From assembly GCF_000744255.1 (NCBI RefSeq), contig NZ_JQLO01000001.1, positions 682,001-746,000 on the forward strand: DNA of 64,000 nt. Reading direction: 5' to 3'. The notes beneath the pieces were generated by a model. It made no database searches, had not been told where the DNA came from, and saw only the letters and a list, made by a program, of their open reading frames with translations. This document shows positions 1-64,000 of this stretch, in pieces. The first letter of the stretch is position 1, and every line of letters begins with the position of its first letter. The position numbers were made by a program, and so were the translations under genes. Origin of the DNA: Carnobacterium divergens DSM 20623 (GTDB taxonomy: Bacteria > Bacillota > Bacilli > Lactobacillales > Carnobacteriaceae).

Positions 1-264
1 ACACAACTGTTTGAAACAGAAGAAGCCCCTGCATTAACAAAACTAATTCAAGACGTCAGTTACTTACAAGGAATGTTGAATCTTCCTAAAGAGTTATTCA
101 AGTCTGAAAATTCACGTAAATCAATTCTTTTGGTTCAGAAAAAAGGTGGAACTGCTAAACAAGCTAAGCAAGTGTTACTAGCAGAAATTCCAGACTTTAA
201 GAATCCCAAAGCGATGGTTCATTTTATGAACGAAGTCGATACTTGGAAAAAAGAGAATATTTAA
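1..264 (+). CDS. ytxK: C-terminal part of a YtxK-type SAM-dependent methyltransferase (5' truncated by window edge)
   Basis: An open frame runs from base 1 to a TAA at 262-264, so only about 87 C-terminal residues are present; an internal ATG at 73 is not a real start. The residues LNLPKELFK, SILLVQKKG and QVLLAEIPDF resemble the end of the YtxK group of N6-DNA-methylase-like proteins, which sits immediately upstream of ackA in many Bacilli. The family's substrate is not established. The position 26 bases before ackA, with no terminator between them, suggests co-transcription. The catalytic motifs lie outside the window, so the assignment rests on C-terminal resemblance and synteny. Confidence 0.7.
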   Translation, partial: TQLFETEEAPALTKLIQDVSYLQGMLNLPKELFKSENSRKSILLVQKKGGTAKQAKQVLLAEIPDFKNPKAMVHFMNEVDTWKKENI

Positions 265-290
265 TATAACACAAAAGGAGAGTCATTTAT

Positions 291-1481
291 ATGTCAAAAA
301 CAATTGCAATCAACGCCGGTAGTTCAAGTTTAAAATGGCAATTATTCGAAATGCCATCAGAAACAGTTATCGCTAAAGGAATCGTAGAAAGAATTGGGTT
401 ACCAGAATCAATCTTTACAATCAAATATGGCGAAGGTCAAAAATTTGAAGAAGTATTAGACATTAATGATCATGAATTTGCAGTAGAGATGTTACTAAAA
501 CAATTATTAGAATTGAACATTATCGCAAGCTTTAACGAAATTACTGGCGTAGGACATCGTGTCGTTGCTGGTGGAGAAATCTTTAAAGATTCAGCTTTAA
601 TTACAGATGAAGTATTAGGACAAATTGAAGACTTATCAGAATTAGCTCCGTTACACAATCCAGCAAATGCTACAGGAATCCGTGCCTTCAAAAAATTATT
701 ACCAGAAATTACAAGTGTTGCAGTATTTGATACTTCTTTCCATACAACAATGCCTAAGAAGAGCTATTTATACAGCATTCCAATGAAATATTATGAAGAT
801 TTTGCAGCCCGTAAATATGGTGCTCACGGAACTTCACATAAATTTGTTTCAGAACGTGCAGCAGAAATGTTAGGTCGTCCTCTTGAAGAGTTAAAATTAA
901 TCTCTTGTCACCTAGGAAACGGCGCTTCAATTACTGCTATTGACGGTGGGAAATCAGTTGACACATCAATGGGCTTCACACCACTTGCAGGTGTAACAAT
1001 GGGAACTCGTTCTGGCGATATTGATCCTTCATTAATTGCCTACTTAATGGGTAAATTAAACATTACAGATATCAACGAATTCATCAACATTTTAAATAAA
1101 GAATCTGGTTTACTAGGCTTATCTGAAATTTCAAGCGATATGCGTGATCTTGAAGTAGCTCAATTAACAGATGACAATGCAAACATTGCATTACGTATCT
1201 TTGCAGATCGCATTAAAAAATACATTGGTTCATACATTGCAACAATGAATGGTGTTGACGCAATCATCTTTACAGCAGGAATCGGCGAAAACGATATCCA
1301 TATGCGTAAAGAAATCATTGACGGTATTACTGTTTTTGGTTGTGAAATGGATGCAGAATTAAACAATGTTCGTAGTGATGAACGTGTTATTTCAACTGCT
1401 GACTCAAAAGTTAAAGTACTCTTGATTCCAACAGATGAAGAAGTAATGATCGCTCGTGATGTAGAACGTTTATCGAAATAA
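291..1481 (+). CDS. ackA: Acetate kinase
   Basis: This cytosolic enzyme interconverts acetyl phosphate plus ADP and acetate plus ATP, the energy-yielding last step of mixed-acid fermentation; it works with phosphotransacetylase, which is not in the window. At 396 residues it has the family's usual length. The N-terminal phosphate-binding segment [10 protein letters not shown] (residues 7-16), HGTSHK (about 181-186), HLGNGAS (about 206-212) and the C-terminal FTAGIGEN are all intact. The start is an ATG preceded by AAAGGAGAG. Its product links to the pdhABCD operon near the other end of the window, which supplies acetyl-CoA. A strong hairpin terminator follows. Confidence 0.97.
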
Positions 1482-1492
1482 AGTATCTAAAT

Positions 1493-1528
1493 AAAAAAAT
1501 CATCTCATTTTTTGAGATGATTTTTTAT
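1493..1528 (+). terminator. Intrinsic terminator of ackA
   Basis: The stem CATCTCA / TGAGATG is extended by flanking A and T runs around a short T loop, and a T-rich tract follows. It lies 12 bases after the ackA stop. Confidence 0.9.
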
Positions 1529-1622
1529 TTGTTAAACGGACGATTAGTTTCAAGATACACTGTAATTTTTTATAGAGCTTGTTTTAATCTAAATAGACGA
1601 ATAGATTCAAACCAAAAATTAT

Positions 1623-1654
1623 AAAAAAAAGAAGCATAACGCTTCTTTTTTTTT
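1623..1654 (-). terminator. Intrinsic terminator of the universal stress protein gene
   Basis: GAAGC-ATAAC-GCTTC is flanked by A8 and T9, so it can work in both directions. It abuts the stop codon of the minus-strand gene. Confidence 0.8.
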
Positions 1655-2135
1655 AGTATTTCTCTTTTTTATCAGGTAATTTATTTTCTAAATCAGTACG
1701 GACAACTAAGACGTCGCACGTTGCTTGACGAATAACGTATTCTGAAACAGAACCGATAAAAATTCGTTCTACCGCATTAAGACCAGTAGCACCGACCATA
1801 ATCAAATCAATGTCTTGTTCTTCTGGAATTTGTTTGGCAATAATTGCTTTTGGTGAACCATACTCAATCGTATAACGAACATCTTCAACATCATGATTTT
1901 TTGCATAACGTTGATACTCTTCCATGGTGTTTTTAGCTTGTTCGGTAGCTTGTTCTGCCATTGCTCCATCAAAGCTAGAAACGCTTTGGAAAGCTCTTGT
2001 ATCAATAACGTGAACCAAAACCAATGCAGCCTCGTTACGATTTGCTACATAAACAGCCTTTTTAAAAGCTAATTCAGCTTCCTCAGATCCATCGACAGCA
2101 ACTAAAATACGTTTGTATTGTTGTAACATGTTCAT
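1653..2135 (-). CDS. Universal stress protein, UspA family
   Basis: This 160-residue single-domain Usp protein belongs to a family of cytoplasmic nucleotide-binding proteins made under starvation and stress; the molecular role is usually unknown. It has the N-terminal ILVAVDGSEEAELA strand-loop segment (about residues 10-23) and the C-terminal ATP-binding pattern MVGATGLNAVERIFIGSVSEYV, which fits G-x2-G-x9-G-S. That pattern suggests an ATP-binding member. Two ATGs (2135 and 2129) are possible; AGGAG lies nearest to the second at normal spacing, so the start is uncertain by two residues. It is monocistronic. Confidence 0.92.
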   Translation of the reverse strand: MNMLQQYKRILVAVDGSEEAELAFKKAVYVANRNEAALVLVHVIDTRAFQSVSSFDGAMAEQATEQAKNTMEEYQRYAKNHDVEDVRYTIEYGSPKAIIAKQIPEEQDIDLIMVGATGLNAVERIFIGSVSEYVIRQATCDVLVVRTDLENKLPDKKEKY

Positions 2136-2269
2136 CCACTCCTCTTCAATTCATGATATAATAAGAATCAAATGCGTTCTTCTATCTTTATTTTACAACA
2201 AAAACTTGAAACTTGAAACTTAAAACCTTTGTAAAGTCTATTTTAGTTAAAAGAAAGGATTTTTTATCC

Positions 2270-2515
2270 ATGCAAAAAGGGGATATTTTAATTAGTGAAG
2301 CTTTTTTAGAACCAAAGTTTATTCTTTTTAAAGCCTATTGTGAAGAACAACAAATTTTCTATTTAAAGGATATCAACCGTGAACTTATTGAACAATTTGC
2401 AGAAGTTAAAGGCATTGGTGGCGTGAAGATGGCGGCAATTATTGAACGTTTAGCAGGCCCCGTTGGAAATTTACAAATAGAATTACTAGATATTAGTCAA
2501 CTAAAAAAGAAGTAA
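2270..2515 (+). CDS. Small protein with a helix-hairpin-helix-like motif, function unknown
   Basis: I chose the ATG at 2270 (81 residues) over an upstream in-frame ATG at 2213 because AAAGGA stands about 10 bases before it. The visible motif is VKGIGGVKMAAIIERL (about residues 45-60), a G-I-G-G hairpin flanked by helices as in non-specific DNA-binding helix-hairpin-helix proteins. The rest is predicted helical. There is no catalytic domain, signal peptide or membrane segment. It is a single-gene unit between uspA and a small membrane protein. DNA binding is inferred from the motif only; I do not recognise a characterised family. Confidence 0.65.
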   Translation: MQKGDILISEAFLEPKFILFKAYCEEQQIFYLKDINRELIEQFAEVKGIGGVKMAAIIERLAGPVGNLQIELLDISQLKKK

Positions 2516-2550
2516 ACTATCCATTTATGTAGACAGTTTACTTCTTTTTT
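2503..2550. terminator. Bidirectional terminator between convergent genes
   Basis: A 16-bp perfect inverted repeat (2503-2518 with 2535-2550; core AAGTAAACT / AGTTTACTT) has A and T runs at its ends. It serves the plus-strand HhH gene and the minus-strand membrane protein gene, and overlaps the last codons of the former. Confidence 0.9.
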
Positions 2551-2828
2551 TAATTAATTCTGCGATTAAGCCCTATTACGAAGAACACCATTAAAAAGCT
2601 TGTTATGGCAAGAAAGGTTAACCAAAGCCATTGTTGATGATAAAAAACTAAAAAACAGGCGAATAACCCAAAAATCAACATTAAGTAGCCATAAGATTTA
2701 AAAAATTTTTGATTAAACTGATGTTGTTCCTTTTGCTCATTAATAATTAAGACGCTTGCTTTTCCACTTAATAGGAAGAAAGCAATTGCAAATAAAATCA
2801 ATGCAAAAATAACCATTAAAATTGTCAT
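2550..2828 (-). CDS. Small DUF3784-like membrane protein
   Basis: This 92-residue hydrophobic protein has three likely transmembrane segments (about residues 2-20, 46-63 and 67-87) and a short charged loop (EQKEQHQ) after the first. The start of the protein (FFLLSGKASVLI) resembles small Firmicutes membrane proteins of the DUF3784 type, whose function is unknown. The ATG at 2828 is preceded by AAAGGA at about 10 bases. It is convergent with the upstream HhH gene and divergent from mntH. Membrane location is clear; no function can be assigned. Confidence 0.65.
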   Translation of the reverse strand: MTILMVIFALILFAIAFFLLSGKASVLIINEQKEQHQFNQKFFKSYGYLMLIFGLFACFLVFYHQQWLWLTFLAITSFLMVFFVIGLNRRIN

Positions 2829-2911
2829 TAATCATGATTCCTTTCTAACAATCTATTTTCATCTATAGCATAGCATAAAATCAATCGAATTTGAATGAAT
2901 GTTAGTTGTTC

Positions 2912-2940
2912 TTGATTTAAGTAATATTTGATAGTAAAAT
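2912..2940 (+). promoter_or_regulatory. mntH promoter
   Basis: TTGATT (2912-2917), a 17-base spacer and TAAAAT (2935-2940) form a good sigma-A promoter 38 bases before the mntH start codon. Confidence 0.75.
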
Positions 2941-2953
2941 TAGGTTAACCTAA
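2940..2953. promoter_or_regulatory. Candidate MntR/DtxR-family operator of mntH
   Basis: TTAGGTTAACCTAA is a perfect 14-base palindrome that begins on the last base of the -10 element and covers the expected transcription start. It resembles DtxR/MntR-type metal-dependent repressor sites (TTAGGTTAG-type half sites). The position is ideal for manganese-dependent repression of the downstream Mn2+ importer. The repressor gene is not in the window. Confidence 0.7.
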
Positions 2954-2977
2954 AAAGCTATGAATGGAGGAGATTAA

Positions 2978-4279
2978 TTGGGGTTAAATGAAAATAAACA
3001 AGACAAAGATAAATTTGGGAAACGAATTGCAATCCCAAAAAATGCGTCTTCCTTTAGAAAGCTGCTTGCTTTTATGGGGCCAGGGGCGTTGATTGCAGTT
3101 GGCTATGTAGATCCAGGGAATTGGGCAACATCGATTGCTGGAGGCTCTTCTTTTGGGTATTTGCTATTATCTGTTATTCTATTATCAAACTTGATGGCGG
3201 TGTTGTTACAGTCGTTAAGTGCTAAATTGGGAATTGCGACAGAAAAAGATTTAGCCGAGCTATGTCGAGATGAATATGGAAAAAAAAGAGCGATTTTGTT
3301 ATGGATTTTGGCACAGTTAGCTATTATTGCAACAGATTTAGCTGAAGTTATTGGAGCAGCAATCGCATTAAAGTTACTTTTTGGAATTCCGCTATTATAC
3401 GGTGTATTGATTACATCCTTAGATATTTTATTGCTCTTATTTTTACAGCACAAAGGATTCAAATGGATTGAACGGATTGTCATTACTCTAATGACGACAA
3501 TTTTTATCTGTTTTTCAATTGAATTATTTTTAAGTAAACCAGAATTTAGAGAAATTATGGTAGGCTTTTTACCCCATACAGAAGTAGTCACGAATCCTAA
3601 AGTTCTGTATTTAGCATTGGGAATTCTCGGGGCAACGGTCATGCCACATAATTTATATTTACATTCGTCAATTGTCCAAAGTAGAGCCTATGAACGGACA
3701 CCAGCAGGAAAAAAAGAGGCGACTAAATTTGCTTTTCTTGACTCAACGATTAATTTGACGTTTGCTTTATTAATCAATGCAGCTATTTTAATCCTTGCAG
3801 CGGCAACCTTCTATAAAACTGGGCAATACAATGTGGTTGGGATTGAAGATACGTATCAACTTTTGAATGGGACATTAGGTTCGAGTATTGCGAGTACGAT
3901 ATTTGCAGTTGCGTTATTAGCAAGTGGACAAAATTCAACTTTAACAGGTACCATGGCTGGGCAAATTATCATGGAAGGCTTTTTAAACTTAAAGATTCCT
4001 GCTTGGTTAAGTCGTTTGGGAACGCGTTTATTTGCAATTGTTCCAGCTGTTATTGTAACGATTATTGCAGGACAAAGGGGAACGGATGAATTACTATTAT
4101 TAAGTCAAGTAATTTTATCGATGCAGTTACCGTTTGCAATTTTTCCTTTAATTCAATTTACTAGTAATGAGCGTTTGATGGGGGATTTGAAAAACGGGAA
4201 AGTCGTCAATAGCCTAGCCTGGTTTATTGGTTTGTTGATTACAGGCTTAAACATATATTTACTAACAACATTCTTTTAA
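2978..4279 (+). CDS. mntH: Manganese/divalent metal:proton symporter, NRAMP family
   Basis: This integral membrane importer takes up Mn2+ (and other divalent metals) with protons. At 433 residues with about 11 transmembrane segments it matches bacterial MntH. The family signatures are present: GYVDPGNWATSI in the first helix (about residues 42-53, the metal-binding D-P-G-N) and MPHNLYLHS in the sixth (about 222-230, M-P-H). The start is TTG with GGAGG seven bases upstream; no in-frame ATG has a better site. It has its own promoter with an overlapping DtxR/MntR-like palindrome and its own terminator, so manganese repression is the likely control. Confidence 0.95.
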   Translation: MGLNENKQDKDKFGKRIAIPKNASSFRKLLAFMGPGALIAVGYVDPGNWATSIAGGSSFGYLLLSVILLSNLMAVLLQSLSAKLGIATEKDLAELCRDEYGKKRAILLWILAQLAIIATDLAEVIGAAIALKLLFGIPLLYGVLITSLDILLLLFLQHKGFKWIERIVITLMTTIFICFSIELFLSKPEFREIMVGFLPHTEVVTNPKVLYLALGILGATVMPHNLYLHSSIVQSRAYERTPAGKKEATKFAFLDSTINLTFALLINAAILILAAATFYKTGQYNVVGIEDTYQLLNGTLGSSIASTIFAVALLASGQNSTLTGTMAGQIIMEGFLNLKIPAWLSRLGTRLFAIVPAVIVTIIAGQRGTDELLLLSQVILSMQLPFAIFPLIQFTSNERLMGDLKNGKVVNSLAWFIGLLITGLNIYLLTTFF

Positions 4280-4280
4280 G

Positions 4281-4320
4281 AAAAAACAGGTAATGCTTGC
4301 CATTGCTTGTTTTTTTTTTT
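4281..4320 (+). terminator. Intrinsic terminator of mntH
   Basis: AACAGGTAATG pairs with CATTGCTTGTT when G-U pairs are allowed. A run of T follows to 4320. Confidence 0.8.
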
Positions 4321-4321
4321 G

Positions 4322-4356
4322 CAAAAAAAGTCACCTTCTATTACTAGAAGATGACT
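4322..4356 (-). terminator. Intrinsic terminator downstream of 6S RNA (minus strand)
   Basis: On the minus strand a 12-bp stem, AGTCATCTTCTA with TAGAAGGTGACT (one wobble), encloses a GTAA loop and is followed by T7. It would stop read-through from rarA and ssrS before mntH. Confidence 0.85.
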
Positions 4357-4372
4357 CCAAAATATAAATTTT

Positions 4373-4567
4373 AAAAAAGAAATCCGGTGATGCCGTTTTC
4401 GCGTTCAGGTAGTGTTGATCCCGCATACATGCAGGTGGGCTCCGCTGTCAAATATCTAACTACCAAAGGTAAAGGCTTGTTATCCATTTGAATCAGTTTG
4501 GATCCCGAGGTCGTACTATTTGTTCGGTCAGCACATTTATTGAACAATTCGTACATCTCAGAATTCT
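4373..4567 (-). ncRNA. ssrS: 6S RNA
   Basis: 6S RNA mimics an open promoter, binds sigma-A RNA polymerase holoenzyme and damps transcription in stationary phase. On the minus strand a perfect promoter (TTGAAA-17-TACTAT) is followed by about 195 bases that fold as expected. The closing stem pairs GAATTCTGAGATG with CATCACCGGATTTC. A long terminal hairpin is nested from GGG..CTG..CAAAT to ATTTG..CAG..CCC. A small hairpin (CCTGCAT-GT-ATGCGGG) lies on the 3' side of the central bubble. The 3' end runs into T6. The position just downstream of rarA matches ssrS in many Firmicutes. Short ORFs over this region are spurious. Ends are estimated from the promoter and the T run. Confidence 0.87.
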
Positions 4568-4574
4568 TATCTTT

Positions 4575-4603
4575 ATAGTAGCATATGCTTTTTTTATTTT
4601 CAA
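4575..4603 (-). promoter_or_regulatory. 6S RNA promoter
   Basis: On the minus strand, TTGAAA (4603-4598), a 17-base spacer and TACTAT (4580-4575) predict a start near 4567. This gives the 6S RNA its own transcription independent of rarA. Confidence 0.8.
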
Positions 4604-4656
4604 GTTTCAATGCTTAAAATCTGCCAATAATTCAAGTGAAAAAATTTTAAGAACTA

Positions 4657-5934
4657 TCAGGATTTCTTTTTCATTTTATTGATGGTGTCATATTGTCTAG
4701 CTAAACTATCTTCATATTTGCCAGTGTGATTTGGTTCAAAATAAACGGCATTTTTCAGCTTATCTGGCAAGTATTGTTGATTCACCCAAGCGCCAGGAAA
4801 AGAGTGTGGGTATTTGTAATCGACGCCACGGCCTAATTCCTTTGCACCACTGTAGTGAGAATCTTTTAAATGATCTGGAACGTCCCCACTTTTACCAGCA
4901 CGAATATCGCTTAGTGCTGCATCAATCGCTACGTAAGTCGAATTTGATTTAGGGGAAAGGCATAAATCAACAACTGCATTTGCTAAAGGAATTCTGGCTT
5001 CCGGAAAGCCAAGTTTTTCAGCTGCTTGCACGGCAGTTACAGTTCTGGCAGCAGCAGCAGGATTTGCTAAGCCAATGTCTTCATAGGCAATCACCATTAG
5101 TCTTCGGGCGATGATGGGCAAGTCACCGGCTTCAACTAAACGCCCCATATAGTGAAGAGCAGCATTTACATCACTGCCACGAACAGATTTTTGTAAAGCG
5201 GAAATGACATCATAATGAGCATCGCCATCTTTATCATGAGTCAGAGCTTTTCTTTGCAAGCATTCTTCAGCAATTTCAAGTGTAATTACAATAACACCAT
5301 CTTGATTTGGTTTAGTTGAGCGAACGGCTAATTCTAAACCATTTAAAGAACTACGAACGTCGCCATTTGTTGCTCTAGCAAAATGAAGCATCGCTTCTAG
5401 GCTGATTTCAATAGTTAAACTGCCTAAACCTTTATCAGAATCTTTTATAGCTCGTTCTAATGCGGATTCAATCTCTTCAATTTGTAAAGGTTTTAATTCA
5501 AAGATTTGTGTTCTACTTCGAATCGCTGGGTTAATAGTAATATAAGGATTTTCAGTTGTTGCTCCAATCATAATTACGCGCCCATTTTCAAGGTGAGGCA
5601 ATAAAAAATCTTGTTTAGGCTTATCTAAACGATGAACTTCATCTAGTAATAAAATAACAGTTCCGCTCATTTTTGCTTCTTCAACGACGATTTGTAAGTC
5701 TTTTTTTGAATCTGTGGCTGCATTTAACGTGCGAAATGCAAATTGAGTAGAACCCGCAATCGCACTGGCGATACTTGTTTTTCCAATGCCAGGAGGGCCG
5801 TATAAAATCATAGAGGAAAGCATTTTAGCTTCCACCATTCGTCTAATAATTTTGCCTTCTCCAACGAGATGCTGTTGTCCAACAATTTGGTCGATGTTTG
5901 TTGGCCGCATTCTAAAAGCTAAAGGTTGATTCAT
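4657..5934 (-). CDS. rarA: Replication-associated recombination protein A (MgsA/RarA AAA+ ATPase)
   Basis: RarA is a clamp-loader-like AAA+ ATPase acting at stalled replication forks with SSB and RecA. The 425-residue protein has the N-terminal QIVGQQHLVG segment, Walker A GPPGIGKTS (about residues 46-54), Walker B LLLLDEVHRLD (about 94-104), sensor residues in IGATTENPY, and the C-terminal MgsA tetramerisation region with GRLVEAGDLPIIARRL. The ATG is preceded by AAGGAGG. The promoter has an extended -10 (TGGTATAAT on the minus strand, 5972-5967). A degenerate SOS-like box lies further upstream (6004-6015). 6S RNA follows downstream, the conserved Firmicutes arrangement. Confidence 0.95.
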   Translation of the reverse strand: MNQPLAFRMRPTNIDQIVGQQHLVGEGKIIRRMVEAKMLSSMILYGPPGIGKTSIASAIAGSTQFAFRTLNAATDSKKDLQIVVEEAKMSGTVILLLDEVHRLDKPKQDFLLPHLENGRVIMIGATTENPYITINPAIRSRTQIFELKPLQIEEIESALERAIKDSDKGLGSLTIEISLEAMLHFARATNGDVRSSLNGLELAVRSTKPNQDGVIVITLEIAEECLQRKALTHDKDGDAHYDVISALQKSVRGSDVNAALHYMGRLVEAGDLPIIARRLMVIAYEDIGLANPAAAARTVTAVQAAEKLGFPEARIPLANAVVDLCLSPKSNSTYVAIDAALSDIRAGKSGDVPDHLKDSHYSGAKELGRGVDYKYPHSFPGAWVNQQYLPDKLKNAVYFEPNHTGKYEDSLARQYDTINKMKKKS

Positions 5935-6003
5935 AGTAACCTCCTTATTAAAATAATCTTATTTCAATTATACCACTTTCTAACAAGACCTTCCACAAAA
6001 TAA

Positions 6004-6015
6004 GAACGTATGTTT
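6004..6015. promoter_or_regulatory. Weak candidate LexA box upstream of rarA
   Basis: GAAC-GTAT-GTTT (4+4+4) differs by one base from the GAAC-N4-GTTC core of Gram-positive LexA boxes. Read on the minus strand it shares ACATACGTTC with the much better box at 41643-41656. It lies about 35 bases upstream of the rarA -10 element. Confidence 0.35.
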
Positions 6016-6124
6016 AGTTTGGTGTGAAAGTCTAAAAATATTCAAAGGAAAGCGGTTAAATCAATGTTTTTCCTTACGTTTATCAAAAACTATGATATAG
6101 TAATTGGTGTATGGAGGGATAGAA

Positions 6125-6538
6125 ATGGATATTTACAAACAGTTATTGTACATTTTAAGTTTTTCATTTTTAGGAGAAGTGTTGTCAAAAGTTTTCACTT
6201 TACCGATTCCAGGAAGTGTGATAGGGATGTTGCTCTTATTTTTAGCACTACAATTTAAGCTGCTAAAAGTAAAAGATGTGGAGACGGTTGGAGGCTTTTT
6301 GCTTGGAAATTTAAGTATTTTATTTTTACCAGCAGGAGTTGGTATTATGGTTTATTTTCCAGTAATTAAAGACACATGGTGGTTATTATTGATTATTTCG
6401 TTACTCACAACAGCTTTTACAATTGGTTTTGTAGGCTTAATCGTTCAAGGTGTAAAACGTAAATTTGAAGATAACAGTGTTGACTTACCTAAAGATAGAA
6501 AGGATGACGCAAAAAGTGTATCAAGAACTTACAAGTAA
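6125..6538 (+). CDS. lrgA: CidA/LrgA family holin-like protein
   Basis: LrgA and LrgB are membrane proteins linked to control of murein hydrolase activity, autolysis and, in some species, pyruvate or other small-molecule transport. I place the start at the ATG at 6125 (137 residues) because GGAGG is nine bases upstream; two earlier in-frame starts lack such a site. Four hydrophobic segments are visible (about residues 6-25, 31-48, 60-82 and 86-110), with the family motif LPIPGSVIGMLLLFL in the second. A charged, probably cytoplasmic tail follows. The gene overlaps lrgB by 35 bases, which suggests translational coupling. No lytSR-type regulators are adjacent. Confidence 0.88.
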   Translation: MDIYKQLLYILSFSFLGEVLSKVFTLPIPGSVIGMLLLFLALQFKLLKVKDVETVGGFLLGNLSILFLPAGVGIMVYFPVIKDTWWLLLIISLLTTAFTIGFVGLIVQGVKRKFEDNSVDLPKDRKDDAKSVSRTYK

Positions 6539-7220
6539 TCCGATGTTTGGCCTTATCCTGTCAATTGCGATGTATTTAGGAGCCTTGGCTATTTTTAAGA
6601 GGTTTCCATTTCCATTATTGAATCCGCTCGTGTTAGCGACTATTTTTATTATTTTATTTTTAAAAATTACTAAGATTCCTTATGAAAATTATTACAAGGG
6701 TGGCGAAATTTTAAATATTTTAATCACGCCAGCTACTGTGGCATTAGGTATTCCATTGTATAATACATTTCATTTATTAAAAAAACATGTTCGTTCAATT
6801 ATGACGGGAATTTTACTTGGTACGATCACAAGTACTTTTTTTACAGGTATTCTTGCAGTATTATTTCACTTGAAAAAAGATATTATGGTATCAATCATGC
6901 CAAAATCAGTTACAACAGCAATAGCCTTAGGGATTTCTGAGAAAATGCACGGGATCGCAACGGTTACTCTCGTTATTGTAATTATTACAGGGATCATTGG
7001 TTCAATCATTGGACCTTCAATTTTGAAAGCTTTAAAAGTTACTGATCCAGTGGCCCAAGGAGTTGCCTTAGGCAGTGCTGCTCACGCAATAGGAACATCA
7101 AGAGCGTTAGAATTAGGGCCAATTGAAGGGGCCATGTCAGGATTAGCAATCGGAGTGACAGGAGTAGTAACAGTTTTCGTTGCGCCTTTAATGACACAAC
7201 TTGTATTAGCCCTATTTTAA
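6504..7220 (+). CDS. lrgB: LrgB family membrane protein
   Basis: This is the partner of LrgA, a 238-residue polytopic protein. The start is the ATG at 6504, giving MTQKVYQELTSNPMFGL, the usual LrgB N-terminus; a TTG further upstream lacks a ribosome binding site. Conserved LrgB segments include LNPLVLATI, LLTPATVALGIPLY-like (ITPATVALGIPLY), SIMPKSVTTAIALGISE and GSAAHAIGTSRALELG, so the protein appears complete. The start lies inside lrgA with AGAAAGG directly adjacent, so re-initiation after lrgA translation is likely. The pair forms a two-gene unit ended by a terminator. Confidence 0.92.
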   Translation: MTQKVYQELTSNPMFGLILSIAMYLGALAIFKRFPFPLLNPLVLATIFIILFLKITKIPYENYYKGGEILNILITPATVALGIPLYNTFHLLKKHVRSIMTGILLGTITSTFFTGILAVLFHLKKDIMVSIMPKSVTTAIALGISEKMHGIATVTLVIVIITGIIGSIIGPSILKALKVTDPVAQGVALGSAAHAIGTSRALELGPIEGAMSGLAIGVTGVVTVFVAPLMTQLVLALF

Positions 7221-7228
7221 GCTAATTT

Positions 7229-7274
7229 AAAACAAGATTTTAAGTTCATTTGACTTGAAATTTTGTTTTTTTTT
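7229..7274 (+). terminator. Intrinsic terminator of lrgAB
   Basis: AAACAAGATTTTAAGT pairs with ACTTGAAATTTTGTTT around a short loop. A run of eight T follows. Confidence 0.8.
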
Positions 7275-7471
7275 AACTTTAAAAGGAGTTTTATTTATCT
7301 TACCTTCATTTCTATTTGAGAATATCTAAAGAATTGATTAAAATAAGGTGCAATTTGGTCCGTTTTTTGAGATAATAAGTAGTGACTTTAATGAAAAGTG
7401 AATAGCATCTTGTAAATAGAACCATTAAAAGAAATAAGTAGTAAATGTATGATGCAGAAAGGAGTTCATCA

Positions 7472-8785
7472 ATGACCGATTCATCGAAAAGACCCAACAT
7501 CAAATTGTCTTTTAATCCAGTTCCACTTGAAGAAACGAAAGAAATCACCAATCAAATGGTGGATCATGTAAAAGAGACATTAAATGAATTGATTACCGAC
7601 TCCGTGTCAAAAGTGAATTCAGAAAACCTGAAACGTTTTGAAGAAAAAGAAGCAGCTCTTGAAAGAGAATATCAAGAAGCATTAAATGAATTAGTGACTG
7701 AATATGAAGAAAAGAAACGTACTCTAGAAAAGCAAATTGCCATTAAAGAGCAAGCTATATTAAGAGATGCTAAATTACAAGCAGAATCGATTTTACAAAA
7801 GGCCTTTGATGAATCTAATGAAATGTATGGTTTTGTTCAAAATGAAATTACTGAACTAAAGGACCAATTAATTGTTTATCAAAAAGAAATGGAACAAGAA
7901 AAAATTCGTCAAGACAGTGAATTAGCAAACCGATTAGACGAATTAAATAAAATATATGAAGCAAAACACCGCCAATTAGAAGAGGAACTTGTTGAAAGAG
8001 AACAAGCGCTATTAAAAGACGCCAAAATCGAAGCGGAAAAAACAAAAAATGAAGCTAAAAAAGAGTCAACGGAATTATTAGATGAAACAAAAGTCGAAGT
8101 ACAAGATTTAAAAGAACTTGCAACTTCTGAGATTATATCTGATAAAGCAGCTCATCAAGCCAAAGTCTCAGATGATTTTTTACGTCTGAATAAAGAGAAA
8201 GAGTGGTTCTCATTGTATCAAGAGCAAGTAGAAGAGCGTTATGCTGATAAAGAACAAAAACTCTATCAAAAAACTCAAGCAGAATTAGATCAATTAGAAT
8301 TAAAAGTTCATGAATTGCAAAACCAAACAGATTTTTATCAGGATATCGATGAACAACGCAAAGAAAAATCATTTTCAACAGGTTTATACATCTGTTTGAT
8401 TGCGGCAGTCAATGTGATTTTATTGAGTGTCTTTCGTCAAGCCACAGTTATTTTACCAATTTTAACAGCTATTTTAGGATGTTACTTGATCTACACCACA
8501 TTAACAGATGGTCGTTTTGAAAAGAAAACAAAAAAAGTAGCGAAGAAAAATGAATGGTTGATTGAAAAAAATGATCAATTCAAAAAACAAATTCAAGATT
8601 TAGAAACTCAAATAGCGGATCTAACAGCTGAAAACAGCTCATTAGCTGAAAACATTCAAACACATGCTGAATTAATCAAAACAGTTCAATCATTAGAAAA
8701 TCAATTAGAAGAAGAACAAATTGATCGTAAATTGATTGAGTCTGAAAATATGAATTTGCGTCAACGATTGATGGAAAATAAATAG
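7472..8785 (+). CDS. Large coiled-coil protein with a two-helix membrane anchor, function unknown
   Basis: The ATG at 7472 (437 residues) is preceded by AAAGGAG at seven bases; an ATG at 7445 has no such site. Residues about 20-295 are a long, Glu/Lys/Gln-rich heptad-like region. A visible internal repeat is IKEQAILRDAKLQAES against EREQALLKDAKIEAEK. Two hydrophobic helices follow (about 302-322 and 328-348), then a second coiled coil (about 360-437). No signal peptide and no enzymatic motif are seen. The layout suggests a membrane hairpin with both coiled coils on the cytoplasmic side, a scaffold or division-site type architecture; this is inference. It is monocistronic and I do not recognise the family. 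Confidence 0.8.
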   Translation: MTDSSKRPNIKLSFNPVPLEETKEITNQMVDHVKETLNELITDSVSKVNSENLKRFEEKEAALEREYQEALNELVTEYEEKKRTLEKQIAIKEQAILRDAKLQAESILQKAFDESNEMYGFVQNEITELKDQLIVYQKEMEQEKIRQDSELANRLDELNKIYEAKHRQLEEELVEREQALLKDAKIEAEKTKNEAKKESTELLDETKVEVQDLKELATSEIISDKAAHQAKVSDDFLRLNKEKEWFSLYQEQVEERYADKEQKLYQKTQAELDQLELKVHELQNQTDFYQDIDEQRKEKSFSTGLYICLIAAVNVILLSVFRQATVILPILTAILGCYLIYTTLTDGRFEKKTKKVAKKNEWLIEKNDQFKKQIQDLETQIADLTAENSSLAENIQTHAELIKTVQSLENQLEEEQIDRKLIESENMNLRQRLMENK

Positions 8786-8799
8786 GGAATTCTTTAAGA

Positions 8800-8830
8800 C
8801 CTCTTAACTTTAGATTAAGGGGTTTTTTAT
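8800..8830 (+). terminator. Intrinsic terminator of the coiled-coil gene
   Basis: CCTCTTAA (8800-8807) pairs with TTAAGGGG (8815-8822), with one G-U pair. TTTTTT follows. Confidence 0.8.
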
Positions 8831-8919
8831 TATTTCTATAGTTAGATGATAATAAGTGACAACTTTTCAACAATTTAATTAAATCCTGTAATTATTAGAA
8901 AGATACAAGTTCAATACTT

Positions 8920-8947
8920 TTGAAATTAGAAACGAGTAAGTTATAAT
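8920..8947 (+). promoter_or_regulatory. Promoter of the MazG-like/gshF operon
   Basis: TTGAAA (8920-8925), a 16-base spacer and a consensus TATAAT (8942-8947) lie 38 bases before the start codon. Confidence 0.75.
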
Positions 8948-8984
8948 AAGTAAGTGATAAATTTATTAAAAGGAGTCTAGGGAT

Positions 8985-9497
8985 ATGACGGAACAATCTT
9001 CCTATGAAAAAGTAAAAGAATTTCATGACGTATTTCATCCTGCTAAAAATATAGAGCCAACGGCTTTTACGCCAGAAGAAGCACTACATAGAGCCTCATT
9101 TACGACAGAAGAAATGATTGAGTTTTTATATGCGAGTGTAGGCGGAAACGAAGCAGACTTCGATCAATTAATAAATCAGTGGAAAGGTGAGATTGAAAAA
9201 ACACTCACAAAAATTAAAACGGAGCAAAAACCAGTTGAAGATATCTTAATTGGACAAGTAGATGCCCTAACGGATGCAACTTATTTTAATTATGGTTCAT
9301 TTGTATTAATGGGCGTGAATCCAACACCTATTTTTAATATTGTTCATAAAGCCAATATGGGAAAACTATTTCCAGATGGCCGGCCACGGTATCGACCTGA
9401 CAACGGAAAAGTAATGAAACCTGATAATTGGGAACAAGATTTTGCACCAGAACCAAAAATTAAAGCTGAAATTATCAATCAAAAAAATAATAAGTAG
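8985..9497 (+). CDS. MazG/phosphoribosyl-ATP pyrophosphohydrolase-like protein
   Basis: This 170-residue, probably cytosolic protein has a MazG-superfamily-like helical core. The helix RASFTTEEMIEFLYASVGG (about residues 36-54) carries the acidic metal-binding E-E-x2-E pattern, and GQVDALTDATYFNYGSF (about 85-101) supplies a second acidic helix. The tail has the conserved MGKLFPDGRPRYRPDNGKVMKP segment typical of this Lactobacillales group. MazG-type proteins cleave nucleoside triphosphates to monophosphates; the substrate here is unknown. The start ATG follows AAAGGAG. It precedes gshF by only 12 bases and both share one promoter. The superfamily call is fairly firm; substrate and link to glutathione are not. 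Confidence 0.75.
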   Translation: MTEQSSYEKVKEFHDVFHPAKNIEPTAFTPEEALHRASFTTEEMIEFLYASVGGNEADFDQLINQWKGEIEKTLTKIKTEQKPVEDILIGQVDALTDATYFNYGSFVLMGVNPTPIFNIVHKANMGKLFPDGRPRYRPDNGKVMKPDNWEQDFAPEPKIKAEIINQKNNK

Positions 9498-9509
9498 AGG
9501 TTTAAACGA

Positions 9510-11813
9510 ATGACTCAACTATCAGAACTATTAAAAAAAGCAGCACTTGGACCAGCCTTCAATGAAGGGAAGTTTGGGATTGAAAAAGAAGGACTACGAG
9601 TAACAGAGTCTGGTAAATTAGCCTTGACTCCTCATCCAACAGTGTTTGGTAATCGTAGCTACAATCCTTATATTCAAACCGATTTTAGTGAGTCACAATT
9701 AGAATTGGTAACCGCACCAACTGAATCGACTCAGACAATGAATCGTTGGCTAATGGCGATTCATGATGTCGTTGAACGCTCATTACCACTAAACGAATAT
9801 ATTTGGCCAATGAGTATGCCCATCGGATTGCCAGCAGAAAGTGATATTCAAGTAGCTCAATTTGACGATCCTACAGCAGTGGCTTATCGTGAACATTTAG
9901 CTGAAAAATATGGAAAGAAAAAGCAAATGGTTTGTGGCATTCATTATAACTATGAAATCAATGAAAAATTATTGATAGCTTTATTTAAACAACAAACCGC
10001 AATTACTTCTTTAATTGAATTTAAGTCGCATGTCTACATGAAATTAGCAAAAAACTTTCTTCGTTACAGGTGGTTATTGACGTATTTATTAGGTGCCTCC
10101 CCAGTTGCAACCGATGATTTTTATACCGATAAAGAACAGCCATTGAATACCTATGTTCGAAGTATTCGTAGCAGCCATTATGGTTATGTGAATTCAGAAG
10201 ATGTCAAAGTGTCTTTTGAATCATTAGAAACGTATATTTCCGATATTCAGCAGCTTGTAGCAACAGGTGTGCTAAGTGAAGAAAAAGAATTCTATTCTCC
10301 AGTTCGAATTCGCGGGACAAAAGAAGTTAAGGAATTGGCTTCAAAAGGGATTCAATATTTAGAATTTCGGATATTTGATTTAAATCCGTATGCAGCGTTT
10401 GGAATGACAGAAAAGGATATGGAATTTATTCATCTCTTTTTAATGACGTTGATTTGGCTAGATGAGACGGCGACTGTTTCAGATATTGAAAAAGGTAAAA
10501 AATACAATGAAGCAACTGCCTTAGCTCATCCTTATGAAATTTCAGCCTACCAAGCAGAAGGCCTAGCGTTAGTTGAGAAGATGCAAGAAATGATTGCGAC
10601 ACTTTCACTATCAACCGAACAAGCAGCATTAGTTGAAGAAGCTAAAAGACAATTGCTTGAACCTAAAGAAACCATTGCTGGACGTTTAGTAACGGATATT
10701 GAAAAACAAGGCTCTTATCAACTGGTAGGGTTAGCGTTGGCAAAACAATATAAAGCAGAAGCCTTAGAAAAAAGCTACAACTTGAGAGGTTTTGAAGGAA
10801 TGGAATTGTCTACTCAATTATTGATGTTTGATAGTATTCAAAAAGGAATTGAAGTGGAGATTTTAGATGAAAGCGAACAGTTTTTAAAGCTGACTCATGA
10901 AGATCATGTAGAGTATGTTAAAAATGCCAATATGACTTCTAAAGACCAATACATTGCCCCTTTAATTATGGAGAATAAAGTAGTCACAAAGAAAGTTCTT
11001 GAATCAGCAGGTTTCCATGTACCCGCGGGAGCAGAATATGAAACTCCTGAAGAAGCAAAATCCGATTATTGGAATCATCAAGACAAGGGAATTGTAATTA
11101 AGCCAAAATCAACCAATTATGGACTAGGAATTTCAATTTTTAAAGATGGAGCATCAAAAGAAGATTATGAATTAGCAGTAGACATTGCCTTCAAAGAAGA
11201 CCGTGCCATTTTAGTGGAAGAATTTATTGACGGAACTGAATATCGCTTCTTTGTTTTAGGAAACGAAACCCGCGCAATTATGTTGAGAATGCCTGCTAAC
11301 GTGGTTGGCGACGGAGAACGAACGATTCAAGAGCTAGTAGCAATTAAAAATCAAGATCCATTAAGAGGAACGCATCACCGCTCACCATTAGAGCTGATTC
11401 AACTTGGTGAAATTGAGCAGTTGATGTTGAAAGAACAAGGATTTACAATAGATTCGATACCAGCAATGGGTACAATTGTTTATCTAAGGGAAAATTCCAA
11501 CATCAGTACCGGTGGCGATTCCTTTGATTTAACAGATGAAATGGATGAAAGTTATAAAAAAGCAGCTGTTGAAATGACAAAAGCGCTTGGGGCGACAATA
11601 AGTGGTGTGGATTTAATCATTCCAGATCGAAGTCAGCCAAGCACACCGGGAAATCCAGGATATGCTGTGATTGAAGCGAACTTTAACCCCGCAATGCACA
11701 TGCATACGTATCCTTATCAAGGAAAAGGACGTAGATTGACAAGAGACGTATTAGATTTACTTTTCCCAGAGCTAGAAATTAGAAAGAAAAAGGACACAGA
11801 GGCCTATCTATAA
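9510..11813 (+). CDS. gshF: Bifunctional glutamate-cysteine ligase/glutathione synthetase
   Basis: GshF makes glutathione in two ATP-dependent steps: gamma-glutamylcysteine formation, then glycine addition. The 767 residues match the fused enzyme of Listeria, Streptococcus and Enterococcus. Residues 1 to about 450 form the GshA-like ligase (FGIEKEGLRV, QTDFSESQLEL, EYRILDLNP-like EFRIFDLNPYAAFG). Residues from about 490 form an ATP-grasp domain related to D-Ala-D-Ala ligase and cyanophycin synthetase (IVIKPKSTNYGLGI, LVEEFIDGTEYRFFVL, VIEANFNPAMHMH). Both halves look intact. The ATG follows AGAGG at about ten bases. It is transcribed with the upstream MazG-like gene and has its own terminator. 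Confidence 0.96.
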   Translation: MTQLSELLKKAALGPAFNEGKFGIEKEGLRVTESGKLALTPHPTVFGNRSYNPYIQTDFSESQLELVTAPTESTQTMNRWLMAIHDVVERSLPLNEYIWPMSMPIGLPAESDIQVAQFDDPTAVAYREHLAEKYGKKKQMVCGIHYNYEINEKLLIALFKQQTAITSLIEFKSHVYMKLAKNFLRYRWLLTYLLGASPVATDDFYTDKEQPLNTYVRSIRSSHYGYVNSEDVKVSFESLETYISDIQQLVATGVLSEEKEFYSPVRIRGTKEVKELASKGIQYLEFRIFDLNPYAAFGMTEKDMEFIHLFLMTLIWLDETATVSDIEKGKKYNEATALAHPYEISAYQAEGLALVEKMQEMIATLSLSTEQAALVEEAKRQLLEPKETIAGRLVTDIEKQGSYQLVGLALAKQYKAEALEKSYNLRGFEGMELSTQLLMFDSIQKGIEVEILDESEQFLKLTHEDHVEYVKNANMTSKDQYIAPLIMENKVVTKKVLESAGFHVPAGAEYETPEEAKSDYWNHQDKGIVIKPKSTNYGLGISIFKDGASKEDYELAVDIAFKEDRAILVEEFIDGTEYRFFVLGNETRAIMLRMPANVVGDGERTIQELVAIKNQDPLRGTHHRSPLELIQLGEIEQLMLKEQGFTIDSIPAMGTIVYLRENSNISTGGDSFDLTDEMDESYKKAAVEMTKALGATISGVDLIIPDRSQPSTPGNPGYAVIEANFNPAMHMHTYPYQGKGRRLTRDVLDLLFPELEIRKKKDTEAYL

Positions 11814-11820
11814 AAGAATT

Positions 11821-11857
11821 AAAAGGAACAAATAGTGTTCACTATTTGTTTCTTTTT
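11821..11857 (+). terminator. Intrinsic terminator of gshF
   Basis: AACAAATAGT pairs with ACTATTTGTT around a GTTC loop. TCTTTTT follows. Confidence 0.85.
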
Positions 11858-11878
11858 GTAGAAAATAACCAGTCTTAA

Positions 11879-11907
11879 TTGTTGATTGAAGAAATCCATG
11901 ATAGAAT
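11879..11907 (+). promoter_or_regulatory. Promoter of the cysteine desulfurase gene
   Basis: TTGTTG (11879-11884), a 17-base spacer and TAGAAT (11902-11907) lie 47 bases before the start codon. Confidence 0.6.
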
Positions 11908-11953
11908 TTAAAAGAAAATAGAAGCTTTAGCCAAAGTAGATTGGAGTAACCCG

Positions 11954-13099
11954 ATGGAAAAAATATATTTAGATCACGCTGCAACAAGTCCAGTCCATCC
12001 AGAAGTTTTAGAAGTAACATTTCATGTAATGAAAGAACATTACGGAAATGCTTCTAGTATTCATGGATTTGGTCGAGAAGCAAGAAAATTATTAGATGAG
12101 GCAAGAAGTGTCTTTGCTAAAAGTATTGGAGCTAAGCCTATTGAAATCGTCATGACAAGTGGCGGGACTGAAAGTGATAATACTGCAATTATCGAGACGG
12201 CTTTATCAAGAGCCCATTTCGGGAAGCATTTAATTACAACCGCTGTGGAGCATCATGCTGTTTTAGAGCCGATGGAGTATTTAGAATCAATGGGGTTTGA
12301 AGTGACTTATTTACCAGTTGATGAAACAGGCTTGGTTCACTTAGAGGACTTAATTGCTGCTGTTCGTCCAGATACTAGTTTGGTATCGGTTATGTATGGC
12401 AATAATGAAGTAGGCACCATTATGAACATTCAAGAAATCGGAGCATTTCTAGCAGAAACAGAAACTTATTTTCATACCGATGCAGTTCAAGCATATGGCT
12501 TAGAAGATATTGATGTAAAGCAAGATGCAATTGATTTACTATCGGTTTCTGCCCATAAAATAAATGGACCAAAAGGAATTGGCTTTCTCTATATTAATGA
12601 AGAGATTCATTTGCCAAGCTTTATGCGAGGTGGCGAGCAAGAAACAAAACGGCGTGCAGGCACAGAGAATATCCCTGCAATCGTTGGTTTTCAAAGAGCC
12701 GTTGAAATTACAGAACAAGAACGGAGTAAGCGTCGTGAAACCTATGATGGTTTTAGAAATCAATTAATTGAAGGATTAAAGCAAGCTGAAATTGATTTTG
12801 AAATTAATGGCAACGAAACGCATTATTTAAAACATATTCTAAATATATGGATTAAAGGCGTTTCATCTGAACAATTATTAATGAATTTAGACTTATTAGG
12901 AATTGGCATTTCAGCAGGATCAGCTTGTACCGCTGGAAATATGGAGCCTAGTCATGTACTAAGTGCTATGTTTGGCAAAAATAGTCCACGAGTAAAAGAA
13001 TCTGTTCGTGTCAGTTTTGGTTTAGGTACAACAACTGAAATGATTGACGAAGCAGTAAAACAATTAAGTGTTGTAGTAAAACGATTAAAACATTCATAA
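11954..13099 (+). CDS. Cysteine desulfurase (NifS/IscS family)
   Basis: This PLP enzyme takes sulfur from cysteine as a persulfide and, by synteny, probably delivers it to MnmA for tRNA 2-thiouridine (the YrvO role in Bacillus). The 381 residues include YLDHAATSPVHPEV, TSGGTESDN, EHHAVLEP, the PLP lysine in SVSAHKINGPKGIGF (about residue 201) and the catalytic cysteine in SAGSACTAGNMEPSHVL (about residue 325). All key residues are present. The ATG at 11954 has only a weak ribosome binding site (GGAGTAACCCG). In Bacillus the gene abuts mnmA; here a DUF1831 gene and a two-component system lie between them. Confidence 0.95.
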   Translation: MEKIYLDHAATSPVHPEVLEVTFHVMKEHYGNASSIHGFGREARKLLDEARSVFAKSIGAKPIEIVMTSGGTESDNTAIIETALSRAHFGKHLITTAVEHHAVLEPMEYLESMGFEVTYLPVDETGLVHLEDLIAAVRPDTSLVSVMYGNNEVGTIMNIQEIGAFLAETETYFHTDAVQAYGLEDIDVKQDAIDLLSVSAHKINGPKGIGFLYINEEIHLPSFMRGGEQETKRRAGTENIPAIVGFQRAVEITEQERSKRRETYDGFRNQLIEGLKQAEIDFEINGNETHYLKHILNIWIKGVSSEQLLMNLDLLGIGISAGSACTAGNMEPSHVLSAMFGKNSPRVKESVRVSFGLGTTTEMIDEAVKQLSVVVKRLKHS

Positions 13100-13133
13100 A
13101 GATAGTAAGAGCAATCTTAGTATCTTTTTTTTA
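13098..13133 (+). terminator. Intrinsic terminator of the desulfurase gene
   Basis: AAAGATAGTAAGA pairs with TCTTAGTATCTTT with one mismatch around GCAA. T8 follows. It also separates this gene from the convergent small ORF at 13131-13223. Confidence 0.8.
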
Positions 13134-13223
13134 ACGAGCGGCACACAAAGCAAGCACCATCATACCGATAAAAAATAACGTTCCAATGACTCCTTGGTAT
13201 TGAAATAAATTTTCCCATTTCAT
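13131..13223 (-). CDS. 30-residue membrane peptide, unannotated small ORF
   Basis: On the minus strand an ATG (13223-13221) is preceded by AAAGGAGG with an eight-base spacer, one of the best ribosome binding sites in the window. The frame encodes 30 residues and ends in TAA at 13133-13131. The N-terminus is polar (MKWENLFQYQG). The rest is a single hydrophobic helix (VIGTLFFIGMMVLALCAA) ended by Arg, so it should be a single-pass membrane peptide. Two inverted repeats lie upstream (13246-13262 and 13307-13324). I know of no family. Toxin, regulatory peptide and small transporter subunit are all possible. Confidence 0.6.
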   Translation of the reverse strand: MKWENLFQYQGVIGTLFFIGMMVLALCAAR

Positions 13224-13245
13224 ATTGTTGTCCTCCTTTATAGCG

Positions 13246-13324
13246 AATTAGTTTAGCTAATTTCATCATAGAGGATAACAAATTAAATAAATACGAACGA
13301 AACTGTAAGGTTACGAACAACCTT
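13246..13324. promoter_or_regulatory. Two inverted repeats upstream of the 30-residue peptide gene
   Basis: AATTAG-TTTAG-CTAATT (13246-13262) and AAGGTT-ACGAAC-AACCTT (13307-13324) lie in the gap between the divergent small ORF and the DUF1831 gene. They could be operators for either; no regulator is adjacent. Confidence 0.3.
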
Positions 13325-13386
13325 GTCATTTTATAAATAGCCAACTTAATTTTTAATAAGACTGGAAGAACTACTGGAATATATGG

Positions 13387-13392
13387 TATAGT
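13387..13392 (+). promoter_or_regulatory. Extended -10 promoter of the DUF1831 gene
   Basis: TGG precedes TATAGT (13387-13392), an extended -10 with no clear -35. It is 75 bases before the ATG. Confidence 0.5.
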
Positions 13393-13466
13393 ATTTAGGA
13401 GAAGAGGCGTTAAAGAAGGCTTTAAAGCGCTTAAAGAGTTAGAATAATTCGATGAGGTGAAATAAA

Positions 13467-13811
13467 ATGGCATTTGAAACAGTTGCAAGTTTAGCAGGCT
13501 CACCAGATAGCTATCAAATGAGTCCAACCGTAAAAAAATACACAGTTCGAGACAATGGATTTGAAGAAACAAGTTCAGGGAATTTTCAATTTATTCGTCC
13601 ATTAGATGCATCACCAGAAAACAAACAAGGAATCAAGTTGAAAATTGTAATCTCTAGAGATTTAACGCAATTAAAAATTTCAACAACTACAAGCAATGGA
13701 CTTAGAGCAGTTAATCTTTTTAAAGGCGATGCGTTTAAAATGAGTATTGACAAGTATAACTTTATTATGGCTGGTTTAGTTGAGCGAGGCGTATTAGAAA
13801 AAGCGGAATAA
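13467..13811 (+). CDS. DUF1831 family protein
   Basis: This 114-residue, probably cytosolic protein of mixed alpha/beta composition has no membrane segment or signal. Sequence features such as KKYTVRDNGFEETSSGNFQF and the C-terminal FKMSIDKYNFIMAGLVERGVLEKAE match the DUF1831 family, found in Lactobacillales next to the NifS-type desulfurase and mnmA. That linkage suggests a role in sulfur transfer or tRNA thiolation, but none is established. GAGGTG stands at normal spacing before the ATG. It has its own extended -10 promoter and terminator. Confidence 0.8.
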   Translation: MAFETVASLAGSPDSYQMSPTVKKYTVRDNGFEETSSGNFQFIRPLDASPENKQGIKLKIVISRDLTQLKISTTTSNGLRAVNLFKGDAFKMSIDKYNFIMAGLVERGVLEKAE

Positions 13812-13819
13812 ATAATAAG

Positions 13820-13857
13820 AAAAAGAGAGTCGTTAGCAAACGATTCTCTTTTTTTGT
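13820..13857 (+). terminator. Intrinsic terminator of the DUF1831 gene
   Basis: AAAGAGAGTCGTT pairs with AACGATTCTCTTT around AGCA, with one mismatch. A T run follows. Confidence 0.85.
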
Positions 13858-13949
13858 CTAAAAATCATAAAAAAGTCATCAATTGCTACGGTTTAATTCA
13901 CGAATTCAAGCTATGATAAATAGGAATAAAATCGAAACGGGGTTAAGCT

Positions 13950-14633
13950 GTGTTAAGGTTATTAGTAATAGAAGATGACCAACGATTATCAGATAATGTC
14001 GTTGAAGTCACAAAAGAATTTTTACAAAGCACGCAAGCATTTGATGGCGCAGAGGGGCTTTATTATGGGGAACAAAATATTTATGATGTCATCGTATTGG
14101 ACCTTATGATGCCAGAAATGAATGGTTATCAAGTGTTGCAGCAATTACGAAAACGACATATTGAAACACCGGTTTTAATGTTAACTGCAAAAGATGGAAT
14201 TGATGATAAAATAAAGGGTTTTCAAGTAGGAGCAGATGACTATCTAGTAAAACCTTTTCACAGGGAAGAACTGTTAATGCGCCTAAAAGCTCTCTTAAAA
14301 AGAACTCATAGTGGTTTTCAAGAAAATCAAATTTCTCATCAAAATTTAGTTTTAAATATTCAACAAAAAACAGCTAAAGTGGGGAAAGAAAATGTTCCGC
14401 TTAATGGAAAGGAATATGATTTACTTGAGTATTTTATTCAGAATCCAGAAATGATTATTACAAAAGAACAAATTTTTGACCGAATTTGGGGATTTGATTC
14501 AGAAACATCCATTACGGTTGTTGAAGTCTATATGAGTAACTTACGTAAAAAATTGAAAAATTATCACGATCAAATTAGGATAAAAACCTTACGTAACGTT
14601 GGCTATATGTTGACGAAAGGAGAGAAAAATTGA
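13950..14633 (+). CDS. ciaR: OmpR-family response regulator, CiaR-like
   Basis: This 227-residue DNA-binding response regulator has a receiver domain with acidic pocket (IEDD, residues 7-10), phosphoacceptor Asp51 in VLDLMMPEMNGY and Lys in YLVKPF. The C-terminal winged helix contains IFDRIWGFDSETSITVVEVYMSNLRKKL, very close to my recollection of streptococcal CiaR, which controls competence, cell-wall stress and small RNAs. The start is GTG with only a weak site (CGGGG). It overlaps the downstream kinase. I could not find a clear TTTAAG-N5-TTTAAG CiaR repeat in its own promoter. Function in this organism is inferred from the family. Confidence 0.8.
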   Translation: MLRLLVIEDDQRLSDNVVEVTKEFLQSTQAFDGAEGLYYGEQNIYDVIVLDLMMPEMNGYQVLQQLRKRHIETPVLMLTAKDGIDDKIKGFQVGADDYLVKPFHREELLMRLKALLKRTHSGFQENQISHQNLVLNIQQKTAKVGKENVPLNGKEYDLLEYFIQNPEMIITKEQIFDRIWGFDSETSITVVEVYMSNLRKKLKNYHDQIRIKTLRNVGYMLTKGEKN

Positions 14634-15916
14634 AGAACACAATTCAGCAAAGACAACAAATTCGTTTTTTTATTTATAATGTCGTGACCTTTGCCATTAT
14701 TTTTTTAATTTTTGGTTTAATCATTTACCAACAAGTTCAAAATTCGCTCTATTCATCTGTTAATAGTGAATTATTAAAACAAAAAGAACGATTAGATAAT
14801 GTGCCTCCTGTCAGTAAAGAGGGCATAGAAAATCAACCTGATTTACCGAAAAATATGGAACAAAAACGACAAGGATCGGGTCCAGGTGTTCTACCAGTAG
14901 AATGGGATAAAAATGGAAAAATCTTAAATCAAGATGCGATTGGTGAACTAAATTATGCGCTATTTAACCAATTAACCTTAGATACAACAAAATTAGGAAC
15001 CGTAAAAAGCGTATCAGTAGGAGAATCTTCCTATCGATACATTGTTTTTAAAGCAAAAAATAGTATAAATCAGGATGCAGCGTACATTCAATTTATCATA
15101 AGTGTCAAAGCAGAAGAGCAACTGGCTGCTAGTTTTGGTGAAATATTGATTGTGTGCTCCATTGTTTTTTGGATTTTCTCAATTCTAGCCAGTTATGTTT
15201 TAGCCAGAAAATCAATGCGCCCTATCTTACTTTCATGGCAAAAACAAACTGAATTTGTAGAAAATGCCTCCCATGAATTGCGGACACCATTAACAATTAT
15301 CCAAAATAAATTAGAAGGCTTACTTACAAAACCAAATGAGCGGATTGTAGACGAAATCGAACCAATTGCTCTCTCTCTTTCCGAAATTCGCCATTTAAGT
15401 AAACTCACGAGTGATCTATTATGGCTGTCACGAGCAGATTCCAATCAAACACTATTAACAAAAGAACCTGTCCTCTTAAATGATTTCTTAGCAGAATGTT
15501 TAGCACCATACCAAGAAATTGCTGCTAGTCAAGGAAAGTATTTTTGGACAAAATTAGCTTCGCCAGTGATTGCCGAAATCGACAAAACAAGAATCCAACA
15601 AGTTTTAGTGATTTTATTAGATAATGCGTTAAAATACACAAAAGAAAAAGAAACAATCGGCTTAGGTAGCTTTGTTGAAGGGAATTACTGGGAACTTATG
15701 ATTAGCGATACAGGGTCAGGAATTGCTAAGGAAAATCAAGAACGGGTTTTTGAGCGTTTCTTTAGAGAAGAAAAATCCCGAAATCGAGGAACTGGTGGGA
15801 CAGGATTAGGACTTCCTATTGCTAAATGGATAGTAGAGTTGCATCAAGGGAAAATTGAGCTGGTAGAGAACACATCGAAGGGTTGCTTGTTTAAAGTACG
15901 AATTCCCTTAACGTGA
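14630..15916 (+). CDS. ciaH: Sensor histidine kinase, CiaH-like
   Basis: This 428-residue membrane kinase pairs with the CiaR-like regulator. Two transmembrane segments (about residues 12-33 and 169-190) flank an extracytoplasmic loop of about 130 residues rich in polar residues. Cytoplasmic HisKA with the phospho-His in VENASHELRTPLTII (about residue 214) and HATPase motifs follow: N-box VLLDNALKYT, G1 ISDTGSGI, F-box ERVFERFFREEKSR and G2 GTGGTGLGLPI. All kinase motifs are intact. The TTG start overlaps the regulator's stop (TTGA) and is preceded by AAAGGAGAG, so translation is coupled. The signal sensed is unknown. No clear terminator follows. Confidence 0.82.
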   Translation: MKNTIQQRQQIRFFIYNVVTFAIIFLIFGLIIYQQVQNSLYSSVNSELLKQKERLDNVPPVSKEGIENQPDLPKNMEQKRQGSGPGVLPVEWDKNGKILNQDAIGELNYALFNQLTLDTTKLGTVKSVSVGESSYRYIVFKAKNSINQDAAYIQFIISVKAEEQLAASFGEILIVCSIVFWIFSILASYVLARKSMRPILLSWQKQTEFVENASHELRTPLTIIQNKLEGLLTKPNERIVDEIEPIALSLSEIRHLSKLTSDLLWLSRADSNQTLLTKEPVLLNDFLAECLAPYQEIAASQGKYFWTKLASPVIAEIDKTRIQQVLVILLDNALKYTKEKETIGLGSFVEGNYWELMISDTGSGIAKENQERVFERFFREEKSRNRGTGGTGLGLPIAKWIVELHQGKIELVENTSKGCLFKVRIPLT

Positions 15917-16037
15917 AATTGACTACTTGTAGGTTTATAAAAGGTAATAACCTGTTCTTTTTTTAGAAGTAAGAGGGACGTGTATTGGGATATCTAAGTA
16001 ATTTTCTAAAAGCAATCTTGAACTCAATCCCATCCTC

Positions 16038-17264
<1,227 letters not shown>

Positions 17265-17265
17265 T

Positions 17266-17308
17266 TAAATAAAAAAACAGTAACTGATTTCCAGTTGCTG
17301 TTTTTTTA
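17266..17308 (+). terminator. Intrinsic terminator of mnmA
   Basis: AACAGTAACTG pairs with CAGTTGCTGTT with one mismatch. T7 follows. Confidence 0.85.
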
Positions 17309-17385
17309 TTATCAGTCTTTCCTTGATATTTCGACAAACTTCAAGGATAATATGGGAAACATTAAAATGAAACTAGGTGAAAAAA

Positions 17386-18012
17386 ATGACAAAACTTTAT
17401 TTTGTCCGTCATGGTAAAACGGAATGGAATCTTTCACGAAAATTACAAGGTGGACAGGCTGATTCTCCGTTGTTAGAAGATAGTTTAATTGAAGCTCAAT
17501 TACTTGGAGAGCAATTAAAAGAGGTTGCATTTGGACAAGTATTTGTCAGCACCCAGCTACGAGCTGTAAAAACCTGTGAAATGCTGTTATCAGAATTTGT
17601 TGAAGCACCTGGCGTTACGTATGTAGATGGTTTAAAAGAGTTTGGTTTGGGAACATTAGAAGGGCAAACGATTGAAGAGGCAATTGATGCATTTCCTGAA
17701 CAAATGCATCATCTTCGCAATAATGCTCATGAATACAATCCAATTGAATTTCAAGGTGAAACCTATCAAGCTTTAATTGACAGAAGTCTAGCAGTTGTTC
17801 ATGAAGCCATGGAAAACTATCCCGAACAAAATCTACTATTTATTAGTCACGGCGTTACCTTAGTTGCAGTGATTCAAACGTTATTAGGCAAACCCTTATC
17901 TGATATTCGAGAAGCAGGAGGGTTAGACAACACTAGTTTGTCTGTGATAGAAGTAACACCATTAGAAATGAAGCTGATTTTATGGAATGATAAGAGTCAT
18001 TTAACTTCATAA
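17386..18012 (+). CDS. Histidine phosphatase family protein (phosphoglycerate-mutase-like)
   Basis: This 208-residue cytosolic protein of the branch-1 histidine phosphatase superfamily has the N-terminal catalytic YFVRHGKTEWN (His about residue 9, Arg adjacent), LRAVKT and the second catalytic His in LLFISHGVTLVAV. The motif set is complete, so an active phosphatase is likely; the substrate is unknown and true 2,3-bisphosphoglycerate-dependent mutases are longer. I start at the ATG at 17386 because AGGTG lies six bases upstream; the GTG at 17377 is part of that site. It lies between mnmA and a TPR gene. Confidence 0.87.
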   Translation: MTKLYFVRHGKTEWNLSRKLQGGQADSPLLEDSLIEAQLLGEQLKEVAFGQVFVSTQLRAVKTCEMLLSEFVEAPGVTYVDGLKEFGLGTLEGQTIEEAIDAFPEQMHHLRNNAHEYNPIEFQGETYQALIDRSLAVVHEAMENYPEQNLLFISHGVTLVAVIQTLLGKPLSDIREAGGLDNTSLSVIEVTPLEMKLILWNDKSHLTS

Positions 18013-18092
18013 AAAAGCTCTCAGAAAAGCTAGCATCCATGCTGTGTTTATTGTAAAATTAATAGAGTTACTAACTTAAACGAGGTGTTAAG

Positions 18093-18773
18093 ATGGATCG
18101 CAATCAAAAAGCTTTTCAACTATGGGAGCAAGGACAACCGACAGAAGCAATTGAATTGTTATTTAAAGAAATTGATACTCACCCAGAAAATATGGATAGC
18201 TACTATAATTTAGCAACCATGCTGATGCTTGCTCAAAAATATGAAGATGCGAAAGCCGTGTTAACATTAGCAAATGAAAAAAAGGCCAATCAAAGCAATA
18301 TACTTTATGCATTTGGCAATTTATATTATCAAACGGCAGATTATTCACAAAGTATCTACTATTTTTCACAAGTATTTAAGCAGTCCGAAACAGTCAAAAA
18401 AGATGCTGCCATTATGTTAGGTCAAAGCTATTTAGCACTAGAACAACCTAAAAAAGCACTGGTTTATCTATTGACAGCTTTTCAACTAGATGAAACGGAT
18501 AGTGAACTTGCGTTGCTTTTAGGCAATGCCTTTTTACAAACTGAGGCTTTTAAAGAAGCCTATACTTATTATGATCTCACGTCAAAATTAAATCAAGAAA
18601 ACAACGAAGCGTGGTTTAAAAAAGGGTTGATGGGAATGGTATTAGGTAATGAAAAAGAAACAATAGAAGCTGATTTCCAAAAATCTCAAGAACTTAACCC
18701 AGGATACTATCAACAAAATTTGACTAAACTAGAAGAAATAGAAGCTTTTTTACAAGCAAATCGTCAAGAGTAG
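18093..18773 (+). CDS. Tetratricopeptide repeat protein (YrrB-like)
   Basis: This 226-residue soluble protein is made almost wholly of TPR helix pairs. Repeats such as MDSYYNLATMLMLAQKYEDA, SNILYAFGNLYYQTADYSQS and SELALLLGNAFLQTEAFKEA recur about every 34 residues. TPR proteins are protein-interaction scaffolds. The Bacillus counterpart YrrB lies in the same place between mnmA and recD2. Function there is not established. The ATG follows GAGGTG at six bases. The gap to recD2 is only 36 bases, so the two are probably co-transcribed. Confidence 0.87.
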   Translation: MDRNQKAFQLWEQGQPTEAIELLFKEIDTHPENMDSYYNLATMLMLAQKYEDAKAVLTLANEKKANQSNILYAFGNLYYQTADYSQSIYYFSQVFKQSETVKKDAAIMLGQSYLALEQPKKALVYLLTAFQLDETDSELALLLGNAFLQTEAFKEAYTYYDLTSKLNQENNEAWFKKGLMGMVLGNEKETIEADFQKSQELNPGYYQQNLTKLEEIEAFLQANRQE

Positions 18774-18809
18774 CGTTGAAAATTAATTCAGAAAGGATGG
18801 CTATAGAAA

Positions 18810-21338
18810 ATGGAAATGCAAGAAAAATTAAACCTGTTTGCAGGAGATGACCCTTTTGTTGTTGGGCAAGTTGCGGCTATTTTCTATCAAAATCCAACCA
18901 ATTTTTACAAAGTAGTCTTGGTTCGAGTCGTAGAGACAAATTCAACATTTAAAGAAAAAGAAATTGTGGTAACAGGGAGCTTTGGTCAAATTCAAGAAGA
19001 GGAAGTTTATCGTTTTTATGGAAAATTGACAGACCATCCAAAATTTGGACTTCAATTTAACGCAGAACGCTACCAACAAGAGCGGCCCACCTCTGCTGCA
19101 GGAGTCGTTTCCTATCTTTCTAGCGATAAATTCCCAGGTATTGGGAAAAAGACAGCTGAAAGTATTGTTGATGCGTTAGGAGAATATGCAATTGATGAAA
19201 TTTTACAAAATCCAGCAATCTTAAAAGGAATTCCTAGCTTAAACGATAAAAAAATTGCGATGATTTCTGAAACCTTACAAGCAGGGGACGGTATGGAGCA
19301 AATTATCATTGGATTAAATGGGTTTGGTTTTGGGAGTCAGTTAGCATTTAGTATCTACCAAACCTACCAAGAAGAAACCTTATCGATTATTCAAGAAAAT
19401 CCGTATCAACTTGTTGAAGATATTGAAAATATTGGGTTTAAAAAAGCAGATAGTATTGCAGAACAGCTTGGTTTTGCAGCCGATTCACCAGCGCGTTTGC
19501 GAGCAGCTATTTTATACACATTAAACGAGATTTGTCTTAGTCAAGGAGATACGTATACTTTAGCAGAACCTTTACTAGCAGAAACTATTCGTATTTTAGA
19601 AGACAGTCGTCCCTTTATGATCGAACCAGATTTTGTTGCAAATGAATTGATCGGCTTATTAGAAGAACATCGTTTGATTGAAAATGATGAAAAATTGTAT
19701 ATCAATACGCTGTATCATGCAGAATGGGGCGTTGCCAATTCAGTAAAGCGTTTATTAGAGCGCCAAAAGAAAATTCATTATAAAGGGCACGATATTCCAA
19801 AAGAAATTCGTCGCTTAGAAAAACGCTTGAATATCTCTTATGGAGATTCTCAAGTCAAAGCAATTGAAGAAGCGCTGACCTCGCCTTTGTTTCTTTTAAC
19901 AGGTGGACCAGGGACAGGAAAGACCACTGTTTTAAACGGAATCGTCGAATTGTTTGCAGAATTAAATGGACTTTCATTGGATATTAATGATTATCACAAT
20001 GCTATTTTCCCCATTTTACTAGCAGCACCAACAGGACGAGCAGCTAAACGAATGAACGAATCTACAGGGCTACCAAGTAGTACGATTCATCGTTTGCTAG
20101 GCTTAAATGGGCGAGATAAAAACACAGATGCTTTATCTGAGCGTGAGCTAGAAGGTGGCTTACTAATCGTTGATGAAATGTCAATGGTGGACACATGGCT
20201 TGCCAATAGCCTGCTAAAGGCAGTTCCAAGTAACATGCAAGTAATATTAGTTGGCGATAAAGATCAATTGCCTTCAGTTGGACCGGGTCAAGTGTTACAT
20301 GACTTATTAAAATCACAGATGATTCCCAGTATGGAATTAAATGAAATTTACCGTCAGGAAGACGGCTCTTCGATTATTCAACTAGCTCATGAAATCAAAG
20401 ATGGAAAATTACCTGCCGACTTTACTAGCAACAAAAAAGACCGCTCCTTTTTCAGGTGTGAATCCCCACAAATTGAGCACGTCATTAAGCAGGTCGTTGA
20501 AAAAGCGAAAGCAAAAGGCTTTACTTCACAAGACATTCAAGTGTTGGCTCCCATGTATCGAGGTCCAGCGGGAATTGACGCACTAAATAAAATGATGCAA
20601 GAAATTTTTAATCCAAATGATACAGGCAAACGAAAAGAAGTAAAATTCAATGACAAAGTCTATCGAATTGGCGATAAGATTTTACATTTGGTAAACAATC
20701 CTGAGTCCAATGTTTTTAATGGCGATATGGGAGAAGTTGTAGGTATTCAATTAGCCAAAGAAACCGAAGATAAAGTCGATGAAATGATTATTCAATTTGA
20801 TACAAATGAAGTGACTTATAAGCGAAATGAATGGAATAAAATAACGTTAGCCTATTGTTGTTCCATTCATAAATCACAAGGTAGCGAATTTAAAATGGTG
20901 ATTTTACCCATGGTACGTAATTACCATCGAATGCTACGTCGCGATTTACTTTATACAGCGATTACGAGAAGTCGCGATTTGCTGATTTTATGTGGCGAAC
21001 CACAGGCATTTGAGACTTGTGTGGAAAAATCATCAGATGATCGCTTAACAACTTTAAAAGAGCGTATTGTTGAAACGGATGAGGTAGAAGTTCATTTTGA
21101 ACCATTAACACCAAAAAAAGTTGATTCTTTAGAAGTCGAAGAAAAACAACCTGCTGAACCGATTAAAGAAGAACAGCAACCGAAAACAGAAGAATTAAGT
21201 TTATTTGAAGCTGAGGAAACAACGACAGATCCATCAAATGAACCTATTTCCTATCATCTAACTTTAAAATTAGTCACATCCAACCAAATAAATCCTATGA
21301 TTGGCATGGAAAACTGCTCCCCTTATGATTTTAATTAA
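18810..21338 (+). CDS. recD2: ATP-dependent DNA helicase RecD2
   Basis: RecD2 is a 5'-3' superfamily 1B helicase acting in repair and replication-fork maintenance without RecBC. The 842-residue protein has an N-terminal OB-like domain, helix-hairpin-helix pairs (DKFPGIGKKTAESIVDALG about residues 107-125, and NIGFKKADSIAEQLG), Walker A LTGGPGTGKTT (about 363-373), Walker B VDEMSMVD (about 453-460), VGDKDQLPSVGPG and the C-terminal helicase motif AYCCSIHKSQGSEF. From about residue 770 a Glu/Lys/Pro-rich tail of some 70 residues follows; it is unlikely to be part of the motor. The ATG follows AAAGGATGG. Confidence 0.95.
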   Translation: MEMQEKLNLFAGDDPFVVGQVAAIFYQNPTNFYKVVLVRVVETNSTFKEKEIVVTGSFGQIQEEEVYRFYGKLTDHPKFGLQFNAERYQQERPTSAAGVVSYLSSDKFPGIGKKTAESIVDALGEYAIDEILQNPAILKGIPSLNDKKIAMISETLQAGDGMEQIIIGLNGFGFGSQLAFSIYQTYQEETLSIIQENPYQLVEDIENIGFKKADSIAEQLGFAADSPARLRAAILYTLNEICLSQGDTYTLAEPLLAETIRILEDSRPFMIEPDFVANELIGLLEEHRLIENDEKLYINTLYHAEWGVANSVKRLLERQKKIHYKGHDIPKEIRRLEKRLNISYGDSQVKAIEEALTSPLFLLTGGPGTGKTTVLNGIVELFAELNGLSLDINDYHNAIFPILLAAPTGRAAKRMNESTGLPSSTIHRLLGLNGRDKNTDALSERELEGGLLIVDEMSMVDTWLANSLLKAVPSNMQVILVGDKDQLPSVGPGQVLHDLLKSQMIPSMELNEIYRQEDGSSIIQLAHEIKDGKLPADFTSNKKDRSFFRCESPQIEHVIKQVVEKAKAKGFTSQDIQVLAPMYRGPAGIDALNKMMQEIFNPNDTGKRKEVKFNDKVYRIGDKILHLVNNPESNVFNGDMGEVVGIQLAKETEDKVDEMIIQFDTNEVTYKRNEWNKITLAYCCSIHKSQGSEFKMVILPMVRNYHRMLRRDLLYTAITRSRDLLILCGEPQAFETCVEKSSDDRLTTLKERIVETDEVEVHFEPLTPKKVDSLEVEEKQPAEPIKEEQQPKTEELSLFEAEETTTDPSNEPISYHLTLKLVTSNQINPMIGMENCSPYDFN

Positions 21339-21386
21339 AAAAGCCTTAATTGCCCTATTTTATGAAACAGGGCAATCAAGGCTTTT
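21339..21386. terminator. Bidirectional terminator between recD2 and the lipid kinase gene
   Basis: An 18-base arm (AAAAGCCTTAATTGCCCT) pairs with 21369-21386 with one mismatch. A and T runs at both ends serve the two convergent genes. Confidence 0.9.
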
Positions 21387-21390
21387 AAAT

Positions 21391-22341
21391 TTAGTTAGCA
21401 AACCAAAAATAACGAGTAGCAGGATTGAAATCAAGGTCAAAAAGCTGTTTTCCCAATTCTTCTCCATCGGCTTGTCCATCGACAGCATGGAGCGTTTCTA
21501 AATGGATTTTTTTTCCACTAAAATGGTGCACAGATTTAAACCGAGTATGACGTCCACCAAGCAGCATCATGACGAACAAACTAATTATTTTTAGAAGAGG
21601 TAATTTAGAAACTACAATGACGTCAATTAATCCATCAGTTGGAACAGCCATAGGCGCAATATTGACCCCGCCACCAAAATAAGAATGATTCGTAGTCGTA
21701 ACTAGAAAAGCATCTTTAAACGCTGTTGTTTTGCCGTCAACAGTTAATTGGATAGGAAAGCTCCGCTGGTTAAAGTAAGCTTTTACAAGAGAAGCTACAT
21801 AAGCCAAAGAACCTAAATTATATTTATTTAAAGTCGCTTTTGCACTAGAGTTGTTCGTTAATTTTACGACTAAGGCATCAAAACCAACGCCTACGTTATT
21901 AACAAAATAGCCAACTGGTTGCTCTTTTTCTTGAAATTCAATAATGTCAAAGGCTGAGGCTGATTTAGCCTTTAAAATTTGGTTTAATGCAACTAATGGT
22001 TTTCTTGAAATGCCAACTCCACGAGCGAAATCATTGCCAGAGCCAGCTGGTATGTAACCTAAAGGCGTTTTTTTGTATTCTTCCCCAAGACCACGAACAG
22101 CTTCATGAAGGGTGCCATCTCCTCCAATAATTAAAATTAAAGCATCCTTTTGTTGAGTAGTATGAATATCCTTAGCCAGCTGATTCACAAGCGAAATGGT
22201 GTGTCCTGCGTATTCACTAATAAAAAGCTGATAGTTTTTCTTTTTTTCAAGAAGAGCCTTTTCGATGATTTTCCAAACGTTAGCACCGTTGCCACTTCCA
22301 GATTGAAGATTAATGACAACATAATAGGTTGATTTTTCCAA
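21391..22341 (-). CDS. Diacylglycerol kinase family lipid kinase (YegS/BmrU-like)
   Basis: This 316-residue cytosolic or membrane-associated lipid kinase has the nucleotide-binding IIGGDGTLHEAVRGLGE (about residues 71-87) and the conserved GYIPAGSGNDFARGVGI (about 95-111), followed by the C-terminal beta-sandwich ending in VDGQADGEELGKQLFD. The family phosphorylates diacylglycerol or related lipids; the soluble DgkB type recycles diacylglycerol released by lipoteichoic acid synthesis. Which lipid is used here is not shown. The start appears to be TTG at 22341 with AAGGGAG upstream at slightly long spacing. It is a single gene convergent with recD2. Confidence 0.9.
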   Translation of the reverse strand: MEKSTYYVVINLQSGSGNGANVWKIIEKALLEKKKNYQLFISEYAGHTISLVNQLAKDIHTTQQKDALILIIGGDGTLHEAVRGLGEEYKKTPLGYIPAGSGNDFARGVGISRKPLVALNQILKAKSASAFDIIEFQEKEQPVGYFVNNVGVGFDALVVKLTNNSSAKATLNKYNLGSLAYVASLVKAYFNQRSFPIQLTVDGKTTAFKDAFLVTTTNHSYFGGGVNIAPMAVPTDGLIDVIVVSKLPLLKIISLFVMMLLGGRHTRFKSVHHFSGKKIHLETLHAVDGQADGEELGKQLFDLDFNPATRYFWFAN

Positions 22342-22456
22342 AATAGACTGAACTCCCTTTTTACAGTAATGATTTATTATATCGTAAAAATTCAGATAGT
22401 AAAAGAGCTAGGCTTCAATTAAAGGGATATTGTTATCAAATACGGTACTTATTTGC

Positions 22457-22462
22457 TATGAT
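22457..22462 (+). promoter_or_regulatory. Extended -10 promoter of gadB
   Basis: TGC precedes TATGAT (22457-22462). TTGTTA at 22430 is too far away (21 bases) for a standard -35. Confidence 0.5.
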
Positions 22463-22499
22463 TTAAGTAGCTAACAGAGAAACTAGGGGAGGTAAAAGA

Positions 22500-23900
22500 A
22501 TGTTATACAGCCGTAATGATAAGGAAAATAGTAAAGAATTACTAGCACCTATTTTTGGAACGCGGGAAGAAGATCGGGAAATTCCTAAATATGTATTAGG
22601 CAAATCACCTATTGAGCCAAGAATTGCGTACCGTCTTGTGAAAGATGAATTATTAGATGAAGGCAATGCTAGGCAGAATTTAGCCACTTTTTGTCAAACC
22701 TATATGGAAGACGAGGCGACTAAATTAATGTCTGAAACATTAGAAAAAAATGCAATTGATAAATCTGAGTACCCAAGAACTGCAGAATTAGAAAATCGGT
22801 GTGTCAATATGATAGCAGACCTCTGGAATGCACCAAAAGATCAAAAGTATATTGGTACCTCAACGGTCGGTTCGTCTGAAGCGTGTATGTTAGGTGGAAT
22901 GGCGATGAAGTTTAGCTGGCGCAAACGTGCTGAAAAATTAGGATTAGATCTAAACAAGCAAAAGCCCAACTTGATTATTTCATCTGGTTATCAAGTTTGT
23001 TGGGAAAAATTTTGTGTTTATTGGGACATTGAAATGAGGGTAGTTCCAATGGATTTAGAGCATATGAGTATTGATGTAGAGCAGGTAATGGACAAAATTG
23101 ATACCTATACGATAGGAGTAGTTGGAATATTAGGAATCACTTATACTGGCAAGTTTGATGATATTAAATCCTTAGACGATAAACTAGAAGTGTATAACCA
23201 AAAAACCGAATTTAAAGTTTTTATTCATGTTGATGCTGCATCTGGAGGACTATTCACTCCTTTTATTGATCCAATGCTAGAATGGGATTTTCGATTAAAA
23301 AATGTGATTTCCATCAACACATCTGGTCATAAGTATGGGTTAGTGTATCCAGGAATTGGTTGGATTGTTTGGAAAGATGAGGCATATTTACCAAAAGAAT
23401 TAATTTTTGAAGTGAGTTATTTAGGCGGCTCGATGCCAACGATGGCTATTAATTTTTCAAGAAGCGCTAGTCCAATTATTGGTCAATACTATAATTTTTT
23501 ACGTTTTGGTTTTGAAGGATACCGAGAAATTCATCAAAGAACAAAGGATGTTGCCCTTTATTTAGCCAATGAAGTCGAGAAAACGGGTCTTTTTGATATT
23601 TACAATGATGGAAGTAATTTGCCAATCGTTTGCTATACGTTAAAAAAAGATCAAGTAAAATGGACACTCTATGACTTAGCAGATCGTTTGCAAATGAAAG
23701 GTTGGCAAGTTCCAGCGTACCCATTGCCTGAAAAGTTAAGTCATATTGTGATTCAACGATATGTTTGTCGAGGTGATTTTGGATTGAATAGTGCAGAAGC
23801 CTTTATGGAAGACTTTAAGATGTCATTACAAGAATTAGCTGAAGCAAGCATTTTATTTCATGATTCATCTGATAAAAGTGTTCATGGTTTTACACATTAA
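22500..23900 (+). CDS. gadB: Glutamate decarboxylase
   Basis: This cytosolic PLP enzyme converts glutamate to GABA and consumes a proton, a common acid-resistance device. The 466-residue length is typical. It has the N-terminal FGTREEDREIPKYVLG region, the substrate loop STVGSSEACMLGGMAMK (about residues 122-138), HVDAASGG (Asp for the PLP ring nitrogen) and the Schiff-base lysine in INTSGHKYGLVYPGIGW (about residue 278). The start ATG has GGGGAGG seven bases upstream. The usual partner, the glutamate/GABA antiporter gadC, is not adjacent or elsewhere in the window. A perfect terminator follows. Confidence 0.95.
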   Translation: MLYSRNDKENSKELLAPIFGTREEDREIPKYVLGKSPIEPRIAYRLVKDELLDEGNARQNLATFCQTYMEDEATKLMSETLEKNAIDKSEYPRTAELENRCVNMIADLWNAPKDQKYIGTSTVGSSEACMLGGMAMKFSWRKRAEKLGLDLNKQKPNLIISSGYQVCWEKFCVYWDIEMRVVPMDLEHMSIDVEQVMDKIDTYTIGVVGILGITYTGKFDDIKSLDDKLEVYNQKTEFKVFIHVDAASGGLFTPFIDPMLEWDFRLKNVISINTSGHKYGLVYPGIGWIVWKDEAYLPKELIFEVSYLGGSMPTMAINFSRSASPIIGQYYNFLRFGFEGYREIHQRTKDVALYLANEVEKTGLFDIYNDGSNLPIVCYTLKKDQVKWTLYDLADRLQMKGWQVPAYPLPEKLSHIVIQRYVCRGDFGLNSAEAFMEDFKMSLQELAEASILFHDSSDKSVHGFTH

Positions 23901-23933
23901 GCTAATTTTGTGTGTTGTTAAATTATTTCAACT

Positions 23934-23968
23934 AAAAAGGATTGAATCTAGTTGATTCAATCCTTTTT
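23934..23968. terminator. Bidirectional terminator after gadB
   Basis: A 15-bp perfect stem AAAAAGGATTGAATC / GATTCAATCCTTTTT around TAGTT serves gadB and the convergent minus-strand gene. Confidence 0.92.
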
Positions 23969-23971
23969 ATG

Positions 23972-24379
23972 TTATAAAGCGTTATATTTGTCAATGTTTT
24001 TTAGTATTTTTTTAGCTTCATGAATGGCTTTTTCTTGTTCAACATAACTTTTTACTCGTGTATTAGAATCATCCAGCTTTTCAAGTGTACGATCTAAATG
24101 GTCAAAGTTTTTTTCGATATCTGCCAATGCGACTTGGGATTTTTCAATGGAAGCAATATCTCTTTTTTCTTCTTTTTCAAGTTCTTTATCATTAAATTTA
24201 TCAATTTTTTTAGCTTCTTTTACTATTTTTTTGATTTCGTGGATCGCTTTTTCTTGTTCAATAAAAACGGTAACTTTGTTTTCAGTACTGTCTAGCTTCG
24301 ATAACGTTTTCTCTAACTTTAAAAGTGTGTCTGCAATCTTTTCAATAGCATGTTCTTCTTTTTTTTCATAGTTTGTCAT
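23972..24379 (-). CDS. Highly charged helical protein with an internal duplication, function unknown
   Basis: The ATG at 24379 (135 residues) has AGGGA five bases upstream; a TTG at 24397 has none. The protein is Lys/Glu-rich, without signal or membrane segment. It contains two copies of one unit of about 40 residues: LEKTLSKLDSTENKV..FIEQEKAIHEIKKI (about residues 21-55) and LDRTLEKLDDSNTRV..YVEQEKAIHEAKKI (about 93-127). The invariant EQEKAIHE core suggests a helical hairpin repeat from an internal duplication. I do not recognise a named family. Confidence 0.7.
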   Translation of the reverse strand: MTNYEKKEEHAIEKIADTLLKLEKTLSKLDSTENKVTVFIEQEKAIHEIKKIVKEAKKIDKFNDKELEKEEKRDIASIEKSQVALADIEKNFDHLDRTLEKLDDSNTRVKSYVEQEKAIHEAKKILKNIDKYNAL

Positions 24380-24571
24380 CTTTATCCCTACTTTCAAATT
24401 TTTTAGTTCCTACACTCTAATTCTAATGGATAAGTAACTAGAAGTCTAATGAAACGAAAGGCTCCTACTAGTTACCTAAAAAACCAATTTTAATCACTCT
24501 AACTAAGCAAAAATGAAATAGTAACGGATGAACGTACAATTAAGATTCGACACGTTATCCCTTTGACTACA

Positions 24572-24585
24572 TGACAAAACTGTAA
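24572..24585. promoter_or_regulatory. Candidate BceR-type response-regulator binding site
   Basis: TGACA-AAAC-TGTAA is an exact match to the T-N-ACA-N4-TGTAA inverted repeat described for BceR-like regulators. It lies 115 bases upstream of the BceA-like gene. A second TGTAA copy lies at 24601-24605, 20 bases downstream. Confidence 0.65.
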
Positions 24586-24699
24586 GATGCTAGTTGAAAT
24601 TGTAAGTTTTAAAACAGGCTAGTGAGAAAAATGCGTGCTAGACTAAAGAAGTAGTAAAAAGAACTGAAATCAATAGATGAGTTAGTAGGAGGAAGAAGC

Positions 24700-25458
24700 A
24701 TGAAAGAGACAGTAGTAGATGTAAAAAATGTACGAAAAGTATACGGTAAAAAAAATGAAAATCAATATGAAGCATTAAAAGATGTATCTTTTGACGTTAA
24801 GAAAGGTGATTTCGTTGGAATTATGGGACCGTCTGGTTCAGGAAAAACAACGTTACTTAATGTATTGTCTACACTAGACACAACGACTTCTGGTTCCATT
24901 AAAATAGCTGGTAAAGATATTACACATTTAACCTCGGATCAATTATCTGATTTTCGAGCAAAAGAACTAGGGTTTATATTCCAAGACTTTAATTTATTAG
25001 AGAACTTAACAATGTATGAAAATATTGCGTTGCCATTGTCGTTACAAGATGTGCCATCAAAACAAATCAAACCAAAAGTTGAAAAAATTGCAGAAACGTT
25101 AGACATTACAAGAATTTTGCATCATTATCCTGCTGAAGTTTCAGGCGGACAAAAACAACGAGTAGCAGCAGCTAGAGCACTTGTTCATGAGCCAGCTATT
25201 CTTTTAGGAGATGAACCAACAGGCGCACTTGATTCTAAAAACGCGAAAAGCTTACTTGAATCAATGAAAGGACTAAATGAGGATTTTGACGTTTCGATTT
25301 TACTAGTAACACATGATGCATACAGTGCAAGTTATTGTAAACGAATTTTATTTATTCAAGATGGCGAGATTTTTAAAGAGATTCATCGTACTGATACACG
25401 AGAAGCATTTTATCAAGAAATTTTGGATGTTCTAGCAAGCTTTGGAACAAAAGAGTAG
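24700..25458 (+). CDS. ABC transporter ATP-binding subunit, BceA-like
   Basis: This 252-residue ATPase belongs to the antimicrobial-peptide resistance type (BceA/VraD/YxdL). It has Walker A GPSGSGKTT (about residues 43-51), Q-loop IFQDFNLLE, signature VSGGQKQR (about 147-154), Walker B LLGDEPTGALD and the H-loop LVTHDA. All are intact. It pairs with the FtsX-like permease 18 bases downstream. BceAB modules free lipid II-type targets from peptide antibiotics and also sense flux for a BceRS two-component system. No such kinase/regulator pair is adjacent, but a BceR-type operator is. The ATG follows AGGAGG. Confidence 0.88.
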   Translation: MKETVVDVKNVRKVYGKKNENQYEALKDVSFDVKKGDFVGIMGPSGSGKTTLLNVLSTLDTTTSGSIKIAGKDITHLTSDQLSDFRAKELGFIFQDFNLLENLTMYENIALPLSLQDVPSKQIKPKVEKIAETLDITRILHHYPAEVSGGQKQRVAAARALVHEPAILLGDEPTGALDSKNAKSLLESMKGLNEDFDVSILLVTHDAYSASYCKRILFIQDGEIFKEIHRTDTREAFYQEILDVLASFGTKE

Positions 25459-25476
25459 AGTGGGAGTTGAAAAACT

Positions 25477-27327
25477 GTGTTATTAAAATTATCCTTATCA
25501 GGAATTAAAAGTAAGCTAAAAGACTATATTGTACTACTAGTTGGTTTAGTGATGTCAAGTTCAATTTTTTATATGTTTGAAACATTAGCGATGAACGATG
25601 CCTTTTTAAAACAAAATTCTATGATTAGTGCGGTTTCGTTTGTTTTTCAGGCAGGTTCTGTCTTGCTTGGTATTATCACCATTGTTTACATTTTATACGC
25701 CAATACATTTTTACTTTCCTTACGCCAAAAAGAATATGGAATGTATATGACTTTAGGTGCTAAAAAGAAAAAAATTGGCAAGATGATGTTCATTGAAACG
25801 ATGATCTTAGGATTAGCTTCAATTGTAATTGGAATCGTGATTGGAATTGGCTTATCACAAGTTGTTGGTCAACTTTTAATGCATCAACTTGATTTTAATT
25901 CACCAAATTACCATGCTTTATATGTACCTGCAATGCTAGTCACAATTATTTTTTACTTAATTTTATTTATTGTTTCAGCCTGTGTAAATTTAATTAAACT
26001 ATCAAAACTATCTGCCTTGACACTAATTCATGGTGAAACTAAAGCCGATCATATCGTATTGAATCCTAAAAAAATGACGATTCAATCAATTATCTCATTA
26101 ATATTATTAGCAATTGGTTATTTTATGATGATTAAAATTGTGACATTTCAATTTATCGGTATTATCGTAGCTTTGATTACAATTACAGCTGGAACCTTCT
26201 TATTTTTCAAAACAGCTTTGCCATTTTTAGTTGAAAAATTAAAGGCAAACAAAAAAATAAGTGAGAAAAAAATTAATATTTTTACCTTCTCGCAATTAAG
26301 TTTCCGAGTAAATGATTTAACGAAGGTTTTAGCCATGGTGGCGATGTTAATTGCGTTGGCAGTTGGTGCAATTACTGTTGGTTTTGCTTTTCAAAATAGC
26401 ACAAAATTAACGCTAGATCAAGTAAGTGCATACGATATTGTTACGTATAATCCAACACAAAAAGAAACCAAAATTATGGATGAGATTCAATTTGATAAAA
26501 AAACAACGTATCATTACAAAACAGATGGGCAAGTAACCTATTTTGTCAGTGATGAAATGAAAAAAAATCCTCCACTGATTGGTGAGAGTCAAAAAATGGA
26601 AGATGGTAGTTTCAAAACTACTTTTTCAAAAATCAATGAACCAATTCCAGAAAACCAACTTTTAAATCCGAAAGAAGTAACAGATGAAAATAGCAATTGG
26701 TTAAATGCTTTAGGGAATATAAGCAATGGATACGATACAAATGCTGAACAACTTCCCATTAAACTAGTCTCAAAAGAAGCTTTTGATGCTCTTTCACAAA
26801 AGGAAAAGCAAGTTGTAGTAGGAAATACAAATAATTATTTAAGTTATTTGAAACAGTTTAAAGCAATTTACCTTATTGAGAAAACAAGATATCCAAAAAC
26901 TGAATATACCTCAAGTAAATATGAAACGTATACAGGATTAAATAGTTTATCAAGTGGAACTGTTTTTATGGGACTATTCTTAGGGTTCGCCTTTTTAGCA
27001 ATGATGGCAAGCTGTTTGATGTTCAAAGTTCTGACTGGCGCAACAAGCGATACGAAGCGTTACACGATGTTAGGGAAAATTGGCGTTCGCAAAAGTTTAC
27101 TAGTTGCTTCTATTTATAAAGAAATGGCTATGATTTTTATTTTCCCAGCTGTTATTGGAGCTATTCATGTATTAATTGGTATGCAGATGTTCAAATTTCT
27201 GTTGCCACAGCCGTATTATAAAATCTGGGTACCATTTGCGATATTTGCTGTAATTTATGGTGTTTACTATTTCATTACGGTATTCCTTTATAAAGGAATC
27301 GTATTAAAAGGTGAAGAAGAAAACTAA
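25477..27327 (+). CDS. ABC transporter permease, BceB-like (FtsX domain)
   Basis: This 616-residue permease has the BceB layout: an N-terminal transmembrane helix, two FtsX-type bundles, and a large extracytoplasmic domain (about residues 310-475) before the last three helices. The first FtsX region has RQKEYGMYMTLGAKKKKIGKMMFIE and the second KRYTMLGKIGVRKSLLVASIYKEMAMIF, the usual cytoplasmic coupling segments. The extracellular domain is the part that distinguishes drug specificity in this family, and I cannot predict its ligand. The GTG start follows GGGAG at 11 bases, slightly long. It forms an operon with the ATPase and ends in a terminator. Confidence 0.87.
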   Translation: MLLKLSLSGIKSKLKDYIVLLVGLVMSSSIFYMFETLAMNDAFLKQNSMISAVSFVFQAGSVLLGIITIVYILYANTFLLSLRQKEYGMYMTLGAKKKKIGKMMFIETMILGLASIVIGIVIGIGLSQVVGQLLMHQLDFNSPNYHALYVPAMLVTIIFYLILFIVSACVNLIKLSKLSALTLIHGETKADHIVLNPKKMTIQSIISLILLAIGYFMMIKIVTFQFIGIIVALITITAGTFLFFKTALPFLVEKLKANKKISEKKINIFTFSQLSFRVNDLTKVLAMVAMLIALAVGAITVGFAFQNSTKLTLDQVSAYDIVTYNPTQKETKIMDEIQFDKKTTYHYKTDGQVTYFVSDEMKKNPPLIGESQKMEDGSFKTTFSKINEPIPENQLLNPKEVTDENSNWLNALGNISNGYDTNAEQLPIKLVSKEAFDALSQKEKQVVVGNTNNYLSYLKQFKAIYLIEKTRYPKTEYTSSKYETYTGLNSLSSGTVFMGLFLGFAFLAMMASCLMFKVLTGATSDTKRYTMLGKIGVRKSLLVASIYKEMAMIFIFPAVIGAIHVLIGMQMFKFLLPQPYYKIWVPFAIFAVIYGVYYFITVFLYKGIVLKGEEEN

Positions 27328-27332
27328 AAACA

Positions 27333-27377
27333 AGGAACTCTCCAAAGTCGATGTTAAGACTTGGAGAGTTTTTTTAT
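27333..27377 (+). terminator. Intrinsic terminator of the BceAB-like operon
   Basis: AACTCTCC pairs with GGAGAGTT, with inner pairing AAGTC/GACTT, followed by T7. Confidence 0.85.
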
Positions 27378-27467
27378 GAAAATAACCGTTTCCATGAAAA
27401 AATAAATTGTAGATACTACATCTGGATGTTAGAATGAATTTTGTCGGGTTAAAAAGGAGTGGAAGTT

Positions 27468-28337
27468 TTGAAAAAGAAAATTGTTGAAAGTCCTTATACA
27501 ATGAAGTTTGTTGATGTGTTGTTAGTCATTGTAGGAGCTTTTTTTATTGCCTTATCTATGAATGTTTTTTTAATTCCTAATCAAATTGTTTCAGGTGGCG
27601 TAAGTGGTCTGAGTATTGCGTTAAATAGTGTTTTTGGTTGGTCACCTTCAGCCATCTTATATGTTGTCAATGTTCCTTTATTAGTCCTTTGCTTTTTTAC
27701 ATTAGGCTATCAATCGGGAATCAAAACAATTTTAGGAAGTTTATTATTACCAACCTTTGTAGGCTTACTACATGGTATTCAACCTTGGACGGAAACACCG
27801 TTATTAGCTGCTATTTTCGGTGGCGTAATGATAGGAATTGGTCTAGGTCTTGTTTTTCGAGGCAATGCTTCAACGGGTGGAACAGCTATTTTATCTCAAA
27901 TTATGAACAAATACTTAAAGATACCAATGGGTGCATGTGTTGGAATTATCGATGGAATGGTTGTTTTAAGTGCGTTACTTGTTTTTGATTTAAACACCGT
28001 AATGTACTCGTTGATCTCATTGTTTATCATCAGCCGCGTAATTGATTTAGTCCAAGTTGGTGTGAATCGATCAAAAAATATTTTTATTATTTCAGAAAAA
28101 TCAGAGATGATTCGTTTAGCTATTTTAAACGAAGTTGATCGTGGTGTAACGAATGTAAATATTAAAGGTGGTTACGGAAATACAGATAAAGAGATGCTGA
28201 TGTGTGTGATTCCGGAACGAGAATTTAATCATTTAAAAGAAACGGTATTAGTCATTGATCCTCATGCCTTTGTAGTTGTAACAAGTGCTAGTGAAGTAAT
28301 GGGACGAGGCTTTAGTTTATTAAAAGAACTAGAATAA
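27468..28337 (+). CDS. YitT family membrane protein (DUF161/DUF2179)
   Basis: I start at the TTG at 27468 (289 residues) because AAGGAG ends eight bases before it; the GTG at 27459 overlaps that site. Five to six transmembrane segments span about residues 14-180 with the YitT signature IPNQIVSGGVSGLSIAL and GNASTGGTAILSQI. The C-terminal DUF2179 domain (about 215-280) has RGVTNVNIKGGYGNTDKEMLMCVIP and ends in VMGRGF. YitT proteins are widespread putative transporters without an established substrate. It is monocistronic between two terminators. Family assignment is firm; function is unknown. Confidence 0.88.
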   Translation: MKKKIVESPYTMKFVDVLLVIVGAFFIALSMNVFLIPNQIVSGGVSGLSIALNSVFGWSPSAILYVVNVPLLVLCFFTLGYQSGIKTILGSLLLPTFVGLLHGIQPWTETPLLAAIFGGVMIGIGLGLVFRGNASTGGTAILSQIMNKYLKIPMGACVGIIDGMVVLSALLVFDLNTVMYSLISLFIISRVIDLVQVGVNRSKNIFIISEKSEMIRLAILNEVDRGVTNVNIKGGYGNTDKEMLMCVIPEREFNHLKETVLVIDPHAFVVVTSASEVMGRGFSLLKELE

Positions 28338-28350
28338 GAGTAAAACTGCT

Positions 28351-28384
28351 AAGAAGTGACTTTTTATAAAGTGGCTTCTTTTTT
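28351..28384 (+). terminator. Intrinsic terminator of the yitT-type gene
   Basis: AAGAAG..ACTTT pairs with AAAGT..CTTCTT around TTAT with a two-base internal mismatch. A TTTTTTA tract follows. Confidence 0.75.
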
Positions 28385-28459
28385 ATGAAATTAATTTGAA
28401 ACCCTTCCATAATAACGTATACTAAAAAAGAATTGATTTCGACCAAAGGGGAGAAGCTT

Positions 28460-28942
28460 ATGAAATCAAAACTACTAGAAGCCATTATTTTGAGAGAAAA
28501 TAATCAATCCAAAGAAGCATTAAACATTTTAGAAAAACTCTTAATTGATGAACCACTGAATGGACCTATTTACTATCAATCTGCATGGTGTTGTGATAAT
28601 TTAAGCCTTGAGAAAGAAGCCATTAATTATTATCAAAAAGCAATTAAGTTTGGACTGAATCAGACCGACTTAAAAGAAGCTTATTTAGGGTTGGGCAGCA
28701 CCTATCGAGCAATTGGCGAGTATATTTTAGCAAAAGAAACCTTCTTAAAAGGAATTGACTGCTTTCCTGAAAATAATGCCTATCGTGTCTTCTTAGCGAT
28801 GGTTTATTATAATCTAGGGGAATATCAAAAAGGCATGGAGTTGCTTTTACAGCTCTTGGCAATGACTTCCTCAGATAGCGATATACAACTGTACCAAAAA
28901 GCAATTACTTATTATTCAACTAGACTTGAAGACAAATGGTGA
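28460..28942 (+). CDS. Short tetratricopeptide repeat protein
   Basis: I start at the ATG at 28460 (160 residues), seven bases after GGGGAG; an upstream in-frame ATG at 28433 lacks a site. The protein is soluble and shows TPR-like helix pairs: KEALNILEKLLIDEPLNGPIYYQSAWCCDNLSLE..A, LKEAYLGLGSTYRAIGEYILAKE and AYRVFLAMVYYNLGEYQKGMELL. This group of small TPR proteins is common in Lactobacillales and Bacillus and has no established partner. It lies upstream of the alaS T-box leader without a clear terminator, but alaS has its own strong promoter. Confidence 0.8.
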   Translation: MKSKLLEAIILRENNQSKEALNILEKLLIDEPLNGPIYYQSAWCCDNLSLEKEAINYYQKAIKFGLNQTDLKEAYLGLGSTYRAIGEYILAKETFLKGIDCFPENNAYRVFLAMVYYNLGEYQKGMELLLQLLAMTSSDSDIQLYQKAITYYSTRLEDKW

Positions 28943-29021
28943 AAAAGAACGACTGGATGAGAAGTCTGTTGTTTATTGAAGAAAAGATTTAAATCAAAGT
29001 TGTTTTTCTAGCGAGAAACAA

Positions 29022-29050
29022 TTGACAAAATAAGATTCTTCTCCTATACT
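29022..29050 (+). promoter_or_regulatory. alaS promoter
   Basis: A consensus TTGACA (29022-29027), a 17-base spacer and TATACT (29045-29050) predict a start near 29057, which gives a leader of about 290 bases. Confidence 0.88.
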
Positions 29051-29056
29051 AAAATC

Positions 29057-29300
29057 ACAGTAAAAGGATATATTGTTTGTAGCTCTTAGTTAAAGAAAGA
29101 TTTTCCACGGCTGAAAGAAAATCACTAAACTAACATCAATGCTCCCTTTTAATTAAACTTATAGTAGTAATACTATCGCTTTCTTCGCGTTATCGAAGAC
29201 TTAAGAGGTAATGATACATCCAATGGATTTCATTGCAAACAAGGTGGTACCGCGATTTTTCGTCCTTGTATGCAACGAGTTTATTGGATTTTTTTGTTTC
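29057..29300 (+). promoter_or_regulatory. T-box riboswitch leader (tRNA-Ala sensing)
   Basis: The invariant T-box AAGGTGGTACCGCG is at 29241-29254 and pairs through AAGG with CCTT (29264-29267), the antiterminator core that reads the uncharged tRNA acceptor end. The distal stem I element GCTGAAAGAAAATC lies at 29110-29123. Downstream of it, GCT at 29141-29143 is a plausible alanine specifier codon. A T7 tract near 29289 ends the presumed terminator: ATTGGAT beside it can pair with ATCCAAT at 29218-29224. Uncharged tRNA-Ala should permit read-through into alaS. I cannot fix the exact boundaries of the alternative hairpins by eye. Confidence 0.92.
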
Positions 29301-29350
29301 TGAAAAGAAACAACCCATTAAAAAAATTAACAGATGAGAGGAAGACTATC

Positions 29351-32002
29351 ATGAAAAGATTAACAAGTGCTGAAGTACGTCAACTATTTCTAGATTTTTT
29401 TGCATCAAAAGGACATAAAATCGAGCCGAGTGCTTCATTGGTTCCCTTTGAAGACCCAACATTACTATGGATTAATTCAGGCGTTGCTACATTAAAAAAA
29501 TATTTTGATGGAACCATTGTGCCAGAAAATCCAAGAATTACAAACGCTCAAAAAAGTATTCGTACGAATGATATCGAAAACGTTGGGAAAACAGCTCGCC
29601 ATCACACCCTATTTGAAATGCTAGGAAATTTCTCGATTGGAGATTATTTCAAAGAAGATGCGATTGTATGGGCATGGGAATTTTTAACAGATGAAAAATG
29701 GTTAGCTTTAGACCCAGAAAAATTATATGTAACTGTTTATCCAGAAGATAAGGAAGCAAGACGCCTATGGAAGGAAAAAGTTGGATTAACAGATGAGCAT
29801 ATCGTTGACGTTGAAGATAATTTCTGGGATATAGGAGCAGGTCCAAGTGGTCCAGATTCAGAAATCTTCTATGATCGTGGCGAAGAATTTAATGATTTGG
29901 AAGCAGATGATCCAGAAAATTATCCTGGTGGCGAAAACGAACGCTACCTTGAAATTTGGAATTTAGTCTTTTCTGAATTCAACCACAAACCAGATAATAC
30001 CTATGAGCCGTTACCAAATAAAAATATTGATACAGGAATGGGATTAGAACGTGTTGTGTCTATCTTACAAGACGCTCCAACAAATTTTGAAACAGATTTA
30101 TTTATGCCGATTATCGAAGAAGTAGCAAGCTTGAGCGCAAATAAAAAGTATGCAGTTGATCCACAATTAGACATCTCATTTAAAGTAATTGCCGATCACG
30201 TTCGTGCAGTCAGCTTTGCTATTGGAGATGGTGCGTTGCCATCGAATGAAGGGCGTGGTTATGTTCTTCGCCGTCTATTACGTCGTGCTGTAATGCATGG
30301 TAAAAAATTAGGAATCCATGAAGCTTTTATGTATAAATTAGTTCCAGTTGTTGGTCGTATTATGAACAGCTACTATCCAGAAATTCTAGATAAAGAAGAT
30401 TTCATCGTTAAAGTTATCCGTACTGAAGAAGAACGTTTCCATGAAACAATCAATGACGGTTTGACAATTTTAAATAACATTGTAAAAGAGTTAAAAGAAA
30501 AAGGTGAAGACACTATCACAGGTGCTGATATTTTCAAACTATATGACACTTATGGATTCCCAGTTGAATTAACTGAAGAATACGCAGAAGACGAAGGCTT
30601 GAAGGTCGACCATGAAGGCTTTAAAGTCGAAATGAAAAAACAACAAGACCGTGCGCGTGCAGCAAGAAGCGATGCGAAATCAATGGCTGTTCAAACAGGC
30701 TTGCTTTCAGAAGTAAAAGTACCAAGTCATTTTGTAGGCTACCATGAAACAGATGCCACAGGCGTTTTAAGCATTATTGCAACCTCAGATGAGCTTGTAG
30801 AGAGCGTTAATGTTGACCACGAAGCACAACTTATTTTTGATCAAACACCGTTTTACGCTGAAATGGGTGGACAAGTTGCCGATACTGGTGTCGTTAAGAA
30901 TGCCAATGGTGACGTTGTAGCGAAAGTAATCGATGTAAAAAAAGCGCCAAATGGCCAACCTTTACATTCTGTCGAAGTTTTAACAACATTAACAGTGGGA
31001 GAAACCTATAAGTTAGCTGTCGATAAAACAGCTCGTCGTAAAATAACACGTAATCATACAGCAACGCATTTATTGCATCGTGCGTTGAAGGATGTATTAG
31101 GCGATCATGCAAATCAAGCAGGTTCATTAGTTGCACCACATTATTTACGTTTTGATTTCACTCATTTCGGTCAAATCACTGCAGACGAATTGGCTAAAAT
31201 GGAACGAATCGTCAATGAAAAAATTTGGGAATCACTTTCAGTTGAAACTGTTGAAACAGGAATTGAAGAAGCAAAACAAATGGGCGCAATGGCCTTGTTT
31301 GGTGAAAAGTATGGCAAAGTTGTTCGTGTTGTCAATATTGATAACTATTCAATTGAGCTTTGTGGTGGGGTTCATGTTCAAAATACAAGTGAGATTGGTG
31401 TATTCAAAATCCTTTCAGAATCGGGTATTGGAGCAGGCGTCCGCCGTATTGAAGCTGTAACGAGCGAAGAGGCTTACCTTGCGTTATTCATAGAACAAAC
31501 ACGCTTAAACGAAGTAGCAGCGCTAGTAAAAGCACCACAAACGAAAGAAGTGGTTTCAAAAGTAACTCAATTACAAGCAGAATTAAAAGAAGTTCAAAAA
31601 GAAAATGATTCGTTGCAAGCAAAATTAGCTAACGATCAAGCAGGAGATATCTTTAAAGAAATAAATGATGTAGCAGGATTTAGTGTAATTGCAGCAAAAG
31701 TTGATGTGAAAGATATGAATGGCTTGCGCCAACTAGCTGATCAATGGAAACAAAATAATGTTTCGGATATCCTAGTATTAGCTACTGCCCAAGAAGATAA
31801 AGTAAGCTTACTCGCAGCAATTAACCAAGAAAGCATCAAAAAAGGTCTAAAAGCTGGAGATTTGATTAAAGAAATTGCGCCTCTTGTTGGCGGAGGTGGC
31901 GGTGGACGTCCAGATATGGCTCAAGCTGGTGGTAAAAACCCAGCTGGTTTATCAGATGCCTTAGTACAAGTAACAAAATGGATTGAAGAAAAAGCAGAAT
32001 AA
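29351..32002 (+). CDS. alaS: Alanyl-tRNA synthetase
   Basis: This cytosolic class II synthetase charges tRNA-Ala. The start is the ATG at 29351 (883 residues), about nine bases after GAGAGG; an in-frame ATG at 29270 lies inside the T-box antiterminator and is not used. Domains in order: catalytic core with [15 protein letters not shown] and [19 protein letters not shown] (about residues 38-115), tRNA-recognition region, editing domain with the metal-binding [10 protein letters not shown] (about 565-575) and [13 protein letters not shown] (about 668-680), and a C-Ala/DHHA1 region ending in the glycine-rich segment [16 protein letters not shown]. All motifs are intact. It is followed by a strong terminator. 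Confidence 0.97.
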
Positions 32003-32012
32003 GAATTATCGT

Positions 32013-32049
32013 AAAAACAGCTAATCTTTCTTAAGATTAGCTGTTTTTA
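32013..32049 (+). terminator. Intrinsic terminator of alaS
   Basis: A 16-bp perfect stem AAAAACAGCTAATCTT / AAGATTAGCTGTTTTT around a TCTT loop. Confidence 0.92.
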
Positions 32050-32142
32050 TTTAGAATCTTCGTAAACGCTATCAATTTTTTTAAAAAAAGTAAATAAGAA
32101 GTAAATAAAAGAAAAAATTAAGAAAGGAATCTGGAATAAGCA

Positions 32143-32171
32143 TTGTAGTTTCCACATCTTTCTTGTAGAAT
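32143..32171 (+). promoter_or_regulatory. ireB operon promoter
   Basis: TTGTAG (32143-32148), a 17-base spacer and TAGAAT (32166-32171) lie 36 bases before the ireB start. Confidence 0.65.
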
Positions 32172-32206
32172 ATAAGAATAAGCATTAAAGAATGGGGTGT
32201 AAGAAA

Positions 32207-32476
32207 ATGAGCTCAATTGATGAAACAGTGCGTTTTGACTTTGGTGATAATCGGGAAAAAAATGTCAAAGAAACATTAACTTTAGTTTATGCAGCATTAG
32301 AAGAAAAAGGATACAATCCAATCAATCAAATCGTGGGTTACTTACTTTCAGGAGATCCGGCTTATATTCCTCGTCACAATGACGCTAGAAACTTAATTAG
32401 ACGCCATGAACGTGATGAAATTGTTGAAGAGTTGGTTAAAACTTATTTGAAAGAGAGTGGACCTGTAATTAAATGA
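32207..32476 (+). CDS. ireB: IreB family regulatory phosphoprotein (UPF0297)
   Basis: IreB is a small substrate of the PASTA kinase IreK in Enterococcus faecalis and affects cephalosporin resistance. The 89 residues carry the family N-terminus [11 protein letters not shown] and the conserved [32 protein letters not shown] start at the ATG at 32207 after GGGGTG, giving [10 protein letters not shown]. Thr7, one of the two threonines I recall as phosphorylated in the enterococcal protein, is present; the other position (Thr4) is Ile here. It begins the conserved ireB-ruvX-DUF1292 cluster downstream of alaS and overlaps ruvX by four bases. Confidence 0.93.
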
Positions 32477-32895
32477 GAATAATGGGATTAGATGTCGGTT
32501 CAAAAACTGTTGGAATCGCGATTAGTGATCCATTTGGTTGGACAGCTCAAGGCATCGAGATTATTAGAATAAATGAAGCTGAAGAAAAATACGGACTCGA
32601 TCGAGTCGTTGAATTGGCAAAAGAATATGAAGTATCCAAGTTCGTAGTTGGATTGCCTAAAAACATGAACAACTCAATTGGACCAAGGGCCGAAGCTTCA
32701 ATGCATTATGCCGAGTTGCTGAAAAAAGAGCTTGATTTGCCCATTGAATTTCAAGATGAACGATTAACCACAGTTCAAGCTGAACGAATGTTGATTGAAC
32801 AAGCCAATACTTCTCGTAGTAAACGAAAAAAAGTAATTGATAAAGTAGCCGCAGTGATGATCCTTCAAAATTTTTTAGATGGAAACCGAAACTAG
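32473..32895 (+). CDS. ruvX: Putative Holliday junction resolvase RuvX (YqgF family)
   Basis: This 140-residue RNase H-fold nuclease has [20 protein letters not shown] (residues 1-20, catalytic Asp7), [20 protein letters not shown] and [18 protein letters not shown] with the second and third acidic residues. YqgF proteins act in 16S rRNA 5'-end maturation and possibly on branched DNA; which role applies here is not shown. The ATG overlaps the ireB stop (ATGA), so translation is coupled. The position between ireB and a DUF1292 gene is the standard Firmicutes order. The length is normal and the motifs are complete. Confidence 0.93.
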
Positions 32896-32960
32896 CTTTT
32901 TTATCTCAAATACGGTAGAATATAACAGATGAAAGATATATATTTAAAGGAGTGTTTAGA

Positions 32961-33269
32961 ATGACACACGATCACAATCATGAAGAAGATCATCACGATC
33001 ACGAACATATTACAATTATTGATGAAAATGGAAATGAAGAATTATACGAAATCTTATTCACATTTGATTCAGATGATTACGCAAAATCATATGTTTTAGT
33101 TTATCCAGCTGGAATTCCAGAAGGTGAAGAAATCGAGTTACAAGCTTTCTCATATGTAGAGCAAGAAGATGGGAATCAAGGAGACTTGAAACCAATCGAA
33201 ACAAATGAAGAGTGGGACATGATTGAAGAAGTTTTAAATACTTTCATGGCAGATGATGAAGAAGAATAA
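32961..33269 (+). CDS. DUF1292 domain protein with a histidine-rich N-terminus (YrzB-like)
   Basis: This 102-residue acidic cytosolic protein belongs to the YrzB/UPF0473 group. The start is the ATG at 32961 with AAAGGAG eight bases upstream. The N-terminus is a His/Asp/Glu stretch ([15 protein letters not shown], residues 2-16) that could bind metal ions; the DUF1292 core follows ([23 protein letters not shown]). No function is established for the family. It is the third gene of the conserved ireB-ruvX-yrzB cluster and is followed by a terminator. Metal binding by the His-rich tail is inference. Confidence 0.88.
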
Positions 33270-33275
33270 TCAAAT

Positions 33276-33308
33276 AAAAGCTAACAATTGTACTTGTTAG
33301 CTTTTTTT
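33276..33308 (+). terminator. Intrinsic terminator of the ireB-ruvX-DUF1292 cluster
   Basis: AAAAGCTAACAA pairs with TTGTTAGCTTTT around a short loop. T7 ends it. Confidence 0.88.
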
Positions 33309-33490
33309 GTAGGCGTAAATAAGAAAAGGCTTTGTTGTAAACTTAAAAAAAGTCTAAAATTAGCAAGATAATCAAAAAAACGCTAGATTATTGTTCTCAT
33401 TACTGTAGATATCATGTATAATAATTGAAGTTAGTTATGAAATTGAAGAAAATGATTGTTTTCTTTAATGGGAGTTAGGAGGGTTTTTTC

Positions 33491-34642
33491 TTGGGAAATA
33501 ATAACGAGGAACAGCCAAGTAAAAAGGAAAAATTAATGGCTGAGTCACGCTCAAGAATGTTAGACAGAGAAAAAGAATCAACTGTGGTAAAAAAGGTTGT
33601 TCTTAGCATTATCGGTGTATTGGTTATTTTGTTAGTTATTTTAGGATTAGTAGGTTATCGCTATGTAACGAGTTCTTTACAACCGTTAAATCCATCAAGT
33701 GAAGAAAAAATACAAGTTGAAGTACCAATTGGTTCTACTACAAAAGAAATTGCAAAAATTTTGGAAGATAAAGGAATTATCAAAAGTGCTTTTGTTTTTA
33801 GTTATTATGTAAAAACAAATAATGCAGCCAATTTTTTAGCTGGTTACTATGAATTGAAACCATCAATGACTTTGAATCAAATTATTAAAGATCTTCAAAA
33901 AGGCGGAAGTGCAACAGCTGGCGAAGGAGCTAATAAGATTCTGGTTCAAGAAGGTTTAACCATGGAGCAGATAGCACAATCCGTTGAAAAATCAACAAAA
34001 TATAAAAAAGAAGAATTCTTAAAATTAGTTCAAGATGAAACATTCTTAACCAATATGCAACAAAAGTATCCACAATTATTAGATAGTGCAATGAGTGCAA
34101 CGAATGTACGTTATCGTTTAGAAGGCTATCTTTTCCCAGCCACATACGATTATGATAAAAAAATGACATTAGAAGAAATTGTTGAAGATATGATTAAGAA
34201 AACGGATGAAGTGATGAAATCATTCTACGGAACGATACAAGCACAAGGGAAAACGGTTCAAGAAGTTCTAACTGTAGCCTCTCTTGTTGAAAAAGAAGGC
34301 GTTTCTTATGATGACCGTACTAAAATTGCCAATGTCTTTTACAATCGTGTAGCTGAGGATATGCCATTACAAACGGATATCAGTGTCCTATATTCTTTAG
34401 ATACACATAAAGAATTAGTAACTGAGAAAGATTTAGAAGTTGATTCCCCATATAACCTTTATCAAAATAAAGGTTTCGGACCTGGGCCATTTAATAATCC
34501 AGGATTAGAATCTATCAAAGCAACGCTAAATCCAGCAGATACAAGTTATTTATATTTCTTAGCAGATACCAAAACTGGAAAAGTTTATTTTGCAGAAACT
34601 TATGACGAACATTTAAAATTAAAAGCAAAATATCTTGATTAA
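33491..34642 (+). CDS. mltG: Endolytic transglycosylase MltG (YceG-like)
   Basis: MltG is a membrane-bound lytic transglycosylase that cuts nascent peptidoglycan strands and so ends elongation. The 383 residues start with a charged cytoplasmic segment (about 1-33) and a single transmembrane helix (about 35-55). A LysM-like subdomain (EVPIGSTTKEIAKILEDKGII, about 77-97) and the YceG catalytic domain follow; ASLVEKEG (about residue 262) holds the catalytic Glu and the LQTDISVLYSL and GPFNNPGLESIKATLNP segments follow. The TTG start has GGAGGG upstream. The position downstream of the ireB cluster is conserved. It is followed by a hairpin and udk. Confidence 0.94.
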   Translation: MGNNNEEQPSKKEKLMAESRSRMLDREKESTVVKKVVLSIIGVLVILLVILGLVGYRYVTSSLQPLNPSSEEKIQVEVPIGSTTKEIAKILEDKGIIKSAFVFSYYVKTNNAANFLAGYYELKPSMTLNQIIKDLQKGGSATAGEGANKILVQEGLTMEQIAQSVEKSTKYKKEEFLKLVQDETFLTNMQQKYPQLLDSAMSATNVRYRLEGYLFPATYDYDKKMTLEEIVEDMIKKTDEVMKSFYGTIQAQGKTVQEVLTVASLVEKEGVSYDDRTKIANVFYNRVAEDMPLQTDISVLYSLDTHKELVTEKDLEVDSPYNLYQNKGFGPGPFNNPGLESIKATLNPADTSYLYFLADTKTGKVYFAETYDEHLKLKAKYLD

Positions 34643-34655
34643 AATTAGAAACAGA

Positions 34656-34690
34656 AAAAAAGCATTGAATCAATTGATTCAATGCTTTTA
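34656..34690 (+). terminator. Hairpin between mltG and udk, partial terminator
   Basis: A 14-bp perfect stem AAAAGCATTGAATC / GATTCAATGCTTTT around AATT has only four T after the stem, so read-through into udk is likely. Confidence 0.6.
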
Positions 34691-34713
34691 AATAAGGAGC
34701 GGAATTTAGCATA

Positions 34714-35343
34714 ATGAGTAAGAATAAGCCAATCGTGATCGGGGTTACTGGTGGTTCAGGTAGCGGTAAAACAAGTGTCAGTCGAGCAATCTTCAACAAA
34801 TTTTCAGGGCACTCCATTCTATTATTAGAGCAAGATTTTTATTACAAAGATCAAAGTGATTTAAGTTTTGAAGAACGATTAAAAACAAATTACGATCATC
34901 CTTTTGCATTTGATACAGAACTAATGATTCAACATGTTGAGGATTTGATTCAGTATCGTTCGATTGAAAAACCAGTTTACGATTATGCAGCTCATACAAG
35001 AAGTAGTCAAATAGTCTTACAAGAACCAAAAGAAGTGATTATTGTTGAAGGTATCTTAATTTTAGAAGACGCTAGATTGCGTGATTTAATGGATATTAAA
35101 GTTTATGTTGATACCGATGATGATATCCGAATTATTCGCCGTATCAAACGAGACATGGAAGAACGGGGTCGCACATTAGATTCTGTTATTCAACAGTATT
35201 TAAGTGTCGTGAAGCCAATGTATCATCAATTTATCGAACCGACTAAAAAATATGCAGATTTAATTATTCCAGAAGGTGGACAAAACCAAGTAGCAATTGA
35301 TTTGATGACCACAAAGATTAGTTCGATATTGAATAATCAGTGA
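34714..35343 (+). CDS. udk: Uridine kinase
   Basis: This cytosolic pyrimidine salvage enzyme phosphorylates uridine and cytidine to UMP and CMP using ATP or GTP. The 209 residues have P-loop [17 protein letters not shown] (about 9-25), [27 protein letters not shown] (substrate-binding) and [10 protein letters not shown], plus [21 protein letters not shown], the conserved C-terminal arginine segment. All are intact. The ATG follows AAGGAG with a 14-base gap, somewhat long. The position between mltG and greA matches the Bacillus order. Confidence 0.95.
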
Positions 35344-35499
35344 GAAAATTCATAAATAATGTAGATTACTATTTACAATTCCTTTGCTTCGTGGTATCTT
35401 GTCAATATTGAAAAATAAATAGTACGCTTTCATAAAAAATAAATGAATGGCGCTGAAATAATTTGTAATAAACAGATTATTTAGAAGGAGAGTACGAAC

Positions 35500-35973
35500 A
35501 TGGTAGAAAAAGTTTATCCTATGACTTTAGAAGGTAAAGAAAAATTAGAAAATGAATTAGAAGAATTAAAAACTGTTAAAAGAAAAGAAATCGTTGAAAG
35601 AATTAAAATTGCTCGTAGCTTTGGAGATTTATCAGAAAACTCCGAGTACGAATCAGCAAAAGATGAGCAAGCTTTCGTTGAAGGTCGTATTACGACACTA
35701 GAAAATATGATTCGCTTATCAGAAATCATCGACAATAAAAACACAGATAAAGACGAGGTTTCATTAGGTCGTACAGTGAAATTTATTGAATTACCTGATG
35801 GTGAAGAAGAGGAATACACAATTGTTGGAAGTGCAGAAGCAGATCCATTTTCTGGTAAAATTTCTAACGATTCACCGATTGCTAAAGCAATTATTGGGAA
35901 ACGTATTGATGATGAGGTTATCATTTCAACTCCAGGTGGAGATATGCAAGTGAAAATTATCAGCGTATCTTAA
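35500..35973 (+). CDS. greA: Transcription elongation factor GreA
   Basis: GreA rescues backtracked RNA polymerase by stimulating cleavage of the 3' end of nascent RNA. The 157 residues have the usual N-terminal coiled coil (about residues 1-75) with the tip segment [18 protein letters not shown], where D-L-S-E-N supplies the metal-chelating acidic residues, and the C-terminal FKBP-like domain ([24 protein letters not shown]). The ATG follows AAGGAGAG. It appears monocistronic with a terminator after it. Length and motifs are normal. Confidence 0.97.
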
Positions 35974-35992
35974 TCAAATGAATAAATAAAAT

Positions 35993-36027
35993 TGGAAAGC
36001 TGCTCTTTTGAGTGGCTTTTCCTTCTT
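35993..36027 (+). terminator. Intrinsic terminator of greA
   Basis: GGAAAGCTGCTC pairs with GAGTGGCTTTTCC with small mismatches around TTTT. The tail TTCTTT is weak. Confidence 0.65.
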
Positions 36028-36041
36028 TATAGAATCAAAAT

Positions 36042-36117
36042 AGTCCAATATCAGTCTTTAGTCTTAGAGAGAATTCATGCTTGAGCACGCTGTTTCCCTC
36101 GTAAAAGATGCTATACT
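36042..36117 (+). promoter_or_regulatory. liaFSR promoter region with AGTC repeats
   Basis: An extended -10 (TGC before TATACT, 36112-36117) lies 35 bases before liaF. Upstream, AGTC occurs at 36042, 36053 and 36060 in the same orientation, possible LiaR half sites for autoregulation. I see no standard -35. Confidence 0.4.
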
Positions 36118-36151
36118 TAGAAAAGAATATAAAATATAAAGGAGGGTGACT

Positions 36152-36895
36152 ATGAAAAACAATTGGCAATTTTTCATCCTTATTGAAAGCTTATTATTTG
36201 TTTATCTTATTTTCCAAATTTTTTCAACTATTCCACTAATGATTGCTTTTGTAGCGGGTTTAGTGATGAGTATTTGGAGTCTTAAAAATAAATTTACAAA
36301 AGGATACAATAATAGTTTCTTTTTAGTTTTAGGTGGCTTATTGGTGGTTTTTGTTTTACTATCAACAAGTTCAATATGGTTAATGTTAATTTTTGCTATT
36401 TTCTTCTTTTCAATTAGTGGCAGTCAGTTATTTACGAATATGAAGAATAAAAATTTTTCAAACGCTCCGTGGAAACGAAAATCACTCGTTGTGGTAGAAA
36501 CAAGTAGTACCACTGAAAAAAATGGCAAGCGTATGAAACGCCCATGGATTGGAAATGAACGAATTGGAAATGCAATTTATGAATGGGATGATATTAATTT
36601 TTCTATTTTTGCAGGAGATACAATCATTGATTTAGGGAATACATTATTGCCGAAAGATGAAAGTTTTGTTGTGATTCGTAAAGGTTTTGGAAAAACCCGC
36701 ATTTTAGTTCCAGTTGGTGTAGGTGTTATGATTGAACATAGCGCAATTCGTGGTAAAATAAGCTTTGAAGGCGATAGCTATACACTAAAAAATGAGACCG
36801 TTAAAATGTATAGCGATCAATATGAAGAAAGCATTCGAAAAATCAAGATCATTACAAATGTGTTAATTGGTGATATTGAGGTGATTGAGGTATGA
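36152..36895 (+). CDS. liaF: LiaF/VraT-type inhibitor of the LiaRS system
   Basis: LiaF is the membrane inhibitor that keeps LiaS off until lipid II-cycle antibiotics or membrane damage appear. I start at the ATG at 36152 (247 residues) ten bases from GGAGGG; a GTG at 36146 overlaps that site. The N-terminal half has about four transmembrane segments (about residues 8-25, 29-45, 57-72 and 74-92). The soluble C-terminal half has WKRKSLVVVETSS, YEWDDINFSIFAGDTIIDLGNTLLP and IRKGFGKTRILVPVGVGVMIEHSAIRG, the LiaF_C beta-helix signature. It overlaps liaS by four bases. Confidence 0.93.
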   Translation: MKNNWQFFILIESLLFVYLIFQIFSTIPLMIAFVAGLVMSIWSLKNKFTKGYNNSFFLVLGGLLVVFVLLSTSSIWLMLIFAIFFFSISGSQLFTNMKNKNFSNAPWKRKSLVVVETSSTTEKNGKRMKRPWIGNERIGNAIYEWDDINFSIFAGDTIIDLGNTLLPKDESFVVIRKGFGKTRILVPVGVGVMIEHSAIRGKISFEGDSYTLKNETVKMYSDQYEESIRKIKIITNVLIGDIEVIEV

Positions 36896-37980
36896 AAAAA
36901 ATAGTGAATCAACGTACCTTTTTCACCGTTTCGTTTTTTTCATTTATTGTTATGCTGTTAATAGCAATTGCATTTAGTTCTGCAACATCTAAAAATCGAT
37001 GGTATATTGACTTGATTTCGGTTAAGATTTTAGCCATCCCTTTTTTAGTTTATTTAGTTGCTTTTTCGCTTATTATTGGAGTGGTAGTTGCTACAATTAT
37101 GTACTTTGTTGGACGTGCGCAATGGGAACATATTGAGGAAGAATTACAAGCTTTAGCTGATGGAAATTATGAAGCGAGTGTTTTTAAGGAACAAAACGAT
37201 CTTTATAGTGCGTCCATTTATCAAGAAGATATCGATAAACATATATGCGTTGTCAAAGACAAACTTGTAGAACTATCCAAAGAAGTACAATTGAACGGCA
37301 ATCAGCCTAAATTTGTTGATGGTGAAACAAAAGAAGAAATCTTAACACAGGAGCGTCATCGCTTAGCAAGAGAGCTTCACGACTCAGTTAGTCAACAATT
37401 ATTTGCTGCTATGATGTTATTATCTGCTTTGAATGAGCAAGCTGCTGTTGATTCTAGTGAGCTTTTTCAAAAGCAACTAAAAATGGTTGAAAGTATTATC
37501 AATGATTCGCAATCTGAAATGAGAGCTTTGTTGCTTCATTTACGTCCTATTAGTTTAGAAGGAAAAACGTTGAAAAAAGGAATTGAGCAATTACTTGTTG
37601 AATTAAAATCAAAAGTACAAATTATTTTGACATGGGAAATAGAAGATGTTTATTTGCCAAGTGGGATTGAAGATCACCTATTTAGAATTGTACAAGAATT
37701 GCTGTCTAATACACTGCGACATTCAAAAGCAAATGAATTAGAAGTTTATTTAAAGAAAGTCGATCAATCCATTTTATTGCGTGTGATTGATGATGGTGTT
37801 GGTTTTGATACGAAAGAAAGTAAAGCGGGAAATTATGGATTACAAAATATTAAAGAACGTGTAGCAGGTATGGGTGGAATTTGTAAGTTTATTAGTTTCC
37901 CTGGTCAAGGAACGAGCATTGAAATCAAGATACCAATTATAAAAGGGAGTGACGAGAATGATCAAAGTATTGCTGATTGA
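36892..37980 (+). CDS. liaS: Sensor histidine kinase LiaS/VraS
   Basis: This 362-residue envelope-stress kinase of the NarL-partner (HisKA_3) type has two N-terminal transmembrane helices (about residues 10-30 and 42-68) joined by a short extracytoplasmic loop, as usual for LiaS, which senses through LiaF and the membrane. Cytoplasmic motifs are [19 protein letters not shown] (phospho-His about residue 162), [31 protein letters not shown] and DDGVGFD. All are intact. The ATG overlaps the liaF stop (ATGA) and liaR starts inside its 3' end, so the three genes are translationally coupled. Confidence 0.95.
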
Positions 37981-38590
37981 TGATCACGAAATGGTAAGAT
38001 TAGGGGTTTCAGCTTATTTGTCGATTCAACCGGATATTGAAGTGATTGGTGAAGCTGAAAATGGCTTGATTGGGTATGAAAAGGCATTAGAATTAAGACC
38101 TGACGTAATCATGATGGATTTAGTGATGGATGTCATGGATGGGATTGAGTCAACAAAAGCAATTTTAAAAGATTGGCCTGAAGCAAAAATCATCATTGTC
38201 ACAAGTTTTATTGATGATGAAAAAGTTTATCCAGCATTAGAGGCAGGTGCATCTAGCTATATGCTTAAAACATCAACTGCAGGAGAAATTGCAAATGCCA
38301 TTCGTTCTACATACGCTGGTGAGTCAATTTTAGAACCAGAAGTGACAGGTAAGATGATGGAACGTTTTACTAAAAAGAAAGAACCTGTGTTACATGATGA
38401 TCTGACTAATCGTGAAAATGAAATTTTATTATTGATTGCACAAGGGAATTCAAATCAAGAAATTGCGGACCAATTGTTCATTACATTGAAGACTGTCAAA
38501 ACACATGTATCCAATATATTAGCTAAATTAGATGTAGAAGATCGCACACAAGCAGCAATTTATGCGTTTAAACATCATCTTATCAAATAA
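37958..38590 (+). CDS. liaR: Response regulator LiaR/VraR
   Basis: This 210-residue NarL/LuxR-type regulator activates envelope-defence genes when phosphorylated by LiaS. The start is the ATG at 37958 after GGGAG; a GTG at 37949 is less likely. The receiver domain has [12 protein letters not shown] (residues 4-15), phosphoacceptor Asp about 54 in [13 protein letters not shown] and Lys in [10 protein letters not shown]. The C-terminal helix-turn-helix is [43 protein letters not shown]. It is complete, overlaps liaS by 23 bases and is followed by a strong terminator. Mutations in this trio cause daptomycin resistance in enterococci. Confidence 0.95.
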
Positions 38591-38593
38591 AAG

Positions 38594-38638
38594 AAAAGCA
38601 AAACCGAATGGAAAGCTGTTGGTTTTGCTTTTTTTTGT
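38594..38638 (+). terminator. Intrinsic terminator of liaFSR
   Basis: AAAAGCAAAACC pairs with GGTTTTGCTTTT around a 15-base loop. A T run follows. Confidence 0.88.
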
Positions 38639-38693
38639 TATACTAGAAGAGAGTAAAATTAAAATGAGGCATATATGAAAGGTGATATAAAGA

Positions 38694-39353
38694 ATGAAAA
38701 AGAACTTTGCGATTATTGGATTAGGACGTTTTGGCGGTAGTATTTGCCGTACGTTAGTAGAAGCTGGTCAAGATGTATTAGTCATTGACTCAAGTGAAGA
38801 CCGTGTAAATGAATTTATGAATATCGCGACTCATGCAGTAGTAGCAAATGCTCAAGATGAAAGTGTGTTACGATCATTAGGCATTCGTAATTTTGATCAT
38901 GTTATTGTTGCAATTGGGGAAGACATTCAAGCCAGTATTTTAGCTACTTTAATGATTAAAGAAATGGGTGTTCCTTTTGTAACAGCTAAAGCACAAAATG
39001 ATTATCACGGAAAAGTATTAGAACGCATTGGGGCAGATCACGTTGTTCATCCTGAAAGAGACATGGGAATTCGTATAGGACATCATTTAGTTTCTAAAAA
39101 TGTGGTGGACTATTTGGAGCTGTCAGACGAATATTCGTTAGTAGAATTAAAGGTAACGAATCCAAAATTTTATCGCAAATCACTGGATGAACTAGATTTT
39201 AGAGCAAAATTTGGTTTGACAGTCATTGGGATTCGACGCGGACAAGAAATGATTATTTCACCAAAAGCAACAGAAACGATTGAAGAAAACGATACGTTGA
39301 TGGTTGTAGGATCAGTCATTGATTTAGACCGTTTAGAAGCAATGATGCCTTAA
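38694..39353 (+). CDS. ktrA: KtrA/TrkA-type potassium channel regulatory subunit
   Basis: This cytosolic RCK protein gates a KtrB-type K+ channel, binding ATP/ADP in its N domain and, in Gram-positives, cyclic di-AMP in its C domain. The 219 residues have the Rossmann motif FAIIGLGRFGGSICRTL (about 4-20), the acidic VIDSSEDRVNEF, and TrkA-N to about 140, followed by RCK_C (VELKVTNPKFYRKSLDELDFRAKFGLTVIGIRRG). The ATG has GGTGAT upstream. The membrane subunit ktrB is not in the window, so the partner is encoded elsewhere. It appears monocistronic. Confidence 0.9.
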   Translation: MKKNFAIIGLGRFGGSICRTLVEAGQDVLVIDSSEDRVNEFMNIATHAVVANAQDESVLRSLGIRNFDHVIVAIGEDIQASILATLMIKEMGVPFVTAKAQNDYHGKVLERIGADHVVHPERDMGIRIGHHLVSKNVVDYLELSDEYSLVELKVTNPKFYRKSLDELDFRAKFGLTVIGIRRGQEMIISPKATETIEENDTLMVVGSVIDLDRLEAMMP

Positions 39354-39461
39354 CTGTGTAAACAGCAAAATGTGGTTTTTTTAGTATTTATGGTAGAATA
39401 GAGGGTGTATGATTGATGGAAAGGAGGAGTCACAAAAGAAAGCTTTTGTGCGATTAATAAA

Positions 39462-39749
39462 ATGAAAATTGAAATTACAGATACTGCAAAAAAATGGTTT
39501 GAAGATGAAGTTGGTGTGTCAAATGGAACTTTTGTCCGTTTTTTTGGAAAATATGGTGGAACTAGTCCCATCCAACAAGGATTCTCTTTGGGGATTGAAT
39601 TAGTAGAACCTCGTAATCCGCTAGGAAGTACTGAAAAAGAAGGCGTAACGTATTTCGTTGAAGACGGCGATGAGTGGTATTTTAGTGGTCATGATTTAAA
39701 AGTAGATTATGATGAATTAAAAGATGAACCTATTTATGAATATTTATAA
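39462..39749 (+). CDS. HesB/YneR-like iron-sulfur-scaffold-family protein
   Basis: This 95-residue protein of the HesB-like superfamily (YneR group) lacks the three conserved cysteines of true A-type Fe-S carriers; no Cys occurs at all, so it is not an IscA-type cluster donor. Features are MKIEITDTAKKWFEDE, FVRFFGKYGGTSPIQQGFSLGIEL and DEWYFSGHDLKVDYDE. The only plausible start is the ATG at 39462; no in-frame ATG, GTG or TTG lies upstream. Its Shine-Dalgarno AAGGAGG is 34 bases away with a hairpin between (39431-39450), an unusual arrangement. A terminator follows. Function is unknown. Confidence 0.82.
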   Translation: MKIEITDTAKKWFEDEVGVSNGTFVRFFGKYGGTSPIQQGFSLGIELVEPRNPLGSTEKEGVTYFVEDGDEWYFSGHDLKVDYDELKDEPIYEYL

Positions 39750-39754
39750 AAATT

Positions 39755-39804
39755 AAAAAAGACTAGCTCTTAGGTTTTGGGAAACTAAGGGCTAGTCTTT
39801 TTTT
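39755..39804 (+). terminator. Intrinsic terminator of the HesB-like gene
   Basis: AAAAAAGACTAGC pairs with GCTAGTCTTTTTTT, with further pairing CTTAG/CTAAG inside. Confidence 0.9.
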
Positions 39805-39939
39805 GCATTATAAAACAAAATATTAATTTAACTATAACGTTTAATTTTTTAATAGTCAATTTATATAAATACCAAATTTATGTTAAAAAATGAAAAAGCA
39901 CAACAATAAACGGATAGTTTGAAGCGCAATGACCTATTT

Positions 39940-40308
39940 TTAATTTATTATTTTACTCCATTTTATTTCTTCATAAAGTTGAATGTTTCTGATTTCATCA
40001 TAGCCAACTTTAATATGATCGATATAAATACCTAATTCATCATAGCCTTTTATTTTTCCAATTGTATCTTTAGCGTAATCACCATTTTCATTAATTTCTT
40101 CTATTTGAATCGCTACTTTTTTATTCTTAACAATTGCAGAATCTAAAACAGAAGCTATTTCAAAAGAAGTCATTTGAGGTTTTTGAGAAATGGTATCGGC
40201 TAGTTCAGTTGCATCGTTCTCCAATGATTGACTGTGTTCGGATAAATACATTCCTTGCCATTTGACTGTTCCTCGGTCTTGATAGTGATCGTTAAATTTA
40301 TTTAGCAT
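39940..40308 (-). CDS. YolD-like family protein
   Basis: This 122-residue protein of the YolD group is encoded next to UvrX-type Y-family polymerases in Firmicutes and proposed to act as their UmuD-like accessory. Recognisable segments are DRGTVKWQGMYLSEHSQSL (about residues 11-29) and GKIKGYDELGIYIDHIKVGYDEIRNIQLYE near the C-terminus. The start ATG has AAAGGAAG at about eight bases and overlaps the polymerase gene by 11 bases, so the pair is translationally coupled and shares the SOS-controlled promoter. The accessory role is inferred from linkage. Confidence 0.85.
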   Translation of the reverse strand: MLNKFNDHYQDRGTVKWQGMYLSEHSQSLENDATELADTISQKPQMTSFEIASVLDSAIVKNKKVAIQIEEINENGDYAKDTIGKIKGYDELGIYIDHIKVGYDEIRNIQLYEEIKWSKIIN

Positions 40309-41596
40309 GACGTTCTTCCTTTCCTGATGCGTGCCCGCCTACTAACGAACTACGCTTGATTGCAGTAGCACCTTCAAGAAGGCTACTAGCATGAATCAGA
40401 CTATTAAAACCGTACTTAGTACGAACTTTATCAACAACTGTATCTAAATGGTACTCGTTGACTTGTTCATTTATTTCTTTGAAAAGATCTAATTGGATAT
40501 CTGTACGGTAAACTAGTTTTGAGTAACTGATGCCAATTTGTCGGACACTTTCATCTTTATAATAGTTTCTAAACAAAGTAAGACAGTATTCAATTAATTG
40601 CTTGGTATTGTTAGTAGCGGTAATTTTGAGTTGTCGATTAAAGCCTTTGGTTACTTCGTGATTTGAATAGCGTATAAAAAGAGAAATACACTGTGTTTGA
40701 CAATTTTTTTTTCGTAATCTTGTAGCTACTTGATCAGCCATTTCTTTAATGACTAATTCTATTTCTTTTTGAATGCTATAGTCTTTAAGCAGTATTTGTG
40801 AATTGCTGTAAGATTTTTCTAAGGATTTGTATTTAACTGAAATATCGCTACGATCGATTCCCCATGAATGTGCATAAAGCTGTTCACCGATAATCCCCAT
40901 TTTTTCTTTGAGTATTCCAGGATCAAAATGTGCTAAGTCATAAACTGAGTGGACATTCATTTGAATTAATTTTTTAGCCGTTTGCGAACCAATTCCCCAC
41001 ATATCTGTTAACGAGGGAATCTTCCAAACTTTATCCGCTACATTTTGATAGCGCCATTCGGCTTTAAAATCAGGCGCATTTTTGGCCTCATTATCTAAAG
41101 CTAGTTTGGCTAACAACGGATTATCTCCAATTCCAATGGTGGTATACAAACCTAGCTGATGATAGACATCGTACTGGATTTTTCGTGCAATTTCATAAGG
41201 AGTAGCATGAAACATTTTTTTAACAGGGGTTATTTTCAGAAAAGCTTCATCAATTGAATAGACTAAAATATCTTCTTCAGCTGCATATTTTCTAAAAATA
41301 GCGATAATTTGTTTGTTTTTCTCAATATATAAACTCATACGAGGAGGGACGATGATTAATTGAGGGTGGTGAGGCAAATCAAATTTACGCATCACATTAG
41401 AAATCCCTAGTTTTTTTTTTGCAGCAGGTGAACTAGCTAAAATTAACCCACCATTGCTTTCTTCGTTAGACATTACAACAAGCATGGTTTTAAGTGGGTC
41501 TAATCCTCGTTCAACGCATTCAACACTGGCGTAAAAACTTTTGATGTCGATACATAAAATATCCGAACGTGGTTCGTTAGAATAGTCCAATTCCAA
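40298..41596 (-). CDS. Y-family (UmuC/UvrX-like) translesion DNA polymerase
   Basis: This 432-residue error-prone polymerase has the catalytic LCIDIKSFYASVECVERGLDPLK (about residues 14-36), the palm motif VYSIDEAFLKITP with S-I-D-E, ARKIQYDVYHQLGLYTTIGIGDNPLLAKLALD, and a helix-hairpin-helix region SLTDMWGIGSQTAKKL, followed by the little-finger domain. It is the UvrX/ImpB/MucB/SamB type, not chromosomal DinB. The start is TTG (41596), with an in-frame TGA just upstream; AGAGGTG is about 13 bases away, a long spacing, so the exact start is unsure. A near-consensus LexA box sits in its promoter, so SOS induction is likely. Confidence 0.92.
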   Translation of the reverse strand: MELDYSNEPRSDILCIDIKSFYASVECVERGLDPLKTMLVVMSNEESNGGLILASSPAAKKKLGISNVMRKFDLPHHPQLIIVPPRMSLYIEKNKQIIAIFRKYAAEEDILVYSIDEAFLKITPVKKMFHATPYEIARKIQYDVYHQLGLYTTIGIGDNPLLAKLALDNEAKNAPDFKAEWRYQNVADKVWKIPSLTDMWGIGSQTAKKLIQMNVHSVYDLAHFDPGILKEKMGIIGEQLYAHSWGIDRSDISVKYKSLEKSYSNSQILLKDYSIQKEIELVIKEMADQVATRLRKKNCQTQCISLFIRYSNHEVTKGFNRQLKITATNNTKQLIEYCLTLFRNYYKDESVRQIGISYSKLVYRTDIQLDLFKEINEQVNEYHLDTVVDKVRTKYGFNSLIHASSLLEGATAIKRSSLVGGHASGKEERHAK

Positions 41597-41642
41597 TTCC
41601 GTAACAGTTCACCTCTCGTTTTAATAAGATAATCCTATTATA

Positions 41643-41656
41643 CGAACATACGTTCA
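41643..41656. promoter_or_regulatory. LexA (SOS/DinR) box of the UvrX-YolD operon
   Basis: CGAACATACGTTCA differs in one outer base from the Gram-positive CGAAC-N4-GTTCG box. On the minus strand it lies directly upstream of TATAAT (41641-41636), between it and a weak -35 (TTTACT), where bound LexA would block transcription. Confidence 0.85.
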
Positions 41657-41891
41657 ATAAGTAAAGGCGAACATACACACACACTTGCTTTTTTTTATGT
41701 ATTTAGTAAAAGAATAAATGTATTGTTATAATTCATGTGAATAATTAATTAATGAAATAGTTGTATTAGTTGTTTTAAAGCGATACATTGAGTAAGAAAA
41801 GGCGTGAAGGGAAGTTGAAAATGGTTAAATTAAATTTATTTTAATAAATTTAATTTTTTTAAAATCATTCGATTTTTTATTCATATATGAA

Positions 41892-41936
41892 ACAAAAAAA
41901 AGGATTGCTCTAAGTAATTAGAACAATCCTTTTTAT
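41892..41936. terminator. Bidirectional-looking terminator of rnjA
   Basis: AAAAAAGGATTG..TCTAA pairs with TTAGA..CAATCCTTTTT. On the minus strand the run of T follows the stem as expected for rnjA termination. Confidence 0.88.
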
Positions 41937-41943
41937 AGAATGG

Positions 41944-43614
41944 TTAAACAGGCATAATGATTGGTAAAATCATTGGATGACGCTCTGTTTTTTCAAATAA
42001 GAAAGGTTGTAAACTGCCAATAATCGTTTCTTTAATATATTGTTCAGTTACATTTTCTTCTTTTAGCGCCTCTTTTAAGTTTTTAAAGATAACACGTTGC
42101 GCTTCATTGATTAAATCACCAGACTCACGCATGTAGATAAAGCCACGAGAAAGGATATCTGGACCAGCTAAAACGTCTTTTGTTTTATAATCTAAGGTCA
42201 CAACGACAACAACTAAACCTTCCTCAGAGAGGATTCTACGGTCACGTAGGACCACGTTGCCGATATCTCCAATTCCTTTTCCATCAACATAAACATCACT
42301 TGCATTGAAATGACCAGCAGAGCGAGCAGAATCAGCCGTTAATGCTAAAACATCACCATTTGCAAGGATAAATGAATTTTCTTTTGGAATGCCAACTTGT
42401 TCTGCAAGGGTCGTATGGATTTTTTGCATTCTAAATTCACCATGGACAGGAACAAAATACTTAGGTTTCATTAAACGAAGCATTAATTTTTGTTCTTGTT
42501 GTCCACCATGACCTGAAGTGTGAATGTTGTTGACTTTTCCGTGAATCACTTCGGCACCAGCTTCAGAAAGCAAGTTGATTACGCGGTTTACACTAGTTGT
42601 ATTGCCTGGGATAGGCGAACTTGAAAAGACAACTGTATCACCAGGTTGAATGGAGATTTGACGGTGAGTTCCGTTGGCAATACGGCTTAGCGCTGCCATT
42701 GGTTCACCTTGAGAGCCGGTACATAAAATCGTTACCTCATTTGCAGGCAAACGATTTAATTCGTGAGCATCGATAAATGTATCTTCAGGTGCAGTGATAT
42801 AACCTAATTGACGCCCAGTGACCATAGCAGCTTCCATACTTCGACCAAAAACAGCAATTTTACGACCCGTTTTTACCGCTGCATTTGCAACTTGTTGGAG
42901 ACGTGAAATATTTGATGCAAAAGTCGCAAAAATAATTCGACCTTCTACTTTTTGGAAAATACTAGTGATGGATTCACCAACGACTTGTTCGGATTGAGTA
43001 AAGTTTGGAACTTCCGCATTTGTACTATCAGATAAGAGTGCTAATACGCCATCTTCTCCAATTTTTGCCATACGGTGTAAGTTAGCAGGTTCACCAACAG
43101 GTGTGAAATCGAACTTAAAGTCACCCGTTAAGACAATGTTGCCGGGTGGTGTTTTAACAACGATTCCTAGTGCATCTGGAATACTGTGTGTGGTTCTAAA
43201 GAAACTTACACTTGTTTTACGGAATTTTAATACAGAATCTTCACCGATTTGATGTAGTTCCGCATCCCGTAAAAGACCATGCTCGTCTAATTTATTACGA
43301 ATCAAGGCTAATGCAAGAGGACCCGCATAAACTGGAATGTTTACTTGTTTCAATAGGAAGGGAATCCCACCGATATGATCCTCATGTCCATGAGTAATCA
43401 CTAGCGCTTTTACTTTATTAATATTTTGAACAATGTAACTATAATCAGGAATCACATAATCAATTCCTAATAAGTCGTCTTCAGGAAATTTAATACCAGC
43501 ATCTACAATGATAATTTCATCTTGAAATTGAACACCGTACGTATTTTTTCCAATTTCCCCTAGCCCCCCGATACCAAAGACAGCAGCTTCATTGTTTTTT
43601 ATAGTTGGTTTCAT
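41944..43614 (-). CDS. rnjA: Ribonuclease J1
   Basis: RNase J1 is the metallo-beta-lactamase/beta-CASP nuclease with 5'-3' exonuclease and endonuclease activity that matures and degrades RNA in Gram-positives. The 556 residues have the zinc motif [19 protein letters not shown] (about 70-88), [25 protein letters not shown], the beta-CASP part ([34 protein letters not shown]) and [29 protein letters not shown]. All catalytic His and Asp residues are visible. It starts three bases after the rpoY stop codon, so the two form an operon with a long leader. Confidence 0.97.
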
Positions 43615-43617
43615 TTC

Positions 43618-43830
43618 TTAAAACTCCGTTAATTTGAAGTCAGGATTTTTTTGTTCGTAAGCTAAGTGTTTTCCTTCTACTGGTTGAACAAACTCAATAT
43701 TGTAAGGGGTGTTTTCTTCAACTAGTTTGCGGGCTGCTACCGCTGATTCTGCTTCTACGTATAGGGCTTGAGTGTCCTCACGTTTTGGATTTCTGGTTTT
43801 TGTTACTTGATAAGTGACTTTAAAAATCAT
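43618..43830 (-). CDS. rpoY: RNA polymerase epsilon subunit (DUF1447)
   Basis: This is the small accessory subunit of Firmicutes RNA polymerase, 70 residues, the family's usual size. Recognisable segments are [27 protein letters not shown] and the C-terminal [21 protein letters not shown]. It is encoded directly upstream of rnjA, the conserved arrangement in Bacilli, with only three bases between stop and next start. The ATG follows AAGGAGAG. Proposed roles include limiting phage inhibitor action or helping recycling of RNA polymerase. Confidence 0.95.
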
Positions 43831-44418
43831 AATTTTCTCTCCTTATATAACTGCAAAATGCAGTGAATTTATCTAAATAGGCTAAAACTTAAATTCAATT
43901 GTTGTGATAGTGCTAACCATACAAAATAAAGGGCTTGATTTGCCCTGTAAGTTGGTTTATTCGGTAATCAGATAGGCCTTTAGTTATAAGTCTAGCTAAT
44001 TAAAAAAACAGAAAGATACCATTGTTAAAAATTAAGATGAAATTAGTGTTAACGATATTTTTAATAACAGACTCCACTAAGTTGTTATTTTTTCCCGAAC
44101 AGGTGGCTGTGTTTTAATCACAACATTGTAAGTGTATTTTACCATAATTTTTGAACGAAGTATAGAAAGTAAATCATTCTAAAGGTATCAAATGGGAAGA
44201 ATCGCTGAAATTGAGACAACTAAGAGAGATTCGATAATAAAAAAGCGTTTATTTTTAATTGATCAACAAGTTTTTATGAATAGTTTGTTTAAATAGCTAT
44301 TGATTAAAGCAAAAAAATCTGACATAATAGCAAAAATTATGGTATAGTGAAATTATTCAATTTTTTTGTGTTTTATAATATTAAAACACAGTGGTTACGG
44401 GGAAAAGGAGATGATAAA
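43831..44418. other. Intergenic leader region between divergent rpoY-rnjA and the ABC exporter
   Basis: About 590 bases without a confident gene. On the minus strand an extended -10 (TGG before TAAAAT, near 44140) would give rpoY-rnjA a leader of about 300 bases. That leader contains an AGGGC-N7-GCCCT hairpin (43930-43946) followed by a T-rich tract, a possible attenuator. On the plus strand the exporter promoter lies at 44300-44328. A 34-codon frame with an AAAGGT site starts at 44192 but has little support. Confidence 0.5.
44300..44328 (+). promoter_or_regulatory. Promoter of the ABC exporter operon
   Basis: TTGATT (44300-44305), a 17-base spacer and CATAAT (44323-44328) fit a promoter. 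An alternative extended -10 (TGG before TATAGT, 44343-44348) lies just downstream. Confidence 0.55.
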
Positions 44419-46149
44419 TTGAAATTAATGTGGCGTTACACGATGAAATATAAGGGATTGGTATTTTTAAATTTTTTAAGCGTGTTTGGCTTTATTTTAA
44501 TCGAGTTAGGACTGCCGACGTTATTGGCAAAAATGATTGATAATGGAATCGCCGTGAATGATTTCGGTGAGGTTAAGTATTATGGCATGATTATGATTGC
44601 AATTTGTTTGATTGGTTTAGTCGCACTGATGTTTCTAGCTTATTGTGGAAGTAAGATCACAACAAGTATTGTGCGAGATATCCGTGACGATATTTTTGAA
44701 AAAACGCAATCGTTTTCGCATCGTGAATATGACCAATTTGGTGTGTCTTCGTTGGTAACTAGAACAACAAATGATGCATTTCAAGTGATGCAATTTATGC
44801 AAATGATCTTAAGAATGGGAATGATGACACCATTAATGTTCATTTCGAGCTTTATCATGATTGTACGAACTAGTCCTTCGTTGTCATGGGTTGTTTTTGC
44901 AGCCATTCCATTTTTATTGATTGGGGTTCTATTAATAGGAAAGAAATCAGAACCACTTTCTGAAAGTCAGCAATCCAATTTGGATGCCATTAACTTGAAT
45001 TTACGTGAAAATTTAACAGGTCTACGAGTGATTCGAGCCTTTGTAAATGAAAAATTTCAAGAAAAACGTTTTAAAGTAGTTAACGATGCATATGCAACTG
45101 TTTCAAAAAAGCTCTTTAAATTAATGGCCTATGCGCAACCTGGATTTTCGGTTGTCTTTAACATTATTTTTGCCGTTGTTATTTGGTTAGGTGTAGGACA
45201 AATCAATACAGGTGATTTACAAGTTGGAAATTTAATAGCATTTATTGAATACATTTTCCACGCGTTATTCTCATTTATGCTATTTGCAAATGTCTTTATG
45301 ATGTATCCAAGAGCAGCAGTTTCTGCTCACCGTATCGAAGAAGTATTGGCAACGGAGCCAGTTATTACAGAAAATGAAAATGGCATTACAGAAACAAAAA
45401 CACATGGGTATTTAACTTTTGAAAATGTGACGTTTGCTTATCCTGGAAATACAGAAACACCGATTATTCGGGATGTTAGTTTTTCTTCAAAACCAGGTGA
45501 AACAATCGCCTTTATCGGAAGCACAGGAAGTGGGAAGTCAACCTTAATTCAATTGATTCCCCGTTTCTATGACGTAACGAAAGGTCGTATTTTATTAGAT
45601 GGCGTGGATGTACGAGATTACAAGTTAAGTGCTTTACGCAAGAAAATTGGCTATATTCCACAAAAAGCCTTGCTATTTACAGGAACGATTGCTGAAAATA
45701 TGCGCTATGGAAAATGGAATGCGACAACTGGAGAATTAGAAGAAGCGTCTGATATTGCTCAAGCAAAAGAGTTTATCTCATTAAAACCAGCTCAATACGA
45801 TGAACTTTTAGCAGAAGGTGGAAGCAATATGTCTGGTGGTCAAAAGCAACGTTTGTCCATTGCACGGGCAATTGTTAAAAAACCAGATGTTTATATTTTT
45901 GATGATAGTTTTTCTGCGTTAGATTATCAAACAGATGCAAAATTGCGAGCGCGTTTAAAATCTGAAACAAAAGAAGCAACTGTACTAATTGTAGCACAAC
46001 GTGTGGGAACGATTATGCACGCAGATAAAATTCTCGTCTTAAATGAAGGGGAAGTTATCGGCATGGGTACCCACAAAGAGTTATTAAAAACATGTGACGT
46101 TTATTATGATATCGCCGCTTCACAATTATCGAAGGAGGAGTTAGCATGA
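44419..46149 (+). CDS. Heterodimeric ABC exporter subunit with degenerate Walker B
   Basis: This 576-residue type-IV (ABCB-like) half-exporter has six transmembrane helices (about residues 15-310) and a nucleotide-binding domain from about 335. It has Walker A GSTGSGKST and signature MSGGQKQRLS. The Walker B is YIFDDSFSALD: Asp replaces the catalytic Glu. This is the hallmark of the inactive-site subunit in heterodimeric exporters such as LmrCD or BmrCD, and the next gene supplies the canonical Walker B. The start is the TTG at 44419 with AAGGAG eight bases before it; an upstream in-frame TTG at 44347 lacks a site. The export substrate is unknown; multidrug export is typical. Confidence 0.9.
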   Translation: MKLMWRYTMKYKGLVFLNFLSVFGFILIELGLPTLLAKMIDNGIAVNDFGEVKYYGMIMIAICLIGLVALMFLAYCGSKITTSIVRDIRDDIFEKTQSFSHREYDQFGVSSLVTRTTNDAFQVMQFMQMILRMGMMTPLMFISSFIMIVRTSPSLSWVVFAAIPFLLIGVLLIGKKSEPLSESQQSNLDAINLNLRENLTGLRVIRAFVNEKFQEKRFKVVNDAYATVSKKLFKLMAYAQPGFSVVFNIIFAVVIWLGVGQINTGDLQVGNLIAFIEYIFHALFSFMLFANVFMMYPRAAVSAHRIEEVLATEPVITENENGITETKTHGYLTFENVTFAYPGNTETPIIRDVSFSSKPGETIAFIGSTGSGKSTLIQLIPRFYDVTKGRILLDGVDVRDYKLSALRKKIGYIPQKALLFTGTIAENMRYGKWNATTGELEEASDIAQAKEFISLKPAQYDELLAEGGSNMSGGQKQRLSIARAIVKKPDVYIFDDSFSALDYQTDAKLRARLKSETKEATVLIVAQRVGTIMHADKILVLNEGEVIGMGTHKELLKTCDVYYDIAASQLSKEELA

Positions 46150-47924
46150 GAGAATCCATTCAATCAATTAAACGCTTAAGTGCTTATGTAAAACCCTATA
46201 AAATTGGTTTTATTTCAGCTATCCTTCTTACGATTATTTGTATGATGGCCAATGCTTTACAGCCTTTTATTATGGGGCTGATTATTACGGAAGTAGGAAA
46301 CAATATCAAAGATATCGCAAATCATGTACCAGCAGCAGCGGTTAACTTCCCCTATGTTCAAAAAGTGATTTTATACATGTTGGGGGCCGCAGCGATTTAT
46401 CAAATTACAATGTTGTCAGCGAGTTTCATTATGACGAATGTTGTTCAACATACGATGCGTGATTTAAGAAGTGATATTGACAATAAAATCAATCGCTTGC
46501 CAGTTTCTTATTTTGATAAAAATCAACAAGGGAATATTTTAAGTCGAGTGACGAATGATGTGGATGCGATTAGTAATGCAATGCAGCAAAGCTTGATTCA
46601 AATTGTGAATTCAGTGATGGGAATCGTATTTGCAGTTGGAATGATGTTATATATTTCTATTCCATTAGCGATTATTATCTTGTTGATTATTCCGACTTCG
46701 ATTTTTATTTCAAAAGCAGTTGTCAAAAAATCACAACCTTATTTTAAAGGCCAACAAAAAGCGTTAGGTGAACTAAATGGTTTTGTTCAAGAAAGTTATA
46801 GCGGTTTTTCGGTCATTAAATTATATGGTAAAGAAGCGGATACGTTATCCAATTTTAAAGAAATTAACCATAAATTAGCGGGGTTTGGTTTTAAAGCAGC
46901 CTTTGTTTCAGGTTTAATGATGCCATTAGTCGGTTTAGCTTCAAATTTAGCTTATGTTGGAATTGCCGTTTTTGGTGGTTATTCTGTTATTCAAGGAATG
47001 CTAACTTTAGGGAATTTACAAGCATTCACTCAATATATTTGGCAAATCAATCAACCCATTTCACAAATCACACAGTTGTCTGGTGTCTTACAAAGTGCAG
47101 CCGCCGCAACCGGTCGAGTTTTTGAAATTTTAGATGAGCCAGAAGAAAAACCAGATTTAGTTCAATACCCTTTACCTGAAAAAGTTCGGGGGGATGTGAC
47201 TTTTGAACATGTTGGATTTGGTTATGATAAAAAAAATCCATTGATTACAGATTTAAATGTGGAAGTAAAAAGCGGTCAAACAGTTGCAATTGTTGGTCCA
47301 ACTGGGGCAGGGAAAACAACCTTGATTAATTTACTAATGCGTTTTTACGATGTGGATCATGGCGCTATAAAAATTGATGGCATCGACACAAAAGAGATGT
47401 CACGAGCGGATGTTCGATCTCAATTTGGTATGGTGTTGCAAGATGCTTGGTTGTATAATGCGAGTATTTCAGATAATATTCGGTTTGGTAAGCTTGATGC
47501 GACTGAGTATGAAGTGGTGGATGCAGCTAAAACAGCCAATGTGGATCATTTTATTCGTACGTTACCGGATGGATATGATATGGTGTTAAACCAAGAAGCA
47601 TCCAATATTTCACTAGGACAAAAGCAATTGCTAACAATTGCACGAGCTATCATTTCTGATCCTAAAATTCTCATTTTAGATGAAGCGACGAGTTCTGTGG
47701 ATACACGTTTAGAAGCGTTGATACAAAAAGCGATGAAGCGCGTAATGGAAGGCAGAACAAGTTTTGTAATTGCCCACCGTTTATCAACTATTCGTGATGC
47801 TGATTTAATCCTTGTAATGAATCAAGGAGAGATTATCGAACAAGGAACTCATGAAAGCCTCTTAGCTGAGGGTGGTTTCTATGAAAAATTATACAATAGC
47901 CAATTCAGTGAAGAAGCAGAATAG
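46146..47924 (+). CDS. Heterodimeric ABC exporter subunit with canonical Walker B and degenerate signature
   Basis: This 592-residue partner of the preceding half-exporter overlaps it by four bases (ATGA). Six transmembrane helices occupy about residues 18-310, and the extracytoplasmic loop after helix 1 is longer than in the partner. The nucleotide-binding domain has Walker A GPTGAGKTT, canonical Walker B ILILDEATSSVD and H-loop VIAHRLST. Its signature is ISLGQKQLLT in place of LSGGQ. Together with the partner's changed Walker B this builds one degenerate and one active ATP site. Terminated by a hairpin. Substrate unknown. Confidence 0.9.
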   Translation: MRESIQSIKRLSAYVKPYKIGFISAILLTIICMMANALQPFIMGLIITEVGNNIKDIANHVPAAAVNFPYVQKVILYMLGAAAIYQITMLSASFIMTNVVQHTMRDLRSDIDNKINRLPVSYFDKNQQGNILSRVTNDVDAISNAMQQSLIQIVNSVMGIVFAVGMMLYISIPLAIIILLIIPTSIFISKAVVKKSQPYFKGQQKALGELNGFVQESYSGFSVIKLYGKEADTLSNFKEINHKLAGFGFKAAFVSGLMMPLVGLASNLAYVGIAVFGGYSVIQGMLTLGNLQAFTQYIWQINQPISQITQLSGVLQSAAAATGRVFEILDEPEEKPDLVQYPLPEKVRGDVTFEHVGFGYDKKNPLITDLNVEVKSGQTVAIVGPTGAGKTTLINLLMRFYDVDHGAIKIDGIDTKEMSRADVRSQFGMVLQDAWLYNASISDNIRFGKLDATEYEVVDAAKTANVDHFIRTLPDGYDMVLNQEASNISLGQKQLLTIARAIISDPKILILDEATSSVDTRLEALIQKAMKRVMEGRTSFVIAHRLSTIRDADLILVMNQGEIIEQGTHESLLAEGGFYEKLYNSQFSEEAE

Positions 47925-47925
47925 T

Positions 47926-47957
47926 AAAAAGGCAACCTTAACAGGTTGTCTTTTTTG
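47926..47957 (+). terminator. Intrinsic terminator of the ABC exporter operon
   Basis: AAAAAGGCAACCT pairs with AGGTTGTCTTTTT with one wobble around TAAC. T-rich tail follows. Confidence 0.85.
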
Positions 47958-48031
47958 TTTTAAACCACTTTAGTATTCTTTTTTTTATTCATGTAGTAAA
48001 CTGAATTGGCAAGGAAAGCGAGGAATAGAAA

Positions 48032-48211
48032 ATGGAAATGAGAGAATGGATTAAGCAAGAGTTACAAAAATTAGTAAAAGGTGACCAAGATCAGTTTATT
48101 GTAGATGCTACAATTGAATATATAAATGAATTAAATTCAGATAATGAGAGCTTACAAGTTGCTTTAGAAGGTGAGATTTGGAGTCCTAAAAAATGGAGCC
48201 ATCCTCGTTAA
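48032..48211 (+). CDS. 59-residue acidic protein, unannotated small ORF
   Basis: The ATG at 48032 is preceded by GAGGAA at about seven bases. The frame encodes 59 residues, ends in TAA at 48209-48211 and is followed three bases later by a strong terminator of its own, so this is very likely a real gene. The protein begins MEMREWIKQELQKLVKG, is acidic in the middle (INELNSDNES) and ends in a Trp-rich SPKKWSHPR. It has no membrane segment or signal. I do not recognise a family. Confidence 0.75.
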   Translation: MEMREWIKQELQKLVKGDQDQFIVDATIEYINELNSDNESLQVALEGEIWSPKKWSHPR

Positions 48212-48214
48212 GAA

Positions 48215-48256
48215 ACAAAAAAAGAAATTCAATTTCGTTGAATTTCTTTTTTTGTT
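48215..48256 (+). terminator. Intrinsic terminator of the 59-residue gene
   Basis: An almost perfect 18-bp stem ACAAAAAAAGAAATTCAA pairs with 48239-48256 around TTTCG. Confidence 0.9.
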
Positions 48257-48324
48257 TTGCACTTTGCTTCAATTATCGGTAAACTAAAAGGGGTAAAGAA
48301 GAGTTGAAAGTAGGAGAGAAGCAA

Positions 48325-49104
48325 ATGAACAAAAAAATGATTTTTTTTGATATTGATGGTACGTTGTTGAATGAGAATAAAGAAGTTTTAGCTAGTACGA
48401 GGGATGCTTTGAAAACGCTTAAAAATAATGGACATGAGCTTGCAATTGCGACAGGTAGAAATTTATTCTTAGCACAAAAAGTAATTGAAGAGTTGGATTT
48501 TAATAGTTATATTGTATGTAACGGAGCAGCTGGTTATTATCATCATGAATTAGTCTTTGAAAATTCGTTAGATCCAGGGGCATATGAAGAACTGTTACAA
48601 GTAGCCGATTTGCAAGGACATCAAATTGTCTATCAATCAGCTGACCTTTTAAGAAGTCGTGATGAAGTCAGTAAAAAATCGATTGAAGAAGCGATGAATA
48701 GCATAGATTTTGGCGTTCCAGACTATGACCGTGAATTCTATCAGTCAAATAAGTTGTACCAAAGTTTGATTTTTTATTCAGAATTAGAAAAAAAGCATTA
48801 TGAACAAGGGCAATTTCCTAAGTTTCGTTTTGTGCGTTGGCACGATGTGGGAGTAGATATTTTGCCTTATGATGGTTCTAAGGCGAATACAGCTTTAAAA
48901 ATTGCTGAAATGCAAGGCTTCTCAGTAGAAGATACGATTGCTTTTGGTGATGGTTTAAATGATTTGGAATTGTTAACGATGGTCGGAACAGGGGTTGCGA
49001 TGGGAAATGCTGTAGAACCAGTAAAATCACAAGCAACTTACGTAACCGATAATTGCAATGAAGATGGGATTGCAAAAGCGTTGACAAAGTTAGACTTAAT
49101 TTAA
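48325..49104 (+). CDS. HAD-superfamily phosphatase, Cof subfamily
   Basis: The start is the ATG at 48325 (259 residues) with TAGGAG upstream; a TTG at 48304 is less likely. The HAD motifs are complete: motif I FFDIDGTLLN (nucleophile Asp about residue 8), motif II IATGR, motif III Lys in YDGSKANTALK, and motif IV AFGDGLNDLELL. A C2B cap lies between motifs II and III. Cof-type enzymes dephosphorylate sugar phosphates, FMN, PLP or similar; the substrate is unknown. It is a single gene ended by a strong terminator. Confidence 0.9.
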   Translation: MNKKMIFFDIDGTLLNENKEVLASTRDALKTLKNNGHELAIATGRNLFLAQKVIEELDFNSYIVCNGAAGYYHHELVFENSLDPGAYEELLQVADLQGHQIVYQSADLLRSRDEVSKKSIEEAMNSIDFGVPDYDREFYQSNKLYQSLIFYSELEKKHYEQGQFPKFRFVRWHDVGVDILPYDGSKANTALKIAEMQGFSVEDTIAFGDGLNDLELLTMVGTGVAMGNAVEPVKSQATYVTDNCNEDGIAKALTKLDLI

Positions 49105-49114
49105 TGTGGCAATA

Positions 49115-49158
49115 AAAAACGACGATTTCCCTTTCACGGTAGAAATCGTCGTTTTTAT
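49115..49158. terminator. Bidirectional terminator between the HAD gene and the GT8 pair
   Basis: AAAAACGACGATTTC pairs perfectly with GAAATCGTCGTTTTT around a 12-base loop, between convergent genes. Confidence 0.92.
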
Positions 49159-49201
49159 TCTTTTTTAGTTGCGATAAGAACTAGATTGATATCCACGTTT
49201 A

Positions 49202-50077
49202 TTAGCCCTCCACATAGTCTTGGATCGTTATGGGTTCATAGTCAAAAGCTGTTTTACTACGATAGTGATGGTAATAAGAAGCGAATGGATGACGAGAAAT
49301 ACCCATCCAAGGTTTTTCATGCCCGCAAAAATGAATAATACTTGGACTTTTTCTGGCTTCGCGATACTGTAAGTGGCCTAGTAATGTCGGGTGAACTTTT
49401 TCCTTTAACATCATATAGGTTTGAGCATTCCATTTTGGATGAAGTGGCGTCCAACGATCATGCAAAATGGCATTTAAAGCATCTTGATCGTGAAATTTTA
49501 ATTTTTTAGGAAAATCATGGGCAAATTGTAACACTTTTTCTGAAATTTGTTCTTGACGCCATTTTTCTAAATCTAGGACCATTAAACCAGAGTTGAAATA
49601 GCGACTAGATTGAAATGGAATTCCCATAGTTTCAAGTCGATGATGAAACCCAGCATCTTCAACAGCCCCTAATAAATGTTCTTCTAAATCCATTCCCCAT
49701 AATTCTTCGATAGAATCCATTACCAACATATCACAGTCAAGGTAGATAATACGTTCCACGTCTGGATCTGTAATTAAATTGGGTATCGCAATACGATAGT
49801 ATGCTGTTTGAGGGATTCGGTTGCTTTCCACCATATTTTCAAAAAGGCTGGCGTCTACTGAAATATAAGAAATAACCGCTTTATTGTATGAACTAATGGT
49901 TCGATTTAAAAGAAGTTTCGAACGCAAACTAAGTCCATCGTCAATGATATAAAAATGAAAAGGAGCATTATTTTTATCTAATAAGGAACAAAGTAATGTT
50001 GCTAAGTGAGGAGCAAAATTTTCATTTGTTGAAGAAACAATTGAGATAGGTTTATCATGATTCGTTAATGTTGTCAT
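49202..50077 (-). CDS. GT8 family glycosyltransferase
   Basis: This 291-residue cytosolic glycosyltransferase of family GT8 has an N-terminal nucleotide-sugar fold (ISIVSSTNENFAPHLATLLCSLLDKN). The metal-binding D-x-D is in RIIYLDCDMLVMDSIEEL (about residues 89-106), followed by FNSGLMVLDLEKWRQ, KLKFHDQDALNAIL and the C-terminal IIHFCGHEKPWMG. All family motifs are present. GT8 members transfer glucose or galactose to lipopolysaccharide, wall polymers or glycogenin; the acceptor here is unknown. It is the second gene of a tandem pair with about 40 percent visual identity and overlaps the first by four bases. Confidence 0.88.
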   Translation of the reverse strand: MTTLTNHDKPISIVSSTNENFAPHLATLLCSLLDKNNAPFHFYIIDDGLSLRSKLLLNRTISSYNKAVISYISVDASLFENMVESNRIPQTAYYRIAIPNLITDPDVERIIYLDCDMLVMDSIEELWGMDLEEHLLGAVEDAGFHHRLETMGIPFQSSRYFNSGLMVLDLEKWRQEQISEKVLQFAHDFPKKLKFHDQDALNAILHDRWTPLHPKWNAQTYMMLKEKVHPTLLGHLQYREARKSPSIIHFCGHEKPWMGISRHPFASYYHHYRSKTAFDYEPITIQDYVEG

Positions 50078-50925
50078 AGTATTTCCTCCGTCTCTTTAGT
50101 TTGGTACATATTTTTTTTGAAAGGTCCTGCTTGAAGTTGTGCTAAATATGCTTGAGTGTATGGGTGACCTTGAAGGGTGTTCCAAGGTTTGTCGTGTCCA
50201 GTGAAGTGAATGATTGAAGGGAGTGTGATGGCTTCTTCATAAGTTTTTGCGTAATGCGCATCGGGGGCATTGTGTTTTCTGAAAATAAGAGAAGTTTGCA
50301 TGTTCCATTTTGGATGAAGGGGAAACCAATTTTCATAAAGAGTGGCATTTAGAGCATCTTGGTCATGATAGATGATTTTATCGGGGAAGTTAGTCAAATA
50401 GTCAATCGTCTTTTTTGTGATATGATTTTTGCGCCATTGTTGGAGCTGAATTAAGAGTGTACCGGAATTAAAATAATAATCGTTTGTTGTGATGCCTAGA
50501 CGAGCAGAAGCTTTAGCTTGTCCCGGATCAATCACAGCTCCGACGATAGCGTCTCCTAAATCAGTCTGAAATAGTTTTGAAATATCATCTAAAATCAGCA
50601 TGTCGGCATCCAAGTAAAGCACTTTTTCATAGTCTAAATCAACTAATAAATCAGGAATAGAGATTCGATAATAGGCAGTTTGAGTTATATGATCGCTTTC
50701 CAAAAAGTTTTGATAAAGAGCTTTGTTAACTGAAAGATACTGAATTTGACCAAGTGAACTTAAGTGTTCTTTACTTTGTTCCGAAATATAATCGTCAATG
50801 ATATAAAAAATAACAGAGTACTTATCAGGAAGATGGTTGAGTAATGACTGTATCATTACACCAAGGTAAGGAGCGTATTTTTCATCTGACGCGGAAACTA
50901 TTGGAATAACGGTAGTGTTAGTCAT
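50074..50925 (-). CDS. GT8 family glycosyltransferase (tandem paralogue)
   Basis: This 283-residue GT8 protein is the first gene of the pair. Motifs: VIPIVSASDEKYAPYLGVMIQSLLNHLP at the N-terminus, KVLYLDADMLILDDISKL (D-x-D, about residues 94-111), FNSGTLLIQLQQWRK, KIIYHDQDALNATL and IIHFTGHDKPWNT. The start ATG has GGAGGTG at eight bases. The close similarity to the next gene points to tandem duplication. No other polysaccharide gene is adjacent, so the pair is isolated from a typical wall-polymer cluster. Substrates unknown. Confidence 0.88.
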   Translation of the reverse strand: MTNTTVIPIVSASDEKYAPYLGVMIQSLLNHLPDKYSVIFYIIDDYISEQSKEHLSSLGQIQYLSVNKALYQNFLESDHITQTAYYRISIPDLLVDLDYEKVLYLDADMLILDDISKLFQTDLGDAIVGAVIDPGQAKASARLGITTNDYYFNSGTLLIQLQQWRKNHITKKTIDYLTNFPDKIIYHDQDALNATLYENWFPLHPKWNMQTSLIFRKHNAPDAHYAKTYEEAITLPSIIHFTGHDKPWNTLQGHPYTQAYLAQLQAGPFKKNMYQTKETEEIL

Positions 50926-51133
50926 TAGAATTCACCTCCATTTTTTTATTAAAATTAGATTAAAATTATTGGTATTTGTTTAATCATATTCTCTTTTAAT
51001 GGTGAAGTCAACTTATACAACTTTTTAATCAGGTGTTTTTATTCTAAAAGTTCTTTTATAGTAGAATAAAATCGAAACTTGAGCAAAGATAAAACTATAT
51101 AGAAGAACTTAACCGAAAGAAAATTATTTAAAT
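50926..51133. other. Intergenic region between the GT8 pair and def
   Basis: About 210 AT-rich bases that hold the minus-strand promoter for the GT8 pair. I cannot pick -35 and -10 elements with confidence and see no other structure. Confidence 0.4.
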
Positions 51134-51168
51134 AAAAAAAAGACAAAGCGATAAAAACGCTTTGTCTT
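51134..51168 (-). terminator. Intrinsic terminator of def
   Basis: On the minus strand AGACAAAGCG pairs perfectly with CGCTTTGTCT around an eight-base loop. A T8 run follows. Confidence 0.9.
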
Positions 51169-51173
51169 ACTTA

Positions 51174-51734
51174 TTAAGAAATTACCGTTACATCATTTTC
51201 AACTTTGAATGGTTCTTGTGAATTAATATGGTCGTAGAACATAATGCCATTGATGTGGTCAATCTCATGTTGCACAACAATTGCTGGATAGTTTTTTAAA
51301 CGAATTTTGTGAGAAGTTCCTTCAGGATCGAAGTAAGTCAGCGTAATTCGACTGTGACGCACGACATATCCAGGTACTTCGCGATCAACTGAAAGACAGC
51401 CTTCACCTTCTGCTAAGCAAGAACTTTGAACAGAATGGCTAATAATTTTAGGATTAATCATAATACTGCTAAGAATTGGCTCTGCATTTTGCTCATCACT
51501 AGGAATATGAACGGCGATAATCCTTTTTTTGATATCTAATTGTGGTGCCGCTAAACCAACGCCACCACGTAAATTGTATTTTTCAGCTAATTCAGGATCT
51601 TGGCTATTTTTTAAAAATTCAATCATTTCTTTGCATAAAATTTGTTCCTCATTGGAAAGAGGGAATCTTACTTCTTCAGCGATTTCTCGTAAAGTAGGGT
51701 TACCCTCCCTAATAATAGTATCCATTGTTATCAT
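51174..51734 (-). CDS. def: Peptide deformylase
   Basis: This metalloenzyme removes the formyl group from nascent peptides and is the target of actinonin. The 186-residue length fits the Gram-positive type 2 form, and all three motifs are present: [10 protein letters not shown] (G-x-G-L-A-A-P-Q), [12 protein letters not shown] (E-G-C-L-S with the Cys ligand) and [16 protein letters not shown] (H-E-x-x-D-H zinc/iron ligands). The ATG at 51734 has GGAG upstream at about nine bases; a second ATG three codons later is an alternative. It is monocistronic with a strong terminator. Confidence 0.96.
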
Positions 51735-51962
51735 AAATCGTCACTCCTACTAATCTTGTTTAATTAAATTGCATCAATTATTTTCTTTCGTCTTATACAT
51801 TTTAACAGTATTGGCATTAAATTGCACGAACTTCAAGAACAATTTTAATGAAATTTAAAGAGCATAAGGCAGTATTTATATGTAAGCGAAATCATTTTTT
51901 TAAACAATATATTCCTTTTAAAAATGAGTTTTTTGTGAGATAATAATTAAAATTTAACGTGA

Positions 51963-53333
<1,371 letters not shown>

Positions 53334-53459
53334 AAAATAAATAGTTATTAACTAACTAAAGCTTTAAAAAAAGTTGTCACGATGAGTTTTATTCATTATT
53401 TTACGAGTATAAAATGGCTAATTAAAAAGTGAAATAATTTTTAAATATGGATAAAGGTC

Positions 53460-53488
53460 TTGACGAATCAATTTTTGAACACTATACT
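53460..53488 (+). promoter_or_regulatory. mgtA promoter upstream of the M-box
   Basis: TTGACG (53460-53465), a 17-base spacer and TATACT (53483-53488) place the start near 53495, just before the riboswitch. Confidence 0.85.
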
Positions 53489-53494
53489 AAGCAC

Positions 53495-53769
53495 GTAAAG
53501 AAAATTAAATACACGCTTCTGTTAGGTGAGGCTCCTATATGGAAATATGCTGCTGCCCAAAAACATCGAGAGATGCCAATGGGTCAACAAGTTTGATCGA
53601 ATTAAGGTCATTTTTAACGTAGCTGATGAATAATCTACGCCATATAGTGCTAAAGCTCGATGATGGAGAAAGTATAAGTGGTTTATTTTGGTGCGCTTAT
53701 CTTGTGATGTGATGGTTTAGATGAAACTTTCCAAGCACATACTCTGTTATTTGAGTATGTGCTTTTTTG
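53495..53769 (+). promoter_or_regulatory. M-box (Mg2+-sensing) riboswitch with expression-platform terminator
   Basis: The aptamer is recognisable from its conserved strings: GTTAGGTGAGGCTCCTATAT (53521-53540), ATGCTGCTGCCCAA, ATCGAGAGATGCCAATGGGT and CAACAAG, followed by the peripheral arms to about 53700. A strong terminator (AAGCACATACTC with GAGTATGTGCTT, then T6, 53733-53768) forms the off switch: high Mg2+ folds the aptamer and allows termination. The downstream gene is an Mg2+-importing P-type ATPase, so sense and target agree. Exact aptamer end and antiterminator are not resolved by eye. Confidence 0.93.
53733..53768 (+). terminator. M-box expression-platform terminator
   Basis: A 12-bp perfect stem (53733-53744 with 53753-53764) around an eight-base loop is followed by T. 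It ends about 100 bases before the small ORF at 53869. Confidence 0.9.
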
Positions 53770-53868
53770 TATGCATCTAGCAAAAACGGTTTTAATTTTC
53801 AATGGAAATCAGTTCAAGTAGATCTCTTGTTCTCTGGATTCCTAAACATTCAAAGCGAGGTGAGTATC

Positions 53869-53979
53869 ATGAAAAGTACGACTAAAGCAAGTGAAAATAG
53901 TGACCCTGGAAGTCAGAAGTCGAAGGAAAAGGTGAATAAACCTCCTAGTGATACTGACCATTTAACGAAGTTGGATTGA
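53869..53979 (+). CDS. 36-residue hydrophilic ORF between the M-box and mgtA
   Basis: The ATG at 53869 has GAGGTG at six bases, a good ribosome binding site. The frame encodes 36 residues rich in Ser, Thr, Lys and Asp, starts MKSTTKASENSD, and contains Pro-Pro near residue 24. It is not hydrophobic and carries no domain. It ends 48 bases before the mgtA start, and both lie downstream of the riboswitch terminator. It may be a leader peptide that tunes mgtA translation or a small MgtA-associated protein; neither is shown. Upstream extension to 53767 has no ribosome binding site. Confidence 0.55.
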   Translation: MKSTTKASENSDPGSQKSKEKVNKPPSDTDHLTKLD

Positions 53980-54027
53980 TTAGGAACTGTTCTTCTTTTC
54001 TTTTGACAAGAAATGGAGGCAAAGAAA

Positions 54028-56640
54028 ATGATGATGAATCGAAAAAAACAAATTCAAATGGAAAAAAAATCAAAAGATAACGATTTAAAAAAATTAGCTC
54101 GTCTATCTGAAAAAAAAGTAATGATAAACTACCAATCAAGCCCAAGTGGATTAAGTGAACAAATGGCAAGCAAACGTTTAGCAGAATACGGTCCAAATGA
54201 AGTAGCAACACAAAGACCAACCCCGTGGTTTGTTCTATTAGTAGAAGCATTTAAAGATCCTTTTGTGTACGTATTGGCTCTTTTAATGGTTGTATCAGCG
54301 CTAACCAATGATTTTGAAGCAAGCCTTGTAATGGGTGTGATGATTTTATTGAGTGTTGGTATTCGTTTTATTCAAGAATATCGCTCACAAAAAGCAAGTT
54401 TAGCTTTAAAAGAATTAATTGAAACAACTTGTGGAATCACAAGAGACGGAGTAACGACTGAAATCCCTATCGATGAAGTTGTTCCTGGTGATATTGTGAA
54501 TTTATCAACGGGGGATATGATTCCTGCAGATGCTCGTTTCATTTGGACAAAAGATTTATTTGTGAACCAAGCATCATTGACTGGTGAGTCAATGCCAGTT
54601 GAAAAATTAGTTAAAGTAGAAGAACCAACAGAAGAAGATACTGCTTTAGATTTAGCGAATTTAGCATTTATGGGAACCGATGTTTTAAGTGGACAAGGTC
54701 GAGCAATTATTTTAAAAACAGGAAATGATACTTTCTTTGGCGATATTGCGTCTAATGTTTCTGAAAAAAGAGGCGAAACTAGTTTTGATCGCGGAGTAAA
54801 AAATGTTAGTAAAGTGTTGATTCGTTTTATGGTTGTCATGGTACCTATTGTTTTTCTACTGAATGGTTTGACTAAAGGCGATTGGGGCCAAGCGTTCTTC
54901 TTTGCGATTGCTGTAGCAGTTGGTTTGACGCCTGAAATGTTGCCAATGATTATTACAAGCAATTTAGCAAAAGGTGCTATCAAAATGTCTAAGAAAAAAG
55001 TAATTGTAAAAGAACTCAATGCCATTCAAAATCTAGGGGCAATGGATATTCTTTGTACAGATAAAACTGGAACAATTACAGAAGATCATGTTGTACTTGT
55101 TAAACACGTTAGTCCAATTGGTGATAACTGTAAAAAAGTTCTAGATTTAGCATTTTTAAATTCTAATTATCAAACAGGTTGGAAGAATTTAATGGATCAT
55201 GCTGTTATTAATTATTATGAAGAAAATAAATTGGCACAAAAAATAGGGCATGTTGAAAAAATTGATGAGATTCCATTTGATTTTTCTAGACGTCGTTTAA
55301 CAGTAGCGGTCAATAATGAGGGTCATCAGTTAATGATTACAAAAGGTGCCGTAGAAGAAATGATGAAAATCTGTTCTCATGTGGAAATTAATGATGAAGT
55401 TGTTCCTCTAACTGAATCGTTGCGAGAAAAAATGTTGACAGTTAGTGTTGATATGAATCAAGACGGTATGCGCGTGCTAGGTGTTGCCTATAAAAAAGAT
55501 GTTCATGATACAGCAATCTATAGTATTGCAGATGAAAATGAAATGATTTTAGCTGGTTTTATGGGATTTCTTGACCCAGCAAAAAAATCTTCCATCACAG
55601 CTATTAAATCTCTACATGAACATGGCGTAACGGTAAAAGTTTTAACTGGAGATAATGAAATTGTTTCACAAAAAGTCTGTAAAGATGTAGGGATTGAAGT
55701 AGGACAAGTTTTATTAGGCAATGAAATCGAAACGATGAGTGACGAAGCATTAATGGAAGCTTCAGAAAAAGTCAATCTTTTTGCTAAGCTAAATCCGATG
55801 CAAAAAGCACGTATTATTGCTCTTCTTCAGAAAAAAGGTCATACTGTTGGGTTTATGGGAGATGGAATCAATGATGCACCAGCTTTGCGAAAAGCAGATG
55901 TTGGCATTTCTGTTGATACGGCAGCAGACATTACAAAAGAAGCAAGTTCAATTATTTTACTAGAAAAAAGCTTAACAGTTTTAGAAGATGGTGTATTAGA
56001 AGGTCGGACGGTCTTTGGCAATATGATGAAATACATTAAAATGACAGTTAGTTCTAACTTTGGGAATGTTTTTAGTGTATTAGTGGCAAGTGCCTTCTTA
56101 CCGTTTTTACCAATGCTTTCTATCCAACTTCTTGTTCAAAACTTGATTTACGATGTTGCTCAATTAACGATTCCGTGGGATCGAATGGACGAAGAAGACT
56201 TAATGAAGCCAGCTAAATGGAATACAGGCAACTTAATGAAATTTACATTATCGATTGGACCAATTAGTTCCATTTTTGATATTCTGACCTTCTTATTAAT
56301 GTACTTTGTCTTCCATGCAAATACAGTAGGCAATCAAGCGTTATTCCACTCTGGTTGGTTCGTTATTGGATTGATTACTCAAACAGTGGTTGTTCATATT
56401 ATTAGAACAAAAAAAATTCCGTTTATTCAAAGTATGGCCAGCATACCTGTAACGATTTCGACAATTTGTGTGATTGCGATTGCAATTCTAATTCCTGATA
56501 CAGCTCTAGGTGGATTTTTTGATTTTGTTCCTCTACCAATGGCTTATTGGAAATGGATGGTTCTAATTGTACTTGCATATGGAGTTGCAGTTCAATTAGT
56601 TAAAACAATCTATATTAAAATTAATAAAGAGTGGCTTTAA
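54028..56640 (+). CDS. mgtA: Magnesium-transporting P-type ATPase
   Basis: This P3B-type ATPase imports Mg2+ when it is scarce. The start is the ATG at 54028 (870 residues), eight bases after GGAGG; an ATG at 54013 overlaps that site. Features: actuator loop LTGESMPVEK, the fourth helix AVAVGLTPEMLPMI (P-E-M of MgtA/MgtB), phosphorylation motif MDILCTDKTGTITED (Asp about residue 350), nucleotide-binding domain with TKGAVEEM, and hinge GFMGDGINDAPALRKADVGISVDTAAD. About ten transmembrane helices. It is controlled by the M-box upstream and ends in a terminator. A close family member in the E. coli type is of similar size. Confidence 0.95.
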   Translation: MMMNRKKQIQMEKKSKDNDLKKLARLSEKKVMINYQSSPSGLSEQMASKRLAEYGPNEVATQRPTPWFVLLVEAFKDPFVYVLALLMVVSALTNDFEASLVMGVMILLSVGIRFIQEYRSQKASLALKELIETTCGITRDGVTTEIPIDEVVPGDIVNLSTGDMIPADARFIWTKDLFVNQASLTGESMPVEKLVKVEEPTEEDTALDLANLAFMGTDVLSGQGRAIILKTGNDTFFGDIASNVSEKRGETSFDRGVKNVSKVLIRFMVVMVPIVFLLNGLTKGDWGQAFFFAIAVAVGLTPEMLPMIITSNLAKGAIKMSKKKVIVKELNAIQNLGAMDILCTDKTGTITEDHVVLVKHVSPIGDNCKKVLDLAFLNSNYQTGWKNLMDHAVINYYEENKLAQKIGHVEKIDEIPFDFSRRRLTVAVNNEGHQLMITKGAVEEMMKICSHVEINDEVVPLTESLREKMLTVSVDMNQDGMRVLGVAYKKDVHDTAIYSIADENEMILAGFMGFLDPAKKSSITAIKSLHEHGVTVKVLTGDNEIVSQKVCKDVGIEVGQVLLGNEIETMSDEALMEASEKVNLFAKLNPMQKARIIALLQKKGHTVGFMGDGINDAPALRKADVGISVDTAADITKEASSIILLEKSLTVLEDGVLEGRTVFGNMMKYIKMTVSSNFGNVFSVLVASAFLPFLPMLSIQLLVQNLIYDVAQLTIPWDRMDEEDLMKPAKWNTGNLMKFTLSIGPISSIFDILTFLLMYFVFHANTVGNQALFHSGWFVIGLITQTVVVHIIRTKKIPFIQSMASIPVTISTICVIAIAILIPDTALGGFFDFVPLPMAYWKWMVLIVLAYGVAVQLVKTIYIKINKEWL

Positions 56641-56680
56641 AAAGAAGACTTTATCTTAGCTAAGATAAAGTCTTCTTTTA
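56639..56680 (+). terminator. Intrinsic terminator of mgtA
   Basis: A long near-perfect palindrome (AAGAAGACTTTATCTTAGC with TAAGATAAAGTCTTCTT) begins at the stop codon and ends in TTTT. Confidence 0.92.
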
Positions 56681-57013
56681 GTTACACCATATTATAGGAA
56701 GAAAGATGAATAGTTCAATTAGAAAATCATAGGGAAAATTTATGGTACTAAAAGAAATATAAAAACAATGTTGTTTTCTAAAAAGAAGGATTCGTTGATA
56801 TTTTTGTCAGAAACGTATTATGAGAAAAATCTAATCAATATTTTTTTGATTGTGAAAACAATATCATGCGAGAGCTGTTTCATAAAATAATCGAAATAAT
56901 AATACAGTTTTACAATCGGAATGTAACAGATTGAACTTGATTCAACGCAATTTGTTGAATTTGAGTAATTTTTAAATCTACAATTATTCTTTATTCTTCT
57001 TAAAAAAGTATAA

Positions 57014-57029
57014 AGTGAATGTTTTCACT
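57014..57029. promoter_or_regulatory. Candidate Rex operator upstream of pdhA
   Basis: AGTGAA-TGTT-TTCACT contains the exact GTGAA-N4-TTCAC core of the NADH-sensing repressor Rex site; the outer TTG/CAA flanks do not match. It overlaps the first base of a TATGAT -10-like element. Confidence 0.45.
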
Positions 57030-57121
57030 ATGATGGTGCGTTAGGTTGATTTTCTATGCTAACCCTAGACTTTTTACGATTTACAGACATCAAAAATGAC
57101 CCGTATCCCTTGCATATCCTA

Positions 57122-57135
57122 TGAAAGCGTGTTAA
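57122..57135. promoter_or_regulatory. Candidate CcpA cre site in the pdhA promoter
   Basis: TGAAAGCGTGTTAA fits TG-N-AA-N-CG-N4-CA except that the final CA is AA and one W position is G. It lies between the proposed -35 and -10. Confidence 0.35.
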
Positions 57136-57219
57136 ATTAAATGAGTAAAGAGATTACACTAATACAGTTTTAGTAACTGTATAAAACAGCATCTTACAAA
57201 CAAAAATAGATTGTGATGA

Positions 57220-58350
<1,131 letters not shown>

Positions 58351-58352
58351 TC

Positions 58353-59330
58353 ATGGCACAAAAAACAATGATCCAAGCCATCACTGATGCGCTTGCAGTT
58401 GAACTTGGCAAAGACGAAAACGTTTTGATTTTCGGTGAAGACGTTGGGAACAATGGTGGGGTATTCCGTGCTACTGAAGGCTTACAAGCACAATTCGGTG
58501 AAGACCGCGTATTCGATACACCACTTGCAGAATCAGGTATTGGTGGACTTGCAGTAGGTTTAGCATTAGAAGGCTTCCGTCCAGTTCCAGAAATTCAATT
58601 CTTCGGATTCGTATTTGAAGTAATGGATTCAATCGTAGGACAAGCAGCTCGTACACGTTACCGTATGAGTAGCACTCGTAACATGCCAATCACAATCCGC
58701 GCACCATTTGGTGGTGGAGTTCATACTCCAGAATTACACTCAGATAACTTAGAAGGATTGATTGCTCAATCTCCTGGTATCAAGATTGTTATTCCAAGTA
58801 ACCCATATGACGCTAAAGGCTTATTGATTTCTTCTATTCGCGATAACGATCCAGTCGTTTTCTTAGAGCACATGAAATTATACCGTTCTTTCCGTGATGA
58901 AGTTCCTGATGGCGAATACACTGTTCCACTAGGCAAAGCAGCTATCACTAAAGAAGGTACAGATGTATCAGTTATCACTTATGGCGCAATGGTTCGTGAA
59001 GCGTTAAAAGCAGCTGAAAAACTTGAAAAAGAAGGCATTTCAGTTGAAATCGTGGATCTTAGAACAGTTTCACCATTAGATATTGAAACAATTATTGCTT
59101 CAGTTGAAAAAACTGGTCGCGTAGTAGTTGTTCAAGAAGCACAACGTCAAGCAGGTGTTGGTGCAATGGTTATGTCTGAAATTTCAGAACGCGCAATCCT
59201 TTCATTGGAAGCTCCAATTGGACGTGTTGCTGCTCCTGATACAATTTTCCCATTCGGTCAAGCAGAAAACATCTGGTTACCAAATGCAACAGATATTGAA
59301 GAAAAAATTAAAGAAGTATACAACTTCTAA
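58353..59330 (+). CDS. pdhB: Pyruvate dehydrogenase E1 component, beta subunit
   Basis: This 325-residue transketolase-like subunit forms the E1 heterotetramer with PdhA. Motifs: [23 protein letters not shown] (about residues 27-49), [76 protein letters not shown] and [24 protein letters not shown] in the C-terminal domain. The length is normal. AAAGGAG lies ahead of the ATG within the end of pdhA. A stem-loop lies in the 138-base gap to pdhC. Confidence 0.97.
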
Positions 59331-59346
59331 TTTATTTCCAAGATTA

Positions 59347-59396
59347 AAACGAATGCAATCACATCTCTGAGAGTTATGGATTGGTTGCATTTGTTT
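59347..59396 (+). other. Stem-loop in the pdhB-pdhC gap
   Basis: AAACGAATGCAATC pairs with GATTGGTTGCATTTGTTT through 13-14 bp including G-U pairs, followed by a weakly T-rich stretch. It could be a leaky terminator or an RNA-processing or stability element that changes the amount of E2/E3 relative to E1. Confidence 0.55.
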
Positions 59397-59468
59397 CATT
59401 TCTAAAGCACTTGAACAAACTATTTTGTAAAAGACAAACTAGTTAATATAGAAGGGAAGTTATCGAAA

Positions 59469-61106
59469 ATGGCTTTTAAATTTAAATTACCAGATATCGG
59501 TGAAGGAATCCATGAAGGTGAAATCGTTAAATGGTTCGTAAAACCAGGCGACACAATCAATGAAGATGATACTTTACTAGAAGTACAAAATGACAAATCA
59601 GTTGAAGAAATTCCATCTCCAGTAACAGGTACTGTTAAAAGTATCTTAGTTGAAGAAGGAACAGTTGCCGTAGTTGGCGATGTTTTAGTTGAAATCGACG
59701 CTCCAGGACATGAAGAAGATGAAGCAGCAGCTCCTGCTCCTGCTAAAGAATCAGCTCCAGCAGCTGCACCTGCAGCAAGTGGTGCTTCAGCTTTATTCCA
59801 ATTCAAATTACCAGATATTGGTGAAGGAATTGCAGAAGGCGAAATCGTTAAATGGTTTGTAGCTCCAGGCGATACAATCAATGAAGACGATACGTTATTA
59901 GAAGTACAAAATGACAAATCAGTTGAAGAAATTCCATCTCCAGTAACAGGTACTGTTAAAAACATTCTTGTTTCAGAAGGAACAGTTGCCAATGTTGGTG
60001 ATGTTTTAGTTGAAATTGATGCACCAGACTTCGTTGATCACAGTGCACCTGCAACTGAACAAACTCCGGCAAGTCCAGCAGTAACTCCAACAAGTGAAAC
60101 TACAGCAACACCTGCTGCTACTGGCGCAGGTTCAGTCGTTGCAACAAGTGATCCATCAAAACGCATTTTAGCAATGCCTTCAGTACGTCAATTAGCACGT
60201 GAAAAAGGAATTGATATCAGTTTAGTATCAGCAACTGGTAAAGGCGGACGTATCACAAAAGAAGATATCTTAAACTTTACAACTGGTGGCGCAACAGCAG
60301 CACCTGCAGCTAAAGAAGAAGCATCAGCTTCAACAACAACTGCATCAGCTCCAGCTTCTAAACCAGCTGCACCAGCACAACCATTTACTTCAACAATGGG
60401 CGAAATGGAAACAAGAGAAAAAATGTCTCCTACTCGTAAAGCAATTGCTAAAGCAATGGTTAACAGTAAAGCAACAGCACCACACGTTACGCTATTCGAT
60501 GAAGTAGATGCTACTAAATTAATGGCTCACAGAAAACGTTTCAAAGATATCGCAGCAGATAAAGGCGTTAAATTAACATTCTTACCATATGTTGTAAAAG
60601 CATTGGTATCTGTATTACGCAAATATCCAGCATTAAATGCTTCAATTGATGATGCGACTCAAGAAATTGTTTACAAACACTATGTAAACGTTGGAATCGC
60701 AACAGATACGGATCACGGTCTATTTGTTCCTAACATTAAAAATGCAGATGCGAAAAGTATTTTCTCAATTGCAGGTGAAATTACAACCCATGCAAAAGCA
60801 GCAGCTGAAGGTAAATTAGCAGCAGCAGATATGCGTGGCGGATCTTGCACGATTAGCAACATTGGTTCAATCGGTGGCGGCTGGTTCACTCCAGTTATCA
60901 ACTACCCAGAAGTTGCTATTTTAGGTGTTGGTAAAATCGCTAAAAAAGCAGTTGTAAATGCTGATGATGAAATTGTTGTAGCACCAGTTATGCAATTATC
61001 ATTAAGCTTTGATCACCGTATCATTGATGGAGCGACTGCTCAAAAAGCAATGAACGATATGAAAGCATTACTAGCAGATCCAGAATTATTATTAATGGAA
61101 GGATGA
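59469..61106 (+). CDS. pdhC: Pyruvate dehydrogenase E2, dihydrolipoyl acetyltransferase with two lipoyl domains
   Basis: The E2 core transfers the acetyl group from the lipoyl arm to CoA. The 545 residues run: lipoyl domain 1 (about 2-77), Ala/Pro-rich linker, lipoyl domain 2 (about 112-187), linker, E3-binding domain [36 protein letters not shown] (about 233-270), linker rich in Ala/Thr/Ser, and the catalytic domain (about 315-545) with the active site [14 protein letters not shown]. The lipoylated lysine is in [13 protein letters not shown] in both lipoyl domains. The two domains share a 63-base identical DNA segment. Two lipoyl domains are common in Enterococcus-type E2. Confidence 0.96.
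59578..59961 (+). repeat. Direct repeat of lipoyl-domain coding sequence within pdhC
   Basis: Bases 59578-59640 and 59899-59961 are identical over 63 bases, offset by 321 bases (107 codons), and lie at the lipoylated-lysine region of the two lipoyl domains. The flanks have diverged. Confidence 0.9.
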
Positions 61107-61113
61107 TCATAAA

Positions 61114-62520
61114 ATGGTAGTAGGAGATTTCGCAATCGAATTAGACACAGTTGTTATTGGTTCAGGCCCTGGAGGATATGTTGCCGCTATTCGTGCAGCT
61201 CAACTAGGTCAAAAAGTAGCAATCGTTGAAAAAGAAAATATCGGTGGAGTTTGTTTAAACGTTGGATGTATTCCTTCAAAAGCACTAATCAGTGCTGGAC
61301 ATCACTACCAAGACGCTATGCACTCAGAAGTATTTGGTGTAACAGCTGAAAATGTGGTTTTAGATTTTGCTAAAACTCAAGAATGGAAAAACAATAAAGT
61401 TGTCAAATCACTAACTAGTGGTGTTGAAATGTTATTGAAAAAACACAAAGTTGAAATTTTACGTGGTGAAGCTTTCTTCGTTGATGAGCATGACCTACGC
61501 GTAATGACTGAAACAAGTGCACAAAGCTATACATTCAACAACGCAATTGTGGCAACTGGTAGCCGTCCGATTGAAATCAAAGGATTTAAATTTGGCAAAC
61601 GTATCATTGATTCAACTGGTGGTTTAGCACTTCAAGAAGTGCCTAAAAAATTAGTTGTTATCGGTGGCGGATATATCGGAAGCGAATTAGCTGGAGCTTA
61701 CGCAAACTTAGGCGCTGAAGTAACAATTTTAGAAGGTTCTCCTTCAATTTTGCCTAACTTTGAAAAAGACATGGTTAAATTTGTAACAGATAACTTCAAA
61801 AAGAAAAACGTTACAATTGAAACAGGTGCAATGGCTAAAGAAGCAATTGAAACTGCAGATGGCGTAACAGTTAAATATGAAGTAAATGGTTCTGAAAAAT
61901 CAATTGATGCCGATTATGTGATGGTAACAGTTGGTCGTCGTCCAAATACAGATGAATTAGGTTTAGAACAAGCGGGTGTTGAAGTTGGCGAACGTGGATT
62001 AATCACAGTTGACGCACAAGGCCGTACAAATAAACCAAATATTTATGCAATTGGCGATATCGTTCCTGGTCTTGCATTAGCACACAAAGCAAGCTATGAA
62101 GCTAAAATTGCTGCAGAAGCTATTTCTGGTAAAAAAGTAGCAGTTGATTATAAAGCAATGCCTGCAGTATGTTTCACGGATCCTGAATTAGCATCTGTTG
62201 GTCTTACTCAAGCAGAAGCAAAAGCTGAAGGAATGGATGTTAAAGCATCTAAATTCCCTCTACAAGCAAATGGACGTGCTTTATCTCTTGATGCTACTGA
62301 AGGTTTTGTACGTTTAGTAACGACTAAAGAAGATAACGTTCTTGTTGGTGCACAAGTTGCCGGTGTTGGCGCAAGTGACATTATTGCTGAATTAGGTTTA
62401 GCAATTGAGTCAGGTATGAATGCTGAAGACATCGCTCTTACAATTCATGCTCATCCTTCATTAGCTGAAACAGTTATGGATGCTGCTGAATTAGCATTAG
62501 GTATGCCAATTCACATTTAA
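61114..62520 (+). CDS. pdhD: Dihydrolipoyl dehydrogenase (E3)
   Basis: E3 reoxidises the dihydrolipoyl arms using FAD and NAD+. The 468 residues include the FAD motif [20 protein letters not shown] (about 12-31), redox disulfide [15 protein letters not shown] (about 42-56), NAD-binding [21 protein letters not shown] (about 179-199), FAD-binding IYAIGDI and the C-terminal His-Glu pair in [13 protein letters not shown] (about 445-457). All are intact. ATG at 61114 ends six bases after the pdhC stop with GGAGGATGA ahead of it. It completes the pdh operon, and a strong terminator follows. Confidence 0.97.
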
Positions 62521-62615
62521 TAGTAAGTTCATATAAAAAACTAAACGCATAGTCGATTAGTCGTCTACTTGTAAAAGAAGACGTGCTTATACTGAAAATC
62601 AATTTGATTTTATTG

Positions 62616-62670
62616 AAAGAACTTCTACAAATTAATGATTCGTCATTAGTTTTGTAGAAGTTCTTTTTTT
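62616..62670 (+). terminator. Intrinsic terminator of pdhABCD
   Basis: A very long stem: AAAGAACTTCTACAAA..TAATGA pairs with TCATTA..TTTTGTAGAAGTTCTTT and closes with a TTCG tetraloop. T7 follows. Confidence 0.93.
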
Positions 62671-62835
62671 ATTAAGTTGTTAAAAACAGAATATTTACAT
62701 TATAATGACAAATTGATGACTTTGTTACAAAAAGAAGTATCTGTCAGTAATTTTAGTATAATAAGAGATGGAGAGTAAAGTTTTTAAGAAGAAAGAAAAC
62801 TTTGCAATAGTGGTTGAAATACAGGAGGGTGTTGG

Positions 62836-63783
62836 ATGGGTAGAGGTCATCTAAGTAAAGTGATGGTAGCAGGGAATAATCGAACTGCTTATGATTTTAC
62901 TTTTTTAAGTATGTTGCGGATGAAAATCAAGGAGTTGGTTTTATTAGATGTGCCAGAGTTAGATATGGCTATTTTTAAAGATTTAACTTATACAGAAGCT
63001 ATTTTTCCACATACTACTTTAAAGATTGGCAATGAAAAAGACTTTCAAGATACCGATTTATTAATTATTACAGCATGCGAGGAACGCAATGAAGACGAAA
63101 CGGACAAAGAGTATCTTAGGCGTAATATCAAATTAGTTCGAAAAATAATTAACCAAGCAATGGCGAATAGTTTTGATGGTATGGTGATTATCGCAACTGA
63201 ACCAACAGATATTTTTACTTATTTGATTTGGAAGTTTTCAGGGTTGCCAAAAGAACGTATTTTTGGCTTAGGAACCTATTTTGATACAATTTATTTTCAA
63301 AATATGTTAAGTAAATTTTTTAAAATTTCGGTTCATGATGTGAAAGGTTATATTGTTGGTGGGAGTCAAAAAAATCAAAAAATAGCGATTTGGAGTCGTT
63401 CTTATGTTGGTGGGACGCCGGTGCTAGGCTTGACTGTAGACTCTGATAATGCTTTTAATCAAGAAGCTATGTTTAAAATGGAAGAGATGATTCTAAAACG
63501 CTATGACGATAATGCGGTTTGCCGAACAGGCTATACAAACGCTGCAACATTAGCGAAATTAGTTCAATTAATCAGTAATAATGAAGAAGCAATTGTTCCA
63601 TTAGTCCATTTAGTGGATATTGATGAGTACAAGGCTATTCCGTTATCTCTCCCGATTTTACTAGGTGAAAATGGCATTAGTGCGTCTTATGAACTTGGAT
63701 TTTCAGATGATGAACGCCAAGAAATTTTAGGTGTCGCAAAACAAATCAGAGAACAATTAGATATTATTGAACAAGGGAAATAA
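62836..63783 (+). CDS. Lactate/malate-dehydrogenase-like protein lacking catalytic residues
   Basis: This 315-residue protein aligns along its length with L-lactate dehydrogenase: IIATEPTDIFTYLIWKFSGLPKERIFGLGTYFDTIYF matches the enzyme's VAANPVDILTYATWKLSG..SGTSLDTARF. The key residues differ. The dinucleotide motif G-x-G-x-x-G is AGNNRTA (residues 12-18). The active-site Asn is Glu122, Arg171 is Tyr153, catalytic His195 is Ser177 in GYIVGGSQKN and the loop Arg109 is Asp90; Asp168 remains (Asp150). So it should not act as a lactate dehydrogenase. The ATG has GGAGGG upstream and the gene has its own likely promoter (TATAAT 62757-62762). It is followed after 22 bases by a UPF0223 gene. Confidence 0.85.
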   Translation: MGRGHLSKVMVAGNNRTAYDFTFLSMLRMKIKELVLLDVPELDMAIFKDLTYTEAIFPHTTLKIGNEKDFQDTDLLIITACEERNEDETDKEYLRRNIKLVRKIINQAMANSFDGMVIIATEPTDIFTYLIWKFSGLPKERIFGLGTYFDTIYFQNMLSKFFKISVHDVKGYIVGGSQKNQKIAIWSRSYVGGTPVLGLTVDSDNAFNQEAMFKMEEMILKRYDDNAVCRTGYTNAATLAKLVQLISNNEEAIVPLVHLVDIDEYKAIPLSLPILLGENGISASYELGFSDDERQEILGVAKQIREQLDIIEQGK

Positions 63784-63805
63784 TAGAAAGTTACAGGTGA
63801 ATAAC

Positions 63806-64000
63806 ATGGAAAAAAGTTACAGCTATCCTATCGATTTAGAATGGTCAAGGGAAGATATGGTTCGTGTAATTGATCTTTGGCGAGCAGTGGAATTAGCATA
63901 TGAAACCGGGATTGATCGCGAACTCTTTTTAAAAAAATATCAAGCATTTAAACAAGTGATTCCAGCCATTGGTGAAGAAAAAAAATGGGGTCGAGAATTT
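63806..64000 (+). CDS. UPF0223 family protein (YktA-like), N-terminal part only
   Basis: The ATG at 63806 is preceded by AGGTGA at five bases. The 65 residues visible (MEKSYSYPIDLEWSREDMVRV..) match the UPF0223/YktA family, helical cytosolic proteins of unknown function of about 90 residues. The gene is cut by the window edge. In Bacillus yktA also lies close to pdhABCD. The short spacing to the LDH-like gene suggests co-transcription. Confidence 0.85.
   Translation, partial: MEKSYSYPIDLEWSREDMVRVIDLWRAVELAYETGIDRELFLKKYQAFKQVIPAIGEEKKWGREF

Follow-up and report, generated by a model that had tools for sequence, protein, structure and literature searches.

A conserved leader ORF between the M-box riboswitch and mgtA of Carnobacterium divergens is a probable translational attenuator

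A 36-codon ORF lies between the M-box Mg2+ riboswitch and the mgtA gene in the window analysed here (the whole stretch of DNA under study, 64,000 nucleotides from Carnobacterium divergens DSM 20623), and it probably encodes a cis-acting leader peptide that serves as a translational attenuator of mgtA, forming a second layer of control beneath the M-box. In the computational analysis, the ORF, its Shine–Dalgarno (SD) sequence and an acidic/Pro motif were conserved, the RNA was constrained and had two competing states, and the motif was in register with the switch point. The original prediction had proposed either a Gram-positive second layer of control or a small partner protein; the former is supported by the conservation of the frame, the SD, the acidic/Pro motif and the alternative pairings over M-box/mgtA leaders. 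The broader reading, that Bacillota mgtA is placed under stacked Mg2+ sensors on one RNA, with the M-box deciding transcription and the acidic/Pro leader making the ribosome a Mg2+ sensor that gates translation, is held tentatively, its chances being close to even in our judgment.

All features of the window listed here are on the forward strand. The leader ORF (53869–53979, ATG to TGA; translation MKSTTKASENSDPGSQKSKEKVNKPPSDTDHLTKLD) was identified as an open frame that has homologues between M-box and mgtA elsewhere, and its SD (GAGGTGA, 53857–53863) is present in the same or an equivalent form in relatives. The mgtA gene (54028–56640) encodes a Mg2+-type P-type ATPase, relatives of the same type having been found, and has the SD GGAGG at 54015–54019; since its ATG is at 54028, 48 bases separate it from the leader stop. 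Upstream, the M-box aptamer (53511–53676) scored 135 bits (E 2.7e-31) with the covariance model RF00380, whose gathering score is 44, and was the single M-box detected in a scan of the whole genome. It is followed by an intrinsic terminator (53733–53764) consisting of a 12-pair stem and a T run, and preceded by a promoter-like site (TTGACG-17-TATACT, 53460–53488; 10/12 in a consensus scan), which is weak because the scan found 5 sites compared with 3.2 in shuffles. The first layer is thus an ordinary M-box (ykoK) riboswitch with its terminator; the Rfam family does not include the putative second switch that follows, and no Rfam family scored above threshold in 53680–54100, where there were sub-threshold chance matches only. 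These results confirmed the predicted anatomy, namely a 36-codon frame with a good ribosome binding site located after the M-box terminator and 48 bases 5′ of mgtA.

Conservation within the genus was examined in three genomes. The peptide of congener G002 was identical to that of the window; over the leader SD and ORF, only 1 of 125 bases differed, and none within the ORF, compared with 11/178 differences (6.2%) in the linker 5′ of the leader and 68/983 (6.9%) in mgtA. Congener G001 encodes MERKATKDSSDPGSQMLQEKLSRLTDAHLSKIE in the same place behind the same SD, and alignment revealed a shared core, SDPGSQ...EK. The acidic/Pro motif SDPGSQ occupies codons 11–16 (53899–53916) and is supported by this alignment and by the drop in SD accessibility past the motif described below; it contains D12 (53902–53904) and P13 (53905–53907), the proposed pause or drop-off site, and E9 is a further early acidic codon. 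The original prediction had emphasised a Pro-Pro pair (codons 25 and 26, 53941–53946). This pair was rejected as the key feature, since it is missing in G001 and in other genera; the conserved element is instead Asp12-Pro13. When phages, plasmids and 59 relatives were searched with the window peptide, G002 alone was recovered, and nothing from other genera reached E <0.1. A weak match in the genome G018 was dropped as it lies on the opposite strand of a gene reading like ribosomal protein S4.

To extend the comparison, M-boxes were scanned in the family and the order (210 of 296 genomes for the order) and the downstream DNA was taken; with named mgtA loci from GTDB genomes added, the final set comprised 132 distinct M-box/mgtA leaders, nearly all from Bacillota. 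SD-led ORFs of 12–60 codons were counted, and dinucleotide shuffles and 69 M-box leaders not preceding mgtA served as controls. An SD-led small ORF was present in 97 of the 132 leaders, an acidic/Pro motif in 52 and an acidic residue at positions 2–4 in 70, compared with 27.8 ± 4.4 (maximum 37), 1.2 ± 0.9 and 7.2 ± 2.7, respectively, in the shuffles; since the leaders are phylogenetically related, these counts are not independent trials, but the gap from expectation is still large. The corresponding numbers for the 69 M-box leaders without mgtA downstream were 23, 7 and 9. Where there is room between the M-box and mgtA, most loci carry an SD-led small ORF that usually has acidic residues and often Pro near its start. 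Compact leaders (about 75–110 bases from M-box to mgtA) had no leader ORF. In the conservation check proposed with the original prediction, the reading frame and SD thus recurred in many genera at a frequency beyond chance.

The conserved element of these leaders is Asp/Glu-Pro within codons 2–14. Examples of the SD-led ORFs, not all of which have Asp/Glu-Pro, are the leader peptides of Carnobacterium jeotgali (MEISSSNDSPGDDFW...), Isobaculum melis (MQSLVVVKDNPDPSSQ...), Granulicatella seriolae (MRSLMIENDNSDHSSQ...), Tetragenococcus solitarius (MEDPQSKCK...) and Enterococcus casseliflavus (MEYPSPQM...); further leaders begin MDESPVYKE..., MDDSPAEKK..., MEDSSHGRS..., MGDDPQNNK..., MIQIDDHPEPH..., MSRSTNEPKEPGSS..., MPSLFAESDPDSS... 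and MAHHQEDEVEEPDSY..., and EEPDSY-type leaders occur in one genus (g12). M-boxes are present in most clostridial mgtA loci according to Rfam, and the M-box/mgtA leaders of Clostridia, Acholeplasmatales and a Victivallis bin start with MD[ATS]G, MDPSS or MDEE. The clostridial leaders with MD.GS starts are without the acidic/Pro motif and may work differently.

Folding of the window leader predicted two competing states. Arm 1 (GGTGAGTATCAT, 53859–53870), which includes the leader SD and start, pairs with arm 2b (GTGATACTGACC, 53948–53959) in the 3′ part of the ORF. Arm 3 is the segment after the leader stop (53992–54007); its part CTTCTTTTCTT (53992–54002) pairs with arm 4 (AAGAAATGGAGG, 54008–54019) and thereby masks the mgtA SD. 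In the alternative state, arm 2a (GTCGAAGGAAAAG, 53919–53931, codons 17–21) captures the arm 3 part CTTTTCTTTTGAC (53995–54007) through 13 contiguous pairs. The two states were near isoenergetic, with predicted energies of −38.2 kcal/mol for 1:2 plus 3:4 and −39.6 kcal/mol for 2:3 in the window, and −40.9 and −40.8 kcal/mol, respectively, in G002, where a change of CTTCT to CCTCT in arm 4 keeps the pairing by replacing U-G with C-G.

The layout in which the leader SD and start pair with the 3′ part of the ORF, and the post-stop segment with the mgtA SD, was recurrent in the folded leaders. Among 93 leaders, the strength of the 1:2 pairing surpassed that of synonymous recodings (mean z −1.95, with 67% below −1.64), and that of the 3:4 pairing surpassed base shuffles (mean z −1.68). 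The 2:3 pairing had a mean z of only −0.85 overall and exceeded synonymous recodings in 27% of leaders; the alternative formed by codons 17–21 and arm 3 was seen in the window and its neighbours, with z values of −3.5 for the window, −4.0 for G002 and −3.3 for L017. When arms were swapped among 24 genera, cognate arms paired better for 1:2, 2:3 and 3:4, with 0 of 5000 permutations as good to printed precision, a result to which base-composition differences between genera may add.

The register between the motif and the switch was evaluated by moving-ribosome folds, in which only the RNA ahead of the ribosome was folded, the leading edge was set 15 bases from the first base of the P codon, and mgtA-SD accessibility was read at each codon position. 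In the window, accessibility was about 0.5 up to P13 (0.54) and fell to 0.33 at G14 and 0.06 at S15, although accessibility fell similarly around codon 13 in some synonymous recodings of this ORF, as its Lys and Glu codons are purine-rich anyway. A fall was also observed in G001 (0.97 at P12 to 0.23 at G13), L116 (0.40 at P13 to 0.03), L079 (0.66 at P11 to 0.08), L114 (0.98 at H13 to 0.43), L050 (0.45 at Q6 of DDPQ to 0.18) and L073 (0.38 at D3 to 0.00). The switch point tracked the motif in these leaders and in others, even though the position of the motif ranged between codons 2 and 14; in L091, L034 and L013 the profile was flat or the drop was elsewhere. Drops of at least 0.2 occurred in 57% of 53 representatives versus 18% of synonymous recodings, and in 24 of the 53 the drop was larger than in all eight of their own recodings (5.9 expected). 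Asp, Glu and Pro were enriched in the last permissive codons (1.17 versus 0.70 per three residues, p 0.001), and with a lower threshold an Asp/Glu-Pro whose Pro occupied the P site coincided with the switch in 7 of 40 leaders, compared with 1.08 expected. This calculation was adopted as the better test and was run after a cruder distance test had failed: in the latter, 16 of 37 leaders had the motif within the expected distance of the helix versus 11.4 ± 2.2, a weak excess, and motif position and the start of the 2:3 helix were uncorrelated overall (Spearman about 0).

These features suggest the following mechanism. In the known first layer, high Mg2+ would fold the M-box and stop transcription at 53733–53764, so that the leader ORF would be transcribed only at low Mg2+. 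With no ribosome on the transcript, the leader SD would be masked by the 3′ part of the ORF (1:2) and the mgtA SD by the post-stop segment (3:4). A ribosome that pauses or drops off at D12-P13 would clear arm 1 while leaving codons 17–21 free to sequester segment 3 (2:3), and the mgtA SD would thereby become exposed. If the ribosome instead read through, it would cover codons 17–21, allowing 3:4 to form and closing mgtA. The likely trigger would be Mg2+-sensitive destabilisation of the ribosome by acidic/Pro nascent chains, as for enteric mgtL and mgtQ. Translation of the leader ORF, faltering of the ribosome at the motif, low Mg2+ as the cause and this sign of the effect are inferences.

The closest working model is mgtQ of Salmonella, a short ORF with Asp2 and Glu5 whose RNA alternates between stems 1:2 plus 3:4 and stem 2:3, the mgtB ribosome binding site being in 3:4 (PMC8092293); its acidic codons were shown experimentally to be needed for mgtB translation (PMC8092293). 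The window leader is likewise a short SD-led ORF upstream of a gene for a Mg2+ P-type ATPase, with early acidic codons and the same stem scheme, and its predicted energies give the same exclusive choice between 1:2 plus 3:4 and 2:3, with the transporter SD in 3:4. Whereas mgtQ is an 8-codon ORF situated between mgtC and mgtB, under PhoP/PhoQ control and with no riboswitch in front, the window leader has 36 codons and belongs to a 5′ leader that follows an M-box in a Gram-positive bacterium. The two do not appear orthologous, as the mgtC–mgtB location is absent and the peptide search recovered nothing from other genera at E <0.1. In mgtL, the leader ORF of enteric mgtA, ribosomes drop off at EPDP when Mg2+ is low (PMC11282234). 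The window leader resembles it in being an mgtA leader ORF with an early Glu/Asp-Pro motif and a proposed Mg2+-linked drop-off signal, and differs in that the motif is at codons 12–13 rather than 2–5 and that the layout points to mgtA translation, whereas mgtL acts on transcription via a Rho-dependent terminator. The comparison with mgtL made in the original prediction was apt, except that translation attenuation of the mgtQ type, not proline sensing, is the nearest model. Since the anatomy is shared with mgtQ and drop-off at EPDP is known for mgtL, we propose an attenuator in which the ribosome would falter at D12-P13. In erm- and cat-type attenuators, the position of a ribosome on a leader ORF selects stems and exposes a downstream SD after drug-dependent arrest. 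The window leader is similar in its predicted ribosome-position switching; those attenuators answer antibiotics, and there is no sequence relation. No paper on a leader ORF behind an M-box was found in the open-licence literature.

Simple translational coupling, in which ribosomes ending the leader would open the mgtA-SD hairpin or reinitiate and the peptide sequence would be irrelevant, is a rather unlikely explanation. It accords with the position of the stop, 48 bases before mgtA, from which a terminating ribosome could reach region 3, and with accessibility rising again just past the stop (L001, 0.62; L006, 0.62; L079, 0.89; L237, 0.93), but it leaves unexplained the conserved acidic/Pro motif, the arms within the ORF that compete for region 3, and the register of motif and switch point. 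In some families the leader ORF ends 16–23 bases 5′ of mgtA or overlaps it; 3:4 is therefore impossible there, and leaders whose stop lies 16–23 bases from mgtA may use coupling instead. A stall peptide with the same RNA design that answers a signal other than Mg2+, such as proline supply, EF-P/ABC-F status or general translation stress, appears still less probable. The motifs are Asp-Pro or Glu-Pro, EF-P and ABC-F proteins of B. subtilis are reported to resolve stalls at difficult motifs (PMC11381351), and EttA acts on mgtL (PMC11282234). Against such a signal, the leader is tied to the Mg2+ riboswitch and mgtA and not to other M-box genes, and the acidic residues are as constant as the proline, which several motifs (MDDSSQ, MEDSSH) do not contain.

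The possibility that the RNA hairpin alone is conserved, the ORF being an untranslated by-product, is very improbable. The strong RNA constraint inside the ORF would fit it, as would the modest coding signal of the leader ORFs (pN/pS 0.65 in 18 close pairs versus 0.94 ± 0.19 for random placement, 10 of 500 being as low, and 0.76 in another frame), which would also be anticipated were just a short stretch of the peptide important. However, the SD, start, frame and stop are kept over many genera while the hairpins vary, the amino acids of the motif are kept with varied codons (GAC CCT, GAT CCT, GAA CCA, GAG CCT and GAA CCG), and the window motif lies outside arms 1 and 2. The other role suggested in the original prediction, a trans-acting small MgtA partner protein similar to MgtR or MgtS, is barely credible for this ORF despite its position beside mgtA and the occurrence of a different, single-membrane-span ORF just 5′ of mgtA in L031, L035, L043, L044 and L047. 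The window peptide is rich in Lys, Ser, Asp, Thr and Pro and hydrophilic throughout, without the membrane segment of the membrane partners MgtR, MgtS and MgtU; neither it nor the other acidic/Pro leader peptides matched Pfam or NCBIfam (E up to 1); leader peptides of different genera do not align outside the short motif, which alone is conserved; and base pairing shapes the 3′ half. The peptide seems to be disordered, and any activity it has would be that of a nascent chain.

If the reading of stacked Mg2+ sensors is true, the leader layer would have arisen convergently with mgtQ and mgtL of enteric bacteria and would represent a Gram-positive regulatory use of ribosome destabilisation by nascent chains. 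A riboswitch is usually taken to control its downstream gene on its own; in several Gram-positive families, a widespread one appears to be backed by a ribosome-based switch for the same ion. A possible role of acidic/Pro nascent chains as Mg2+ sensors outside enterics becomes directly testable, with dozens of natural variants for mapping the co-evolution of pause site and RNA pairing register. The leaders also point to a set of short genes absent from the family libraries searched (Pfam, NCBIfam and Rfam).

Several other small ORFs were observed in the leader set. L035, L043, L044 and L047 have a second small ORF just before mgtA that encodes a single-membrane-span peptide (e.g. MSELTIFLLFLGVGCFLWGIFYGKKVKKNDRKK), and in L031 and L074 the single-span ORF was read as the beginning of mgtA itself; this peptide, which differs clearly from the leader peptide, is a candidate partner of MgtA. 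In L014, the mgtA frame behind the M-box leader appears broken early (MLNKETDLYTKKSKNNQLKKLGYL..., with a stop after 50 codons). Behind the M-box of L086 and L087 there is a solitary ORF of 46 codons, hydrophobic at its start and containing an acidic/Pro stretch (..SEDFDPHPT.. and ..LDEPDPT..), with no larger same-strand gene in the 1.5 kb read and, in L086, a terminator-like hairpin after the ORF, so it possibly encodes a Mg2+-controlled small membrane protein. In L103, L106, L190 and L196, an SD-led DPG-type ORF (MTTEIIDPGASSKHQST..., MTAEVYDPGSSSKHQSS...) follows the M-box, with no mgtA or other long same-strand frame within the next 1.5 kb. Finally, two genomes (L018 and L019) carry an SD-led MDSIPSCRQMK... 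ORF before an mgtE-like gene under an M-box, so genes other than mgtA may also have leader ORFs.
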